A stretch of 43,220 bases of DNA from Marivirga sp. Lineage in GTDB: Bacteria > Bacteroidota > Bacteroidia > Cytophagales > Cyclobacteriaceae. Shown in pieces: positions 1 through 43,220 of this stretch. Below the pieces are notes generated by a model that was given only the letters and a program-made list of their open reading frames with translations, did no database searches and had not been told where the DNA came from. The translations under genes were made by a program, and so were the position numbers. Within the stretch, counting starts at the first letter, position 1. Each line of letters starts with the position of its first letter. The stretch lies in NCBI RefSeq assembly GCF_024636815.1, contig NZ_JAGXGF010000227.1, positions 1 through 43,220 on the forward strand, written 5' to 3'.

Positions 1-785
1 ATGCTCACCCAATTGGTTTAGGTACAGACCCGAAAGGGGTAATGGCGGAGTTATTCGGTAAAGAAACGGGTGTTTCCAAAGGAAAAGGAGGCTCTATGCA
101 CATGTTCGATAAAGAAAATCATTTCTTTGGAGGTCATGGAATTGTAGGTGGTCAAATTCCATTAGGAGCTGGAATTGCTTTTTCTGAGCAATATAAAGGA
201 ACTGATAATATTTGCATTACTTATATGGGAGATGGTGCTGTTCGTCAAGGTGCCTTCCACGAAGCATTAAACATGGCGATGAGCATGAAATTACCTGTGA
301 TTTTCGCTATTGAAAATAATGGTTATGCCATGGGTACTTCAGTTCAAAGGACTTCAAATGTAACGGAATTGCATACTTTGGGTGAGGCATATGATATGCC
401 ATCCAAAGGCGTGGACGCCATGAATGTGGAGAACGTTCACAATGCAGTGGCAGAAGCAGCAGAAAGAGCAAGAAAAGGTGATGGGCCAACTTTATTAGAG
501 TTTAGAACTTATCGATATAAAGGACACTCTATGTCTGACCCTGCTAAGTACAGAACTAAAGAGGAATTAGAAGAATACAAAGGCAAAGACCCTATTGAGC
601 AGGCTAGAGAAGCTATTTTGAAAAATAAATATGCTACAGAGGATGAGTTGAAAGAAATTGATAATGAAGCAAAAGAGCAAGTGAAAGAATGTGTGAAATT
701 TGCTGAAGAATCAGACTTTCCACATGTTGATGAGGTTTACAGAGATGTTTATGCTCAAGAAGATTATCCTTTTATAGTGGACTAA
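1..785 (+). CDS. pdhA: Pyruvate dehydrogenase E1 component, alpha subunit (5' truncated by window edge)
   Basis: Thiamine-diphosphate subunit of pyruvate dehydrogenase: decarboxylates pyruvate and passes the acetyl group to E2. The reading frame is open from base 3 (AHPIGLGTDPKG...), so the ATG at 42 in the ORF track is internal; about 260 C-terminal residues are present and roughly 70-80 are missing compared with the usual ~335. Visible are the ThDP/Mg motif starting GDGAVRQGAFHEA and ending IENN, the glycine-rich GGSMHMFD segment, and the loop YRYKGHSMSDPAKYR that in this family contacts ThDP and carries the regulatory serines in eukaryotes. The separate alpha subunit implies an alpha/beta-type E1; no beta or E2 gene follows here. 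The gene ends before a palindromic repeat pair. Branched-chain E1 alpha is the alternative, but the motif set fits pyruvate dehydrogenase better. Confidence 0.95.
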   Translation, partial: AHPIGLGTDPKGVMAELFGKETGVSKGKGGSMHMFDKENHFFGGHGIVGGQIPLGAGIAFSEQYKGTDNICITYMGDGAVRQGAFHEALNMAMSMKLPVIFAIENNGYAMGTSVQRTSNVTELHTLGEAYDMPSKGVDAMNVENVHNAVAEAAERARKGDGPTLLEFRTYRYKGHSMSDPAKYRTKEELEEYKGKDPIEQAREAILKNKYATEDELKEIDNEAKEQVKECVKFAEESDFPHVDEVYRDVYAQEDYPFIVD

Positions 786-802
786 TAATACTTATTACTA
801 AT

Positions 803-885
803 AAACCTGTCAGGTTTCAATTTGAAATACCATCTAAGCTATTACATCTGATGAAATATTTAGAAGGAGAAAACCTGACAGGTTT
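803..885. repeat. 83-bp element bounded by paired 15-bp palindromes (copy 1)
   Basis: AAACCTGTCAGGTTT at 803-817 and its exact reverse complement AAACCTGACAGGTTT at 871-885 bound a 53-nt unrelated centre. Each 15-mer is itself a near-perfect palindrome, and the two together form 15-bp inverted ends. The same pair with exactly the same 68-bp offset recurs at 5356-5438. It lies downstream of pdhA, so it may also act as a transcript end or mRNA stabiliser (inference). Confidence 0.8.
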
Positions 886-992
886 AACTTTTATAAAAAC
901 ATAAAGATTGGAAGTAAGCTATATTATTAAAATCTGACACTTTTCGCTTTAATGGATTAAATCACAAAGCTTTAAACTATTAAATGATTGAA

Positions 993-1025
993 TTGGGTAT
1001 TAATAAATAAATTTTTATAGCTTTG
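993..1025 (+). promoter_or_regulatory. Bacteroidota-type promoter for the TPR gene
   Basis: TTG at 993-995, a 22-nt spacer and TAGCTTTG at 1018-1025 match the TTG-N(17-23)-TAnnTTTG consensus of the phylum. The implied start point lies about 14 nt before the ATG at 1045, supporting that ATG over the GTG at 1039. Confidence 0.65.
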
Positions 1026-1044
1026 CGGTCTTAAAATAGTGGCA

Positions 1045-1743
1045 ATGGCAAAAACAAAATCTAAAGAGAAACAAGGATCTGAGTTTTATGAAAACCCTGA
1101 GGTATTAGCTCAGCAACTTTCTAAAACGGAGGAATTCATTGAAAACAATAAAAAAATAGTATTTGGCTTAGGGGGAGTAATCGCCTTAATTATTGTAGCC
1201 TTTTTTGGTTACCGATACTATATGAACAATCTTAACCAAGAAGCTCAAAAGGAAATGTTCCAAGCAGTTTATTGGTATGAAAACGGAGAATATGACCTTG
1301 CCTTGGATGGTGATGGAAATAACTTCGGATTCTTAGCTATTGTTGAAGACTATGGTGCTACTGAAGCCGGAAACTTAGCAAGCTTCTATTTAGGAAATAT
1401 TTATCTTCAACAAGGTCAATTCGAAACTGCAATTGATTATTTAGAAGATTTTAGCAGTGATGATTTGTTGGTGCAAGCCAGAGCTTATGCCTTAATCGGA
1501 GATGCTTATATGGAATTAGGAAACTATTCCACAGCAGCAGATCAATATGGAAAGGCAGCTGACTATAAAAGCAATAAAGAATTCAGCCCTGTTTATTTGA
1601 TGAAGCAAGGACTAGCTTATGAGAAAGCAAACGATTTAGAAGCGGCCATCGGAAGCTACGGAAAGGTGGTTGAGGATTTCAGTGATTCCAAACAGAAGAC
1701 GGAAGCAGAAAAATACCTATCCCGATTAGAAGCTCAAAAATAA
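1045..1743 (+). CDS. Membrane-anchored tetratricopeptide repeat protein (YfgM-like)
   Basis: A 232-residue protein with a cytoplasmic lysine-rich N-terminus, one membrane segment at about residues 40-58 (FGLGGVIALIIVAFFGYRYY), then helical repeats with TPR spacing (AGNLASFYLGNIYLQQGQFE, ARAYALIGDAYMELGNYSTA, GLAYEKANDLEAAIGSYGKV). This layout is that of YfgM / TPR_21 proteins, which act at the inner membrane in periplasmic protein handling or envelope assembly. The ORF track begins at GTG 1039, but ATG 1045 is the better start given the promoter just upstream and the typical MAKTKSKEKQ beginning. A strong terminator follows, so it is probably monocistronic. The exact client or partner cannot be seen. 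Confidence 0.85.
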   Translation: MAKTKSKEKQGSEFYENPEVLAQQLSKTEEFIENNKKIVFGLGGVIALIIVAFFGYRYYMNNLNQEAQKEMFQAVYWYENGEYDLALDGDGNNFGFLAIVEDYGATEAGNLASFYLGNIYLQQGQFETAIDYLEDFSSDDLLVQARAYALIGDAYMELGNYSTAADQYGKAADYKSNKEFSPVYLMKQGLAYEKANDLEAAIGSYGKVVEDFSDSKQKTEAEKYLSRLEAQK

Positions 1744-1766
1744 TTAAATAGAAAAAATTAATTTAT

Positions 1767-1803
1767 AAAAGGGATAGGTTTTAAAAGCCTGTCCCTTTTT
1801 TGT
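1767..1803 (+). terminator. Rho-independent terminator after the TPR gene
   Basis: AAAAGGGATAGG (1767-1778) pairs with CCTGTCCCTTTT (1788-1799) with one G-U pair and a 9-nt loop, followed by a T run. Confidence 0.8.
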
Positions 1804-1820
1804 TGGATAATATTAAATAA

Positions 1821-2025
1821 AGTATTCTTACGGCTTTTCCAGTCATAGGCTGGTCAGAATCTAGCTGAGAACTAAACTTTACAGGAGATTACAAGAATAC
1901 ACCCCCCTTCCCCCCTAAAGGGGGGAGACGCACAGATTGAGGAAAAAGTGATTTAGATTGAAATATTCTACAAATTTAAATCTGTGAGGCTGTCCCCTTG
2001 AGGACTTTAGGGGTGTTGGGTGGAG
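1821..2025. repeat. Intergenic nested inverted-repeat element
   Basis: The 450-bp gap between the TPR gene and ribH holds no gene. It contains GTATTCTT / AAGAATAC (1821-1828, 1893-1900), then CCCCCCTAAAGGGGGG around 1911-1926 and, in opposite orientation, CCCCTTGAGGACTTTAGGGG around 1994-2013, each followed on its inner side by CACAGATT or AATCTGTG. The two arms are imperfect reverse complements around an AT-rich centre. The C/G-rich palindromes stand out against the AT-rich background and look like a dispersed Bacteroidota repeat. Bases after 2025 up to ribH show nothing clear. Confidence 0.6.
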
Positions 2026-2193
2026 ATGTGATATCTAGTTATATATAGCAAAAAGGAAAAAAGAAGCTAGAAAATAAAATTTAAAAATAGTGGTTTTACT
2101 GTCTGAAGATGTTTGGACAATTTTAAGGGACCGTTAAAAAGAAATATTTACTTGAAACTACATACTTTGTAAGATTTATAATTAATAAAAAAT

Positions 2194-2682
2194 ATGGCAT
2201 CAAATCTTAAAAATCTAAGCGAGCATTCAGGAAAAAACATGAAAGGATTGCAGAAAAAAAAGTTTGCAATCCTAGTTTCAGAATGGAATGAAGAAGTAAC
2301 TGAGTCATTATACAATGGCGCTTATGAAACATTGCTGGAAAACGGAATCCCAAAAGAAAATATCCAAAAGCATTATGTGCCAGGCAGTTTTGAATTAAGC
2401 TTAGGAGCACAATGGATGGCAGAAAGAAAAGAAATTGATGCTGTGATTTGCCTGGGTTGCGTAATTCAAGGAGAAACAAAACATTTTGATTTTATCTGTG
2501 ATGCAGTGGCTCACGGCATTACCAACGTCAGCCTAAAATATAACAAACCCGTTATTTTTGGTGTTCTGACTCCCAATACACAACAACAAGCTTTAGATAG
2601 AGCCGGAGGCAAGCATGGCAACAAAGGAGATGAAGCTGCATTTACCGCATTAAAAATGTTAGGATTAGCAAAAGGATTATGA
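2194..2682 (+). CDS. ribH: 6,7-dimethyl-8-ribityllumazine synthase
   Basis: Penultimate enzyme of riboflavin synthesis: condenses 5-amino-6-ribitylamino-uracil with 3,4-dihydroxy-2-butanone 4-phosphate. At 162 residues it has the family length plus a short N-terminal extension. Recognisable motifs are the substrate-binding YVPGSFELSLGA, the phosphate/ribityl segment CLGCVIQGETKHFDFI with the conserved GETxHF, and the C-terminal GVLTPNTQQQALDRAGG with KHGNKG, where the conserved histidine and lysine lie. It overlaps the following lysC by 4 nt (ATGA), so the two are translationally coupled, although no pathway link between riboflavin and aspartate metabolism is obvious. Confidence 0.97.
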   Translation: MASNLKNLSEHSGKNMKGLQKKKFAILVSEWNEEVTESLYNGAYETLLENGIPKENIQKHYVPGSFELSLGAQWMAERKEIDAVICLGCVIQGETKHFDFICDAVAHGITNVSLKYNKPVIFGVLTPNTQQQALDRAGGKHGNKGDEAAFTALKMLGLAKGL

Positions 2683-3656
2683 TTGTATTAAAATTTGGCG
2701 GGACTTCCGTAGGCACACCTCAAGGAATGAATCAGATTCGTGAAATCATCACGAAAGATAATAATAAGAAATTAGTAGTCCTTTCCGCTCTCAGTGGAGT
2801 GACCAATACTTTGGTGGAAATAGGCGAAAGACTGCGTAAAAAGGAGTATGAGCTTGCTCTTAAAGTCATCAAGAAGCTACAAAAGCGATATGATGAGTTT
2901 TTAGAAGAACTCTTTGAATCAGAATCTTTCAAAAATAAAGCATCAGCTATTATTTCTGAAAGCATGAACTTCATCAAATCATGTTTGGAAAAACCTTTTA
3001 CCAATTTGATTGATAAGGAGCTATTGGCTCAAGGGGAATTGATGTCCACCAATATTTTTAATTTGCATTTGCAAGAGCACGAATTAAATAGCGCCTTGAT
3101 CAATGCCTTGGATTTTGTAAGAACGGATGCTTTTTCAGAGCCAGATGAAGCTTTCATCAATAAAGAATTATCCGATATTTTAGTAAAGCAACCAGCTGAA
3201 ACTAATTTAATCATCACTCAAGGCTATATTTGCCGCAATGCGGAAGGCAATATTGACAATTTAAAAAGAGGAGGTAGTGATTATACAGCTTCTTTAGTTG
3301 GTGCGGCTCTAAATGCAGATGAAATCCAGATTTGGACGGATATTGATGGTATGCACAATAATGATCCAAGAGTGGTCGATAAAACTTTTAGCATTCCGCA
3401 GTTGTCATTTGAGGAAGCAGCCGAGTTGGCTTATTTTGGGGCAAAAATATTGCATCCTTCTTGTATCAGACCTGCACAGAAAAAAACCATTCCGGTACGT
3501 CTGAAAAACACCATGAAACCAGAAGCACCTGGCACTTTGATTCATACCAAAGAGGGTAGCGGGGAAGGCATCAAAGCCATTGCAGCCAAAGATGGTATAG
3601 TTGCTATCAAAATTAAATCTTTGCGAATGCTAATGGCTTATGGTTTCTTGAGATGA
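2679..3656 (+). CDS. lysC: Aspartate kinase, N-terminal part ending at an in-frame TGA
   Basis: First enzyme of the lysine/threonine/methionine pathway (phosphorylates aspartate). The 325-residue frame has the amino-acid-kinase start MIVLKFGGTSVG, the LSGVTNTL segment, the substrate/ATP motifs GGSDYTASLVGAAL and IWTDIDGMHNNDPR, and EAAELAYFGAKILHPSCIRP, so the kinase domain is complete. It then enters the first ACT domain (IAIKIKSLRMLMAYGFLR) and stops at TGA 3654-3656. The next codon onward, in the same frame, continues the expected ACT sequence (see the next entry), so this is one gene with a nonsense codon, not two genes by origin. Without the stop the product would be about 440 residues, normal for Bacteroidota monofunctional LysC. 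The kinase domain might still fold, but feedback control through ACT would be lost or split. Confidence 0.9.
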   Translation: MIVLKFGGTSVGTPQGMNQIREIITKDNNKKLVVLSALSGVTNTLVEIGERLRKKEYELALKVIKKLQKRYDEFLEELFESESFKNKASAIISESMNFIKSCLEKPFTNLIDKELLAQGELMSTNIFNLHLQEHELNSALINALDFVRTDAFSEPDEAFINKELSDILVKQPAETNLIITQGYICRNAEGNIDNLKRGGSDYTASLVGAALNADEIQIWTDIDGMHNNDPRVVDKTFSIPQLSFEEAAELAYFGAKILHPSCIRPAQKKTIPVRLKNTMKPEAPGTLIHTKEGSGEGIKAIAAKDGIVAIKIKSLRMLMAYGFLR

Positions 3657-3998
3657 GTGTTTGAAATTTTTGAGAAATATAAAACACCAATAGATGTAAT
3701 TACCACTTCTGAAGTTGCTATTTCTGTGACCATCGATAACATTTATTACTTGGACAGCATTTTAAGTGAATTACGCCCTTTCGGTGAAGTGGAAGTAGAT
3801 CAGGAGCAAAGTATCATCTGTTTAGTGGGCAATATGGTGGCTGAAAGACCAGGTTTGGTAAGCAAGATTTTTGCTTCACTGCAAGACGTTCCAGTGCGTA
3901 TGATTTCCTATGGTGGTAGCCGACATAATATCTCTATAGTAGTCGATACTCAGTACAAATCTGAGGCTTTGAAGAAGTTGAATGATGGGGTTTTTTGA
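3657..3998 (+). CDS. lysC: Aspartate kinase, C-terminal ACT-domain part (same frame, after TGA)
   Basis: About 113 residues carrying the rest of the regulatory region: (V)FEIFEKYKTPIDVITTSEV, AISVTIDN, then a second ACT repeat with VGNMVAERPGLVSKIFASL and VRMISYGGSRHNISIVV. It begins with GTG directly abutting the upstream TGA (TGAGTG), so a ribosome ending on the first part could in principle restart here and supply the ACT piece as a separate chain, as the natural beta subunit of Bacillus-type aspartate kinase II is made. Equally it may simply be the dead 3' half of a nonsense mutant, or the stop may be a sequencing error. It ends a short distance before a convergent ABC permease gene. Confidence 0.75.
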   Translation: MFEIFEKYKTPIDVITTSEVAISVTIDNIYYLDSILSELRPFGEVEVDQEQSIICLVGNMVAERPGLVSKIFASLQDVPVRMISYGGSRHNISIVVDTQYKSEALKKLNDGVF

Positions 3999-4035
3999 GG
4001 GGGTAGTAAGTAGTAGGTTTTAAGTTATAAGTTAC

Positions 4036-4863
4036 TCAAACAATATCAGCCATCACTTTTTCTACTCTTTTGAAATATAAAAGACCTGTTATAAAAAGTA
4101 GGATCACTATACTAAAAGAAAAGTAGGCAAATATACTAGGAGGATCACCACCTAAGAGGCTCCATCTAAAACCTTCTACTATTCCTGCCATAGGATTGAC
4201 ATAATAAAGAAGAGAAGCCCAATCTGGCAACCTTTGGATAACATCTTTAGCTTGGTACCCAACGGGTGTGGCATAAAGTCCGAACTGCACTAAGAAAGGA
4301 ACCACATGCTGAAAATCACGATATCGGATGGTCAAAGCACTTAACCAAATTCCAACCGCTAAGGCTGAAATAATAGTCAAAAGGATAAATATCGGTAAGT
4401 AAATAATATTCGCGGATGGAATGAATCCATAATAAATCATCAAAATCACCACAAACAACATGGCTATGGCAAAATCCACAAATCCTACCAATGCTTTTGA
4501 AAGCGGAATAACCAATCGAGGGAAATAGATTTTTTTGACCATTTCCTGAGCTCCAATAATGGAATTTCCAGATTGGTTCAAAACAAAAGAAAAATACGAC
4601 CATGATGCCATACCACAAACCGCAAAAAGTGGATAAGGTACTCCACTTGTATCTACTACTGCTACCTTTCCAAAAACCACTGTGAATATCAATAAAGTTG
4701 CTAAGGGCTGAATAAATGCCCATAATAATCCGAGGAAAGTTTGAGCATATCTAACTCTCAAATCTCGGTAAGCCAATATGTAAAACAAATCCTTATAAGC
4801 CCATAATTCTTTCAAATTGATGTGCCATTTTGGTTTGGATGCGTCTACAACTAATTTTTCCAT
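4036..4863 (-). CDS. ABC-2 type permease, polysaccharide/O-antigen export (Wzm/TagG-like)
   Basis: A 275-residue inner-membrane permease with six predicted hydrophobic segments. The N-terminal signature LWAYKDLFYILAYRDLRVRYAQTFLGLLWAFIQPL and the C-terminal YYVNPMAGIVEGFRWSLLG are characteristic of the ABC-2 permeases that export O-antigen, capsule or teichoic-acid chains with a partner ATPase (Wzt/TagH). That ATPase normally lies directly downstream; here downstream is the convergent lysC gene and upstream is DUF427, so the permease is an orphan in this window. Start chosen at the ATG giving MEKLVVDASKPKW. The substrate cannot be told from sequence. Confidence 0.88.
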   Translation of the reverse strand: MEKLVVDASKPKWHINLKELWAYKDLFYILAYRDLRVRYAQTFLGLLWAFIQPLATLLIFTVVFGKVAVVDTSGVPYPLFAVCGMASWSYFSFVLNQSGNSIIGAQEMVKKIYFPRLVIPLSKALVGFVDFAIAMLFVVILMIYYGFIPSANIIYLPIFILLTIISALAVGIWLSALTIRYRDFQHVVPFLVQFGLYATPVGYQAKDVIQRLPDWASLLYYVNPMAGIVEGFRWSLLGGDPPSIFAYFSFSIVILLFITGLLYFKRVEKVMADIV

Positions 4864-5041
4864 AATATGGGTATTGAGATCTCAGATAAACTCAACTTTT
4901 TTCAATACAAATATAATAGAAAGAGTTGGAAGTGGAATGCCTCAATTGAAAGTGAGCCATTCTCGATAATTTCATAGCTGTAAATTCATCATTATAAGCG
5001 AGAATTGCTATTTGATTTTCTATTTGTGAAAAACAAGGGCT

Positions 5042-5323
5042 CTATTCAGTCACCTCCACACCCTTCCAAAATGCTACATAATTTTCAAACTTTTTAGCCA
5101 TCTCTTTAGTGTCAGGATAGTACCAGGCAGCATCTTTGTTTTCTTTGCCATTCACTTTTAGGCTGTAATAAGAAGCAGTTCCCTTCCAAGGACAAACAGT
5201 ATGATAATCCGTCTTTTCAAAATATTCGTCTTTTATTGATTCAGGCGGGAAATAGTGATTGCCTTCTATTACGATGGTGTTATCACTTTCTGCTAGGACT
5301 TGATCGTTCCAAATTGCTTTCAT
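5042..5323 (-). CDS. DUF427 domain-containing protein
   Basis: A 93-residue single-domain protein matching the DUF427 pattern: KAIWNDQVLAESDNTIVIEGNHYFPPESI, then the conserved YHTVCPWKGTASYYSL core and the tail AAWYYPDTKEMAKKFENYVAFW. Family members are small beta-rich cytosolic proteins of unknown function; no catalytic role is established. It lies on the minus strand between the orphan ABC permease and an 83-bp palindromic element, probably as its own unit. Confidence 0.9.
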   Translation of the reverse strand: MKAIWNDQVLAESDNTIVIEGNHYFPPESIKDEYFEKTDYHTVCPWKGTASYYSLKVNGKENKDAAWYYPDTKEMAKKFENYVAFWKGVEVTE

Positions 5324-5355
5324 AATTAAGAAGTTTATCGTTTATTAACTGCTTT

Positions 5356-5438
5356 AAACCTGTCAGGTTTTAAAATATTAAAATCAAATATTTAAATATG
5401 AATATTGCTGCTTGAATCTGGCGAAACCTGACAGGTTT
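5356..5438. repeat. 83-bp element bounded by paired 15-bp palindromes (copy 2)
   Basis: AAACCTGTCAGGTTT at 5356-5370 and AAACCTGACAGGTTT at 5424-5438, the same termini, order and 68-bp offset as at 803-885, with an unrelated AT-rich 53-nt centre. It directly abuts the stop codon side of the following minus-strand gene (5439). Confidence 0.8.
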
Positions 5439-5675
5439 TTAAGAACCATCACTCAGCAATTTTTCTAACTTCACTTTATAAATAACCCCTTGCTCAAAAC
5501 AGCAAATTCCAGAATTAAATACTACCAAGGCAAAAGTTCCATAGTAAATCCAATTCCAGCCATCAGGATTTTGCATACGGTAAAAACCCGCATCTATTGT
5601 CAGGCTTAAACCTGCACCTATTAAAATTAAACCTAAAATTGAGAAAAATAACCATTTTTGCTTTATCGCCTGCAT
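5439..5675 (-). CDS. Small two-pass membrane protein of unknown function
   Basis: A 78-residue protein starting MQAIKQKWLFFSILGLILIGAG. Two hydrophobic segments are seen (about residues 8-27 and 45-63, YYGTFALVVFNSGICCFEQ), with a short polar tail. The ORF track extends it upstream to an F/L/N-rich 105-residue frame, but that extension comes from a poly-T tract; the ATG at 5675 is preferred because a diverged second copy of exactly this beginning (MQAIKQKWL) also starts there at 7771. I do not recognise the family. Its own 5' flank now belongs to the neighbouring cassette, so its original promoter may have been displaced. Confidence 0.65.
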   Translation of the reverse strand: MQAIKQKWLFFSILGLILIGAGLSLTIDAGFYRMQNPDGWNWIYYGTFALVVFNSGICCFEQGVIYKVKLEKLLSDGS

Positions 5676-5732
5676 GAGAAATATATTTTTTAAGGAGTTT
5701 AAATTTATTCCGTTTAAAAAAAATAAAAATAC

Positions 5733-5763
5733 TTGGTTTAAAAAAAAAAAAAACAACTACTTT
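5733..5763 (+). promoter_or_regulatory. Candidate promoter with a 14-nt poly-A tract in its spacer
   Basis: TTG at 5733-5735 and TACTTT at 5758-5763 are 22 nt apart, an acceptable spacing for a Bacteroidota promoter although the -7 lacks its final G. A run of 14 adenines (5740-5753) fills most of the spacer, so length changes in the run would change promoter spacing. Confidence 0.35.
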
Positions 5764-5790
5764 AATATTCATACCAAAAATTTAAACGTT

Positions 5791-6021
5791 ATGAAATTTA
5801 AAATCAAAAAAATTACTGTTCAATTTGTGATGTTAATCGCATGTATGTTTAGCTTTTACTACGCATATTCTTCTACCTCTATTTGTGTTGTGAGTTCTAA
5901 TTCTGATAATAATGTTGGTCATTGTCGGGAGCGGGCAGATGGAACAGGCGATGGTTGTTTCACAAGTGGTAGTGGTCCTGCTTGTGCTTACACTCAAATA
6001 ATTAAAACAATAGGTGGTTAA
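5791..6021 (+). CDS. Short secreted cysteine-containing peptide (NVEALA-like position)
   Basis: A 76-residue product with a signal peptide: MKFKIKKITVQFVMLIACMF, then FYYAYSS, giving a mature peptide of roughly 48 residues. The mature part is glycine- and polar-rich with four cysteines (SIC, GHC, DGC, PAC) and no long hydrophobic stretch. The ORF track start at 5674 is rejected because it runs through the poly-A tract. Small signal-peptide proteins beside DUF4221 / six-bladed-propeller lipoproteins are a known Bacteroidota arrangement (NVEALA family), but the NVEALA motif itself is not seen here, so the family is uncertain. It is followed by a hairpin, then by the propeller and CxxC lipoproteins. 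A ligand, bacteriocin-like or signalling role is only a guess. Confidence 0.6.
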   Translation: MKFKIKKITVQFVMLIACMFSFYYAYSSTSICVVSSNSDNNVGHCRERADGTGDGCFTSGSGPACAYTQIIKTIGG

Positions 6022-6027
6022 TTACAG

Positions 6028-6060
6028 GGTGTTACTTACAGAGTAACACCTTTTATTCTT
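6028..6060 (+). terminator. Hairpin/attenuator between peptide and propeller genes
   Basis: GGTGTTAC (6028-6035) and GTAACACC (6043-6050) form a perfect 8-bp stem with a 7-nt loop, followed by TTTTATTCTT and immediately the ATG of the propeller gene. A partial terminator here would make peptide mRNA more abundant than the downstream genes. Confidence 0.65.
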
Positions 6061-7230
6061 ATGAAATATATTATTATTACTTTGATAATTCTAGCCTCGT
6101 GCGATAGCAAAAAATCCGAAATATACTTTCAAGAGGTAAACGGACTGCAGTTTAAAGATAGCATTTTTTTAGAAGAAACAGGACTTATTTCACTTCATTT
6201 AGATAAGGAGACTAGCTTTAAACATGAATCAATTAAAAGTGTGGAAATTGACAATACGTCTTATTTATCCTTTATAAATGGATACAATCAACATTTTTAT
6301 TTATATAACTTAGAGACGCGGGAACTTCATAAAAAATTAAAATTAGAAAGAGAGGGACCCAATGGAATTGGAAATTTTACCTATGGCGACCACTTGTATT
6401 TAAATAGCGATAGCCTATTAATATATAATGGCTGGGAAGCAAGTCTGTATATTTTAAACAGTAAAGGAAATTTACTTTCGAAAAGCGAAATAGTAGATTT
6501 TTCAAAAAATCATAATTTGGTTTCTCCAGAGCCTTCGACAATGAAACCCATCAGAAAAGTTGGTGATTATGTGTTCATTCCATGTGGTATTGAGAAGTAT
6601 TTGACAGACTATTCAAATCAAAATTCTGTAATACGATATAACTTAAATACTAAAGAGATGGATTATATCATAAGTTTTCCAGATAACTATAACCAGGGCT
6701 ATTGGGGAGTGGCATTTAAATATAAAATGGGATTTGACTTCTATGACACAGATATAATTTCAAGTTTTCCTATTGAGAATTATATCTATCGCCATGATTC
6801 AGCTGGTAACTACCTTAACAAATATTATGTAGGTTCAAAGTACATTACACAATTTGAACCCTTCAAAGAAGATATAGATTATGGTGTAGAAAAAGACCAT
6901 TCAGTTCCAAATCCGCAACAAAGAGATCACGGCTTTTCAAATTCAGATTATACTACTATATTTTATGATGAATGGAGAGATTTGTTCTATCGAATTGCTT
7001 ACATCAGACCAAAGCAAGCTGAACTAGAAACGGAAGGAACGATCCCTGATTTTTCAGTGATTATTCTAAATTCCAATTTCGAAAAAGTGGGGGAGCAACT
7101 TTTTGATGGATTAAAATATCACCCCTCTATGATATTAGTTTCAAAGCAAGGCTTGTTGTTGGGAAGAAGTGATTTATATAAAGAAAACGAGGAACTTCTA
7201 AGTTTTTCTGTACTTAAAATCACAAAATGA
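6061..7230 (+). CDS. DUF4221-type six-bladed beta-propeller lipoprotein
   Basis: A 389-residue lipoprotein: signal peptide MKYIIITLIILASC with lipobox LASC, so it is lipid-anchored, in this phylum often on the outer membrane or cell surface. The body is rich in repeated beta-strand units (LYILNSKGNLLSKSEI, VIRYNLNTKEMDYIISFP, YIYRHDSAGNYLNKYYVG, TTIFYDEWRDLFYRIAYIRP) consistent with propeller blades; the pattern KLEREGPNGIGNFTYG, with its GPNGIG turn, is typical of DUF4221. Function in the family is unknown. It follows the secreted-peptide gene and overlaps the next gene by 4 nt (ATGA), so the three look like one unit. A receptor or scaffold for the peptide is an inference only. Confidence 0.78.
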   Translation: MKYIIITLIILASCDSKKSEIYFQEVNGLQFKDSIFLEETGLISLHLDKETSFKHESIKSVEIDNTSYLSFINGYNQHFYLYNLETRELHKKLKLEREGPNGIGNFTYGDHLYLNSDSLLIYNGWEASLYILNSKGNLLSKSEIVDFSKNHNLVSPEPSTMKPIRKVGDYVFIPCGIEKYLTDYSNQNSVIRYNLNTKEMDYIISFPDNYNQGYWGVAFKYKMGFDFYDTDIISSFPIENYIYRHDSAGNYLNKYYVGSKYITQFEPFKEDIDYGVEKDHSVPNPQQRDHGFSNSDYTTIFYDEWRDLFYRIAYIRPKQAELETEGTIPDFSVIILNSNFEKVGEQLFDGLKYHPSMILVSKQGLLLGRSDLYKENEELLSFSVLKITK

Positions 7231-7628
7231 AAATAGTTAAACTGTTATTTATTTTTATTCCAGTACTATTATTCAATTGTACGAATGAATTCAAATCCTT
7301 GGAAAATGAATTACTCAGTATTGATGAAGATATTTTAGACAGGGATTTAATCATTATTCCAAAAGAAGGCTGTACTGGATGTATCTTAAATGTTACGTAT
7401 TACGCAGAACAAAATATTGATAGTATAAATAAAAATGTATTATTTACTGTGATTCAAGATTTAAAATTATTCAGATTAAAAGTGGATTCAGCACTTTTAA
7501 ATCATAAACAGGTGTATATAGACGAAAAAAACGTAATCAAAAGCAGAAATATTGGAATTTATCCTGTTTTGATTGAAGCAAATAATGGAAAAATCATTTC
7601 TGTTAGTGAATTTTCAGTTCCTAATTAA
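7227..7628 (+). CDS. Small CxxC lipoprotein with a possible thioredoxin-like fold
   Basis: A 133-residue lipoprotein (signal MKIVKLLFIFIPVLLFNC, lipobox LFNC). The mature part has IIIPKEGCTGCILNV, with a Cys-x-x-Cys about where thioredoxins have it, followed by strand-like VLFTVIQD and later GIYPVLIEANNG, which resembles the cis-proline strand and turn of a thioredoxin fold. That reading is an inference from motif order; the protein is shorter than a standard TlpA or DsbA. It is coupled to the propeller gene by an ATGA overlap. The peptide upstream carries four cysteines, so a disulfide-handling role on that peptide is an attractive but untested idea. Confidence 0.65.
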   Translation: MKIVKLLFIFIPVLLFNCTNEFKSLENELLSIDEDILDRDLIIIPKEGCTGCILNVTYYAEQNIDSINKNVLFTVIQDLKLFRLKVDSALLNHKQVYIDEKNVIKSRNIGIYPVLIEANNGKIISVSEFSVPN

Positions 7629-7666
7629 CCATAAGTACAATTTATAGTAACCAGTTGAGCTGAATG

Positions 7667-7700
7667 TAAAAACCTATGTTAATTATACAATTGGTTTTTA
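7667..7700 (+). terminator. Weak hairpin at the end of the cassette
   Basis: TAAAAACC (7667-7674) and GGTTTTTA (7693-7700) can pair around an 18-nt loop. It lacks a following T run, so termination is uncertain. Confidence 0.3.
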
Positions 7701-7717
7701 TACAATAATAATCAAGT

Positions 7718-7771
7718 TCAAATCAACCCCAGAATTGAGATAATTAACCACTTTTGCTTTATCGCCTGCAT
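7718..7771 (-). pseudogene. Truncated, diverged copy of the 78-aa membrane protein gene start
   Basis: Read on the minus strand from 7771 this gives MQAIKQKWLIISILGLI then TGA, matching 15 of the first 17 residues of the gene at 5675 (MQAIKQKWLFFSILGLI). The DNA differs at about 7 of 51 positions, most of them third codon positions, so the fragment descends from a gene that had been under coding selection, not from a very recent copy. It stands at the far end of the peptide/propeller/CxxC cassette and in the same orientation as the intact gene. Confidence 0.75.
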
Positions 7772-7785
7772 GACATATGTAACAT

Positions 7786-7813
7786 TTGTTCCAACAAAAT
7801 TTAACTATCTTCG
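7786..7813 (+). promoter_or_regulatory. Candidate promoter for dsbD
   Basis: TTG at 7786-7788, 17-nt spacer, TATCTTCG at 7806-7813 (one mismatch to TAnnTTTG). A second -7-like box, TAGTTTTG, lies at 7819-7826 without a well-placed TTG. Confidence 0.5.
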
Positions 7814-7854
7814 TGTTTTAGTTTTGTAAGACGAACAGGCCTTATTAAAAGTTT

Positions 7855-9894
7855 ATGAGATATTTAGTTTACAGCCTACTTTTAGTGGGTTTATTTTTGC
7901 AAAACACTTTTGCCCAAGTGATTAAACCCATCAGTTGGGAAAGCTCCATTTTAGAAGAAAACTTAGAAGTAGGTGATACAGCTACGTTATCCTTCCGAGC
8001 TGAAATTGATGAAAATTGGTATTTATACTCATCAGATTTTGATCCAGATTTGGGGCCTATGCTTACTGAATTCGAATTTGAAGAGGAGGATTCATACCAA
8101 TTAGTGGATAGTCTCATTCCCATCAACCCCTCTAAAGGTTATGACGAGATTTGGGAAGGGAATTATACTTACTTTAAGAAGAAAGGGGAGTTCCAACAAA
8201 AAGTAATCATTAAAGAGATTCCTTTTAAGATAGAAACCAGCAATAGTTATCAAGTCTGTTCTGATGTAGACGGGAAATGTATTCCTTTCAGTGATGATTT
8301 CTCATTTGGAGATAAAACGAAATCTGCTAATAGCGGAGCTGGACAAGATAAAAAAGAAAAAGCATCAGCAGATAAATCAGAAAAAGGAGGCAAAAAAATA
8401 ATTGACCTTCAGCAGCAGGATTCCAACTCTCCGTATTCACTTTTAGGCTTTATGGTGGTGGCTTTTTTGGCTGGCTTAGCTGCTTTATTGACACCTTGTG
8501 TTTTCCCTATGATTCCGATGACGGTTACCTTCTTTACTGGAAAAGCGAAATCGAGGGCTGGCGCCATTCGTCAAGCCGTGATTTACGGAATTTCAATTAT
8601 TGTGATTTATGTGATAGCGGGAACCATTATAGCCGTTATCAATGGTCCTGAATTTGCCAATTGGCTGAGTACCCACTGGATTCCCAATGTCTTTTTCTTT
8701 TTAGTATTCTTTATTTTTGCCTTATCATTTCTGGGGCTGTTTGAAATCAATTTGCCTTCAAGCTTTGTCAATAAAGTAGATGCCAAAGCCGACAAAGGCG
8801 GCTTAGGCGGTGTTTTCTTTATGGCTTTCACTTTGGTTTTAGTTTCTTTTAGCTGTACTGGCCCAATCGTAGGAAGTATTTTGGTAGAATCAGCTGGAGG
8901 CATGGTGATCAAACCGCTTTTGGGCATGTTTGCTTTTAGTTTAGCTTTTGCTATTCCATTTACGCTCTTTGCCATTTTCCCTGAGTGGTTGAATAATTTG
9001 CCAAAATCAGGTGGCTGGTTGAATTCTGTAAAAGTAGTTTTAGGATTCCTAGAATTGGCACTAGGATTGAAATTCTTGAGCATAGCCGACCAGGTTTATC
9101 ATTGGGGAATATTAGACAGAGACATATATTTAGTGCTTTGGATTGTGATTTTCGCTTTCTTAGGATTATATCTTTTAGGAAAGCTCAGATTACCGGGTGA
9201 CAGCCCAATAGAGAAATTATCAGTGGGAAGATTGATGCTCAGCATTATTACATTTAGCTTCGTTTTATATATGATTCCAGGCTTATTTGGAGCCCCATTA
9301 AAAGCGCTCTCTGGTTACCTTCCGCCAATGAGTTCTCACGATTTTGATTTACCAACTCTTATTCGAGAAAATAGTGGAGGCTCAGGAGCAATAAGTGACG
9401 AAGACCAAATTTGCGAAGAGCCTAAATATGGAGATATGCTGCATTTTCCACACGGAATAAGAGGCTATTTCGATTATGAACAAGCCTTAGCCTGTGCAAA
9501 AGAACAAGGTAAACCTATTTTCGTGGATTTCACGGGTCATGGTTGTGTAAACTGCCGTGAAATGGAAGCTAGAGTTTGGTCTGATCCCAAAGTGCTAAGT
9601 CGTTTAAAAAATGATTATGTGATGCTAGCCTTATATGTAGATGAAAAAACTGAATTGCCCGAAAAGGATTGGTACACTAGCGAATATGATGGAAAGGTAA
9701 AAAAATCGATTGGTAAGCAAAATGCTGATTTTCAGATTACTCGATTCAATAATAATGCACAGCCCTATTATGTTCTCCTGGATACAAATGGTGAACTATT
9801 GGTAGAACCAATTGCATATGAAAGAAGCATTAGCAAATTTGTTGATTTTCTAGAAGAAGGAAAAGAAAAGTTCGAAGCTAAAAACAAGCCTTAA
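7855..9894 (+). CDS. dsbD: Thiol:disulfide interchange protein DsbD
   Basis: A 679-residue inner-membrane electron carrier that moves reducing power from cytoplasmic thioredoxin to periplasmic thiols. Order: signal peptide (MRYLVYSLLLVGLFLQNTFA), N-terminal periplasmic DsbD-alpha-like domain (about 25-150) with cysteines in SYQVCSDVDGKCIPF, a charged linker, a membrane domain from about 195 with the redox pair in ALLTPCVFPMIPMT and VSFSCTGPIVGSIL, and a C-terminal thioredoxin domain with FTGHGCVNCREMEARVW (CVNC). All three cysteine pairs are therefore present. Its N-terminus lies just downstream of the CxxC lipoprotein cassette; a functional link is possible but dsbD is a general housekeeping gene. 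The stop codon touches a 274-bp TIR element. Confidence 0.95.
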   Translation: MRYLVYSLLLVGLFLQNTFAQVIKPISWESSILEENLEVGDTATLSFRAEIDENWYLYSSDFDPDLGPMLTEFEFEEEDSYQLVDSLIPINPSKGYDEIWEGNYTYFKKKGEFQQKVIIKEIPFKIETSNSYQVCSDVDGKCIPFSDDFSFGDKTKSANSGAGQDKKEKASADKSEKGGKKIIDLQQQDSNSPYSLLGFMVVAFLAGLAALLTPCVFPMIPMTVTFFTGKAKSRAGAIRQAVIYGISIIVIYVIAGTIIAVINGPEFANWLSTHWIPNVFFFLVFFIFALSFLGLFEINLPSSFVNKVDAKADKGGLGGVFFMAFTLVLVSFSCTGPIVGSILVESAGGMVIKPLLGMFAFSLAFAIPFTLFAIFPEWLNNLPKSGGWLNSVKVVLGFLELALGLKFLSIADQVYHWGILDRDIYLVLWIVIFAFLGLYLLGKLRLPGDSPIEKLSVGRLMLSIITFSFVLYMIPGLFGAPLKALSGYLPPMSSHDFDLPTLIRENSGGSGAISDEDQICEEPKYGDMLHFPHGIRGYFDYEQALACAKEQGKPIFVDFTGHGCVNCREMEARVWSDPKVLSRLKNDYVMLALYVDEKTELPEKDWYTSEYDGKVKKSIGKQNADFQITRFNNNAQPYYVLLDTNGELLVEPIAYERSISKFVDFLEEGKEKFEAKNKP

Positions 9895-10167
9895 ATTAGG
9901 GCTTGCTTAAAAAGTCTCAAGTGCCTCATATACAATCGGGCTAAGTGAAGGAGTATTGGTATACTTCGAGCTTTAGCCCGGGAAGTAGATGAGGTGCTTG
10001 AGGCAAGAGTACTAGAAAATCAAAATTTGATTTTCTAGTACAAACAATATTAGTTATTTCCTTAAAAAGACTTACACTAATTGAAAAACTATTATTCAAT
10101 AATCACTACCAAAATATGTATAAAGTTCATTTTTGTTAAATAATCTGTTTTTAAGCAAGCCCTAATT
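9894..10167. repeat. 274-bp MITE-like element with 20-bp perfect terminal inverted repeats
   Basis: AATTAGGGCTTGCTTAAAAA (9894-9913) is exactly repeated in inverse orientation at 10148-10167. Inside are CTCAAGTGCCTCAT / ATGAGGTGCTTGAG (9916-9929, 9989-10002), CGGGCTAA / TTAGCCCG (9937-9944, 9973-9980), and a perfect 33-nt palindrome with 16-bp arms, GTACTAGAAAATCAAA at 10009-10024, centred on 10025. There is no reading frame. It fills the dsbD-to-ABC-exporter gap. Confidence 0.8.
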
Positions 10168-10179
10168 AAAGAACTATCG

Positions 10180-10187
10180 TATCTTTG
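10180..10187 (+). promoter_or_regulatory. -7 element of the exporter/acyltransferase promoter
   Basis: TATCTTTG matches TAnnTTTG and is followed by CGGGG; a clear -33 TTG is not seen, and that position falls inside the right end of the TIR element, so the element may have altered the promoter. Confidence 0.5.
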
Positions 10188-10225
10188 CGGGGTTTTAATC
10201 ATTTCAATAGACATAGTAATTAAGA

Positions 10226-12022
10226 ATGGCAAAAAGAAGAAAAAGCGAACCGCTTAAAGAGGAAGAGAAAAAGCCACTCAACAAAGAAAATTTTAAAAAG
10301 CTTACGGGAGTATTCCAATTCATAAAACCCTATAAAGGCTATTTCATAGCGGGGTTATTTTTCTTGTTAATTTCCAGTACTACCCTTCTGGGGTTTCCTT
10401 ATGTAATGGGAAAACTGGTGGATGTGGCACAGGGGAAAACATCTGGTATTTTTACAGAACTCAATACAGTAGCATTTATCCTGATTGGAATATTAGCTGT
10501 TCAAAGCTTCTTTTCATTTTTCAGAGTTTATCTCTTTGCTCAAGTAAGTGAAAGAGCGATGGCCGATATGCGTGCCAAGCTTTATACTAAACTGATGAGC
10601 TTACCCATGACCTTTTACGATAAAAGTAGAGTGGGCGAATTGGTAAGTCGAATCACATCTGATGTTTCGCTATTGCAAGATACTTTTTCAGTAACATTAG
10701 CAGAATTTATCAGGCAAGTATCTACTTTGATCATAGGAGCCGCTATAATCTTTTATTTCACTCCCAAGTTGGCATTGTTCATGATTGCTACCTTTCCAAT
10801 ACTGGTTATTGCTGCTATGATTTTCGGAAAGTTTATCCGTAAGCTTTCCAAAAAAACACAATCGGAATTAGCTTCAGCAAACGTCATAGTGGAAGAAACT
10901 TTACAATCCATAAATATTGTTAAATCTTTTACAAGTGAGCTAATTGAAGTAATGCGTTATCGTAAATCCCTCGATAAAGTAGTAAAAGTAGCTTTGAAAT
11001 CAGCCACCTATAGAGGTGCATTTATCTCCTTCATTATTTTCGCTATGTTTGGTGGAATAGTGGCCGTTTTATGGTATGGTGCCAGCTTAGTGCAAGAAGG
11101 AAGCATGAGTGTGGGTGATTTATTAAGCTTTGTTCTTTATACTACTTTTATTGGTGGTTCAATTGCAGGTTTGGGTGATTTATATGGTCAAATTCAAAAA
11201 GCTATTGGTGCTTCTGAGAGAGTGATGGAAATATTACAGGAAGAGGAAGAGTTTAAGATAGAAGAGAAAGAGAAAATACATTTACAAGGAGCAATACGCT
11301 TTGAAGATGTTAACTTCTCTTATCCGACACGGAAGGATGTGCAAGTATTAAAAGGTTTGAATTTAACAGTTGGAGCTGGAGAAAAAGTTGCCTTAGTAGG
11401 TCATAGTGGTGCAGGGAAATCAACGATAATTCAGTTGTTAATGCGTTTTTATCCTTTAGCTTCTGGTAAAATTAAAGTGGATGATCAAAATATCGATTCT
11501 TTATCAATCACGGGCTACAGACAAAATATTGGAATAGTCCCTCAGGAAATCATACTGTTTGGGGGGTCAATCCGTGAAAATATAGCTTATGGAAAACCTG
11601 AAGCAACGGATGAAGAAATAATAGAGGCTGCTGTAAAGGCTAATGCCTGGTTATTTATTAAAGATTTTCCGGAAGGATTGGAAACCTTAGTGGGTGAAAG
11701 AGGCGTTAAATTATCTGGAGGTCAAAGGCAAAGAATAGCAATAGCAAGGGCCATACTGAAAGATCCAAAAATTTTAATTTTGGATGAAGCAACCTCCTCT
11801 TTGGATGCAGAATCGGAGAACCTGGTGCAACAAGCACTGGATGCGCTTATGAAAGACAGAACAACCATTATTATTGCACATCGTTTGGCAACTATCCGTA
11901 AAGTGGACAAGATTTTTGTGCTAAAGGAAGGACGAATTTCTGAGGAGGGCTCACATCAAGAACTTTTAGAATCAGAAAATGGAACATACAGTAACTTGGT
12001 AAAATTGCAATTACAAGACTAA
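10226..12022 (+). CDS. ABC exporter, fused membrane and ATPase domains (MsbA-like)
   Basis: A 598-residue half-transporter. A lysine/glutamate-rich N-terminus precedes six membrane segments (about residues 40-310) with the coupling-helix region DKSRVGELVSRITSDV, then an ATPase domain with Walker A GHSGAGKST, Q-loop NIGIVPQEIILFGGS, signature LSGGQRQRIAIAR, Walker B ILILDEATSSLD and switch IIIAHRLAT, so it should be an active homodimer. The directly abutting acyltransferase of the LpxL family (no intergenic base) suggests lipid A precursor flipping, as for MsbA, but peptide or drug export by this broad family cannot be excluded. Confidence 0.92.
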   Translation: MAKRRKSEPLKEEEKKPLNKENFKKLTGVFQFIKPYKGYFIAGLFFLLISSTTLLGFPYVMGKLVDVAQGKTSGIFTELNTVAFILIGILAVQSFFSFFRVYLFAQVSERAMADMRAKLYTKLMSLPMTFYDKSRVGELVSRITSDVSLLQDTFSVTLAEFIRQVSTLIIGAAIIFYFTPKLALFMIATFPILVIAAMIFGKFIRKLSKKTQSELASANVIVEETLQSINIVKSFTSELIEVMRYRKSLDKVVKVALKSATYRGAFISFIIFAMFGGIVAVLWYGASLVQEGSMSVGDLLSFVLYTTFIGGSIAGLGDLYGQIQKAIGASERVMEILQEEEEFKIEEKEKIHLQGAIRFEDVNFSYPTRKDVQVLKGLNLTVGAGEKVALVGHSGAGKSTIIQLLMRFYPLASGKIKVDDQNIDSLSITGYRQNIGIVPQEIILFGGSIRENIAYGKPEATDEEIIEAAVKANAWLFIKDFPEGLETLVGERGVKLSGGQRQRIAIARAILKDPKILILDEATSSLDAESENLVQQALDALMKDRTTIIIAHRLATIRKVDKIFVLKEGRISEEGSHQELLESENGTYSNLVKLQLQD

Positions 12023-12937
12023 ATGATGAAGGTTAAATACTATTTTTTAAAGGCTCTTTTTTGGCTTTTGAGTAAAATTCCATTTTGGTTTTATCACGGA
12101 CTTTCAACGCTGATTGGATTTTTATTTATAAAAACTAAAATCTATCGATATAATGTGGTAATGGACAATTTGAGGAAATCTTTCCCTGATAAATCAGAAA
12201 AGGAAATCCAGAAAATTGCAAATCAATTTTATTATCATTTTGTAGATTTATTGATCGAAAGCATCAAGGCTTTTGGCTTTTCAAAAAAGACCATCAAAAA
12301 GCGATACAAAATCAATACTAATCCTGAAGTTCAAAAACTATTAGAAGAAAAACGGAATCTTGCTATAATACTTCCACACTATGGCAATTGGGAATGGTCG
12401 GCACAAGGCTTTAATTTTATGACGGAACGAAACCAACCTTTTGGTTTGGCAATTTATAGACCTCTAACAAATAAGCTGATGGATAAGCTTATGAAAGAGA
12501 ATAGGACTCGCTTTGCAGGGAGTAAGATGATTGCAAAAAATGATGCCTTTAAAGAAATCACAAGGCATAAGGATAAACATATTATAGTAGGCTTTGCTGC
12601 TGATCAATCTCCTGGTAATGCATATAATTCATATTGGATGGAATTTCTTGGCAGAGAAACAGGAGTGTTTTATGGAGTTGAAAAATTTAGCCAGCAATTT
12701 AATTTAGCGCCTGTATATGCTCATGTTAAGAAAGTGGCCCGTTCCCGATATGAAATTGATTTTGAATTGATAACTGAGGAACCGAATGAAACACCCTATG
12801 GCTATATCACTGAAAAACACATGCGACTTTTAGAAGCTGATATCTATAAAAAACCGCATCTGTGGCTTTGGACTCATAAAAGATGGAAGCGTAGTAAACC
12901 TGCTGACTATGAGCAAAAAAGACCTCTAGCTCAGTAA
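12023..12937 (+). CDS. Lysophospholipid/lipid A acyltransferase (LpxL/HtrB family)
   Basis: A 304-residue membrane-associated acyltransferase that adds a secondary acyl chain to lipid A or a related lipid. It has one N-terminal hydrophobic segment (about residues 8-35), the family motif HYGNWEW (H-x4-E catalytic pair), the downstream FAADQSPGNAYNSYWMEFLG block and a C-terminal HLWLWTHKRWK, all standard for LpxL/LpxM. Start at the first of two adjacent ATG codons, directly after the ABC exporter stop. The pairing of an MsbA-like flippase with a late acyltransferase makes lipid A maturation the likely job. Some Bacteroidota homologues instead make aminolipids, which cannot be ruled out here. 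Confidence 0.9.
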   Translation: MMKVKYYFLKALFWLLSKIPFWFYHGLSTLIGFLFIKTKIYRYNVVMDNLRKSFPDKSEKEIQKIANQFYYHFVDLLIESIKAFGFSKKTIKKRYKINTNPEVQKLLEEKRNLAIILPHYGNWEWSAQGFNFMTERNQPFGLAIYRPLTNKLMDKLMKENRTRFAGSKMIAKNDAFKEITRHKDKHIIVGFAADQSPGNAYNSYWMEFLGRETGVFYGVEKFSQQFNLAPVYAHVKKVARSRYEIDFELITEEPNETPYGYITEKHMRLLEADIYKKPHLWLWTHKRWKRSKPADYEQKRPLAQ

Positions 12938-12965
12938 AAAAAACCTTAATAAAAAAACCGAAACC

Positions 12966-12989
12966 AGCATTTTCACTAAATAAAATGCT
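12966..12989 (+). terminator. Weak hairpin after the acyltransferase gene
   Basis: AGCATTTT (12966-12973) pairs with AAAATGCT (12982-12989), 8-nt loop, without a T run. It could be a 3'-end stabiliser or part of the next promoter region. Confidence 0.3.
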
Positions 12990-13014
12990 AAATTAACCTT
13001 AAACATAAAGTAAA

Positions 13015-13746
13015 ATGAGTGAATCAAACAACGAAGATAAATTAGAATTAAATAAAATCAGAAAAGCTTTTAAAGACAGAGATTGGAACGAAATTAAAAG
13101 TTCCGACTCATGGGCAATTTTCAAAATCATGTCAGAATTTGTAGAGGGTTTTGAGAAGCTCTCAAAAATTGGCCCTTGCGTTTCTGTTTTTGGATCTGCT
13201 CGAGTGAAGCAAGATCATCCTTATTATAAAATGGCAGAAGAAGTAGCTGCAAAGCTTGTGCGACATGGATATGGCGTTATTACCGGTGGAGGTCCTGGTA
13301 TTATGGAAGCAGGAAATAAAGGAGCTAAAAGTGAAAACGGTAAGTCTGTGGGGTTGAATATTGTCCTTCCATTTGAACAATTCAATAATATTTATATTGA
13401 TCCTGATAAATTAATCACTTTTGATTACTTCTTCGTAAGGAAAGTGATGTTTATAAAATATGCACAAGGATTTGTAGTGATGCCTGGTGGTTTTGGTACT
13501 ATGGACGAACTTTTTGAAGCTTTAACCCTTATTCAAACTCATAAAATTGGCCGTTTCCCAATTGTTTTGGTAGGTAAAAAATTCTGGTCGGGATTAATTG
13601 ACTGGATTAAAGACACATTAATTGAGGCGGAAAATAATGTAAGTCCTGAAGATTTAGAATTATTCACGGTTGTGGATACACCAACAGAGGCAGTAAAGGT
13701 GATTGATAATTTCTATTCTCAATTCATGCTTTCTCCAAACTTCTAA
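13015..13746 (+). CDS. LOG family protein (TIGR00730, nucleotide 5'-monophosphate phosphoribohydrolase type)
   Basis: A 243-residue Rossmann-type protein. The diagnostic motifs are VSVFGSARV, GYGVITGGGPGIMEAGNKGA, and the catalytic PGGFGTMDELFEALT, which together identify the LOG family; characterised members release free cytokinin bases or hydrolyse AMP/other nucleoside monophosphates. Older annotations call these lysine decarboxylases, which is unsupported. An acidic/charged N-terminal extension of about 50 residues precedes the fold, as in the longer Bacteroidota members. A lytic transglycosylase gene follows after 24 nt and may be cotranscribed. The in vivo substrate is unknown. Confidence 0.9.
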   Translation: MSESNNEDKLELNKIRKAFKDRDWNEIKSSDSWAIFKIMSEFVEGFEKLSKIGPCVSVFGSARVKQDHPYYKMAEEVAAKLVRHGYGVITGGGPGIMEAGNKGAKSENGKSVGLNIVLPFEQFNNIYIDPDKLITFDYFFVRKVMFIKYAQGFVVMPGGFGTMDELFEALTLIQTHKIGRFPIVLVGKKFWSGLIDWIKDTLIEAENNVSPEDLELFTVVDTPTEAVKVIDNFYSQFMLSPNF

Positions 13747-13770
13747 AGTTAATAGTAGTTAACAGTTTAT

Positions 13771-14706
13771 ATGACAGACAGTAAATTTGCATTATATATT
13801 TCAATAGCATCCTTAGTTACTTTTTTAATAGTAGCATTTTTTGGGAATCAAAACCGTATAGAAAATAATCAGAAGCCGGTAATGAAAACGGAATTGGCTA
13901 CTGAACCTATAGCTTTTAAAAATGCTAAAACAATCCCCCTTCCTGAAAAAATTGATTTAGCAGGAGAGGAAGTTCCACTTGAAATTGCGGATGTGAGAGA
14001 ACGGCTGGATAAGGAATTGCATATAAATTCTTACTGGCATAATAATACCATATTTCTTTTTAAACGAGCTAGTCGCTGGTTTCCTATTATTGAACCTATT
14101 CTCGAGAAGAATGGAATTCCAGATGATTTTAAATATTTAGCATTAATTGAAAGTGGGCTAGAAAATGTAGATAGCTATGCAGGTGCAGCAGGTTTTTGGC
14201 AAATTTTAAAAAGTACTGGCAGAGAATATGGTTTAGAAATTAATAGAGACGTAGATGAAAGATATCATCCAATATTATCCACAGAGGCAGCTTGTAAATA
14301 TTTTAAAAGGTCCTATGAGAAATTTGGTGATTGGACGTTGGTGGCGGCATCCTACAATAGAGGTATGCGAGGCATGCAAAATGCACTTGATCATCAGAAA
14401 GTAGATAATTTTTATGACTTATTGTTGAATGATGAGACTTCCCGTTATGTATTTAGAATTTTGGCTATTAAACAAATCTTTGAAAGCCCGGAAGATTATG
14501 GACTGAATATTATTAAAGAGCATTTATACGAACCATATGTCTATCGCTATGATACAATTCGTAATTCCACTGATTGGGTAGATTATGCTAAAGAACAAAA
14601 AACTACGTATAAGACCTTAAGAATTTATAACCCCTGGATCCAGGATAAAGATATTTCAATTGGAAGAAATGAATATTATATAGTGAGTTTGCCGGTAGGA
14701 AATTAA
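13771..14706 (+). CDS. Membrane-anchored lytic transglycosylase (SLT/MltD type)
   Basis: Cleaves peptidoglycan glycan strands. An N-terminal hydrophobic segment (about residues 7-24, LYISIASLVTFLIVAFFG) acts as anchor or uncleaved signal; the transglycosylase domain spans about 85-235 with the catalytic glutamate in LALIESGLENVDSYAGAAGFWQI, the GLEINRDVDERYHP segment and AASYNRGMRGM, the order expected of family 1D enzymes. MltD homologues often carry C-terminal LysM repeats; none is seen here, and the last 70 residues are an unassigned tail. A convergent outer-membrane barrel gene follows. Confidence 0.9.
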   Translation: MTDSKFALYISIASLVTFLIVAFFGNQNRIENNQKPVMKTELATEPIAFKNAKTIPLPEKIDLAGEEVPLEIADVRERLDKELHINSYWHNNTIFLFKRASRWFPIIEPILEKNGIPDDFKYLALIESGLENVDSYAGAAGFWQILKSTGREYGLEINRDVDERYHPILSTEAACKYFKRSYEKFGDWTLVAASYNRGMRGMQNALDHQKVDNFYDLLLNDETSRYVFRILAIKQIFESPEDYGLNIIKEHLYEPYVYRYDTIRNSTDWVDYAKEQKTTYKTLRIYNPWIQDKDISIGRNEYYIVSLPVGN

Positions 14707-14721
14707 CCCGCATTATTCAAA

Positions 14722-15351
14722 TTAAAAAATCACCCCGATTTCCAAAGCAATGAAATCATTTCTTAAATTAAAATCATCACCATAAATATTTTCTTTAATA
14801 ACGTTTAATAATCCTCTTTGATAAACCAGGCCGCCAAAAACTTTGGTGTTTATTCCAATTCCATATTCCAATCCTATTCCTAGTAAAGAGTTTAGATCCA
14901 TGAATCTGAAGCTTTGAACGATGTTTTCTTCTTCGCCTTCATTATTGGTTCTAAAATCTACTGTTCCACCAAATTGAAAATAAATTTTCTTGTCCAATCC
15001 TATTTCTTCAGTAAAGAGTTTCAAGGTAAGTGGAATTTGTAAATATTGAGGGCTATAGTCTTCATTATAACTTGGAGGAGTTGCCCCTACTGAATCTGCA
15101 GAAAAAGCAGATCTTTTAGAAGTAAATATTAATCCAGTGCTGAAATAATGGTTTTCTTTAAATTCGATGTCAAAAATTGGCCCTAGTTGAAAACGCAGGC
15201 CTGCTCCATCTTTATTGAAATTAGTGTTTTCGGCTTCTGCATTTATTCTATTAAATGATATTGTAGGTGCAGTTTTAAAACCAAATCTTACTTGCGCCTC
15301 AGCTATGCTAATTGAAAACAGTAATAAGGCAGAAAAGAGCAATTTTTTCAT
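14722..15351 (-). CDS. Outer-membrane beta-barrel protein (PorT-like)
   Basis: A 209-residue exported protein: signal peptide MKKLLFSALLLFSISIAEA, then alternating strands with the family opening VRFGFKTAPTISFNRI and NHYFSTGLIFTSKRSAF, LQIPLTLKLF, LLGIGLEYGIGINTKVF and the aromatic/charged C-terminal strand FIALEIGVIF. This fits the small outer-membrane beta-barrel family (PF13568), where members range from porin-like proteins to secretion components. No specific role can be read. It is divergent from gldB across 43 bp. Confidence 0.85.
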   Translation of the reverse strand: MKKLLFSALLLFSISIAEAQVRFGFKTAPTISFNRINAEAENTNFNKDGAGLRFQLGPIFDIEFKENHYFSTGLIFTSKRSAFSADSVGATPPSYNEDYSPQYLQIPLTLKLFTEEIGLDKKIYFQFGGTVDFRTNNEGEEENIVQSFRFMDLNSLLGIGLEYGIGINTKVFGGLVYQRGLLNVIKENIYGDDFNLRNDFIALEIGVIF

Positions 15352-15375
15352 TTATTTTGGGTTTGATATTCAGAA

Positions 15376-15383
15376 CAAATATA
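15376..15383 (-). promoter_or_regulatory. -7 element for the beta-barrel gene
   Basis: On the minus strand TATATTTG matches TAnnTTTG, about 24 nt upstream of the ATG at 15351. No well-spaced TTG is seen. Confidence 0.45.
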
Positions 15384-15394
15384 ATCAACGACTT

Positions 15395-16408
15395 ATGCAA
15401 AGTAATAAATATTACATACTTACTTCTTTTATCTTCACGATTGTTTTATCAGCATGTTCTAATAAAGATCAATTTTGTGAAGAAGCACCAAATATTAGCA
15501 ATATTGAGGTCGAGATTCCATTAAATAATTTAGCAGATGAAATGGTGAATTTAAATACTCAAGACAAAGCACTTGAGTTTATTCAAGATAACCCATTTGT
15601 GGCAGATTATTTTTTTGAAAGAGGTAGATATGGTGAAGATTCAATAGTAGCTAATAATATGGTCAATATTTTCTCTAACCCGGCCTATAAAGACACGCTT
15701 TATCAGCAGGTAGAAAAAACTTTTGGAGATTTCACTAAATTACAAGCAGATTTTAAGGAGGCTTTTAAATACTATAAATATTATTACCCTGAAGTAACAA
15801 TTCCAGAATTAGAAATTGTTTTGGCAGGTTTACAGAAAGACCTTTTTGTATCAGACAGCGTAATAAGTATAGCCGCAGATTATTTTTTAGGGCCTGATGC
15901 AGCTTATGTGCCTAATGGAGTTCCTGATTATATTCTGATGCGCTATGAAAAAGAATATATTGTTCCAATGACTATGTTATTGCTTACCCAAAAGCAGAAC
16001 CAAACTGATCAAAGTGATCAAACGCTTTTAGCAGACATGATTTTTTATGGAAAATCCTATTACCTGACTAAAATGACAATTCCCTGTACTCCCGATTCTT
16101 TATTAATAGGATATACCACTAAAGAAATGGAGGATATTAATGAAAATGAACATATCATTTGGGCGAATTTTCTAGAAAATGACTTACTCTATGAAACGAG
16201 CCATTTTATGAAAAATAAATTTATAGGAGAAAGACCTAAGACGTTTGAGATAAGTCAACAGTGCCCTGGCAGAATAGGTATTTGGGTGGGTTGGCAAATT
16301 GTAAAATCTTATATGGAGAATAATCCTGAAGTAAGTGTTCAGAAGCTGATGGAAAACACTGATGTTCAACAGATTTTCAGCCAATCGAGATATAAGCCAA
16401 AAGGCTAG
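15395..16408 (+). CDS. gldB: Gliding motility lipoprotein GldB
   Basis: A 337-residue lipoprotein with signal MQSNKYYILTSFIFTIVLSAC (lipobox LSAC). The family features are YFFERGRYG, FLGPDAAYVPNGVPDYI and the C-terminal ETSHFMKNKFIGERPKTFEI followed by CPGRIGIWVGWQIVKSYM. GldB is required for gliding in Flavobacterium johnsoniae, although close homologues occur in non-gliding species. The ORF track start at 15215 overlaps the divergent barrel gene; ATG 15395 is chosen because it gives a clean lipoprotein signal. gldC, which follows gldB in F. johnsoniae, is absent here; a LETM1-related gene follows instead. Confidence 0.88.
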   Translation: MQSNKYYILTSFIFTIVLSACSNKDQFCEEAPNISNIEVEIPLNNLADEMVNLNTQDKALEFIQDNPFVADYFFERGRYGEDSIVANNMVNIFSNPAYKDTLYQQVEKTFGDFTKLQADFKEAFKYYKYYYPEVTIPELEIVLAGLQKDLFVSDSVISIAADYFLGPDAAYVPNGVPDYILMRYEKEYIVPMTMLLLTQKQNQTDQSDQTLLADMIFYGKSYYLTKMTIPCTPDSLLIGYTTKEMEDINENEHIIWANFLENDLLYETSHFMKNKFIGERPKTFEISQQCPGRIGIWVGWQIVKSYMENNPEVSVQKLMENTDVQQIFSQSRYKPKG

Positions 16409-16519
16409 ATTTTCATCTTACGAAGTAAGCAAATAATCGAAAAATGCAATTTCTTAATTTCTATTGTAGAAATAATTAGCTAATTTATAAGCAATTAAAA
16501 AAAGCTAAATATCTTCAAT

Positions 16520-17773
16520 ATGAATCCTGCGGAAAAAGGTTGGCTAAGAGAGTATATTAGATATAGGAGTCCCTTTCCTATTGATTTGGATCAATACCAT
16601 ATTAAAGATCAAGATAGTTTATTGTACAAAATAGTTCAGCCTACAGGTTTGATTTATGGGCACCCAATTCATGCTCCCGGAATTAGACATCCAAAAGAGC
16701 AAAGATGGAATAGCTTAGGTAAGATGAAGATTGTGTTGTTGGAAAGTTTTTTACACAGTGCAAGTCTGAAAGAGAATAATTTGCCAGTATCTGATAAAGA
16801 TTGGCAAGACTTTTATCTAGAGACCAGTCAATCAATAGGAGATTTTTATTCTGTTTTGGATCCACAAAAAGATAAAAAGAAATTTTTCTTTTTCAATAGG
16901 TCAAAGAAGGATGAATTTCTGCTTGCAGAGCAAATTCTTCATAAACGATTATTTCTTAAATCACGATGGGATCATTTCTGGGCTAGTTTATTTCAGAATA
17001 GTCTACTTTTTTTAGATACTTATTATTTTGGAGAGTGGCGAGCTGGGAAGTTTCATAATATGAAATGGCATAAAGATGCTATGAAAATGTTATTATTAAA
17101 AGTTATTGCATCTGCAGCTCATGCAAATCAGATTATTGAAAGGGAAGAAAAAAATATGTTCTTTACTTTTTTGAGCTCTTCCAATCTTTCAAAATCGCAA
17201 AGTAAATTAGCAAAAGAAGCATTTAGAGATGGAATCACCCTAGATCAGATAGATTTAAGACAAGCAGACACATGGTTGTTAAAAAAATATATACTGGAGC
17301 TAGCTATTTTAATGATATGGGCGGACAAGGTTGTTAGTGTAGAAGAAAGAGCTTTTTTAAGTACGCTAGCAAAGCGTTTAGGATTCTCTGAAGAAGAGCT
17401 TGATATTAGTCTGATTGCCATCGAGTCATTCGTAATTGAAAATTGGAAAGAAGTATATTTCCTTCAAAGTAAACATTCATATCAGGTCATTAGTCAAACT
17501 ATTATGCAAAGAATATCTTTTGTGCTTAAAAAACATAAAGACAGTATTGCTCAAGAAATAAAAGAAAGTAAGGAATTGTGGTATTTATTTGAGAAATCTA
17601 AGACAGAGGTTTTAAGTGATGAAGAAAAAGAGAAGATGAGGATTCAATTAATTGACATCCTTAAGTCAATCCCTGCTTTTGTTATAATCGCATTGCCTGG
17701 ATCATTTTTAACCTTACCATTATTACTGAAAGTCCTTCCTAAGAGCTCTTTCCCTTCAGGATTTCAAGACTAA
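16520..17773 (+). CDS. LETM1-related protein with a TerB-like middle region
   Basis: A 417-residue protein. The C-terminal 45 residues, LIDILKSIPAFVIIALPGSFLTLPLLLKVLPKSSFPSGF, reproduce the LETM1 core pattern (a proline-flanked hydrophobic segment ending with LPKS..PSGF) and include the only strong membrane segment. The middle (about 190-300) is helical with two acidic stretches (EREEKNMFFTFL, SVEERAFLSTLAKRLGFSEEEL) resembling TerB. This matches the Bacteroidota group annotated as LETM1-related biofilm-associated proteins (recognised by pattern, not searched). LETM1 in mitochondria acts in K+/H+ or Ca2+/H+ exchange and ribosome binding, but a transport function here is unproven. It is followed by convergent TerC. 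Confidence 0.75.
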   Translation: MNPAEKGWLREYIRYRSPFPIDLDQYHIKDQDSLLYKIVQPTGLIYGHPIHAPGIRHPKEQRWNSLGKMKIVLLESFLHSASLKENNLPVSDKDWQDFYLETSQSIGDFYSVLDPQKDKKKFFFFNRSKKDEFLLAEQILHKRLFLKSRWDHFWASLFQNSLLFLDTYYFGEWRAGKFHNMKWHKDAMKMLLLKVIASAAHANQIIEREEKNMFFTFLSSSNLSKSQSKLAKEAFRDGITLDQIDLRQADTWLLKKYILELAILMIWADKVVSVEERAFLSTLAKRLGFSEEELDISLIAIESFVIENWKEVYFLQSKHSYQVISQTIMQRISFVLKKHKDSIAQEIKESKELWYLFEKSKTEVLSDEEKEKMRIQLIDILKSIPAFVIIALPGSFLTLPLLLKVLPKSSFPSGFQD

Positions 17774-17811
17774 ACAAATTTATTATTTCAGTATAGAGCT
17801 TAATTAAAGTC

Positions 17812-18777
17812 TTAAATCAAATCTTTTGAGCTTTTCCGTTGAGGGATTAATAGTGATAGAAGAATAGAAAGAAGTAAAGTGGAAAAGATTACAGTGAATG
17901 AAACTAGAGTGTTGATGTGAACATGAACAAACTCTAACAACATTTTGGCGCCAATGAAAATCAAAATAAAAGAAAGCCCTTTTTGTAATAAATAAAACTT
18001 ATCTATAACACCTGCTAACAAGAAAAACTTTGCTCTCAATCCTAGAATTGCAAATATATTTGAAGTGTACAGGATAAATTCATTTTGAGTAATAGCAAAC
18101 ACAGCTGGTATTGAATCCACTGCAAATATTAAATCTGTAGATTCCACTAAGAGAATTACTAGAAACAGTGGGGTAAAAAGAATCATCTTCCCTCTCCTAA
18201 TAATAAATTTGCCTTTGAAATCACCCTTAGTAATTTTAAGATGTTTTCTGGCAAACTGAATAATTACATTTTTTTCAGGATCTAAATCATCCTCTTCTTT
18301 TTGGAAAAATATTTTTATACCACTATAAACCAAAAAGGCTCCAAAGATATAGAGTATCCAATGAAACTGGTCAACAAGATAAGCACCAAGGAATATGAAA
18401 ATTGCCCGAAAAACTATAGCTCCTAATACGCCCCAAAATAAAATTTTATGGTAAAGGGTTTCTTCAACTTTGAAATATCTTAAGATTAATAAAATCACAA
18501 AAATATTATCAACAGATAATGCATATTCGGCTATGTAAGCTGAAAAATATTCCAGCATTATTACTTTTCCACCATAAAATTCATATATCAAATAACCAAA
18601 TGCAATAGATATTACTATCCAGAAAATGGATTGGTAGGTGGCGGACTTAAGGGAGACTTTTTTCGCATCTTTATTAAAGAATCCCAAATCAAAAATGAGG
18701 AACACAATGATAACTGCCCCGAAAACACTATATAGTACGTGCTCAGTGTTATCAAAAAAATCTAATATATTATTCAT
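17812..18777 (-). CDS. TerC family integral membrane protein (Alx-like)
   Basis: A 321-residue membrane protein with about eight to nine hydrophobic segments. TerC signatures are FFGGKVIMLEYFSAYIAEYALSVDNIFVI-type (here YFSAYIAEYALSVDNIFV) and ESTDLIFAVDSIPAVFAIT, the acidic residues of which line the putative metal path; a charged cytoplasmic loop FQKEEDDLDPEKN lies between. Alx/TerC proteins export manganese or similar metals, and some support metal loading of secreted enzymes. In the window no ter operon is nearby, so metal homeostasis is more likely than tellurite resistance. Confidence 0.92.
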   Translation of the reverse strand: MNNILDFFDNTEHVLYSVFGAVIIVFLIFDLGFFNKDAKKVSLKSATYQSIFWIVISIAFGYLIYEFYGGKVIMLEYFSAYIAEYALSVDNIFVILLILRYFKVEETLYHKILFWGVLGAIVFRAIFIFLGAYLVDQFHWILYIFGAFLVYSGIKIFFQKEEDDLDPEKNVIIQFARKHLKITKGDFKGKFIIRRGKMILFTPLFLVILLVESTDLIFAVDSIPAVFAITQNEFILYTSNIFAILGLRAKFFLLAGVIDKFYLLQKGLSFILIFIGAKMLLEFVHVHINTLVSFTVIFSTLLLSILLSLLIPQRKSSKDLI

Positions 18778-19005
18778 ATTGTAATTTTCCCCATTATGTC
18801 CGAAAGATAATTTATTTGTAACTTTTAATTAAATTTTACAGAGAAAATTAGAAAAAATATATTGAAAACTTCTTTATAATCAGGTAAATGCAGTTGTAGT
18901 AAAGTGGTGTGTATGTAGTATTATGGCAAAAAGACAACTGAATAGGATTGATGTTTTAGATGAGGTATAATTGGGAATGGATAAGGTTGGTGTTTTTAAA
19001 GACAA

Positions 19006-19032
19006 AAGACAAGCCAAAGTATGGCTTGTCTT
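19006..19032 (-). terminator. Terminator of the collagen-motif lipoprotein gene
   Basis: AAGACAAGCC (19006-19015) and GGCTTGTCTT (19023-19032) form a perfect 10-bp stem with a 7-nt loop; on the minus strand it is followed by TTGTCTTTAAAAA. Confidence 0.7.
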
Positions 19033-19054
19033 ACAGAAATAATTAAAAATTACA

Positions 19055-19609
19055 TTATTTTACGGGTACTATATTCTCTTCAGATAAATTATAATATTCC
19101 ATTACAGCTTTATAATCTTTATAATCAACAGGATCAGCTGTTCTTCCATTAGTAATTTGACCTGGAACCACCACTACTCTTGCAATCCAATTGTCGGTAT
19201 ATCTTGCCCCTAATAAATTAAGGTCAAAATTGGCATCCATGAAAAGATTGACATCAAATAGAGTAAAGTCAAAATTGTATATTAATGTTCCAAAATCAGT
19301 AAATTCGGTTTGAGGCAGCGCTCTCCATAAATCTAGATCTTCATTTTCAAAATAATCATAAAGAAAATACACTAATACCATATCAGATTCCAACATTTGA
19401 AAATCAGTGGGAAGCTCCAAAAGTAAGCTGTATTCATTTGATGCAGAAAATGTTAAATCGATATACTCAAAAACATAGGCTTCCTGACCGTCTTGTCCAG
19501 CAGGGCCTTGAGGACCTCTAGGACCTGGGGCCCCGTCCTGACCGTTGAAAGTACAGCTACCTAATGATATTACAATTATTGCTAGTAGTAAGTTGAAAAG
19601 ATTTTTCAT
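19055..19609 (-). CDS. Lipoprotein with a short collagen-like Gly-X-Y tract
   Basis: A 184-residue lipoprotein: MKNLFNLLLAIIVISLGSC, lipobox LGSC, immediately followed by DGAPGPRGPQGPAGQDG, five to six Gly-X-Y triplets, then a 150-residue beta-rich acidic domain (YIDLTFSASNEYSLLLELP, WIARVVVVPGQITNGR). Such a short triplet stalk after the lipid anchor is seen in many Bacteroidota surface lipoproteins; it may be a spacer or trimerisation motif. The ATG at 19609 is used in place of 19633 in the track because it gives a standard signal peptide. A -7 box TACTTTTG lies 22 nt upstream. Function unknown. Confidence 0.75.
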   Translation of the reverse strand: MKNLFNLLLAIIVISLGSCTFNGQDGAPGPRGPQGPAGQDGQEAYVFEYIDLTFSASNEYSLLLELPTDFQMLESDMVLVYFLYDYFENEDLDLWRALPQTEFTDFGTLIYNFDFTLFDVNLFMDANFDLNLLGARYTDNWIARVVVVPGQITNGRTADPVDYKDYKAVMEYYNLSEENIVPVK

Positions 19610-19630
19610 GGCTATATTTTTTTGATTAAA

Positions 19631-19638
19631 CAAAAGTA
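19631..19638 (-). promoter_or_regulatory. -7 element for the collagen-motif lipoprotein gene
   Basis: Minus-strand TACTTTTG matches TAnnTTTG, 21 nt before the ATG at 19609; no well-spaced TTG. Confidence 0.45.
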
Positions 19639-19708
19639 ACCAAAAAATATGCCAAAACAGATAATATTACTTTGAGTGGGGTGCTCTTTGTAAAGCTAAT
19701 TTGAGTTA

Positions 19709-19828
19709 TTAGCTACTTAAAAATGACTTGATTAGCATTCCTATAAATAAAAGAATAAAAATAGCACCCTTAATGATATTGTCATTAAGTCGCGAGTTTT
19801 TCAATGATTTGAAAATATTAAAAAGCAT
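19709..19828 (-). CDS. Possible 39-residue single-pass membrane protein
   Basis: Too short for the ORF track. Minus-strand ATG at 19828 to TAA at 19709 gives MLFNIFKSLKNSRLNDNIIK followed by GAIFILLFIGMLIKSF, i.e. a basic N-terminal half and a C-terminal hydrophobic helix. A perfect -7 box, TATATTTG (19840-19833), lies exactly 4 nt before the ATG, so transcription would begin at the start codon. It is the only gene-like object in the 450-bp gap 19634-20083, the rest of which is AT-rich and without visible structure. Could be chance. Confidence 0.35.
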   Translation of the reverse strand: MLFNIFKSLKNSRLNDNIIKGAIFILLFIGMLIKSFLSS

Positions 19829-20083
19829 GTAACAAATATAATCTGCTGGAGATAAATAAACTAAAGTGCCATTTCAACGAAGCGTAATGTTTTAATTGGT
19901 TTCTATTTTTGTTTCAAGATTGTTTGATTTTATATGTAAACAATACAGTTCATTTTTCAAACATTTGAATATTAATATTTTAGAATCCTTAATAATTTAC
20001 TTTAGGGCTTATTTTTATTAAAAAAATATAATAGAAGAGTGGTTTTTTAATACATAGGTAAAAAAGAAATGTTATTCCTTAAA

Positions 20084-21832
20084 TCAAATTCTTGCTTGAT
20101 AAGTATATAGATCAAAATACCTTCCTTTTTTATCTATTAGCTCATCATGTTTGCCTCTTTCGGATATTTCGCCTTCTTCAATTACTAAAATTTGATCGGC
20201 TTGCCTGATGGTACTTAATCTGTGAGCAATCACAAAGGTAGTTTTTCCTTTCATTAATTCTTTTAAACTTGATTGAATATAATGTTCACTTTCAGTATCC
20301 AAGTTTGAAGTCGCTTCATCCAATATTAATATTTTAGGGTCTGCTAAAATGGCTCTTGCAATTGCAATTCTTTGCTGCTGACCACCCGATAATTTAACAC
20401 CTCTTTCTCCAATTTGCGTATCCAAGCCTTTATCAAACTTATCGGTAAATTGATTCACATAAGCCGAATTAACTGCACTTAATAATTCAGCTTCTGTTGC
20501 ATTAGGGCGGGGGAATAAAATGTTTTCGCGTATGCTTCCTTCAAAAAGGAAATCTTCTTGTAAAACAACTCCCAATTTGCTTCGGTAACTGTCTAAAGTA
20601 ATTTTTTGTAAATCATGTCCATCCACTAAAATCTGCCCATCATCAGGATTTAAAAAAGAAGAGACCAGACCCGATATCGTACTTTTACCTGAACCAGAAG
20701 TTCCTACAAAAGCAGTTACTGAACCGGGGAATGCCTCAAAGCTGATGTTTTTAACTACATCTTTATTTTCCTCATAAGCAAAAGATACATTTTGAAACTT
20801 AATATGACCTTTAACATCTTTCAAGTCAATTGTTCTATTTGGATTGTCTGTTTCAACAGGAGTATTCATAATCTCTTCTGTCCTGTCCAGTCCGGCAAAT
20901 GCTTCTGTTAATTGGCTTCCAATATTGCTCATTTGAACTATTGGGGCAATCATAAAGCCTAAATAAAGTGTAAAGGCAAGAAAATCACCAAAAGTGAGTT
21001 GTTCCTTCATGATCATCCATCCACCTATACCCATTATTCCTGCTGATGCTAGCCCTAATAATAAAGTGGCAGAACTGGTGATTAAGCTAGTAGCTGTTAA
21101 GCTTGATTTGATATTTTTAAATAATCGATCTACTCCTTCTGCAAAAACTCGAATTTCTTGAAGTTCTGCATTAAAACCTTTTATAACTCTTATCCCTCCC
21201 AAAGTTTCAGTTAATCGACCCGTAACATCTGCGTTAATTTTTCCTCTTTCCCTAAAAATAGGACGGATTTTGCCGAAAGCCTTTAATGATATAAATCCAA
21301 AGATGGCTACTGGTACTAATACATATAGCGTCATCATAGGACTAATAGTAATAAGAATTATTAAGCACACCACAGAAGTTAAAATTCCGCCAACCATTTG
21401 AGCCAAACCCGTCCCTACTAGATTTCTTACGCCTTCCACATCAGTCATTATTCTGGAAACTAGCTCACCCGTTTTAGCATTGTCAAAATACCTAATGGGG
21501 AGCTTTAAAATATGGGATTGAACTTTTGAGCGAAGCTGGGCTATGAGATTTTGAGCTTCCACACTCAAGATCTGAGTTAATGCAAAAGAAGTAACTGCTT
21601 GTACTATAATAGCTCCAACTACTGCCAAGATTAACCACTTTAACATCTCTAAATCGCCATTTGGCACTATATCATCGACTAAAATTTTGCTGGATCCTGG
21701 CAAAACTAAAGAAGCAGCCCTACTGATGATAATTAAAATTAAGCCAACAAAAATGTATTTTCTTCTTGGCCAAATGATGGTTTTAAATGCAGTAGCTAAG
21801 GTTGTTTTAGAAGATTGATTTTGCTTTGTCAT
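20084..21832 (-). CDS. ABC exporter, fused membrane and ATPase domains
   Basis: A 582-residue half-transporter of the MsbA/MDR type: six membrane segments in the first 310 residues, coupling segment DNAKTGELVSRIMTDV, and an ATPase with Walker A GTSGSGKST, LGVVLQEDFLFEGSIREN, signature LSGGQQQRIAIAR, Walker B ILILDEATSNLD and FVIAHRLST. All catalytic elements are intact. It differs clearly from the exporter at 10226 and has no accessory gene beside it; it is divergent from the arginase-fold gene. Substrate not predictable; lipid or multidrug export are typical for the class. Confidence 0.92.
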   Translation of the reverse strand: MTKQNQSSKTTLATAFKTIIWPRRKYIFVGLILIIISRAASLVLPGSSKILVDDIVPNGDLEMLKWLILAVVGAIIVQAVTSFALTQILSVEAQNLIAQLRSKVQSHILKLPIRYFDNAKTGELVSRIMTDVEGVRNLVGTGLAQMVGGILTSVVCLIILITISPMMTLYVLVPVAIFGFISLKAFGKIRPIFRERGKINADVTGRLTETLGGIRVIKGFNAELQEIRVFAEGVDRLFKNIKSSLTATSLITSSATLLLGLASAGIMGIGGWMIMKEQLTFGDFLAFTLYLGFMIAPIVQMSNIGSQLTEAFAGLDRTEEIMNTPVETDNPNRTIDLKDVKGHIKFQNVSFAYEENKDVVKNISFEAFPGSVTAFVGTSGSGKSTISGLVSSFLNPDDGQILVDGHDLQKITLDSYRSKLGVVLQEDFLFEGSIRENILFPRPNATEAELLSAVNSAYVNQFTDKFDKGLDTQIGERGVKLSGGQQQRIAIARAILADPKILILDEATSNLDTESEHYIQSSLKELMKGKTTFVIAHRLSTIRQADQILVIEEGEISERGKHDELIDKKGRYFDLYTYQARI

Positions 21833-21979
21833 AAGTTTTAGGAAAGCTAATGTTTACGTTTAGTCTTTTTAAAAGTTTATTTAATTATTTGATTGTATGA
21901 GGTAGAAAGGAAAGTTAAGTTTTATTCCTTTTTTCTCTAAAATTCATGTCCATCAAATTATTGTTATTAAATTCATGCC

Positions 21980-23137
21980 ATGGATTTAAGACTTTTCTTT
22001 AGCCCCGTTCCCGAGGAGATTTTTTCCGATATCAAAAAACAGGGAAGCTTTTACAAAAATATACAAGTCTATCAGGAGAAATTTCCTGATTATAAAAGTG
22101 CGGATATTGCCTTGATTGGAATTTCTGATAAAGGAAATAAAGATGAAAATGTTGGCACAGCAGGGGGAGCGGATGCCTTAAGAAAAAAACTCTACCGTTT
22201 ATCAAAAGGCTCAGGTGCTTATAATATTGTGGATTTAGGAAATATTTCTGAAGCTATTGACACTGAGCAGACATTCGGGAGGGTTCAAGAGGTTTGCCAT
22301 GCTTGTATCGAGAATAATGTATTGCCCATTTTAATTGGAGGGTCCCAAGATATGGGTTTTGCGCAATATTTGGCTTATGAGGAAATGGAAAAGCTTATCA
22401 GTGTTTTAAATGTGGATGCATTTTTGGATATGGAGGATAAAGATTCGCCTGCCAACCAACAGCACGTTCAAAAAATGTTGATGCATCAACCCAATTATTT
22501 ATTTAATTACAGTCACTTGGCTTATCAAACTTATCTGGTAAATCCACAAGCTATAACTACGCTAGAAAAATTATATTTTGAAGCACATAGAATAGGAGCC
22601 TTACGCCATGATATAAAGGAAATGGAACCTGTTATCCGTCAAGCGGATATGATGAGCTTCGATTTATCAGCTATAAAATCCTCTGATTTTCCTGCTTCTG
22701 CTCAAGCTCAGCCTTTTGGACTTACGGGTGAAGAGGCTTGTCAATTATGCTGGTATGCAGGGATCAATGAAAAATTAAGTGCTGTCGGATTTTATGAATT
22801 TGATGTCACTAAGGATGATAAATCCAGTAAATCAGCAGCTGTATTGGCGACTATGATCTGGTATTTTATAGAAGGATTTTATCACAGAAAGGAATCAAGA
22901 GACTTCCGCTCCAATGATTATATGAAATACGTAGTTTCTATGCCAATGGAGCCGGAATTGTTAACTTTCTATAAAAGTAATTTCATAGAAAAATGGTGGA
23001 TGGAAGTACCAAACCCTTCTGGAAATAACCGTTTTAATAGAAATTCCATAGTTCCGTGCAGTTATTCAGATTATCAACAAGCTTTAAAAGGCGAATTACC
23101 TGAAAGATGGATCGTGATGCATTCTAAACTATTTTAA
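21980..23137 (+). CDS. Arginase/formimidoylglutamase-fold protein lacking standard metal ligands
   Basis: A 385-residue ureohydrolase-fold protein usually annotated formimidoylglutamase in Bacteroidota. The fold landmarks are present but altered: NVLPILIGGSQDMGF where arginases have GGDHS, LNVDAFLDMED where they have DAHxD, and MMSFDLSAIKSSDFP in place of SFDxDxxDP. The metal-binding histidines and one paired aspartate are therefore replaced. An extended N-terminal region (YQEKFPDYKSADIALIGISD) and a C-terminal tail YSDYQQALKGELPERWIVMH are additional. A dinuclear-Mn hydrolase activity is doubtful; a structural or different catalytic role is possible. It is followed closely by a lipoprotein gene. 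Confidence 0.8.
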   Translation: MDLRLFFSPVPEEIFSDIKKQGSFYKNIQVYQEKFPDYKSADIALIGISDKGNKDENVGTAGGADALRKKLYRLSKGSGAYNIVDLGNISEAIDTEQTFGRVQEVCHACIENNVLPILIGGSQDMGFAQYLAYEEMEKLISVLNVDAFLDMEDKDSPANQQHVQKMLMHQPNYLFNYSHLAYQTYLVNPQAITTLEKLYFEAHRIGALRHDIKEMEPVIRQADMMSFDLSAIKSSDFPASAQAQPFGLTGEEACQLCWYAGINEKLSAVGFYEFDVTKDDKSSKSAAVLATMIWYFIEGFYHRKESRDFRSNDYMKYVVSMPMEPELLTFYKSNFIEKWWMEVPNPSGNNRFNRNSIVPCSYSDYQQALKGELPERWIVMHSKLF

Positions 23138-23147
23138 TGATAAAGCG

Positions 23148-23155
23148 TACTTTTG
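23148..23155 (+). promoter_or_regulatory. -7 element placed for a leaderless transcript
   Basis: TACTTTTG matches TAnnTTTG and ends exactly 4 nt before the ATG at 23160, so the transcription start should coincide with the start codon. Confidence 0.5.
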
Positions 23156-23159
23156 TTCT

Positions 23160-23894
23160 ATGAGAAATATTTTTGGAATTTTAATTGTTACAATTTTTAC
23201 AACTGCCTGCAGTCCTAGCGAGCAGTCAGCAGATAAAATTATTCAAAATGCAATTGAATATCATGGAGGTGACGCATACGAAACCTTAAACCTAAAATTT
23301 CAATTCAGGGATAAACTTTATGCGCTTAGGCATGCGGGTGGAAGTTTTCGGTATGAAAGGAATTTTAAAGATTCTACCGGTCGTGAAATCAATGATATTT
23401 TAGATAATAATGGTTTTAAAAGATTAATTGATGGCGAAAAAGTGGAGTTATCAGCTAAAGATTCTGCTGCCTATGCTAATTCAGTTAATTCCGTTCATTA
23501 TTTTGCATTGCTTCCTTATAATTTGAAAGATGAAGCTGTATTGGCACATAATAAAGAGGATGTACTTATAAAAGGAAAGCCCTATAAAACGATAGAAGTG
23601 AAATTTAGGCAAGAAGGTGGAGGCACTGATTATGAAGATGTTTTCATGTTTTGGTTTAATGCCAACACTTATGAAATGGATTACTTTTCTTATTCCTATG
23701 AGACAGAAGGAGGAGGTGTTCGCTTCAGAGAATCTATAAATAAAGAGAAAGTTGAGGGTGTTATATTTCAGGATTATAACAATTATAAAGCTGAAAAAGG
23801 TACTGATTTAGTGAATTTACCGGCAATGTTTGAGAAAGATGAATTGGAATTACTTTCTAAAATTGATTTGGAATTTGATGTTGAGGCTTTATGA
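23160..23894 (+). CDS. Lipoprotein, LolA-like fold (DUF6503-like)
   Basis: A 244-residue lipoprotein (MRNIFGILIVTIFTTAC, lipobox TTAC). The mature start ADKIIQNAIEYHGGDAYETL, followed by strand pairs such as LNLKFQFRDKLYALRHAGGSFRYER and a central block KGKPYKTIEVKFRQEGGG, resembles the LolA/LppX-type half-barrel proteins annotated DUF6503 in this phylum; that family call is by pattern only. Such folds bind lipids or lipoproteins, but no evidence for a ligand is visible. It overlaps the next gene by 4 nt (ATGA). Confidence 0.65.
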   Translation: MRNIFGILIVTIFTTACSPSEQSADKIIQNAIEYHGGDAYETLNLKFQFRDKLYALRHAGGSFRYERNFKDSTGREINDILDNNGFKRLIDGEKVELSAKDSAAYANSVNSVHYFALLPYNLKDEAVLAHNKEDVLIKGKPYKTIEVKFRQEGGGTDYEDVFMFWFNANTYEMDYFSYSYETEGGGVRFRESINKEKVEGVIFQDYNNYKAEKGTDLVNLPAMFEKDELELLSKIDLEFDVEAL

Positions 23895-24334
23895 TTGTAT
23901 CAAAACCTAGAGTTAATACTGTATTTGCATTAAGCATTTTTCTAGTCCTTGTATTTGGTTCTTTTTTTCTGTTGTTAGACAGCCTTTTAAAAGGTGAGTC
24001 CTTCTTTATTGTTAAACTCATATTAACTCCCATCACTTTAGTAATAGCTTTATTGGTATTAGGGAAATTGCTGGCAGCTATTAAAATTGTAAAAGCTGGA
24101 AATAATAGATTAAATATATTTTTTCCTATCAGTCGCAGCAGAATAGATTTGCCATTAGATGAAATAAGAGGTTGGAGAGAAGATGTAGTCAAAACCAAAC
24201 AAGGTGAATTCAAAGAAACTAAAATTCTCTATGGGAAGAAGAAAGTTATTAAACTCTCCAATAAAGAGAATACAGAATATGATCAATTAGTAAAATACCT
24301 TAATCAAAAAGCCAAAAAACAAAAGGCTGGTTAA
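23891..24334 (+). CDS. Small two-pass membrane protein, PH-like tail
   Basis: A 147-residue protein with two membrane segments (about residues 11-33 and 42-66) and a soluble C-terminal half, NRLNIFFPISRSRIDLPLDEIRGWRE followed by KILYGKKKVIKLSNKEN. The alternation of strands with an aromatic-rich LDEIRGWRE turn is reminiscent of bacterial PH-like membrane proteins, but I cannot assign it. It is coupled to the upstream lipoprotein gene by an ATGA overlap and both probably work together in the envelope. Confidence 0.6.
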   Translation: MIVSKPRVNTVFALSIFLVLVFGSFFLLLDSLLKGESFFIVKLILTPITLVIALLVLGKLLAAIKIVKAGNNRLNIFFPISRSRIDLPLDEIRGWREDVVKTKQGEFKETKILYGKKKVIKLSNKENTEYDQLVKYLNQKAKKQKAG

Positions 24335-24443
24335 GAATTGATCACACATTCTACCCGTATTAGAATCGCTTAATTTAATCACCAAAGATTTTAAGAATAT
24401 GGGCTATTTCCCGCATAACTCCCAAATGAATCTGCCTATAAAT

Positions 24444-24473
24444 TTGACAAAGTAATATGTTTAACTAAATTCG
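24444..24473 (+). promoter_or_regulatory. Candidate promoter for the NSS transporter
   Basis: TTG at 24444-24446, 19-nt spacer, TAAATTCG at 24466-24473 (one mismatch to TAnnTTTG), 28 nt before the ATG. Confidence 0.4.
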
Positions 24474-24501
24474 GCTTGTTTTAAAACCAAATAAGACATT
24501 T

Positions 24502-26004
24502 ATGGCTGAAAAAGTTGAAGAATTTAGTAGTAGGTGGAGTATAATCCTGGCTTCTTTAGGAATGGCAATTGGTGCTGGAAATCTGTGGCGTTTCCCACGA
24601 ATAGCTGGAGAATATGGAGGCACATTTATTATACTCTGGATGTTATTTCTTTTAGTTTGGTCTATTCCTTTATTAATGGCTGAATTAGCATTAGGTAAAC
24701 ATTATCAAAAAGGGACGTTAGGCTCCTTAGGTAATTTAGCCGGTAAGAAATTTAATTGGATGGGAGTGTTTATCACCATCGTAACTTTAGGAATTGCATT
24801 TTACTATTCTGTAGTTACAGGCTGGTCACTCCGATATTTCATCTTGAATACTGAAGTTCTTATCGGGTATCTTTTTGGCGCGGGTGAGTTAAACCAACAA
24901 ATTGGTGAGACTGATTTCATGAACACCTTTTGGTTTAATCTGTCCAATTCCAGCTGGGTGGCTGTTGTATGTTATATGGTGACCATCCTGGCGGCTATTT
25001 GGGTATTAAGCAAAGGAATCAAAAATGGATTAGAAAAAGTTAATAAACTCCTTATCCCAACATTATTTATTTTATTGATGGTGGTTTCTGCTTTTGCTTT
25101 AAATATGGAAGGAGGCTATCAAGGTCTAGAATATTTATTCACCATAGATGTGGAGAAATTCTCAAATCCCACCATTTGGATTGAAGCCATTACCGATTCA
25201 GCCTGGAGTACTGGTGCAGGTTGGGGATTGATGATTACCATTGGTTCTTTCTCTAATAAAAGAGAAGATGTTACTTTAAACACATTTTTAGGAGCTTTTG
25301 GTAATAATACTGCTGCATTATTAGCCGCGATGGCTATTTTACCCGCAGTATTTGCCATGTCAGCAACTCCTGAAGGTGCTATGGACTATCTGCATTCTGG
25401 TAGTCAGGCGCTAACTTTCACCGTTATTCCACAACTTTTTGCGCAAATGCCAGGGGGACCAATATTGTCTTTCATATTTTTCGGTGCATTTTTAATGGCA
25501 GCCTTTAGTTCTTTATTGCCTATGATGCAATTATTGATCAAAAACTTAACAGATTATACCTTAACAAGAAAACAAGCTGCATTTGTAGCAGGTGCTTGTT
25601 GTTTTATTATTGGTTTCCCATCAGCTTATTCATTGGATGTTTTCAAAAACCAAGACTGGGTTTGGGGCTTAGGTTTGTTAGTAAGTGGGATCTTCATCGC
25701 TTTCTTGGTTATCAGATATGGTCCTGTTAAATATAAAAGGGATTTTATAGATGAAAGCTCCGATTTCACAGTAGCCAATTGGTACTTCAAACTCATGGTC
25801 TATGCTATTTTCTTCTTCGGATTATTTTTAGTGTACTGGTGGATGAGTCAAGGTTATAGTGAATATCCTTGGTTCGATGCTGAAGGCAACTGGAATGTTA
25901 TGGATGTTTACAGTAATGCCAGCATAGTGACACAGTGGGGAATTGCATTAGTTATTGCAATAGTATTTAATGGATGGTTTTACAAAAAATTTGTTAGAAA
26001 ATGA
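24502..26004 (+). CDS. Sodium-dependent transporter, NSS/SNF family
   Basis: A 500-residue LeuT-fold Na+ symporter for an amino acid or related solute. The first segment has the family mark LGMAIGAGNLWRFPRIAGEYGG, which forms part of the Na+ and substrate sites; 11-12 membrane helices follow, including ITIVTLGIAFYYSVVTGWSLRY, AWSTGAGWGLMITIGSFSN and FFGAFLMAAFSSLLPMM. It overlaps by 4 nt a 38-residue membrane-peptide gene, the arrangement known for MetP-MetS type transporters, where the small subunit is needed for uptake. That parallel suggests methionine or alanine as substrate, but the specificity is inferred only. Confidence 0.93.
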   Translation: MAEKVEEFSSRWSIILASLGMAIGAGNLWRFPRIAGEYGGTFIILWMLFLLVWSIPLLMAELALGKHYQKGTLGSLGNLAGKKFNWMGVFITIVTLGIAFYYSVVTGWSLRYFILNTEVLIGYLFGAGELNQQIGETDFMNTFWFNLSNSSWVAVVCYMVTILAAIWVLSKGIKNGLEKVNKLLIPTLFILLMVVSAFALNMEGGYQGLEYLFTIDVEKFSNPTIWIEAITDSAWSTGAGWGLMITIGSFSNKREDVTLNTFLGAFGNNTAALLAAMAILPAVFAMSATPEGAMDYLHSGSQALTFTVIPQLFAQMPGGPILSFIFFGAFLMAAFSSLLPMMQLLIKNLTDYTLTRKQAAFVAGACCFIIGFPSAYSLDVFKNQDWVWGLGLLVSGIFIAFLVIRYGPVKYKRDFIDESSDFTVANWYFKLMVYAIFFFGLFLVYWWMSQGYSEYPWFDAEGNWNVMDVYSNASIVTQWGIALVIAIVFNGWFYKKFVRK

Positions 26005-26117
26005 TGAGTACTGAAGCAATAATCGGAATGGTGGTTTGTTTAACTATCACCTTGGGAGGATTTATCGGATTAGTGATAAAAGCACTTTCAATGGATAAGA
26101 AAAAGGAAGAAGAATAA
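26001..26117 (+). CDS. MetS-like small subunit of the NSS transporter
   Basis: Absent from the ORF track because of its size. ATG 26001 overlaps the transporter stop (ATGA) and opens a 38-residue frame MMSTEAIIGMVVCLTITLGG then FIGLVIKALSMDKKKEEE, with one hydrophobic helix and a charged C-terminus. This is the shape of the Corynebacterium MetS subunit and of the family annotated as methionine/alanine importer small subunit. The overlap, position and composition make it a real gene. A terminator follows directly. Confidence 0.8.
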   Translation: MMSTEAIIGMVVCLTITLGGFIGLVIKALSMDKKKEEE

Positions 26118-26139
26118 ATAGAATTGATATTCAAATATA

Positions 26140-26176
26140 AAAAGGGGGGTCAGTCGGTTCCCCTTTTGTTTTTTTG
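26140..26176 (+). terminator. Terminator after the NSS transporter operon
   Basis: AAAAGGGG (26140-26147) pairs with CCCCTTTT (26160-26167), 12-nt loop, followed by GTTTTTTT. It overlaps the last codons of the convergent DUF1543 gene. Confidence 0.65.
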
Positions 26177-26719
26177 GTCTATAAATTCTTTCACTACTTT
26201 TTTGGGTAAAACGTGATAGCCATTAATAGGCTTTAAATTTTCAGCTTTTTCTGTAGGCTTAAGATGAACATGATATCCTTCTATTTCTTCTATAGCTATC
26301 ATATCATCCACTTCATATAAATCATCTTTATGGATTTCATCATAGCCATTTAATAATTTCTCCTTTGCCCTTTTTTTAATTTCTGTGGCTAATCTGCCTA
26401 CTAAAAAAGTATTGGCATGATGCTCCATGAAATCTCCCTTTTTGTAAGCGCCTAAGTTGATAAAGAATAATTTCTTATCCTTTTCTTTACTCTTTTCTTT
26501 GGTTACGATAATTTCAAAACCATCTATCACGTTCAATTCCATATAGGAATCAATGTGCATTTTTTCTGGAAGTCCAAACCATTTATCTAACAACTGGAAA
26601 TAACAATCTTCAATTTTTTTGCCTACTGCAAAAACGACATCATGCAATTCAGTATTGGACTTTTCTGCAGCACCGCCCAAGACAACAGCATATAATTTTA
26701 ATGGATTCATTTTTTTCAA
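26150..26719 (-). CDS. DUF1543 domain-containing protein
   Basis: A 189-residue cytosolic protein. The DUF1543 pattern is clear: KLYAVVLGGAAEKSNTELHDVVFAVGKKIEDCY at the N-terminus, then LPEKMHIDSYMELNVIDGFEI and LFFINLGAYKKGDFMEHHAN. In many members the unit is duplicated; here it occurs once, with a second half (IEEIEGYHVHLKPTEKAENLKPINGYHVLPK) holding two related GYHVxLxP strands. The function of the family is unknown. An alternative start is the second methionine, MNPLKLYAV. It is divergent from tpx. Confidence 0.85.
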   Translation of the reverse strand: MKKMNPLKLYAVVLGGAAEKSNTELHDVVFAVGKKIEDCYFQLLDKWFGLPEKMHIDSYMELNVIDGFEIIVTKEKSKEKDKKLFFINLGAYKKGDFMEHHANTFLVGRLATEIKKRAKEKLLNGYDEIHKDDLYEVDDMIAIEEIEGYHVHLKPTEKAENLKPINGYHVLPKKVVKEFIDQKNKRGTD

Positions 26720-26793
26720 TTCTTTATGGAAAATTAATAACTATTCAAAGCAATTCAAGTTTAGCAAATGTAAACTAAATTAAAAATATAATT

Positions 26794-27294
26794 ATGGCAG
26801 AAGTAACATTAGGCGGAAACCCGTCAAACACAATAGCAGATTTACCATCAAAAGGACAAAAGGCACCTGATTTCAAATTGATTAAAACCGATATGTCAGA
26901 AGTCTCTCTTTCAGATTATAAAGGAAAGAATGTGGTTTTAAATATTTTTCCTAGCGTTGATACAAAAGTTTGTGCCATGTCTGTAAGGGAATTTAATGAA
27001 AAGGCTGCTTCATTAGATAATACAGTGGTTTTATGTATTTCAAAAGATTTGCCTTTTGCACAAGCAAGATTTTGTGGTGCAGAAGGAATTGAAAATGCTA
27101 TTCCAGTTTCTAATTTCAGAAATGATAGTTTTGGTAAAGATTACGGAGTAGAGTTGGTCGATGGTGGATTTAAAGGTCTAAATGCTAGAGCAGTGGTAGT
27201 TGTAAGCCCAAATGGAGAAGTTATTTATAATCAATTAGTGCCAGAGATTGGCAATGAACCTGATTACGAAAAAGCTTTGGAGGTTGTTAAATAA
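26794..27294 (+). CDS. tpx: Thiol peroxidase (atypical 2-Cys peroxiredoxin)
   Basis: Reduces hydrogen and alkyl hydroperoxides using thioredoxin. At 166 residues it is standard Tpx length, beginning VTLGGNPSNTIADLPSKGQKAPDF. The peroxidatic cysteine is in FPSVDTKVCAMSVREFN (with the preceding threonine of the PxxxTxxC site), and the resolving cysteine in FAQARFCGAEGIEN; the catalytic arginine lies in LNARAVVVVSPNGEV. Probably monocistronic, since a strong bidirectional terminator follows. Confidence 0.97.
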   Translation: MAEVTLGGNPSNTIADLPSKGQKAPDFKLIKTDMSEVSLSDYKGKNVVLNIFPSVDTKVCAMSVREFNEKAASLDNTVVLCISKDLPFAQARFCGAEGIENAIPVSNFRNDSFGKDYGVELVDGGFKGLNARAVVVVSPNGEVIYNQLVPEIGNEPDYEKALEVVK

Positions 27295-27304
27295 TTTTTT
27301 TAAA

Positions 27305-27340
27305 AAAAAGCCTCAGAATAATGAAAGTCTGAGGCTTTTT
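27305..27340. terminator. Bidirectional terminator between tpx and the convergent lipoprotein gene
   Basis: AAAAAGCCTCAGA (27305-27317) and TCTGAGGCTTTTT (27328-27340): perfect 13-bp stem, 10-nt loop, A and T runs on the outer sides. Confidence 0.88.
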
Positions 27341-27357
27341 AAACTAGTGAAAGAAAT

Positions 27358-28335
27358 TTATTCTTCCATTACAATTGAAAATTCAATTTGACCATTTTCT
27401 CCGTCACCAGGAGTGATAGATTCTACTAATAACAATCCTTTCTTAGCTCCGCCATTCTTAGAACCGTCAGTTTCAAAAGCTAAAACATCACCTATTGCAA
27501 GATTTGTAATTCTACCATCAGAGTTTCCTGATGTTCCATTTTCAAATGCTTCTGAAATGAAGCTTAAGTTTGCCTCATTGAATTGAGATTGAGTTACGGT
27601 AGTTGCCTTTATTAAAGTGTTATTTCTAACTCCCCATGCACTTTGCCCATAATCAAATGGATAATTAGCCGGGGAAGCTATAGTAGCTTCAGTTTGTGCA
27701 GTACCTGACCCATAAAAATATCCAAAATCAATGTTAGCCGATAGTGGCTCAGTACTTCCGTTGATCTGCGCCATTGAATATGTTTGACCTGTATTGGTAC
27801 TGAAAAATGTTTGTGAGCTTTTACTTGATGTTGTTCCATCAGCATCCTGCAATGGGGCAGCTAACAATATTGCACTGAAATTAATTAGTGGAGATTCGCT
27901 TATTGCTAAATCTAAAGTGCCTTCTCCAAATCTTCCATCTTCATCTTCCATCACAACTGTAAATGTTAAGGTCTCATTAGCAAATTCCACTGGAATAGTA
28001 AACCCATCAATGCTAAAACTTCCTTCTGTCTCTCCTGCTACTCCAAAAGCATTTAAATCAATAACATTGTCAGAGATTCCATTTGCATTTAAGGTAACTG
28101 TAGCAGTTTCTGTTTCTGCATCTATGGTTGCGCCAACTACAGCTGCGTCAGCTGTAAAATCAACAACTAGGTTAATAACATCTCCTGCCATATATGTATC
28201 TTGTGCGGTTTCAACTGATAAACTAACATTTGGTGCGCTTTCTACAGGTGTTTCATCTCCTGTAGAATCACAGGCAGTAAAAACAAATAAACTGGCTACT
28301 GCAAACAATAGTCCATTTTTCAAAAATTTCTTCAT
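27358..28335 (-). CDS. Lipoprotein with Ig-like beta domains, unknown function
   Basis: A 325-residue lipoprotein: MKKFLKNGLLFAVASLFVFTAC, lipobox FTAC, then low-lysine, Asp/Glu/Thr-rich sequence. About residues 35-145 look like one Ig/CARDB-type beta-sandwich (NVSLSVETAQDTYMAGDVI, TLTFTVVMEDEDGRFGEGTL), followed by a second beta-rich part with SKSSQTFFSTNTGQTYSM and GLLLVESITPGDGENG. The acidic turns may bind calcium (inference). It probably faces the outside. No partner genes are adjacent. Confidence 0.7.
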   Translation of the reverse strand: MKKFLKNGLLFAVASLFVFTACDSTGDETPVESAPNVSLSVETAQDTYMAGDVINLVVDFTADAAVVGATIDAETETATVTLNANGISDNVIDLNAFGVAGETEGSFSIDGFTIPVEFANETLTFTVVMEDEDGRFGEGTLDLAISESPLINFSAILLAAPLQDADGTTSSKSSQTFFSTNTGQTYSMAQINGSTEPLSANIDFGYFYGSGTAQTEATIASPANYPFDYGQSAWGVRNNTLIKATTVTQSQFNEANLSFISEAFENGTSGNSDGRITNLAIGDVLAFETDGSKNGGAKKGLLLVESITPGDGENGQIEFSIVMEE

Positions 28336-28747
28336 AATTCAGTTCTTTAAATAATATAAAAATAAAATAGTATATTTATGCCGGAATTTATTTGACCGGG
28401 TAGTTTAAAGACCCATTTTGATGGCATAAGGTTGTCTTAAAACTGAAAAATATTTAGTTTGCCTAGTTTTTTCTTGATTCTGGTAATTTTTTCTTAAATT
28501 TAATCTACTAGATCTTTTACGTAAGTTCCTAAAAGTTAATATATTAGCAGTCGATAGTTTGAGTGAAAGCTTAACTATATGTAATAAAAAAAATATTTTT
28601 TAGGTATTTCAATTAATTTATATAACTTTATTGATAGAATTTTAAGGAATTAATTTTAACTTGCTTAAAGTTTTATTGTACTTTTATAAAGTATTATTAA
28701 TATTTCGCATTAGAAAACTAAATTTACCATCACTAAAAAACTGAATT
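28336..28747. other. 412-bp AT-rich gap, no gene seen
   Basis: Upstream region of two divergent genes. I see no credible short frame. A perfect 15-nt palindrome TACTTTTATAAAGTA lies at 28679-28693, 55 nt before the next ATG, and could be a regulator site or a chance AT palindrome. No clean TTG/TAnnTTTG pair was found. Confidence 0.4.
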
Positions 28748-29515
28748 ATGGCAGAGAATAACCAAAGCATCTTTGACATGATAAACCAATACGGACCTTA
28801 CGTTGGTATGGTCATCATTGGGGTAGCCGTCTTACTTGTTTTACTTTATTATTTAAGGTTAGGAACCTTAAGTGAATTTAAGCAAAAGTATGATTACATT
28901 AACAAAAACGAAATTGATGTTTTATGGCGATCTGCTGTAATTATATTAATTGGCGCTGTTATTTGGGTTAATTCCCTCTTTGGTGAAACTGAATTTTTAT
29001 GGTTAGCTGTAAAAGTTTTTGTTTCTGGTATGTTGGCTCTTATCATTGGTGTAATCGTTCAAAATGTATTAAGATTTTATTTTCCTTTCTACATTGAAAA
29101 ACGCCTTAAAAAATTACGTTATACACCAAGGGTTTCACCAAAAACAGGTAAACCAATGAAATTATTAAGTGAGGAAGAAGAAGATGTATACCTGGATGAA
29201 GGTATGCAGGCTGAAGAAGATATTTTCTCTGTAGATTATGATGTATGGGTGGATGAAGAGACTGGCTATACTAAAATTGAGAAATATTCAGGTCACTTAC
29301 ATGCATTACAGTGCTCTGAATGTAATTATCAAACTTTAAAAGTAGTAAAAGAGGAAATAATTAAATCTCCTACTATAGATGAAGATGGGGAATTGATGAA
29401 ATACTTCAAATGTTCTTACTGTGGGCATAAGGCCAGAAAAACTTTCCATATTGCAAAGTTGAGAGAGCCAAACCCTGAAACATCAACTTCAGATAGTTCT
29501 TCAGCCTCGGCATAA
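28748..29515 (+). CDS. Membrane protein with C-terminal zinc-ribbon-like domain
   Basis: A 255-residue protein: three hydrophobic segments (about residues 17-38, 57-75, 82-105), a basic stretch with IEKRLKKLRYTPRVSPKTGKP, an acidic stretch (SEEEEDVYLDEGMQAEED), and then two paired cysteine motifs, LQCSECNYQTL and FKCSYCGHKARKTFHI, spaced about 32 residues apart as in a four-cysteine zinc ribbon. The tail is Ser/Thr-rich. I do not recognise a named family. A zinc ribbon on the cytosolic side of a membrane anchor suggests binding of a protein or nucleic acid partner. A terminator follows. Confidence 0.7.
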   Translation: MAENNQSIFDMINQYGPYVGMVIIGVAVLLVLLYYLRLGTLSEFKQKYDYINKNEIDVLWRSAVIILIGAVIWVNSLFGETEFLWLAVKVFVSGMLALIIGVIVQNVLRFYFPFYIEKRLKKLRYTPRVSPKTGKPMKLLSEEEEDVYLDEGMQAEEDIFSVDYDVWVDEETGYTKIEKYSGHLHALQCSECNYQTLKVVKEEIIKSPTIDEDGELMKYFKCSYCGHKARKTFHIAKLREPNPETSTSDSSSASA

Positions 29516-29534
29516 GAATATTGTACTTAAATTT

Positions 29535-29570
29535 AAAAAAGCCAATCAGGTTATTTGATTGGCTTTTTTT
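29535..29570. terminator. Bidirectional terminator
   Basis: AAAAAAGCCAATCA (29535-29548) pairs with TGATTGGCTTTTTT (29556-29569) around a 7-nt loop, with T and A runs on both sides; it serves the zinc-ribbon gene and the convergent AMSDH gene. Confidence 0.88.
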
Positions 29571-29578
29571 ATGCCTGT

Positions 29579-31018
29579 TTAATATTGTATGCAAATATTC
29601 TTGGGCTCAGTAAAAAATCTTAGAGCCTCCAGTCCCCCTTCTCTACCTAATCCACTATTTTTCATTCCTCCAAATGGAGTTCTCAAATCCCGATTCATCC
29701 AGCAATTAACCCAAACTATGCCAGTTTCAATTTGATTCCCTATTCGGTGTGCTCTTGATAAGTCGCTTGTCCAGATGCTGGATGCTAAACCATATTCATT
29801 TTGATTTGCTAATGAAAGAGCCTCTTGTTCATTTTTAAAAACATTTAAACTCACAACTGGACCAAAAATTTCTTCTTGATTTGTTCTGCAATGATTAGAT
29901 AAATTTTCAAAAACATGTGGTCTTAAAAAATATCCGTTTTTAGTATGTTCGTTTAACTCTATAGTCTCATCTCCGCATAACAAACTTCCTCCTTCTTCTT
30001 TAGCTAATGCTATATAGCTTTTCACTTTTTCCAAATGCTGTGCAGATACCAGAGCTCCCATATTGTTGGAGTTATCTGAAGGGCTGCCTACTTTTAAAGC
30101 TTTTACTTTTTGAATGAATTTTGCTTTAAAGTCTTCATAAATAGAGTCTTCAATATAAATACGAGATGCGCACAGACAGATTTCTCCCTGATTAGTAAAG
30201 GATGCTCGAACTAAACCTTCAACTGTTTTATCCAGGTCGCAATCACCAAATACTAAAGCAGGGTTTTTACCGCCTAATTCCAGCGAAACTTTACGAAACA
30301 TTGGCGCTGAAATCTCAGCTATCTTTCGTCCTGTTGCAGTTCCACCCGTAAAGGATACCGCTTTAATTCTTTTGTTTTGCACTATGGCATTTCCAATATC
30401 TGGGCCAGTGCCATGAAGGATATTCAAAACTCCTTTTGGTAAACCAGCTTCTATGCATATTTTACTAAATAAATAAGCCGTGTAGGGTGTGATTTCAGAT
30501 GGCTTTGCGATAACACAGTTTCCGCTTGCAAGTGCAGGAGCTATTTTCCAGGTGAAAAGATAAAGCGGTAAATTCCAGGGTGAAATACAAGCTACTACTC
30601 CGAGGGGTTTTCTTAATGTATAATTAATAGAATCCTTTCCGGCATGTGATTCACTGCTAAATTGGGTGATAGCATGTGCGAAAAACTCCATGTTTGAACT
30701 TGCTCTGGGAATATCTACAGTCCTGGCTAATTGAACTGGTTTACCAGTATCTTTGCTCTCTGCTTCCGCTAGGTCTTCAAGATTTTCTTTGATGAGGTCG
30801 GAAATTTTGATCAAATAGTCTGCTCTATCTTTTGCCGATAATTCGCTCCATTCAGGGTATGCTTTTTCTGCTGAAGCTAATGCATATTTTAAATCTTCTT
30901 CATCAGAAAGAGGGATTTGGTCAAATGCTTCAGCTGTAGCTGGATTAATATCATCTATATATTTAGCTGAATGTGGAGGAATTAACTCTCCGTTGATGTA
31001 ATTGGCTATTATTTCCAT
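29579..31018 (-). CDS. 2-aminomuconate semialdehyde dehydrogenase (ALDH8A1-like)
   Basis: NAD-dependent aldehyde dehydrogenase oxidising 2-aminomuconate 6-semialdehyde to 2-aminomuconate, after ACMSD. At 479 residues it has the ALDH landmarks: CISPWNLPLYLFTWK, FTGGTATGRKIAE, catalytic Glu in VSLELGGKNPALVF and catalytic Cys in FTNQGEICLCASR at about residue 280. The unusual EICLC form is shared with the hydroxymuconic/aminomuconic semialdehyde group that includes human ALDH8A1, and the C-terminus CWMNRDLRTPFGGMKNSGLGREGG agrees. The overlap in pathway with HAAO and ACMSD across the divergent promoter makes the assignment firm. Only one base separates it from the upstream SDR stop, so the two share a transcript. 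Confidence 0.92.
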   Translation of the reverse strand: MEIIANYINGELIPPHSAKYIDDINPATAEAFDQIPLSDEEDLKYALASAEKAYPEWSELSAKDRADYLIKISDLIKENLEDLAEAESKDTGKPVQLARTVDIPRASSNMEFFAHAITQFSSESHAGKDSINYTLRKPLGVVACISPWNLPLYLFTWKIAPALASGNCVIAKPSEITPYTAYLFSKICIEAGLPKGVLNILHGTGPDIGNAIVQNKRIKAVSFTGGTATGRKIAEISAPMFRKVSLELGGKNPALVFGDCDLDKTVEGLVRASFTNQGEICLCASRIYIEDSIYEDFKAKFIQKVKALKVGSPSDNSNNMGALVSAQHLEKVKSYIALAKEEGGSLLCGDETIELNEHTKNGYFLRPHVFENLSNHCRTNQEEIFGPVVSLNVFKNEQEALSLANQNEYGLASSIWTSDLSRAHRIGNQIETGIVWVNCWMNRDLRTPFGGMKNSGLGREGGLEALRFFTEPKNICIQY

Positions 31019-31019
31019 A

Positions 31020-31802
31020 TCAGATACAATCTAATCGCCCTCCATCAATGGGTAAATTTACCCCGTTGATATAGGATGCTTTTTCTGAAGCTAAAAATAA
31101 TACTGCATTTGCTACTTCATGTGGTTCAGCAAATCTCCCCGCAGGAATTTTAGATTGCATTTCTTTACTCACTTCATCTAGGCTTTTTCCACTTGATTTG
31201 CTTTTACTTTGTATCAATCCTTCCAATCTACCTGTCATGGTAGCCCCTGGTAAAATATTATTCACTGTAATGCCAAACGGCCCTAATTCATTTGAAATGG
31301 TCTTGGACCAACTTGCGACTGCACCTCTAATGGTATTAGATATTCCTAAATTAGGAATAGGCTGACGAACGGAAGTAGAGATGATATTGATAATTCTTCC
31401 GTATTCTTCGCTTTTCATTTTAGGAATTACAGCCTGTGCCAAATATTGATTGCAAATCAAATGTTGTTGAAATGCAATCATATAATCTTTTCCTAATGCC
31501 TCATGAGCTTGTCCTGGACTGGGCCCTCCAGTATTATTGATTAAGATATCTACTTGATGTTTCGCGCAATACTCTAAAGCTATATCCCTTAATGACTCAG
31601 GGTGACAATAATCGGCCACTAAAATATGATGATCTTGTTTTTTATTTGGTAATTCATTCTGAGTTGATTCCAATTTTGCTTGATCTCTTGCAATAAGCGT
31701 AATATTTGCTCCTTCTTGTGCAAAAGCTTGGGCAATAGCCTTACCTATTCCTGCCGTACTTCCGCCAACCATTACTCTTTTTCCTGATAAATTTAAATCC
31801 AT
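31020..31802 (-). CDS. SDR family oxidoreductase with an altered YxxxK site
   Basis: A 260-residue Rossmann protein. Cofactor motif VGGSTAGIGKAIAQAF (TGxxxGIG form), NNTGGPSPG in place of the usual NNAG, and the catalytic serine in IINIISTSVRQ are present. The YxxxK position reads LGISNTIRGAVASWSK, so the tyrosine and lysine are replaced. This matches a known noncanonical SDR subgroup with SNxxR in place of YxxxK. It is the first gene of the leftward kynurenine transcript and sits directly before AMSDH. Either it uses another catalytic residue, or it acts other than as a classic reductase. Its place suggests handling of an aminomuconate-type intermediate (inference). Confidence 0.85.
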   Translation of the reverse strand: MDLNLSGKRVMVGGSTAGIGKAIAQAFAQEGANITLIARDQAKLESTQNELPNKKQDHHILVADYCHPESLRDIALEYCAKHQVDILINNTGGPSPGQAHEALGKDYMIAFQQHLICNQYLAQAVIPKMKSEEYGRIINIISTSVRQPIPNLGISNTIRGAVASWSKTISNELGPFGITVNNILPGATMTGRLEGLIQSKSKSSGKSLDEVSKEMQSKIPAGRFAEPHEVANAVLFLASEKASYINGVNLPIDGGRLDCI

Positions 31803-31947
31803 TTCAATTATTTTTTTAGATGATTATCATCAATTGTAAATATTATATTTCTGATTTTAAACTCCGTCTTAATTTCACTAAATTTAGAAGATTAACAAAA
31901 TCAATTTACATATAAGACTGTTATAAGCTTTATTAAACTGACTAAAG
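31803..31947. promoter_or_regulatory. Divergent promoter region of the kynurenine island
   Basis: 145 bp between the leftward SDR-AMSDH and rightward HAAO-led transcripts. It contains a perfect 13-nt palindrome GATGATTATCATC at 31819-31831 that could be an operator. No consensus -7 box was found on either strand, and no regulator gene is adjacent. Confidence 0.4.
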
Positions 31948-32478
31948 ATGGCTATAAAGAGACCTTTTAATTTAACAAAATGGGTGGAGGAAAACAGGGA
32001 TTTGTTAAAACCACCGGTCGGAAATAAAAATTTATATAAAGAGGCTGATGATTATATTGTTATGATAGTGGGTGGCCCGAATGCCCGCAAAGATTATCAT
32101 TATAATGAGGCAGAGGAACTTTTTTATCAATTGGAAGGAGAGATTTCCGTTAAAATTCAGGAAGATGGTAAAGCAGTTACCATGGATTTAGGTCCTGGCG
32201 ATATGTTTTTGTGTCCTGCTAATACTCCCCATAGCCCAATCCGGAAAGAAGGTTCTATTGGTTTGGTAGTGGAAAGAGTAAGAAAAGGAACTGATATGAA
32301 AGACGGGTTATTATGGTTTTGCGACAACTGTAATCACAAATTGCATGAAACTTATTTCCCTTTGGTTGATATTGAAAAGGATTTTATACCACGGTTTAAA
32401 GAGTTTTACGCTTCAGAGAAATTGCGCACATGCGATAATTGTGGGCATGTTATGGAAACAGATCCAAGATTTGTATAA
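31948..32478 (+). CDS. nbaC: 3-hydroxyanthranilate 3,4-dioxygenase
   Basis: Opens the ring of 3-hydroxyanthranilate to give 2-amino-3-carboxymuconate 6-semialdehyde. A 176-residue cupin: VGGPNARKDYHYNEAEELFY supplies the first iron ligands (H, E), GDMFLCPANTPHSPIR the last histidine and the substrate arginine. The C-terminal rubredoxin-like metal site has both pairs, WFCDNCNHKLHE and LRTCDNCGHVM, as in the bacterial enzymes. Its stop abuts the ATG of the ACMSD gene, so product and next enzyme are coupled. Confidence 0.96.
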   Translation: MAIKRPFNLTKWVEENRDLLKPPVGNKNLYKEADDYIVMIVGGPNARKDYHYNEAEELFYQLEGEISVKIQEDGKAVTMDLGPGDMFLCPANTPHSPIRKEGSIGLVVERVRKGTDMKDGLLWFCDNCNHKLHETYFPLVDIEKDFIPRFKEFYASEKLRTCDNCGHVMETDPRFV

Positions 32479-33528
32479 ATGGAAAAAGTAGCAGAAATAG
32501 CGACAAAAAGACCTTTAAAAGTCGATATACATACGCATATTTTGCCTAAAAACTGGCCTGATTTGCATGAGCGATATGGTTATGGTGGCTTTATTCGCCT
32601 GGAGCATCACAAACCCTGTTGTGCCCGCATGATGATGGATGACAAGTTTTTTAGAGAAGTTGAAGATAATTGCTGGGACCCTAAAACTCGTATGCATGAA
32701 TGCGAACAGCACAATGTGGATGTCCAGGTTTTATCTACTGTTCCGGTAATGTTCAGTTATTGGGCAAAGCCTCAAGATGCGCTTGATTTATCCATGATGC
32801 TCAATGATCATATTGCAGGGATAGTTGATAAATATCCTGATAGATTTATTGGTTTAGGAACTTTACCCATGCAAGCTCCCGATTTGGCAATTAAAGAATT
32901 AGAGCGATGTGTTAAGGATTTAGGTTTGGCTGGTGTTCAAATTGGAACTCACATAAATGATTGGAATTTAGAAGCTCCAGAAGTGTTTGCAGTATTTGAA
33001 GCAGCCCAAGATTTAGGAGCATCTATATTTGTGCATCCTTGGGATATGATGGGTAAAGAACAAATGCCAAAGTACTGGCTTCCATGGTTAGTAGGCATGC
33101 CTGCAGAAACATCAAGAGCGATTTGCTCTATGATTTTCGGAGGGGTATTCGAAAAGCTTCCTGATTTAAAAGTAGCTTTTGCGCATGGAGGAGGTTCTTT
33201 TCCTGCAACAATCGGTCGCATTGGTCATGGTTTTGATGTCCGTCCTGATTTATGTGCAATTGATAATCCACACCACCCTAGTAAATATTTAAAGAAATTT
33301 TATGTGGATTCTTTAGTTCATGATCCTTCTACTTTAGAATATTTAATTAAAACCATGGGGGAAGATTTTATTGCTTTAGGAACAGATTACCCTTTTCCTT
33401 TGGGAGAATTGGAGCCTGGGAAAATTATTGAGGAAAGTGATTTCTCCAATGAACTAAAAGCAAAACTACTCGGAAAAAATGCTTTAAAATGGTTGGGTTT
33501 ACATCAGGAAGAATATGCAGGGCATTGA
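32479..33528 (+). CDS. nbaD: 2-amino-3-carboxymuconate-6-semialdehyde decarboxylase (ACMSD)
   Basis: Metal-dependent decarboxylase of the amidohydrolase fold that converts ACMS to 2-aminomuconate semialdehyde, diverting it from quinolinate. A 349-residue protein with zinc ligands in KVDIHTHILPK (HxH), the later histidines in ASIFVHPWDMMGKEQMPKYW and KVAFAHGGGSFP, and the final aspartate in ALGTDYPFPLGE, the full ACMSD set. It includes LPMQAPDLAIKELERCV and YKYLKKFYVDSLVHD-type segments (here KYLKKFYVDSLVHD). Its last 14 nt overlap the alkyltransferase gene. Confidence 0.96.
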   Translation: MEKVAEIATKRPLKVDIHTHILPKNWPDLHERYGYGGFIRLEHHKPCCARMMMDDKFFREVEDNCWDPKTRMHECEQHNVDVQVLSTVPVMFSYWAKPQDALDLSMMLNDHIAGIVDKYPDRFIGLGTLPMQAPDLAIKELERCVKDLGLAGVQIGTHINDWNLEAPEVFAVFEAAQDLGASIFVHPWDMMGKEQMPKYWLPWLVGMPAETSRAICSMIFGGVFEKLPDLKVAFAHGGGSFPATIGRIGHGFDVRPDLCAIDNPHHPSKYLKKFYVDSLVHDPSTLEYLIKTMGEDFIALGTDYPFPLGELEPGKIIEESDFSNELKAKLLGKNALKWLGLHQEEYAGH

Positions 33529-33997
33529 GCAAGAATTTTTCATTGATACTAAGATTGGGAAACTCTTAATTGGGGTTTCTCAAAATAAAATTGCCAAAAT
33601 CTCATTTAATCAGCCTAATAATAGTCTTAAAGGTGTTAAGCCAAAAGTAGTGACTAATTTGGAAAACCAATTATTAGAATATTTTAATGGTCATAGGAAA
33701 ACATTCCAGATAGAATATTCTTTAAAAGGAACAGAATTTCAGAAAGAAGTGTGGCAAAAATTGCTAGATATTCCCTTCGGAAGAACCATGAGCTACGGTA
33801 AATTAGCAGCTCAATTGGGAGATGTTAAAAAAATTAGAGCTGTAGCCAATGCAGTTGGTAAAAACCCAATTCCAATTGTAATTCCTTGCCATAGAGTGGT
33901 GGGGATGCACGGTAATTTAACTGGTTATATTGGTGGTTTGTCAAACAAAAAATTTCTTATCGAATTAGAATCTAATAAACAATTGGGATTATTTTAA
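33515..33997 (+). CDS. ogt: Methylated-DNA--[protein]-cysteine S-methyltransferase
   Basis: Suicide DNA-repair protein that removes alkyl groups from O6-alkylguanine. A 160-residue protein with the N-terminal ribonuclease-like half (FFIDTKIGKLLIGVS), the DNA-binding helix-turn-helix with arginine finger in MSYGKLAAQLGDVKKIRAVANAVGKNP, and the active site IVIPCHRVVG with downstream TGYIGGLSNKKFLIELE. All catalytic residues are intact. It overlaps the ACMSD gene by 14 nt in another frame and lies inside the kynurenine operon. There is no metabolic reason for this; cotranscription with a pathway producing reactive aldehydes is a possible rationale (inference). Confidence 0.93.
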   Translation: MQGIEQEFFIDTKIGKLLIGVSQNKIAKISFNQPNNSLKGVKPKVVTNLENQLLEYFNGHRKTFQIEYSLKGTEFQKEVWQKLLDIPFGRTMSYGKLAAQLGDVKKIRAVANAVGKNPIPIVIPCHRVVGMHGNLTGYIGGLSNKKFLIELESNKQLGLF

Positions 33998-34081
33998 ATA
34001 GGATATTAAATCAGAGAACTTGGTAGTCGGCACCAAATTTAATTTTAGAATTCATAAAACTACTTTACATTAATATATAGA

Positions 34082-35392
34082 ATGACAGAGAATTATCAGA
34101 ATACATTAGAATACGCACAAAAAATGGATCAACAAGATCCTTTGAATAAATATAGAAATGAATTTCACATTCCGGTCATTGATGGTCAGCAAGTAATTTA
34201 CTATACCGGAAATTCTTTAGGCCTCCAACCTAAAAGAACTCGCTCTTTTATTGAAAAAGAAATGAAAGACTGGGAGCTTTTCGGGGTAGAAGGTCATTTT
34301 AATAAGAAAAAAGAAAATATTTGGTATAAATATCATGAATACGGAAAAGAAGCAATAGCAGAAATAGTTGGGGCTAAGCCAATAGAGGTAGTTCCCATGA
34401 ATAATCTGACAGTTAATCTTCATCTTCTTCTGGTCTCTTTTTACAGACCTACAGCCGAAAAATTTAAAATTATAGTTGAAAAAGGTGCTTTTCCATCTGA
34501 TCAATATGTTTTTGAATCCCAATTGAATTTCCATGCTTATCATGGAGGCCAAAAATTATTTGATCCTGAGGAGGCGTTAATAGAAATTGCCCCTAGAGCA
34601 GGAGAAGATACTTTGAGAACTGAAGATATTATAGCTACTATAGAAGAGCACCAAAATGAACTTTGTTTGGTGATGATGGGCGGCTTGCAATACTATACGG
34701 GTCAATTTTTCGACTTAGAAAGAATTACAAGAGCAGCACATAAGGTAGGGGCTTATGCTGGTTTTGATCTAGCGCATGCTGCTGGAAATATAGAATTGAA
34801 GCTGCATGATTGGGATGTTGATTTTGCTTCCTGGTGCACCTATAAATATTTAAATTCAGGACCGGGGAATGTTTCTGGTGTCTATGTTCATGAGCGTTTT
34901 GCAAAGGATAAAAGTTTGCCTCGATTTGCAGGTTGGTGGGGACATGATGAAGCTGAGCGCTTTAAAATGCAAAAAGGATTTATCCCAATGGAAGGTGCAG
35001 ACGGATGGCAATTGAGTAATACCAATGTGCTAGGACATGCAGCTCATTATGCTTCTTTAGAAATATTTAAGGAGGTTGGAATGAAGGCACTAAGGAAGAA
35101 GAGTGTTTTGTTGACGGGTTATCTTGAATTTTTAATCAATGAATTTAATAAGGAAGAAAAGATATTCGAAATTCTTACACCAAAAGAGCCTGAAAACAGA
35201 GGAAGTCAATTATCCTTATATTTATTGAAATATGGAAAACCTTTGTTCGATGAGTTAATGAAAAGAGGAGTGCTGGGAGATTGGAGAGAACCAGATGTGA
35301 TTCGTTTAGCCCCAGTTCCTTTATACAACACATTTGAAGAGCAATACTTATTTATTGAAAAGCTAAGAGAAGCAGTAGAAGCCGTAAAATAA
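34082..35392 (+). CDS. kynU: Kynureninase
   Basis: PLP enzyme hydrolysing (3-hydroxy)kynurenine to (3-hydroxy)anthranilate and alanine. A 436-residue fold-type I protein with YTGNSLGLQPKRTRSF near the start, NNLTVNLHLLLVSFYRP, the PLP aspartate in AGFDLAHAAGNIELKLHDWDVDFA, the PLP lysine in WCTYKYLNSGPGNVSG, and GWWGHDEAERFKM, all diagnostic. Length and motifs are normal. In this context, with kmo following after 7 nt, the physiological substrate is probably 3-hydroxykynurenine. Confidence 0.96.
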   Translation: MTENYQNTLEYAQKMDQQDPLNKYRNEFHIPVIDGQQVIYYTGNSLGLQPKRTRSFIEKEMKDWELFGVEGHFNKKKENIWYKYHEYGKEAIAEIVGAKPIEVVPMNNLTVNLHLLLVSFYRPTAEKFKIIVEKGAFPSDQYVFESQLNFHAYHGGQKLFDPEEALIEIAPRAGEDTLRTEDIIATIEEHQNELCLVMMGGLQYYTGQFFDLERITRAAHKVGAYAGFDLAHAAGNIELKLHDWDVDFASWCTYKYLNSGPGNVSGVYVHERFAKDKSLPRFAGWWGHDEAERFKMQKGFIPMEGADGWQLSNTNVLGHAAHYASLEIFKEVGMKALRKKSVLLTGYLEFLINEFNKEEKIFEILTPKEPENRGSQLSLYLLKYGKPLFDELMKRGVLGDWREPDVIRLAPVPLYNTFEEQYLFIEKLREAVEAVK

Positions 35393-35399
35393 ACTGATT

Positions 35400-36731
35400 T
35401 TGAAGAAAGAAATTAAACATATCGGAGTTTTAGGTGCAGGTTTAGTGGGAGCACTTTTAAGTATCTATTTAAGAAAAAGAGGGTATAAAGTAAGTCTTTA
35501 TGAAAAACGGGACGATATGCGGAAATCTTCTTCTGATTCAGGTCGATCCATCAATTTGGCTTTAAGCCGAAGAGGAATAAAAGCCTTGGAAGATATAGGG
35601 GTGATTGAGGAAGTCAAAAAGATTATGTTGCCTATGGAAGGTCGAATGATGCATAGTCAAGATGGTGAGCTTACTTTTCAGCCCTATGGAAAAGAAGGGC
35701 AATATATTAATTCTGTTTCCAGAGGGAATTTGAATAAGATATTGCTGAACAAAGCAGAAGCGACAGGAGTTGAAATCAAATTTGAGTATACTTGTCAAAA
35801 GGTAGATTTGGATGGTACTAGCGTGACTTTTAAAACTCCGGATGCCGAAAAAACCATGCAATTTGACTTGCTTTTCGGGTCGGATGGAGCGTACTCTCAG
35901 ATGCGACAGGCAATGTTGAAAAAGGATAGATTCAATTATGAGCAATATTACATTCCTCATGGTTATAAAGAATTAAGCATTCCACCCACTGAGGATGGTG
36001 ATTTTGCGATAGCTCCTAATGCATTACATATTTGGCCAAGGGGGCAATTCATGTTGATAGCATTGCCGAATTTAGATAAAAGTTTTACTTGCACATTATT
36101 TTTTCCTTTTGAAGGACAGCCCTCTTTTGAAAGTTTACAGACGCCTCAACAGGTATTGCAATTTTTCAAAAATACATTTCCAGATAGTTTAGCTCATTTA
36201 AAAAATATCCAAGATGAGTATTTTCAAAACCCAACTTCTTCTCTGGTGACTGTAAAATGTGAACCTTGGGTAAAAAATAATTGCGTTTTAATTGGTGATG
36301 CCGCCCATGCAATTGTACCCTTTTACGGACAAGGAATGAATGCTGGCTTTGAAGATTGCTGGGAACTCAATGTATTATTGGATAAGCATTCAGATGATTG
36401 GGAAAAGACTTTGGAGGAATATCAGTTATTGCGCAAAAAAGATGGAGATGCCATTGCGGATTTAGCTTTGCACAACTTTATTGAAATGCGAGATCTGGTG
36501 GCGGATGAAAAATTTCTGGTTCAAAAGAAAATTGAGGCCAAATTACATCATGAATTTCCTGAGAAATGGATGCCGTTATATTCTATGGTTACTTTTAGTG
36601 ACTTACGATATTCCGAAGCTTTTGAAATTGGGAAAAAACAACAGGCTATTATGGATGAAATAATGCAAAAACCTGATATTTTAGAAAACTGGGAAAGTGT
36701 TGATTTAAAGGAGATTGTGGACAGATTATAA
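35400..36731 (+). CDS. kmo: Kynurenine 3-monooxygenase
   Basis: FAD- and NADPH-dependent hydroxylase making 3-hydroxykynurenine. A 443-residue protein: N-terminal dinucleotide motif IGVLGAGLVGALLSIYLRKRG, substrate/FAD segment DSGRSINLALSRRGI, the DG motif LFGSDGAYSQMRQ, and VLIGDAAHAIVPFYGQGMNAGFEDC. The start is TTG at 35400 (reading MKKEIKHIGVLGAG); no ATG exists upstream in frame and the next ATG would remove the Rossmann motif. The C-terminal helix predicted as membrane-anchoring in eukaryotic KMO is absent, as in bacterial enzymes. Confidence 0.95.
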   Translation: MKKEIKHIGVLGAGLVGALLSIYLRKRGYKVSLYEKRDDMRKSSSDSGRSINLALSRRGIKALEDIGVIEEVKKIMLPMEGRMMHSQDGELTFQPYGKEGQYINSVSRGNLNKILLNKAEATGVEIKFEYTCQKVDLDGTSVTFKTPDAEKTMQFDLLFGSDGAYSQMRQAMLKKDRFNYEQYYIPHGYKELSIPPTEDGDFAIAPNALHIWPRGQFMLIALPNLDKSFTCTLFFPFEGQPSFESLQTPQQVLQFFKNTFPDSLAHLKNIQDEYFQNPTSSLVTVKCEPWVKNNCVLIGDAAHAIVPFYGQGMNAGFEDCWELNVLLDKHSDDWEKTLEEYQLLRKKDGDAIADLALHNFIEMRDLVADEKFLVQKKIEAKLHHEFPEKWMPLYSMVTFSDLRYSEAFEIGKKQQAIMDEIMQKPDILENWESVDLKEIVDRL

Positions 36732-36773
36732 GATTTGAGCTCTTTTATTTTAAACATAATTTATTTAATTCGT

Positions 36774-36786
36774 TTCTATTATAGAA
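36774..36786. promoter_or_regulatory. Palindrome upstream of the reductase gene
   Basis: TTCTATTATAGAA, a perfect 13-nt palindrome 16 nt before the next ATG; a half-site-like TAATAGAA follows at 36795-36802. A possible operator, low certainty. Confidence 0.25.
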
Positions 36787-36802
36787 CAAAATTGTAATAG
36801 AA

Positions 36803-37468
36803 ATGGCATATACCGTAAAAATTACCAATGTGCTTTCCTTAACGCACAATGTGAAACAGATTACAACCGAAAAACCTAAAGATTACCAATTTACACCAGG
36901 GCAAGCCACAGAAGTAGCTATCAATAAAAAAGATTGGAAGGAAGAAAAAAGGCCATTCACTTTTACCTCCTTACCTGAAGATGAGCATTTAGAATTTGTT
37001 ATTAAAACTTATCATGATCATGAAGGAGTAACCCATGAAATAGATAGTCTTGTAGAAGGAGATGAATTGATTATTGATGATGCCTGGGGGGCAATTGAGT
37101 ATAAAGGCACTGGAACCTTTATTGCCGGTGGGGCAGGTATTACTCCTTTTATAGCAATTTTTAGATATCTGGATAAGAATAATAAGATTGGAGAAAATAA
37201 ATTAATTTTTTCCAACAAAACAGGAGATGACGTTATTCTGGAATCCTATTTTAATGATATTTTAGGTGATAATTTTATTTCTACCCTCACCCATCAGAAT
37301 ATTGAGGGGCATGATAATGAAATGGTTGATATGGAATTCTTGAATAAACATTTAGAAAATTTTACTCAACATTTTTATGTATGCGGACCTGATGCGATGG
37401 TTAAAGATGTGAGTAAGCAATTAGAGATGTTGGGAGCTAGCCCTGATGGAATAACTTTCGAAAATTAA
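36803..37468 (+). CDS. FNR-type flavin reductase / ferredoxin reductase domain protein
   Basis: A 221-residue two-domain protein: FAD-binding barrel with RPFTFTSLPEDEHLEFVIKTY (RxFTxTS flavin motif) and a NAD(P)-binding half with GTGTFIAGGAGITPFIAIFRYL and HFYVCGPDAMVKDV. There is no iron-sulfur domain, so electrons would pass to a separate acceptor. It follows kmo after 71 nt in the same orientation. KMO takes electrons from NADPH directly, so a need for this protein in the pathway is not obvious; it may serve another oxygenase. Confidence 0.85.
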   Translation: MAYTVKITNVLSLTHNVKQITTEKPKDYQFTPGQATEVAINKKDWKEEKRPFTFTSLPEDEHLEFVIKTYHDHEGVTHEIDSLVEGDELIIDDAWGAIEYKGTGTFIAGGAGITPFIAIFRYLDKNNKIGENKLIFSNKTGDDVILESYFNDILGDNFISTLTHQNIEGHDNEMVDMEFLNKHLENFTQHFYVCGPDAMVKDVSKQLEMLGASPDGITFEN

Positions 37469-37489
37469 AACGGTTTATGACCGACTTAT

Positions 37490-37655
37490 TATTTGAAGGC
37501 CCCTTTAATTCCCCCAAAAGGGGGAAAACATTGCTATTAAGTTAAGACATATTTCCTTCTCCCGCAGGAGAAGGATTGAAGGATGAGGCTTTAAAAAAAG
37601 CTTAACTTAATAGCATTGAGGAGGTAAGGGAGGATGTCCGAAGGGTCGGGACAGA
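37490..37655. repeat. Nested palindromic intergenic element
   Basis: Fills the 239-bp gap after the reductase gene. CCCCCAAAAGGGGG at about 37511-37524; outer arms TGCTATTAAGTTAAG (37532-37546) and CTTAACTTAATAGCA (37601-37615), a perfect 15-bp inverted repeat; inside, CCTTCTCC-CGCA-GGAGAAGG (37555-37574), a perfect 8-bp hairpin. No gene is seen. Confidence 0.7.
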
Positions 37656-37707
37656 TTAAATTTTTATCAAACAAAATTATTCTACCAAAATTTTAATTGA
37701 TGATATC

Positions 37708-38376
37708 ATGAACATATTAGTAAGCGGAGCAGACGGAAATTTAGGAAGTGCAGTGGTCAATAAATTAAAATCAGAGAGTCATAAAATTTTTGGCCTTTTC
37801 GGAGATAAAGAGAAGGCTAAGAATTCAGAAGATGATTTTCAAAAGATGGCTATTGATTTGACTAATGCCAAAGCTGCTTTAGGAGCAATAGAGGAAGCTA
37901 ACAAAGCTTTTGGAGAAATAAATGGTGCCGTATTGACCGTTGGCGGCTATGCAGGTGGAGGTATTAAAGATGTGATTATCGATGACATCCATGATCAAAT
38001 CAGACTAAATTTTGATACCGCTTTTAATTTGGTGAAGCCACTCTTAGAGAAAATGCCCAAGGGCAGTCAAATATTTTTGATTGGAGCAAAGCCAGTTTTA
38101 TCAGCTAATGATTTGAAGAATGTGGTATCTTATGGGTTAGCTAAACAATTGATTTTCAGTTTAGCGGATATTATTAACGCTGATTTTTCTGAACATCAGA
38201 TTAGTGCTCATGTCATAGTGCCAAGTATAATTGATACACCACCTAATAGGGATGCCATGCCTGATATGAATTTTGATGATTGGGTGAAGCCTGAGCAAAT
38301 TGCAGATACTATTTTACATTATTTAAACCATCCAGAATTAAGAGAAGGAGTGATTAAAGCTTATGGAAATATGTAG
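37708..38376 (+). CDS. SDR oxidoreductase resembling quinonoid dihydropteridine reductase
   Basis: A 222-residue short-chain dehydrogenase. N-terminal ILVSGADGNLGSAVVNKL (GxxGxLG), the motif AVLTVGGYAGGGIKD, close to the VGGWAGG of dihydropteridine reductases, the catalytic VVSYGLAKQLIF (YxxxK), and PSIIDTPPNR after it. Short length and these segments suggest regeneration of a tetrahydropterin, but no aromatic amino acid hydroxylase is in the window, so specificity stays open. A bidirectional terminator follows. Confidence 0.8.
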   Translation: MNILVSGADGNLGSAVVNKLKSESHKIFGLFGDKEKAKNSEDDFQKMAIDLTNAKAALGAIEEANKAFGEINGAVLTVGGYAGGGIKDVIIDDIHDQIRLNFDTAFNLVKPLLEKMPKGSQIFLIGAKPVLSANDLKNVVSYGLAKQLIFSLADIINADFSEHQISAHVIVPSIIDTPPNRDAMPDMNFDDWVKPEQIADTILHYLNHPELREGVIKAYGNM

Positions 38377-38382
38377 AAATGA

Positions 38383-38421
38383 TTGTCTCAAAAGTTATTA
38401 TTAAATCAGCTTTTGAGACAA
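38383..38421. terminator. Bidirectional terminator/hairpin
   Basis: TTGTCTCAAAAG (38383-38394) and CTTTTGAGACAA (38410-38421), perfect 12-bp stem with 15-nt loop, between two convergent genes. Confidence 0.7.
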
Positions 38422-38429
38422 CCTTTATA

Positions 38430-38648
38430 TTAAGATTTTAATAAATTACGCAATCCCAATAGGGCAATTATACTTCCTGCAATCAATGAAGTATAATACC
38501 ATGCTTCGCTCATACGATATGAATTTTCCTCCAATAAATCTGTTACTCTCTCACCTATAGGTGCATTTGGGCTGTGGTCTATAGCCCAGTAAATAATGAA
38601 TGAGCCTATTGCAATTAAAATAATTCCGATTAAAAGTCCTTTTTTCAT
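38430..38648 (-). CDS. Small two-pass membrane protein
   Basis: A 72-residue protein, MKKGLLIGIILIAIGSFIIYWA then a polar 25-residue loop and SLIAGSIIALLGLRNLL. Both ends of the loop are hydrophobic segments, so a helical hairpin in the membrane is predicted. I do not recognise the family. It is divergent from the Crp/Fnr regulator gene over 152 bp, and could be controlled by it. Confidence 0.6.
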   Translation of the reverse strand: MKKGLLIGIILIAIGSFIIYWAIDHSPNAPIGERVTDLLEENSYRMSEAWYYTSLIAGSIIALLGLRNLLKS

Positions 38649-38800
38649 AGTTTAAAAAATTTGGTTTACGCAATTTACTGAAATTTAACAGAATCTTAAG
38701 ATGCGTAATTATGGATGTTTTTTATAAGATTTAAATTTATCCTATCTTTATGTAAATAGACTGGAACTAATTTCTTGAGCTTACGATTAGTCTAACAGAT

Positions 38801-39514
38801 ATGTCAAAAAAAGTTAAAAATATTCCTTGTGATTTGTGTCTAAGCAGGCGTAAATCAATGTTTAACGAACTTCCTAGTGACGCATTATGTGCATTAAGTG
38901 AACATAAAAGTACTTTATCTCATAATAAAGGGCAAGTTCTTTTCTTAGAAGGTACGCAACCTATGGGCTTATTTTGTATTAGCGAAGGAAAGGTTAAAAT
39001 TTATAAAACAGATGATTCTGGTAGAGAGCAAATTGTACGTTTAGCTCAGGCAGGCGACTTTTTAGGTTACAGAGCTTTACTTTCTGGAGAAAATTATAAT
39101 TCTTCTGCTACTATATTAGAAAATGCGAAGGTTTGTTTTATTCCCAAAAGCAGTTTTACAGACCTCATTTCCAAAGACCAAGGTTTTCAAAATAAATTGA
39201 TGCAAGCCGTTTGCCATGATTTAGGAGTTATGGAACAAAAAATGGCAGATATGGCAAATAAAACGGTAAGACAGCGTTTGGCTACCACTTTATTAATGTT
39301 GAAAAGCTCATATGGTATTGATGGTGACCAAAAAACAGAAATTGATATTGCATTAACCCGTGAAGATTTATCCAAGATTGTAGGGACTGCCACTGAAACA
39401 CTTATTCGTTTATTATCCGATTTTAAAAAAGATGGATTAATTGATTTAAACGGTAAAAAGATAAGCATAGTGAATGAGCGAGGACTAGCAAAAGAGATCG
39501 ACCTGTTCGCATAA
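38801..39514 (+). CDS. Crp/Fnr family transcriptional regulator
   Basis: A 237-residue regulator. Domains: N-terminal CDLCLSRRKSMF with two cysteines, cyclic-nucleotide-binding-type barrel (about 35-140; GQVLFLEGTQPMGLFCISEG, LAQAGDFLGYRALLSG), a dimerisation helix, and a C-terminal winged helix with LTREDLSKIVGTATETLIRLLSDFKKDGLI. More cysteines lie in ALCALS, FCISEG and VCFIPK. The N-terminal CxxC resembles FNR-like Bacteroidota regulators, but a four-cysteine cluster is not clear, so oxygen/NO sensing is possible, not proven. A weak -7 box TATCTTTA at 38743-38750 may drive it. The neighbouring rlmN is unrelated. Confidence 0.9.
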   Translation: MSKKVKNIPCDLCLSRRKSMFNELPSDALCALSEHKSTLSHNKGQVLFLEGTQPMGLFCISEGKVKIYKTDDSGREQIVRLAQAGDFLGYRALLSGENYNSSATILENAKVCFIPKSSFTDLISKDQGFQNKLMQAVCHDLGVMEQKMADMANKTVRQRLATTLLMLKSSYGIDGDQKTEIDIALTREDLSKIVGTATETLIRLLSDFKKDGLIDLNGKKISIVNERGLAKEIDLFA

Positions 39515-39580
39515 TTTCATATTTTTCTGTTGATTACTGAACTATTGCCACATCATAAGGCTTATGTCTGCTGATTAATG

Positions 39581-39588
39581 TAATTTTG
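39581..39588 (+). promoter_or_regulatory. -7 element placed for a leaderless rlmN transcript
   Basis: TAATTTTG matches TAnnTTTG and ends exactly 4 nt before ATG 39593, the same spacing as at 23148-23155. Confidence 0.5.
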
Positions 39589-39592
39589 TGCT

Positions 39593-40675
39593 ATGCAAGA
39601 GAAAGCAGTCCATATCGAAAAAGAAGTAATTGAAGTAAATCTTAGCAAAAAGGATATTCGAAAAATGTCCATTGAGGCTATAGCAGAAGAGTTAACTGCT
39701 TCTGGTGAAAAAGCTTTTAGAGCTAAGCAGATTTATGAGTGGCTTTGGGTGAAATCCGCCTCTTCTTTTGAAGAGATGACCAATTTATCCAAAAACTTAA
39801 GAGATTGGCTAAACGATAATTATTGTATCAATAGAATTACCATAGCGTCAAAGCAATTGAGTTCTGACAGAACGATAAAGGTAGCTTTCCGATTGCATGA
39901 TGGAAATGAAGTAGAAGGAGTGTTAATTCCTACTGAGAATAGAATGACAGCTTGCGTATCTTCTCAAGTGGGTTGTTCTTTAAGTTGTAAATTCTGTGCT
40001 ACAGGTTATTTGAAAAGAATGCGGAACCTCGAAGCAGCTGAAATTTACGATCAAGTAGTGATGATAAAAGAGTTGGCTGAAACCCATTATGACATGCCAC
40101 TTTCCAATATTGTATATATGGGCATGGGCGAACCGCTCTTGAACTATAAAAACATGATGGAATCCATTGAACACATCACCTCCGAAAAGGGATTGTTCAT
40201 GTCTCCTAAAAGAATTACGGTTTCCACTGCAGGCATTTCTAAAATGATTAAAAAGTTAGCGGATGATGATGCTAAATTTAATCTTGCTTTGTCATTGCAT
40301 GCTGCAAATGATGAGAAGAGAAGCCAAATCATGTCCATTAATGACAGTAATAACTTGCCGGTACTACGAGAAGCGTTGGAATATTATCACTCCAAAACCA
40401 AAAATAGAGTAACTTTTGAATATTGTGTATTCAATAATTTCAATGATAGCCTTGAAGATGCAAAAGAACTATGGCAATTTACCAAGTACGTTCCAGCTAA
40501 GGTTAATTTGATTGAATATAATCCCATAGAACAAGCTGATTTCACGAATACAGATGAAGATAAACTCGATATATTTGCTGCTTTTCTTGAAGACAGAGGA
40601 GTAATTGTAAATGTAAGAAGAAGCCGTGGTAAAGATATTGATGCTGCCTGTGGACAATTAGCTAATAAGCATTAG
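39593..40675 (+). CDS. rlmN: 23S rRNA (adenine(2503)-C(2))-methyltransferase / tRNA A37
   Basis: Radical-SAM enzyme that methylates A2503 of 23S rRNA and A37 of some tRNAs. A 360-residue protein with the N-terminal domain (GEKAFRAKQIYEWLWVKSAS), the radical-SAM cluster motif QVGCSLSCKFCATGYL (CxxxCxxC), IVYMGMGEPLLNYKN, ITVSTAGISKMIKKL, FNLALSLHAANDEKR and the C-terminal methyl-carrying cysteine in RGKDIDAACGQLA. Cys at both SAM and C-terminal sites distinguishes RlmN from Cfr only in part; the length and GEKAFRAKQ motif favour RlmN. Confidence 0.96.
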   Translation: MQEKAVHIEKEVIEVNLSKKDIRKMSIEAIAEELTASGEKAFRAKQIYEWLWVKSASSFEEMTNLSKNLRDWLNDNYCINRITIASKQLSSDRTIKVAFRLHDGNEVEGVLIPTENRMTACVSSQVGCSLSCKFCATGYLKRMRNLEAAEIYDQVVMIKELAETHYDMPLSNIVYMGMGEPLLNYKNMMESIEHITSEKGLFMSPKRITVSTAGISKMIKKLADDDAKFNLALSLHAANDEKRSQIMSINDSNNLPVLREALEYYHSKTKNRVTFEYCVFNNFNDSLEDAKELWQFTKYVPAKVNLIEYNPIEQADFTNTDEDKLDIFAAFLEDRGVIVNVRRSRGKDIDAACGQLANKH

Positions 40676-40945
40676 AAATTTAAATCAAATTTATTTTTTC
40701 TAGTTAAAAGGTGAAATCTAAATCCATTAGAGCGTAAATTTCATTAATATTTCCTTCATCAATCAGGTTGATTTATTATGTGACCTAATTTACATATTTC
40801 TAAAAATGAAATATGAATGAATATTGCATAATTCTCCATTCTTTGGATTGAAATTAGATCAGAAAAATTCATTCTAACATTTTTTTGGATTGTTTCAGTT
40901 TAAAAAGTAACCTAAAAACAATATTTTAATGTATTTAATTGAAAA

Positions 40946-40977
40946 TTGGGTAAAAAAAACACCTAGAATTATTTTTG
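40946..40977 (+). promoter_or_regulatory. Promoter of the ammonium transporter gene
   Basis: TTG at 40946-40948, 21-nt spacer, TATTTTTG at 40970-40977. The rest of the 348-bp gap 40676-41023 is AT-rich without a recognised gene or RNA. Confidence 0.6.
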
Positions 40978-41023
40978 TATTTGTATAATTTCATAATTTA
41001 GGGTTTCGGAAAAACCAAAATTT

Positions 41024-42325
41024 ATGGATTTATCAATTTTCTCATCAATTCAGGGTTTGTTTTCACCCTTGTTAGCATCAAACCTTGAGAATACAGCTAC
41101 GGCAGCTTCTGAAATTAATTTAGAAATTTTAACTGTAAATAATTTATGGATGATGCTCTGCATTGCATTAGTATTCATTATGCATTTAGGATTTGCATGT
41201 GTTGAGGCTGGATTTACACAATCAAAAAATACAGTCAATATTCTTTTTAAGAATACCTTAACCCCTGCCATTGGACTAGTTTCTTATACTATTATTGGCT
41301 TTAATTTGATGTATCCAGAATTTGCAGACGGACCAGGATGGTTTGATTTTAACGGATTTTTTCTGGACGATTTTGCAGGATTGGATTATAATCAAAATTA
41401 TACATACTGGACAGACTTCTTGTTTCAGGCTATGTTTGCAGCCACTGCCGCAACAATTGTTTCAGGTGCAGTAGCAGAAAGAATCAAGATTTCTGCTTAT
41501 TTCATTTTTACTATCATTTTTGTGGGCTTTGTCTATCCTGCTATTGGAAGTTGGCAATGGGGTGGTGGTGCATTAGCTGCCATGGGTTTTTACGATTTTG
41601 CAGGCTCCACAATGGTTCATTCTGTTGGTGGATGGGGAGCTTTAGCCGGTATTATTGTATTGGGGCCAAGAATTGGAAAATACCTAAATGGAAAAGTTAT
41701 TGACAAAGAAGGCTCAAGTGTACCTCTTGCAACTATAGGGGTTTTTCTATTATGGTTTGGTTGGTTTGGTTTTAATGGCGGCTCCGTGCTTTCAGCAGAG
41801 CCACAGGCAACTTCTTTAGTGATTATGAATACTTCCCTGGCCGCAGCAGCGGGAGCCTTAGGGGGCTTTGTAATGGGTTATTTTACCTTTAAAAGATTAG
41901 ACCTTGGGATGGTGCTCAACGGAATTTTAGCAGGATTAGTAGGAATTACTGCTGGTGCAGATTTAATGACTCCTGGTCTGTCGCTTTTAATAGGATTTAT
42001 AGCTGGTAATTTAGTGGTACTTTCTGCTATTGGTTTGGATAAATTGAAATTTGATGATGCTGTTGGTGCAGTTTCTGTTCATCTTACTTGCGGAATATTT
42101 GGAACCTTGGCAGTTGGAATATTTGGAGAAAAAGCGGGTTGGGAGCAATTCGTCAATCAAGCTATTGGAGTAGCAGTATGTGCAGCAGCAGCTTTTGGCT
42201 CCGCTTTAATTTTATTCGTAATCCTGAAAAAGACAATTGGATTAAGAGTATCTAAGGAACATGAAGAACAAGGATTAGATAGCCATGAACATGGTATTAG
42301 AGGTTATACTATCACGTATGAGTAA
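41024..42325 (+). CDS. amtB: Ammonium transporter (Amt family)
   Basis: Channel for ammonium/ammonia. A 433-residue membrane protein with an N-terminal extension of about 45 residues, 11 predicted membrane helices, and family marks FVEAGFTQ-like FACVEAGFTQSKN, DFLFQAMFAATAATIVSGAVAER, STMVHSVGGWGALAG (first conserved histidine), FGWFGFNGGS and the second histidine in GAVSVHLTCGIFGTLAVGIF. The C-terminal tail HEEQGLDSHEHGIRGYTI carries the region that contacts PII. No glnK/glnB gene follows, unlike the common arrangement; a hairpin terminator does. Confidence 0.95.
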   Translation: MDLSIFSSIQGLFSPLLASNLENTATAASEINLEILTVNNLWMMLCIALVFIMHLGFACVEAGFTQSKNTVNILFKNTLTPAIGLVSYTIIGFNLMYPEFADGPGWFDFNGFFLDDFAGLDYNQNYTYWTDFLFQAMFAATAATIVSGAVAERIKISAYFIFTIIFVGFVYPAIGSWQWGGGALAAMGFYDFAGSTMVHSVGGWGALAGIIVLGPRIGKYLNGKVIDKEGSSVPLATIGVFLLWFGWFGFNGGSVLSAEPQATSLVIMNTSLAAAAGALGGFVMGYFTFKRLDLGMVLNGILAGLVGITAGADLMTPGLSLLIGFIAGNLVVLSAIGLDKLKFDDAVGAVSVHLTCGIFGTLAVGIFGEKAGWEQFVNQAIGVAVCAAAAFGSALILFVILKKTIGLRVSKEHEEQGLDSHEHGIRGYTITYE

Positions 42326-42334
42326 AAATGAATT

Positions 42335-42367
42335 AACTTTTCCAAAGTTCTAAACTTTGGAAAAGTT
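42335..42367. terminator. Bidirectional terminator after amtB
   Basis: AACTTTTCCAAAG (42335-42347) and CTTTGGAAAAGTT (42355-42367): perfect 13-bp stem, 7-nt loop, between convergent genes. Confidence 0.8.
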
Positions 42368-42368
42368 A

Positions 42369-42893
42369 CTATTCAGCCCCCAACAACTGCACGCACAATT
42401 GATTAGGGCCAGGATAAAACTCAATAAACATAGAATCAACGGCTATATTTTGATCAATAGCAAACATTTTTAATTCTTGGAGCATATCATCAGGAGTGGG
42501 CATTGCTAAAACATTTGCCTCTATGCATCCTTTCACAGAAGTTGATCTTTTAAAAGTTTTGATTTCCCAACCTTTAGGCATTTCATAAATCATTTCATCT
42601 CCGATTGCAACTCCAATAAAATTATAAACAGCACCTGTTTTAGCATCCGCTTCACCATAATAGGCTATTGCGATTGCATTAGCTGTAGCTTCAGATTCTA
42701 CCAAATCCTTTGCCTGCATAAAAAGCATTTGTAAACTATCAGATCCAATTTTACCTTGATATTCAGTGCCCGCAATGGATACCAAAGCATCCTCTTCAAT
42801 AGATTTTTCAACTTCTTTAAATCCTCCTAAAATGGCATAGGCAATAATTGAAACTATTATTAGGGCAGTAATGATAAGTAATGCTTTTTTCAT
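42369..42893 (-). CDS. Membrane-anchored protein of unknown function, possible GyrI-like domain
   Basis: A 174-residue protein with one N-terminal membrane segment (MKKALLIITALIIVSIIAYA), then a soluble alpha/beta part with two related halves containing IAIAYYGEADAKTGAVYNFIGVAIGDE and LQELKMFAIDQNIAVDSMFIEFYPG. The repeated beta-alpha-beta order and the ending FYPGPNQLCVQLLGAE recall the GyrI/SOUL-type ligand-binding fold, but this is only a shape resemblance. Start at the ATG giving the membrane anchor. Convergent with amtB. Confidence 0.6.
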   Translation of the reverse strand: MKKALLIITALIIVSIIAYAILGGFKEVEKSIEEDALVSIAGTEYQGKIGSDSLQMLFMQAKDLVESEATANAIAIAYYGEADAKTGAVYNFIGVAIGDEMIYEMPKGWEIKTFKRSTSVKGCIEANVLAMPTPDDMLQELKMFAIDQNIAVDSMFIEFYPGPNQLCVQLLGAE

Positions 42894-43102
42894 GTGTATA
42901 TTATTTGATTTTAACTGTCACATGGAATTCGCGATAAATATTCATCTGGCGGTTGGTATAAATTCGCCCTCGAATATTTATGCTCATTTCATAGCTAGTT
43001 TTTATGATTTGCAGATTGAATTTAAAGAATTTTATAGATGCGACTTCAATTTTGGAACGAATAACTAATAACCTGAGATTCTAATTTGTAAATTCAGATT
43101 TT
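42894..43102. other. Gap upstream of the last gene, nothing seen
   Basis: About 200 bp of AT-rich sequence with no convincing gene; the 65-residue plus-strand frame at 42871-43068 has no coding character and overlaps the start of the minus-strand gene. Confidence 0.5.
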
Positions 43103-43199
43103 CATATAATTCAATAGACAAGGCGTCTTTGAGAAGATATAGCGGGCTATATCGAGGGAAGATAACGCAGTATATTGGATTATATGGAAAAGCTTTTCC
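43103..43199. repeat. Nested palindromic element at the right edge
   Basis: Outer arms CATATAATTCAATA (43103-43116) and TATTGGATTATATG (43173-43186; 13 of 14 complementary), inner hairpin GATATAGC-GG-GCTATATC (43136-43153), and a perfect palindrome GGAAAAGCTTTTCC at 43186-43199. The window ends 21 bases later, so the element may continue. Confidence 0.65.
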
Positions 43200-43220
43200 T
43201 ATCCCACCTCTAAACAGCGA

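Follow-up and report, generated by a model that had tools for sequence, protein, structure and literature searches.

A recurrent cassette of a cysteine-rich exported peptide, a DUF4221 propeller lipoprotein and a CxxC lipoprotein in Marivirga

Organization of the locus

The window, that is, the stretch of DNA analyzed here, is the whole 43,220-base contig C84 of a 4.0-Mb Marivirga draft genome. The genus-level comparison included ten Marivirga genomes, the window's own and nine others, one of which (G009) matches Marivirga arenosa ABR2-2 (Marivirgaceae, Cytophagales). The locus consists of the following features:

5439 to 5675, minus strand: flanking gene for a 78-aa membrane protein; the insertion lies between it and its ancestral divergent promoter region
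5621 to 5685: left flanking repeat (65-bp direct repeat), the 5' end of the intact 78-aa gene
5791 to 6021, plus strand: Cys-rich exported peptide, 76 aa, four mature cysteines
6026 to 6052, plus strand: terminator/attenuator-like hairpin (MFE -14.5 kcal/mol, z -5.2), then TTTTATTCTT
6061 to 7230, plus strand: DUF4221 beta-propeller lipoprotein, 389 aa
7227 to 7628, plus strand: CxxC lipoprotein, 133 aa, thioredoxin-like by profile
7717 to 7781: right flanking repeat, a truncated stub of the 78-aa gene's 5' end, joined to the native dsbD intergenic region
7855 to 9894, plus strand: flanking dsbD-type thiol:disulfide interchange gene, an ancestral neighbor outside the cassette

The original prediction described a signal-peptide microprotein with four mature cysteines, a propeller lipoprotein and a lipoprotein with a CTGC motif and a YPV strand, and all three genes are present, including the ATGA overlap between the last two. 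The start given for the unit, position 5676, coincides with the edge of the minus-strand neighbor's start codon and lies outside the peptide gene. Farther upstream in the window, an aspartokinase-like frame (2679 to 3998, plus strand) is broken by an in-frame stop at about 3654 to 3656, giving 325 aa and then 113 aa in one frame; this is either a pseudogene or an assembly error.

The three proteins

The peptide has a Cys pattern shared with the peptides of other cassettes. Its cysteines (positions 32, 45, 56 and 65) are all downstream of the hydrophobic signal. The motif LIAC within this signal resembles a lipobox, so that this copy may be cleaved by either signal peptidase I or signal peptidase II. 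An alignment of 21 cassette peptides showed a common signal sequence and Cys pattern, with a mean column identity of 21% and C-x(3-4)-G-x-x-C as the best-conserved part; none of the cassette peptides matched a Pfam or NCBIfam family above the cut-off. NVEALA peptides are small exported peptides of Bacteroidota that are said to adjoin propellers, and the peptide had been linked to this family in the original prediction. The likeness ends there: none of the 21 peptides matches the NVEALA profile (PF14055), even at an E-value of 5, and the family has no match anywhere in the window's genome, so we rejected this identity. Membership in a defense system was likewise rejected, a PADLOC search having yielded no match. 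In another Marivirga genome (G001, L180:1523-2715), three similar Cys-rich peptide genes are arranged in tandem upstream of a single DUF4221-CxxC pair.

The 389-aa protein, with the lipobox ILASC, is a clear DUF4221 member (PF13970, E-value 9.7e-26; score 91.5 bits, cut-off 23.4; model positions 3 to 310 of 311). Its propeller fold, suspected previously, is borne out by the match to the structure of BVU_1028 from Bacteroides vulgatus (PDB 3s9j) at the sequence level (phmmer E-value 4.3e-14) and by comparison of this structure with the predicted model, which is of medium confidence (pLDDT 60; Foldseek TMq 0.72).

The 133-aa lipoprotein likely adopts a thioredoxin-like fold, as far as profiles can tell. 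In nine homologs, C49, C52 and P113 are invariant, the last being a cis-Pro-type proline downstream of the CxxC motif. The PDB profile matches of the family are mainly thioredoxin folds, the best E-values being 5e-4 (8t4c) and 0.0048 (3eur), and an hhalign comparison with a TlpA-type set gave a probability of 91%, partly over the lipobox region. The TlpA/thioredoxin-like oxidoreductases (for example, 2lrn, 3hcz, 3eur and 8t4c) share with this family the CxxC motif, the later conserved proline and weak but consistent profile matches, whereas the cassette protein is short and lipid-anchored, lacks a Trp before the CxxC and, in its window copy, matches no Pfam family, TlpA and Redoxin included, at E-values up to 1. 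An AlphaFold2 model (pLDDT 41, from an alignment of two sequences) was discarded.

Insertion between two conserved divergent genes

In eight of the nine other Marivirga genomes, dsbD and the 78-aa gene are divergent neighbors with 82 to 84 bp between them; in the window, this distance is 2179 bp. The 78-aa gene was not found in G002 among the ten genomes compared, and dsbD is present in all ten. Given the short spacing in the eight relatives, the repeat-marked boundary marks an insertion. Acquisition of the cassette, suspected from its AT-richness and from a gene-fragment boundary, accordingly finds support on several counts: the cassette has a GC content of about 30%, compared to 36 to 39% in the surroundings; the boundary is real and corresponds to the direct repeat derived from the 5' end of the 78-aa gene; and the insert, bracketed by these repeats, occupies a site that is empty in eight relatives. 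The two repeat copies are 83% identical over 65 bp and in direct orientation. Compared with the closest relatives, the left copy is identical at 51 to 53 of 54 bases and the stub at 44 to 46, which fits either drift of the stub since the insertion or a more distant donor. We considered dsbD as a functional member of the cassette and rejected it as an ancestral neighbor in all ten genomes. A perfect 15-bp inverted repeat (AAACCTGTCAGGTTT and AAACCTGACAGGTTT, 53 nt apart; window positions 5356 to 5438) is located in the gap between the DUF427 gene and the 78-aa gene, and similar sequences occur near the same place in relatives.

Flanking direct repeats are not peculiar to the window: they surround 11 of the 22 cassettes with usable flanks compared to 3 of 64 control genes, and 2 of these 3 controls are themselves cassette propellers. 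The repeat is a piece of a neighboring gene (65 to 342 bp, 81 to 93% identical) in the window, in C44 of the same genome together with its decayed counterpart in G007, in G001 (RND locus and C24) and in G133; the C44 and G007 cases share one site and are therefore not independent. In the arrays of G009 and G168, the repeats may stem from tandem duplication of cassettes. No transposase or integrase gene was found within the cassette, and the repeat pattern fits integration via homology with a neighboring gene carried on the donor DNA. At L154 (genus g51), the 5' end of an RND adaptor gene recurs on the far side of a peptide-propeller cassette as a 342-bp copy with 81% identity (8890 to 9231 and 10887 to 11228).

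Recurrence in Marivirga and related genera

The window's genome encodes ten DUF4221 proteins, six of them with a peptide gene upstream. The window, C44 and C122 carry full peptide-DUF4221-CxxC cassettes with an overlapping CxxC gene, and contigs C189, C212 and C242 carry peptide-DUF4221 pairs; many cassettes are without the CxxC gene. Single cassettes and arrays are found in other Marivirga genomes, and the joint occurrence of the three genes, which the original prediction had proposed as a check, extends to further Marivirga species and to two other genera. A propeller-only scan of genome contigs found nothing, and with a more closely related alignment as the query, matches came from M. arenosa only.

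Across the surveyed loci, a peptide gene lies within 260 bp upstream of 18 of the 126 DUF4221 genes and of 4 of the 329 other genes (Fisher p about 1e-7); the loci were picked for holding DUF4221 genes, so that these counts describe neighborhoods rather than genome-wide frequency. Three of the four exceptions are other propeller-type genes. Conversely, 108 of the 126 DUF4221 genes have no upstream peptide, which implies other roles for the propeller family. Most of the surveyed genes, in a family-wide list made up mainly of high-scoring copies, belong to peptide-less tandem arrays, and the window's propeller represents the peptide-linked subset. Ten homologs of the CxxC protein were detected in the genus at E-values below 1e-15, of which six, taken from cassettes, had served to build the profile itself; all four non-seed homologs (one of them the ortholog of a seed) lie in peptide-DUF4221 cassettes, as do homologs in genera g50 and g51. 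In several more distant families, CxxC homologs were found by inspection beside propeller-type lipoproteins; further homologs are ordinary thioredoxin-like proteins.

Several sites recur. One is in the RND-efflux locus, with an adaptor/RND pair on one side and a second RND gene on the other; of the eight genomes with this locus, seven carry a Cys-peptide cassette there, and G003 is empty. The window's genome, G001, G006, G007 and G009 have peptide-DUF4221, with or without CxxC, at this site, and in G004 and G005 the Cys-peptide is accompanied by Porph_ging proteins and a TonB-receptor-like barrel. In these two genomes (L183:6451-10976 and L182:742-5322, respectively), the peptide is a different Cys-rich one; downstream of it are a pair of related exported proteins, of which the first matches Porph_ging, and the 880-aa barrel. 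In genera g50 and g51, related cassettes adjoin RND or adaptor genes, one adaptor gene being partly duplicated; ATP-synthase genes adjoin cassettes in g50 and likewise at C44 in the window's genome.

A shared hairpin and joint exchange of peptide and propeller

A stable hairpin (z below -2) directly follows the peptide stop codon in 20 of the 22 cassettes (mean z -4.4), compared to 17 of 94 control gaps that lie between co-directional genes and are similar in length (mean z -0.8), and the sequences of the cassette hairpins are unrelated to one another. We infer that the hairpin is an attenuator and that it thereby favors the peptide as the main product.

The components appear to be inherited together. 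Among twelve complete triples, two non-syntenic pairs (C122 with C34 of G001, and G004 with G006b) show similarity across all three genes. Pearson Mantel tests on the twelve triples gave p-values of 0.0006 or less, a result that hinges on these two pairs. The rank Mantel test for peptide versus DUF4221 gave a p-value of 0.03, or 0.15 without the syntenic ortholog; for peptide versus CxxC, it was not significant among the same triples, nor was an earlier rank test of peptide versus propeller on 17 pairs (p = 0.10). In the RND-efflux locus (L067, L068 and L120), between G006 and M. arenosa, the peptide gene (dS 0.49) and propeller codons 1 to 250 (dS 0.3 to 0.9) form a divergent block, the remainder of the locus being near-identical (dS 0 to 0.07). 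Such a block within a near-identical locus shows joint exchange of the peptide and two thirds of the propeller between species. Within the exchanged block, dN is 0.24 for the mature peptide versus 0.015 for the signal.

Possible functions of the cassette

Taken as a whole, the cassette looks like a transferable system of a secreted peptide and its partner. In the model that we put forward, at roughly even odds, a horizontally acquired cassette yields a peptide that the hairpin renders abundant, the lipoproteins being low-level read-through products. The peptide would be exported by Sec, would form its disulfides with assistance from the CxxC lipoprotein and would be bound specifically by the propeller encoded beside it, which could serve as a receptor or in self-protection. 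Cassettes would spread between related species by recombination in neighboring genes, leaving partial gene duplications behind. Maturation by the CxxC protein and reception by the propeller, as in the original prediction, are the most likely roles, judging from co-inheritance, operon anatomy and analogy with bacteroidetocins.

In bacteroidetocin loci, which encode peptide toxins of Bacteroidales, a four-Cys peptide is paired with a thiol oxidoreductase required for full activity (PMC6671954), and the oxidoreductase step proposed here follows this precedent. The two systems have in common a short exported four-Cys peptide and a thiol oxidoreductase, actual or putative, in a compact locus. Bacteroidetocins, however, have a GG leader and a peptidase-containing ABC transporter, whereas the cassette peptide has a Sec-type signal, and no such transporter gene was found in the cassette. 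Furthermore, the putative oxidoreductase of the cassette is a lipoprotein, a propeller lipoprotein is added, and the cassette is not known to have toxin activity.

A bolder and tentative extension of the model is that Cytophagales possess a polymorphic system of peptides and partners not described before, in which an abundant disulfide-containing peptide is recognized only by its own propeller and cassettes are swapped at hot spots (the RND efflux locus and the ATP-synthase and SLC13 neighborhoods), leaving partial copies of neighboring genes and strain-specific repertoires. If so, strains carry different recognition or antagonism repertoires. Our literature searches found no paper naming DUF4221 or NVEALA and nothing usable on cysteine-rich peptide/propeller systems, Marivirga bacteriocins or lantibiotic stem-loop read-through.

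The readings differ mainly in the part given to the partner, namely, immunity, receptor or capture. We tentatively place antagonism first; it is a sharper form of the main model, in which the peptide is a narrow-spectrum bacteriocin, the propeller and/or the CxxC lipoprotein confers immunity, and polymorphism with exchange reflects an arms race. The variable mature peptide, the several different cassettes per genome, the hot spot whose occupants differ from species to species, the excess of peptide favored by the hairpin and the bacteroidetocin-like combination of four-Cys peptides and an oxidoreductase all point in this direction. Nevertheless, antagonism is possible rather than probable, given the Sec signal with neither a dedicated exporter nor a GG leader, the lack of matches to known bacteriocin families above the cut-off, and a mature-peptide dN/dS of 0.5 rather than above 1. 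Signaling or kin recognition, with an autocrine peptide sensed by the surface propeller, draws on the peptide-propeller linkage, on their joint exchange and on the common use of propellers as ligand-binding folds, but the cassette includes no regulator or transmembrane signal transducer, and we regard this reading as unlikely.

Capture of a nutrient or cofactor appears somewhat less likely still. Here, the peptide would be an exported binding module (for example, for metal via its cysteines) and the propeller a BtuG-like surface lipoprotein. The weaker Foldseek matches of the propeller include the B12-binding surface lipoprotein BT2095 of Bacteroides, but the TMq of 0.41 is no higher than for many propellers; in two species, the occupant of the shared hot spot is a Cys-peptide together with Porph_ging proteins and a TonB-receptor-like barrel, yet the DUF4221 cassettes come without a TonB transporter, and sequence variability is unexpected in a metal-binding module. 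Lipoproteins and small exported open reading frames are common in Bacteroidota, so that unrelated AT-rich lipoprotein genes might come together by chance. The recurrence statistics, the CxxC neighborhoods, the shared hairpin and the matching triples at different places make this explanation highly improbable.

For DUF4221, a family known by structure rather than by function, the peptide-partner model gives one subset a testable ligand-partner question, based on a specific secreted peptide, joint exchange, a dedicated putative oxidoreductase and a hairpin that the operons have in common. Should the peptides act on other cells, the cassettes of these marine Bacteroidota would define a new class of exported peptide systems. 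Distant DUF4221 homologs are located on two Phocaeicola plasmids and in one unclassified phage record. The latter, an unannotated "Bacteriophage sp." entry of 8.3 kb that stems from human feces (MT836891.1:3727-4662), encodes a homolog with 27% identity (E-value 3e-15).
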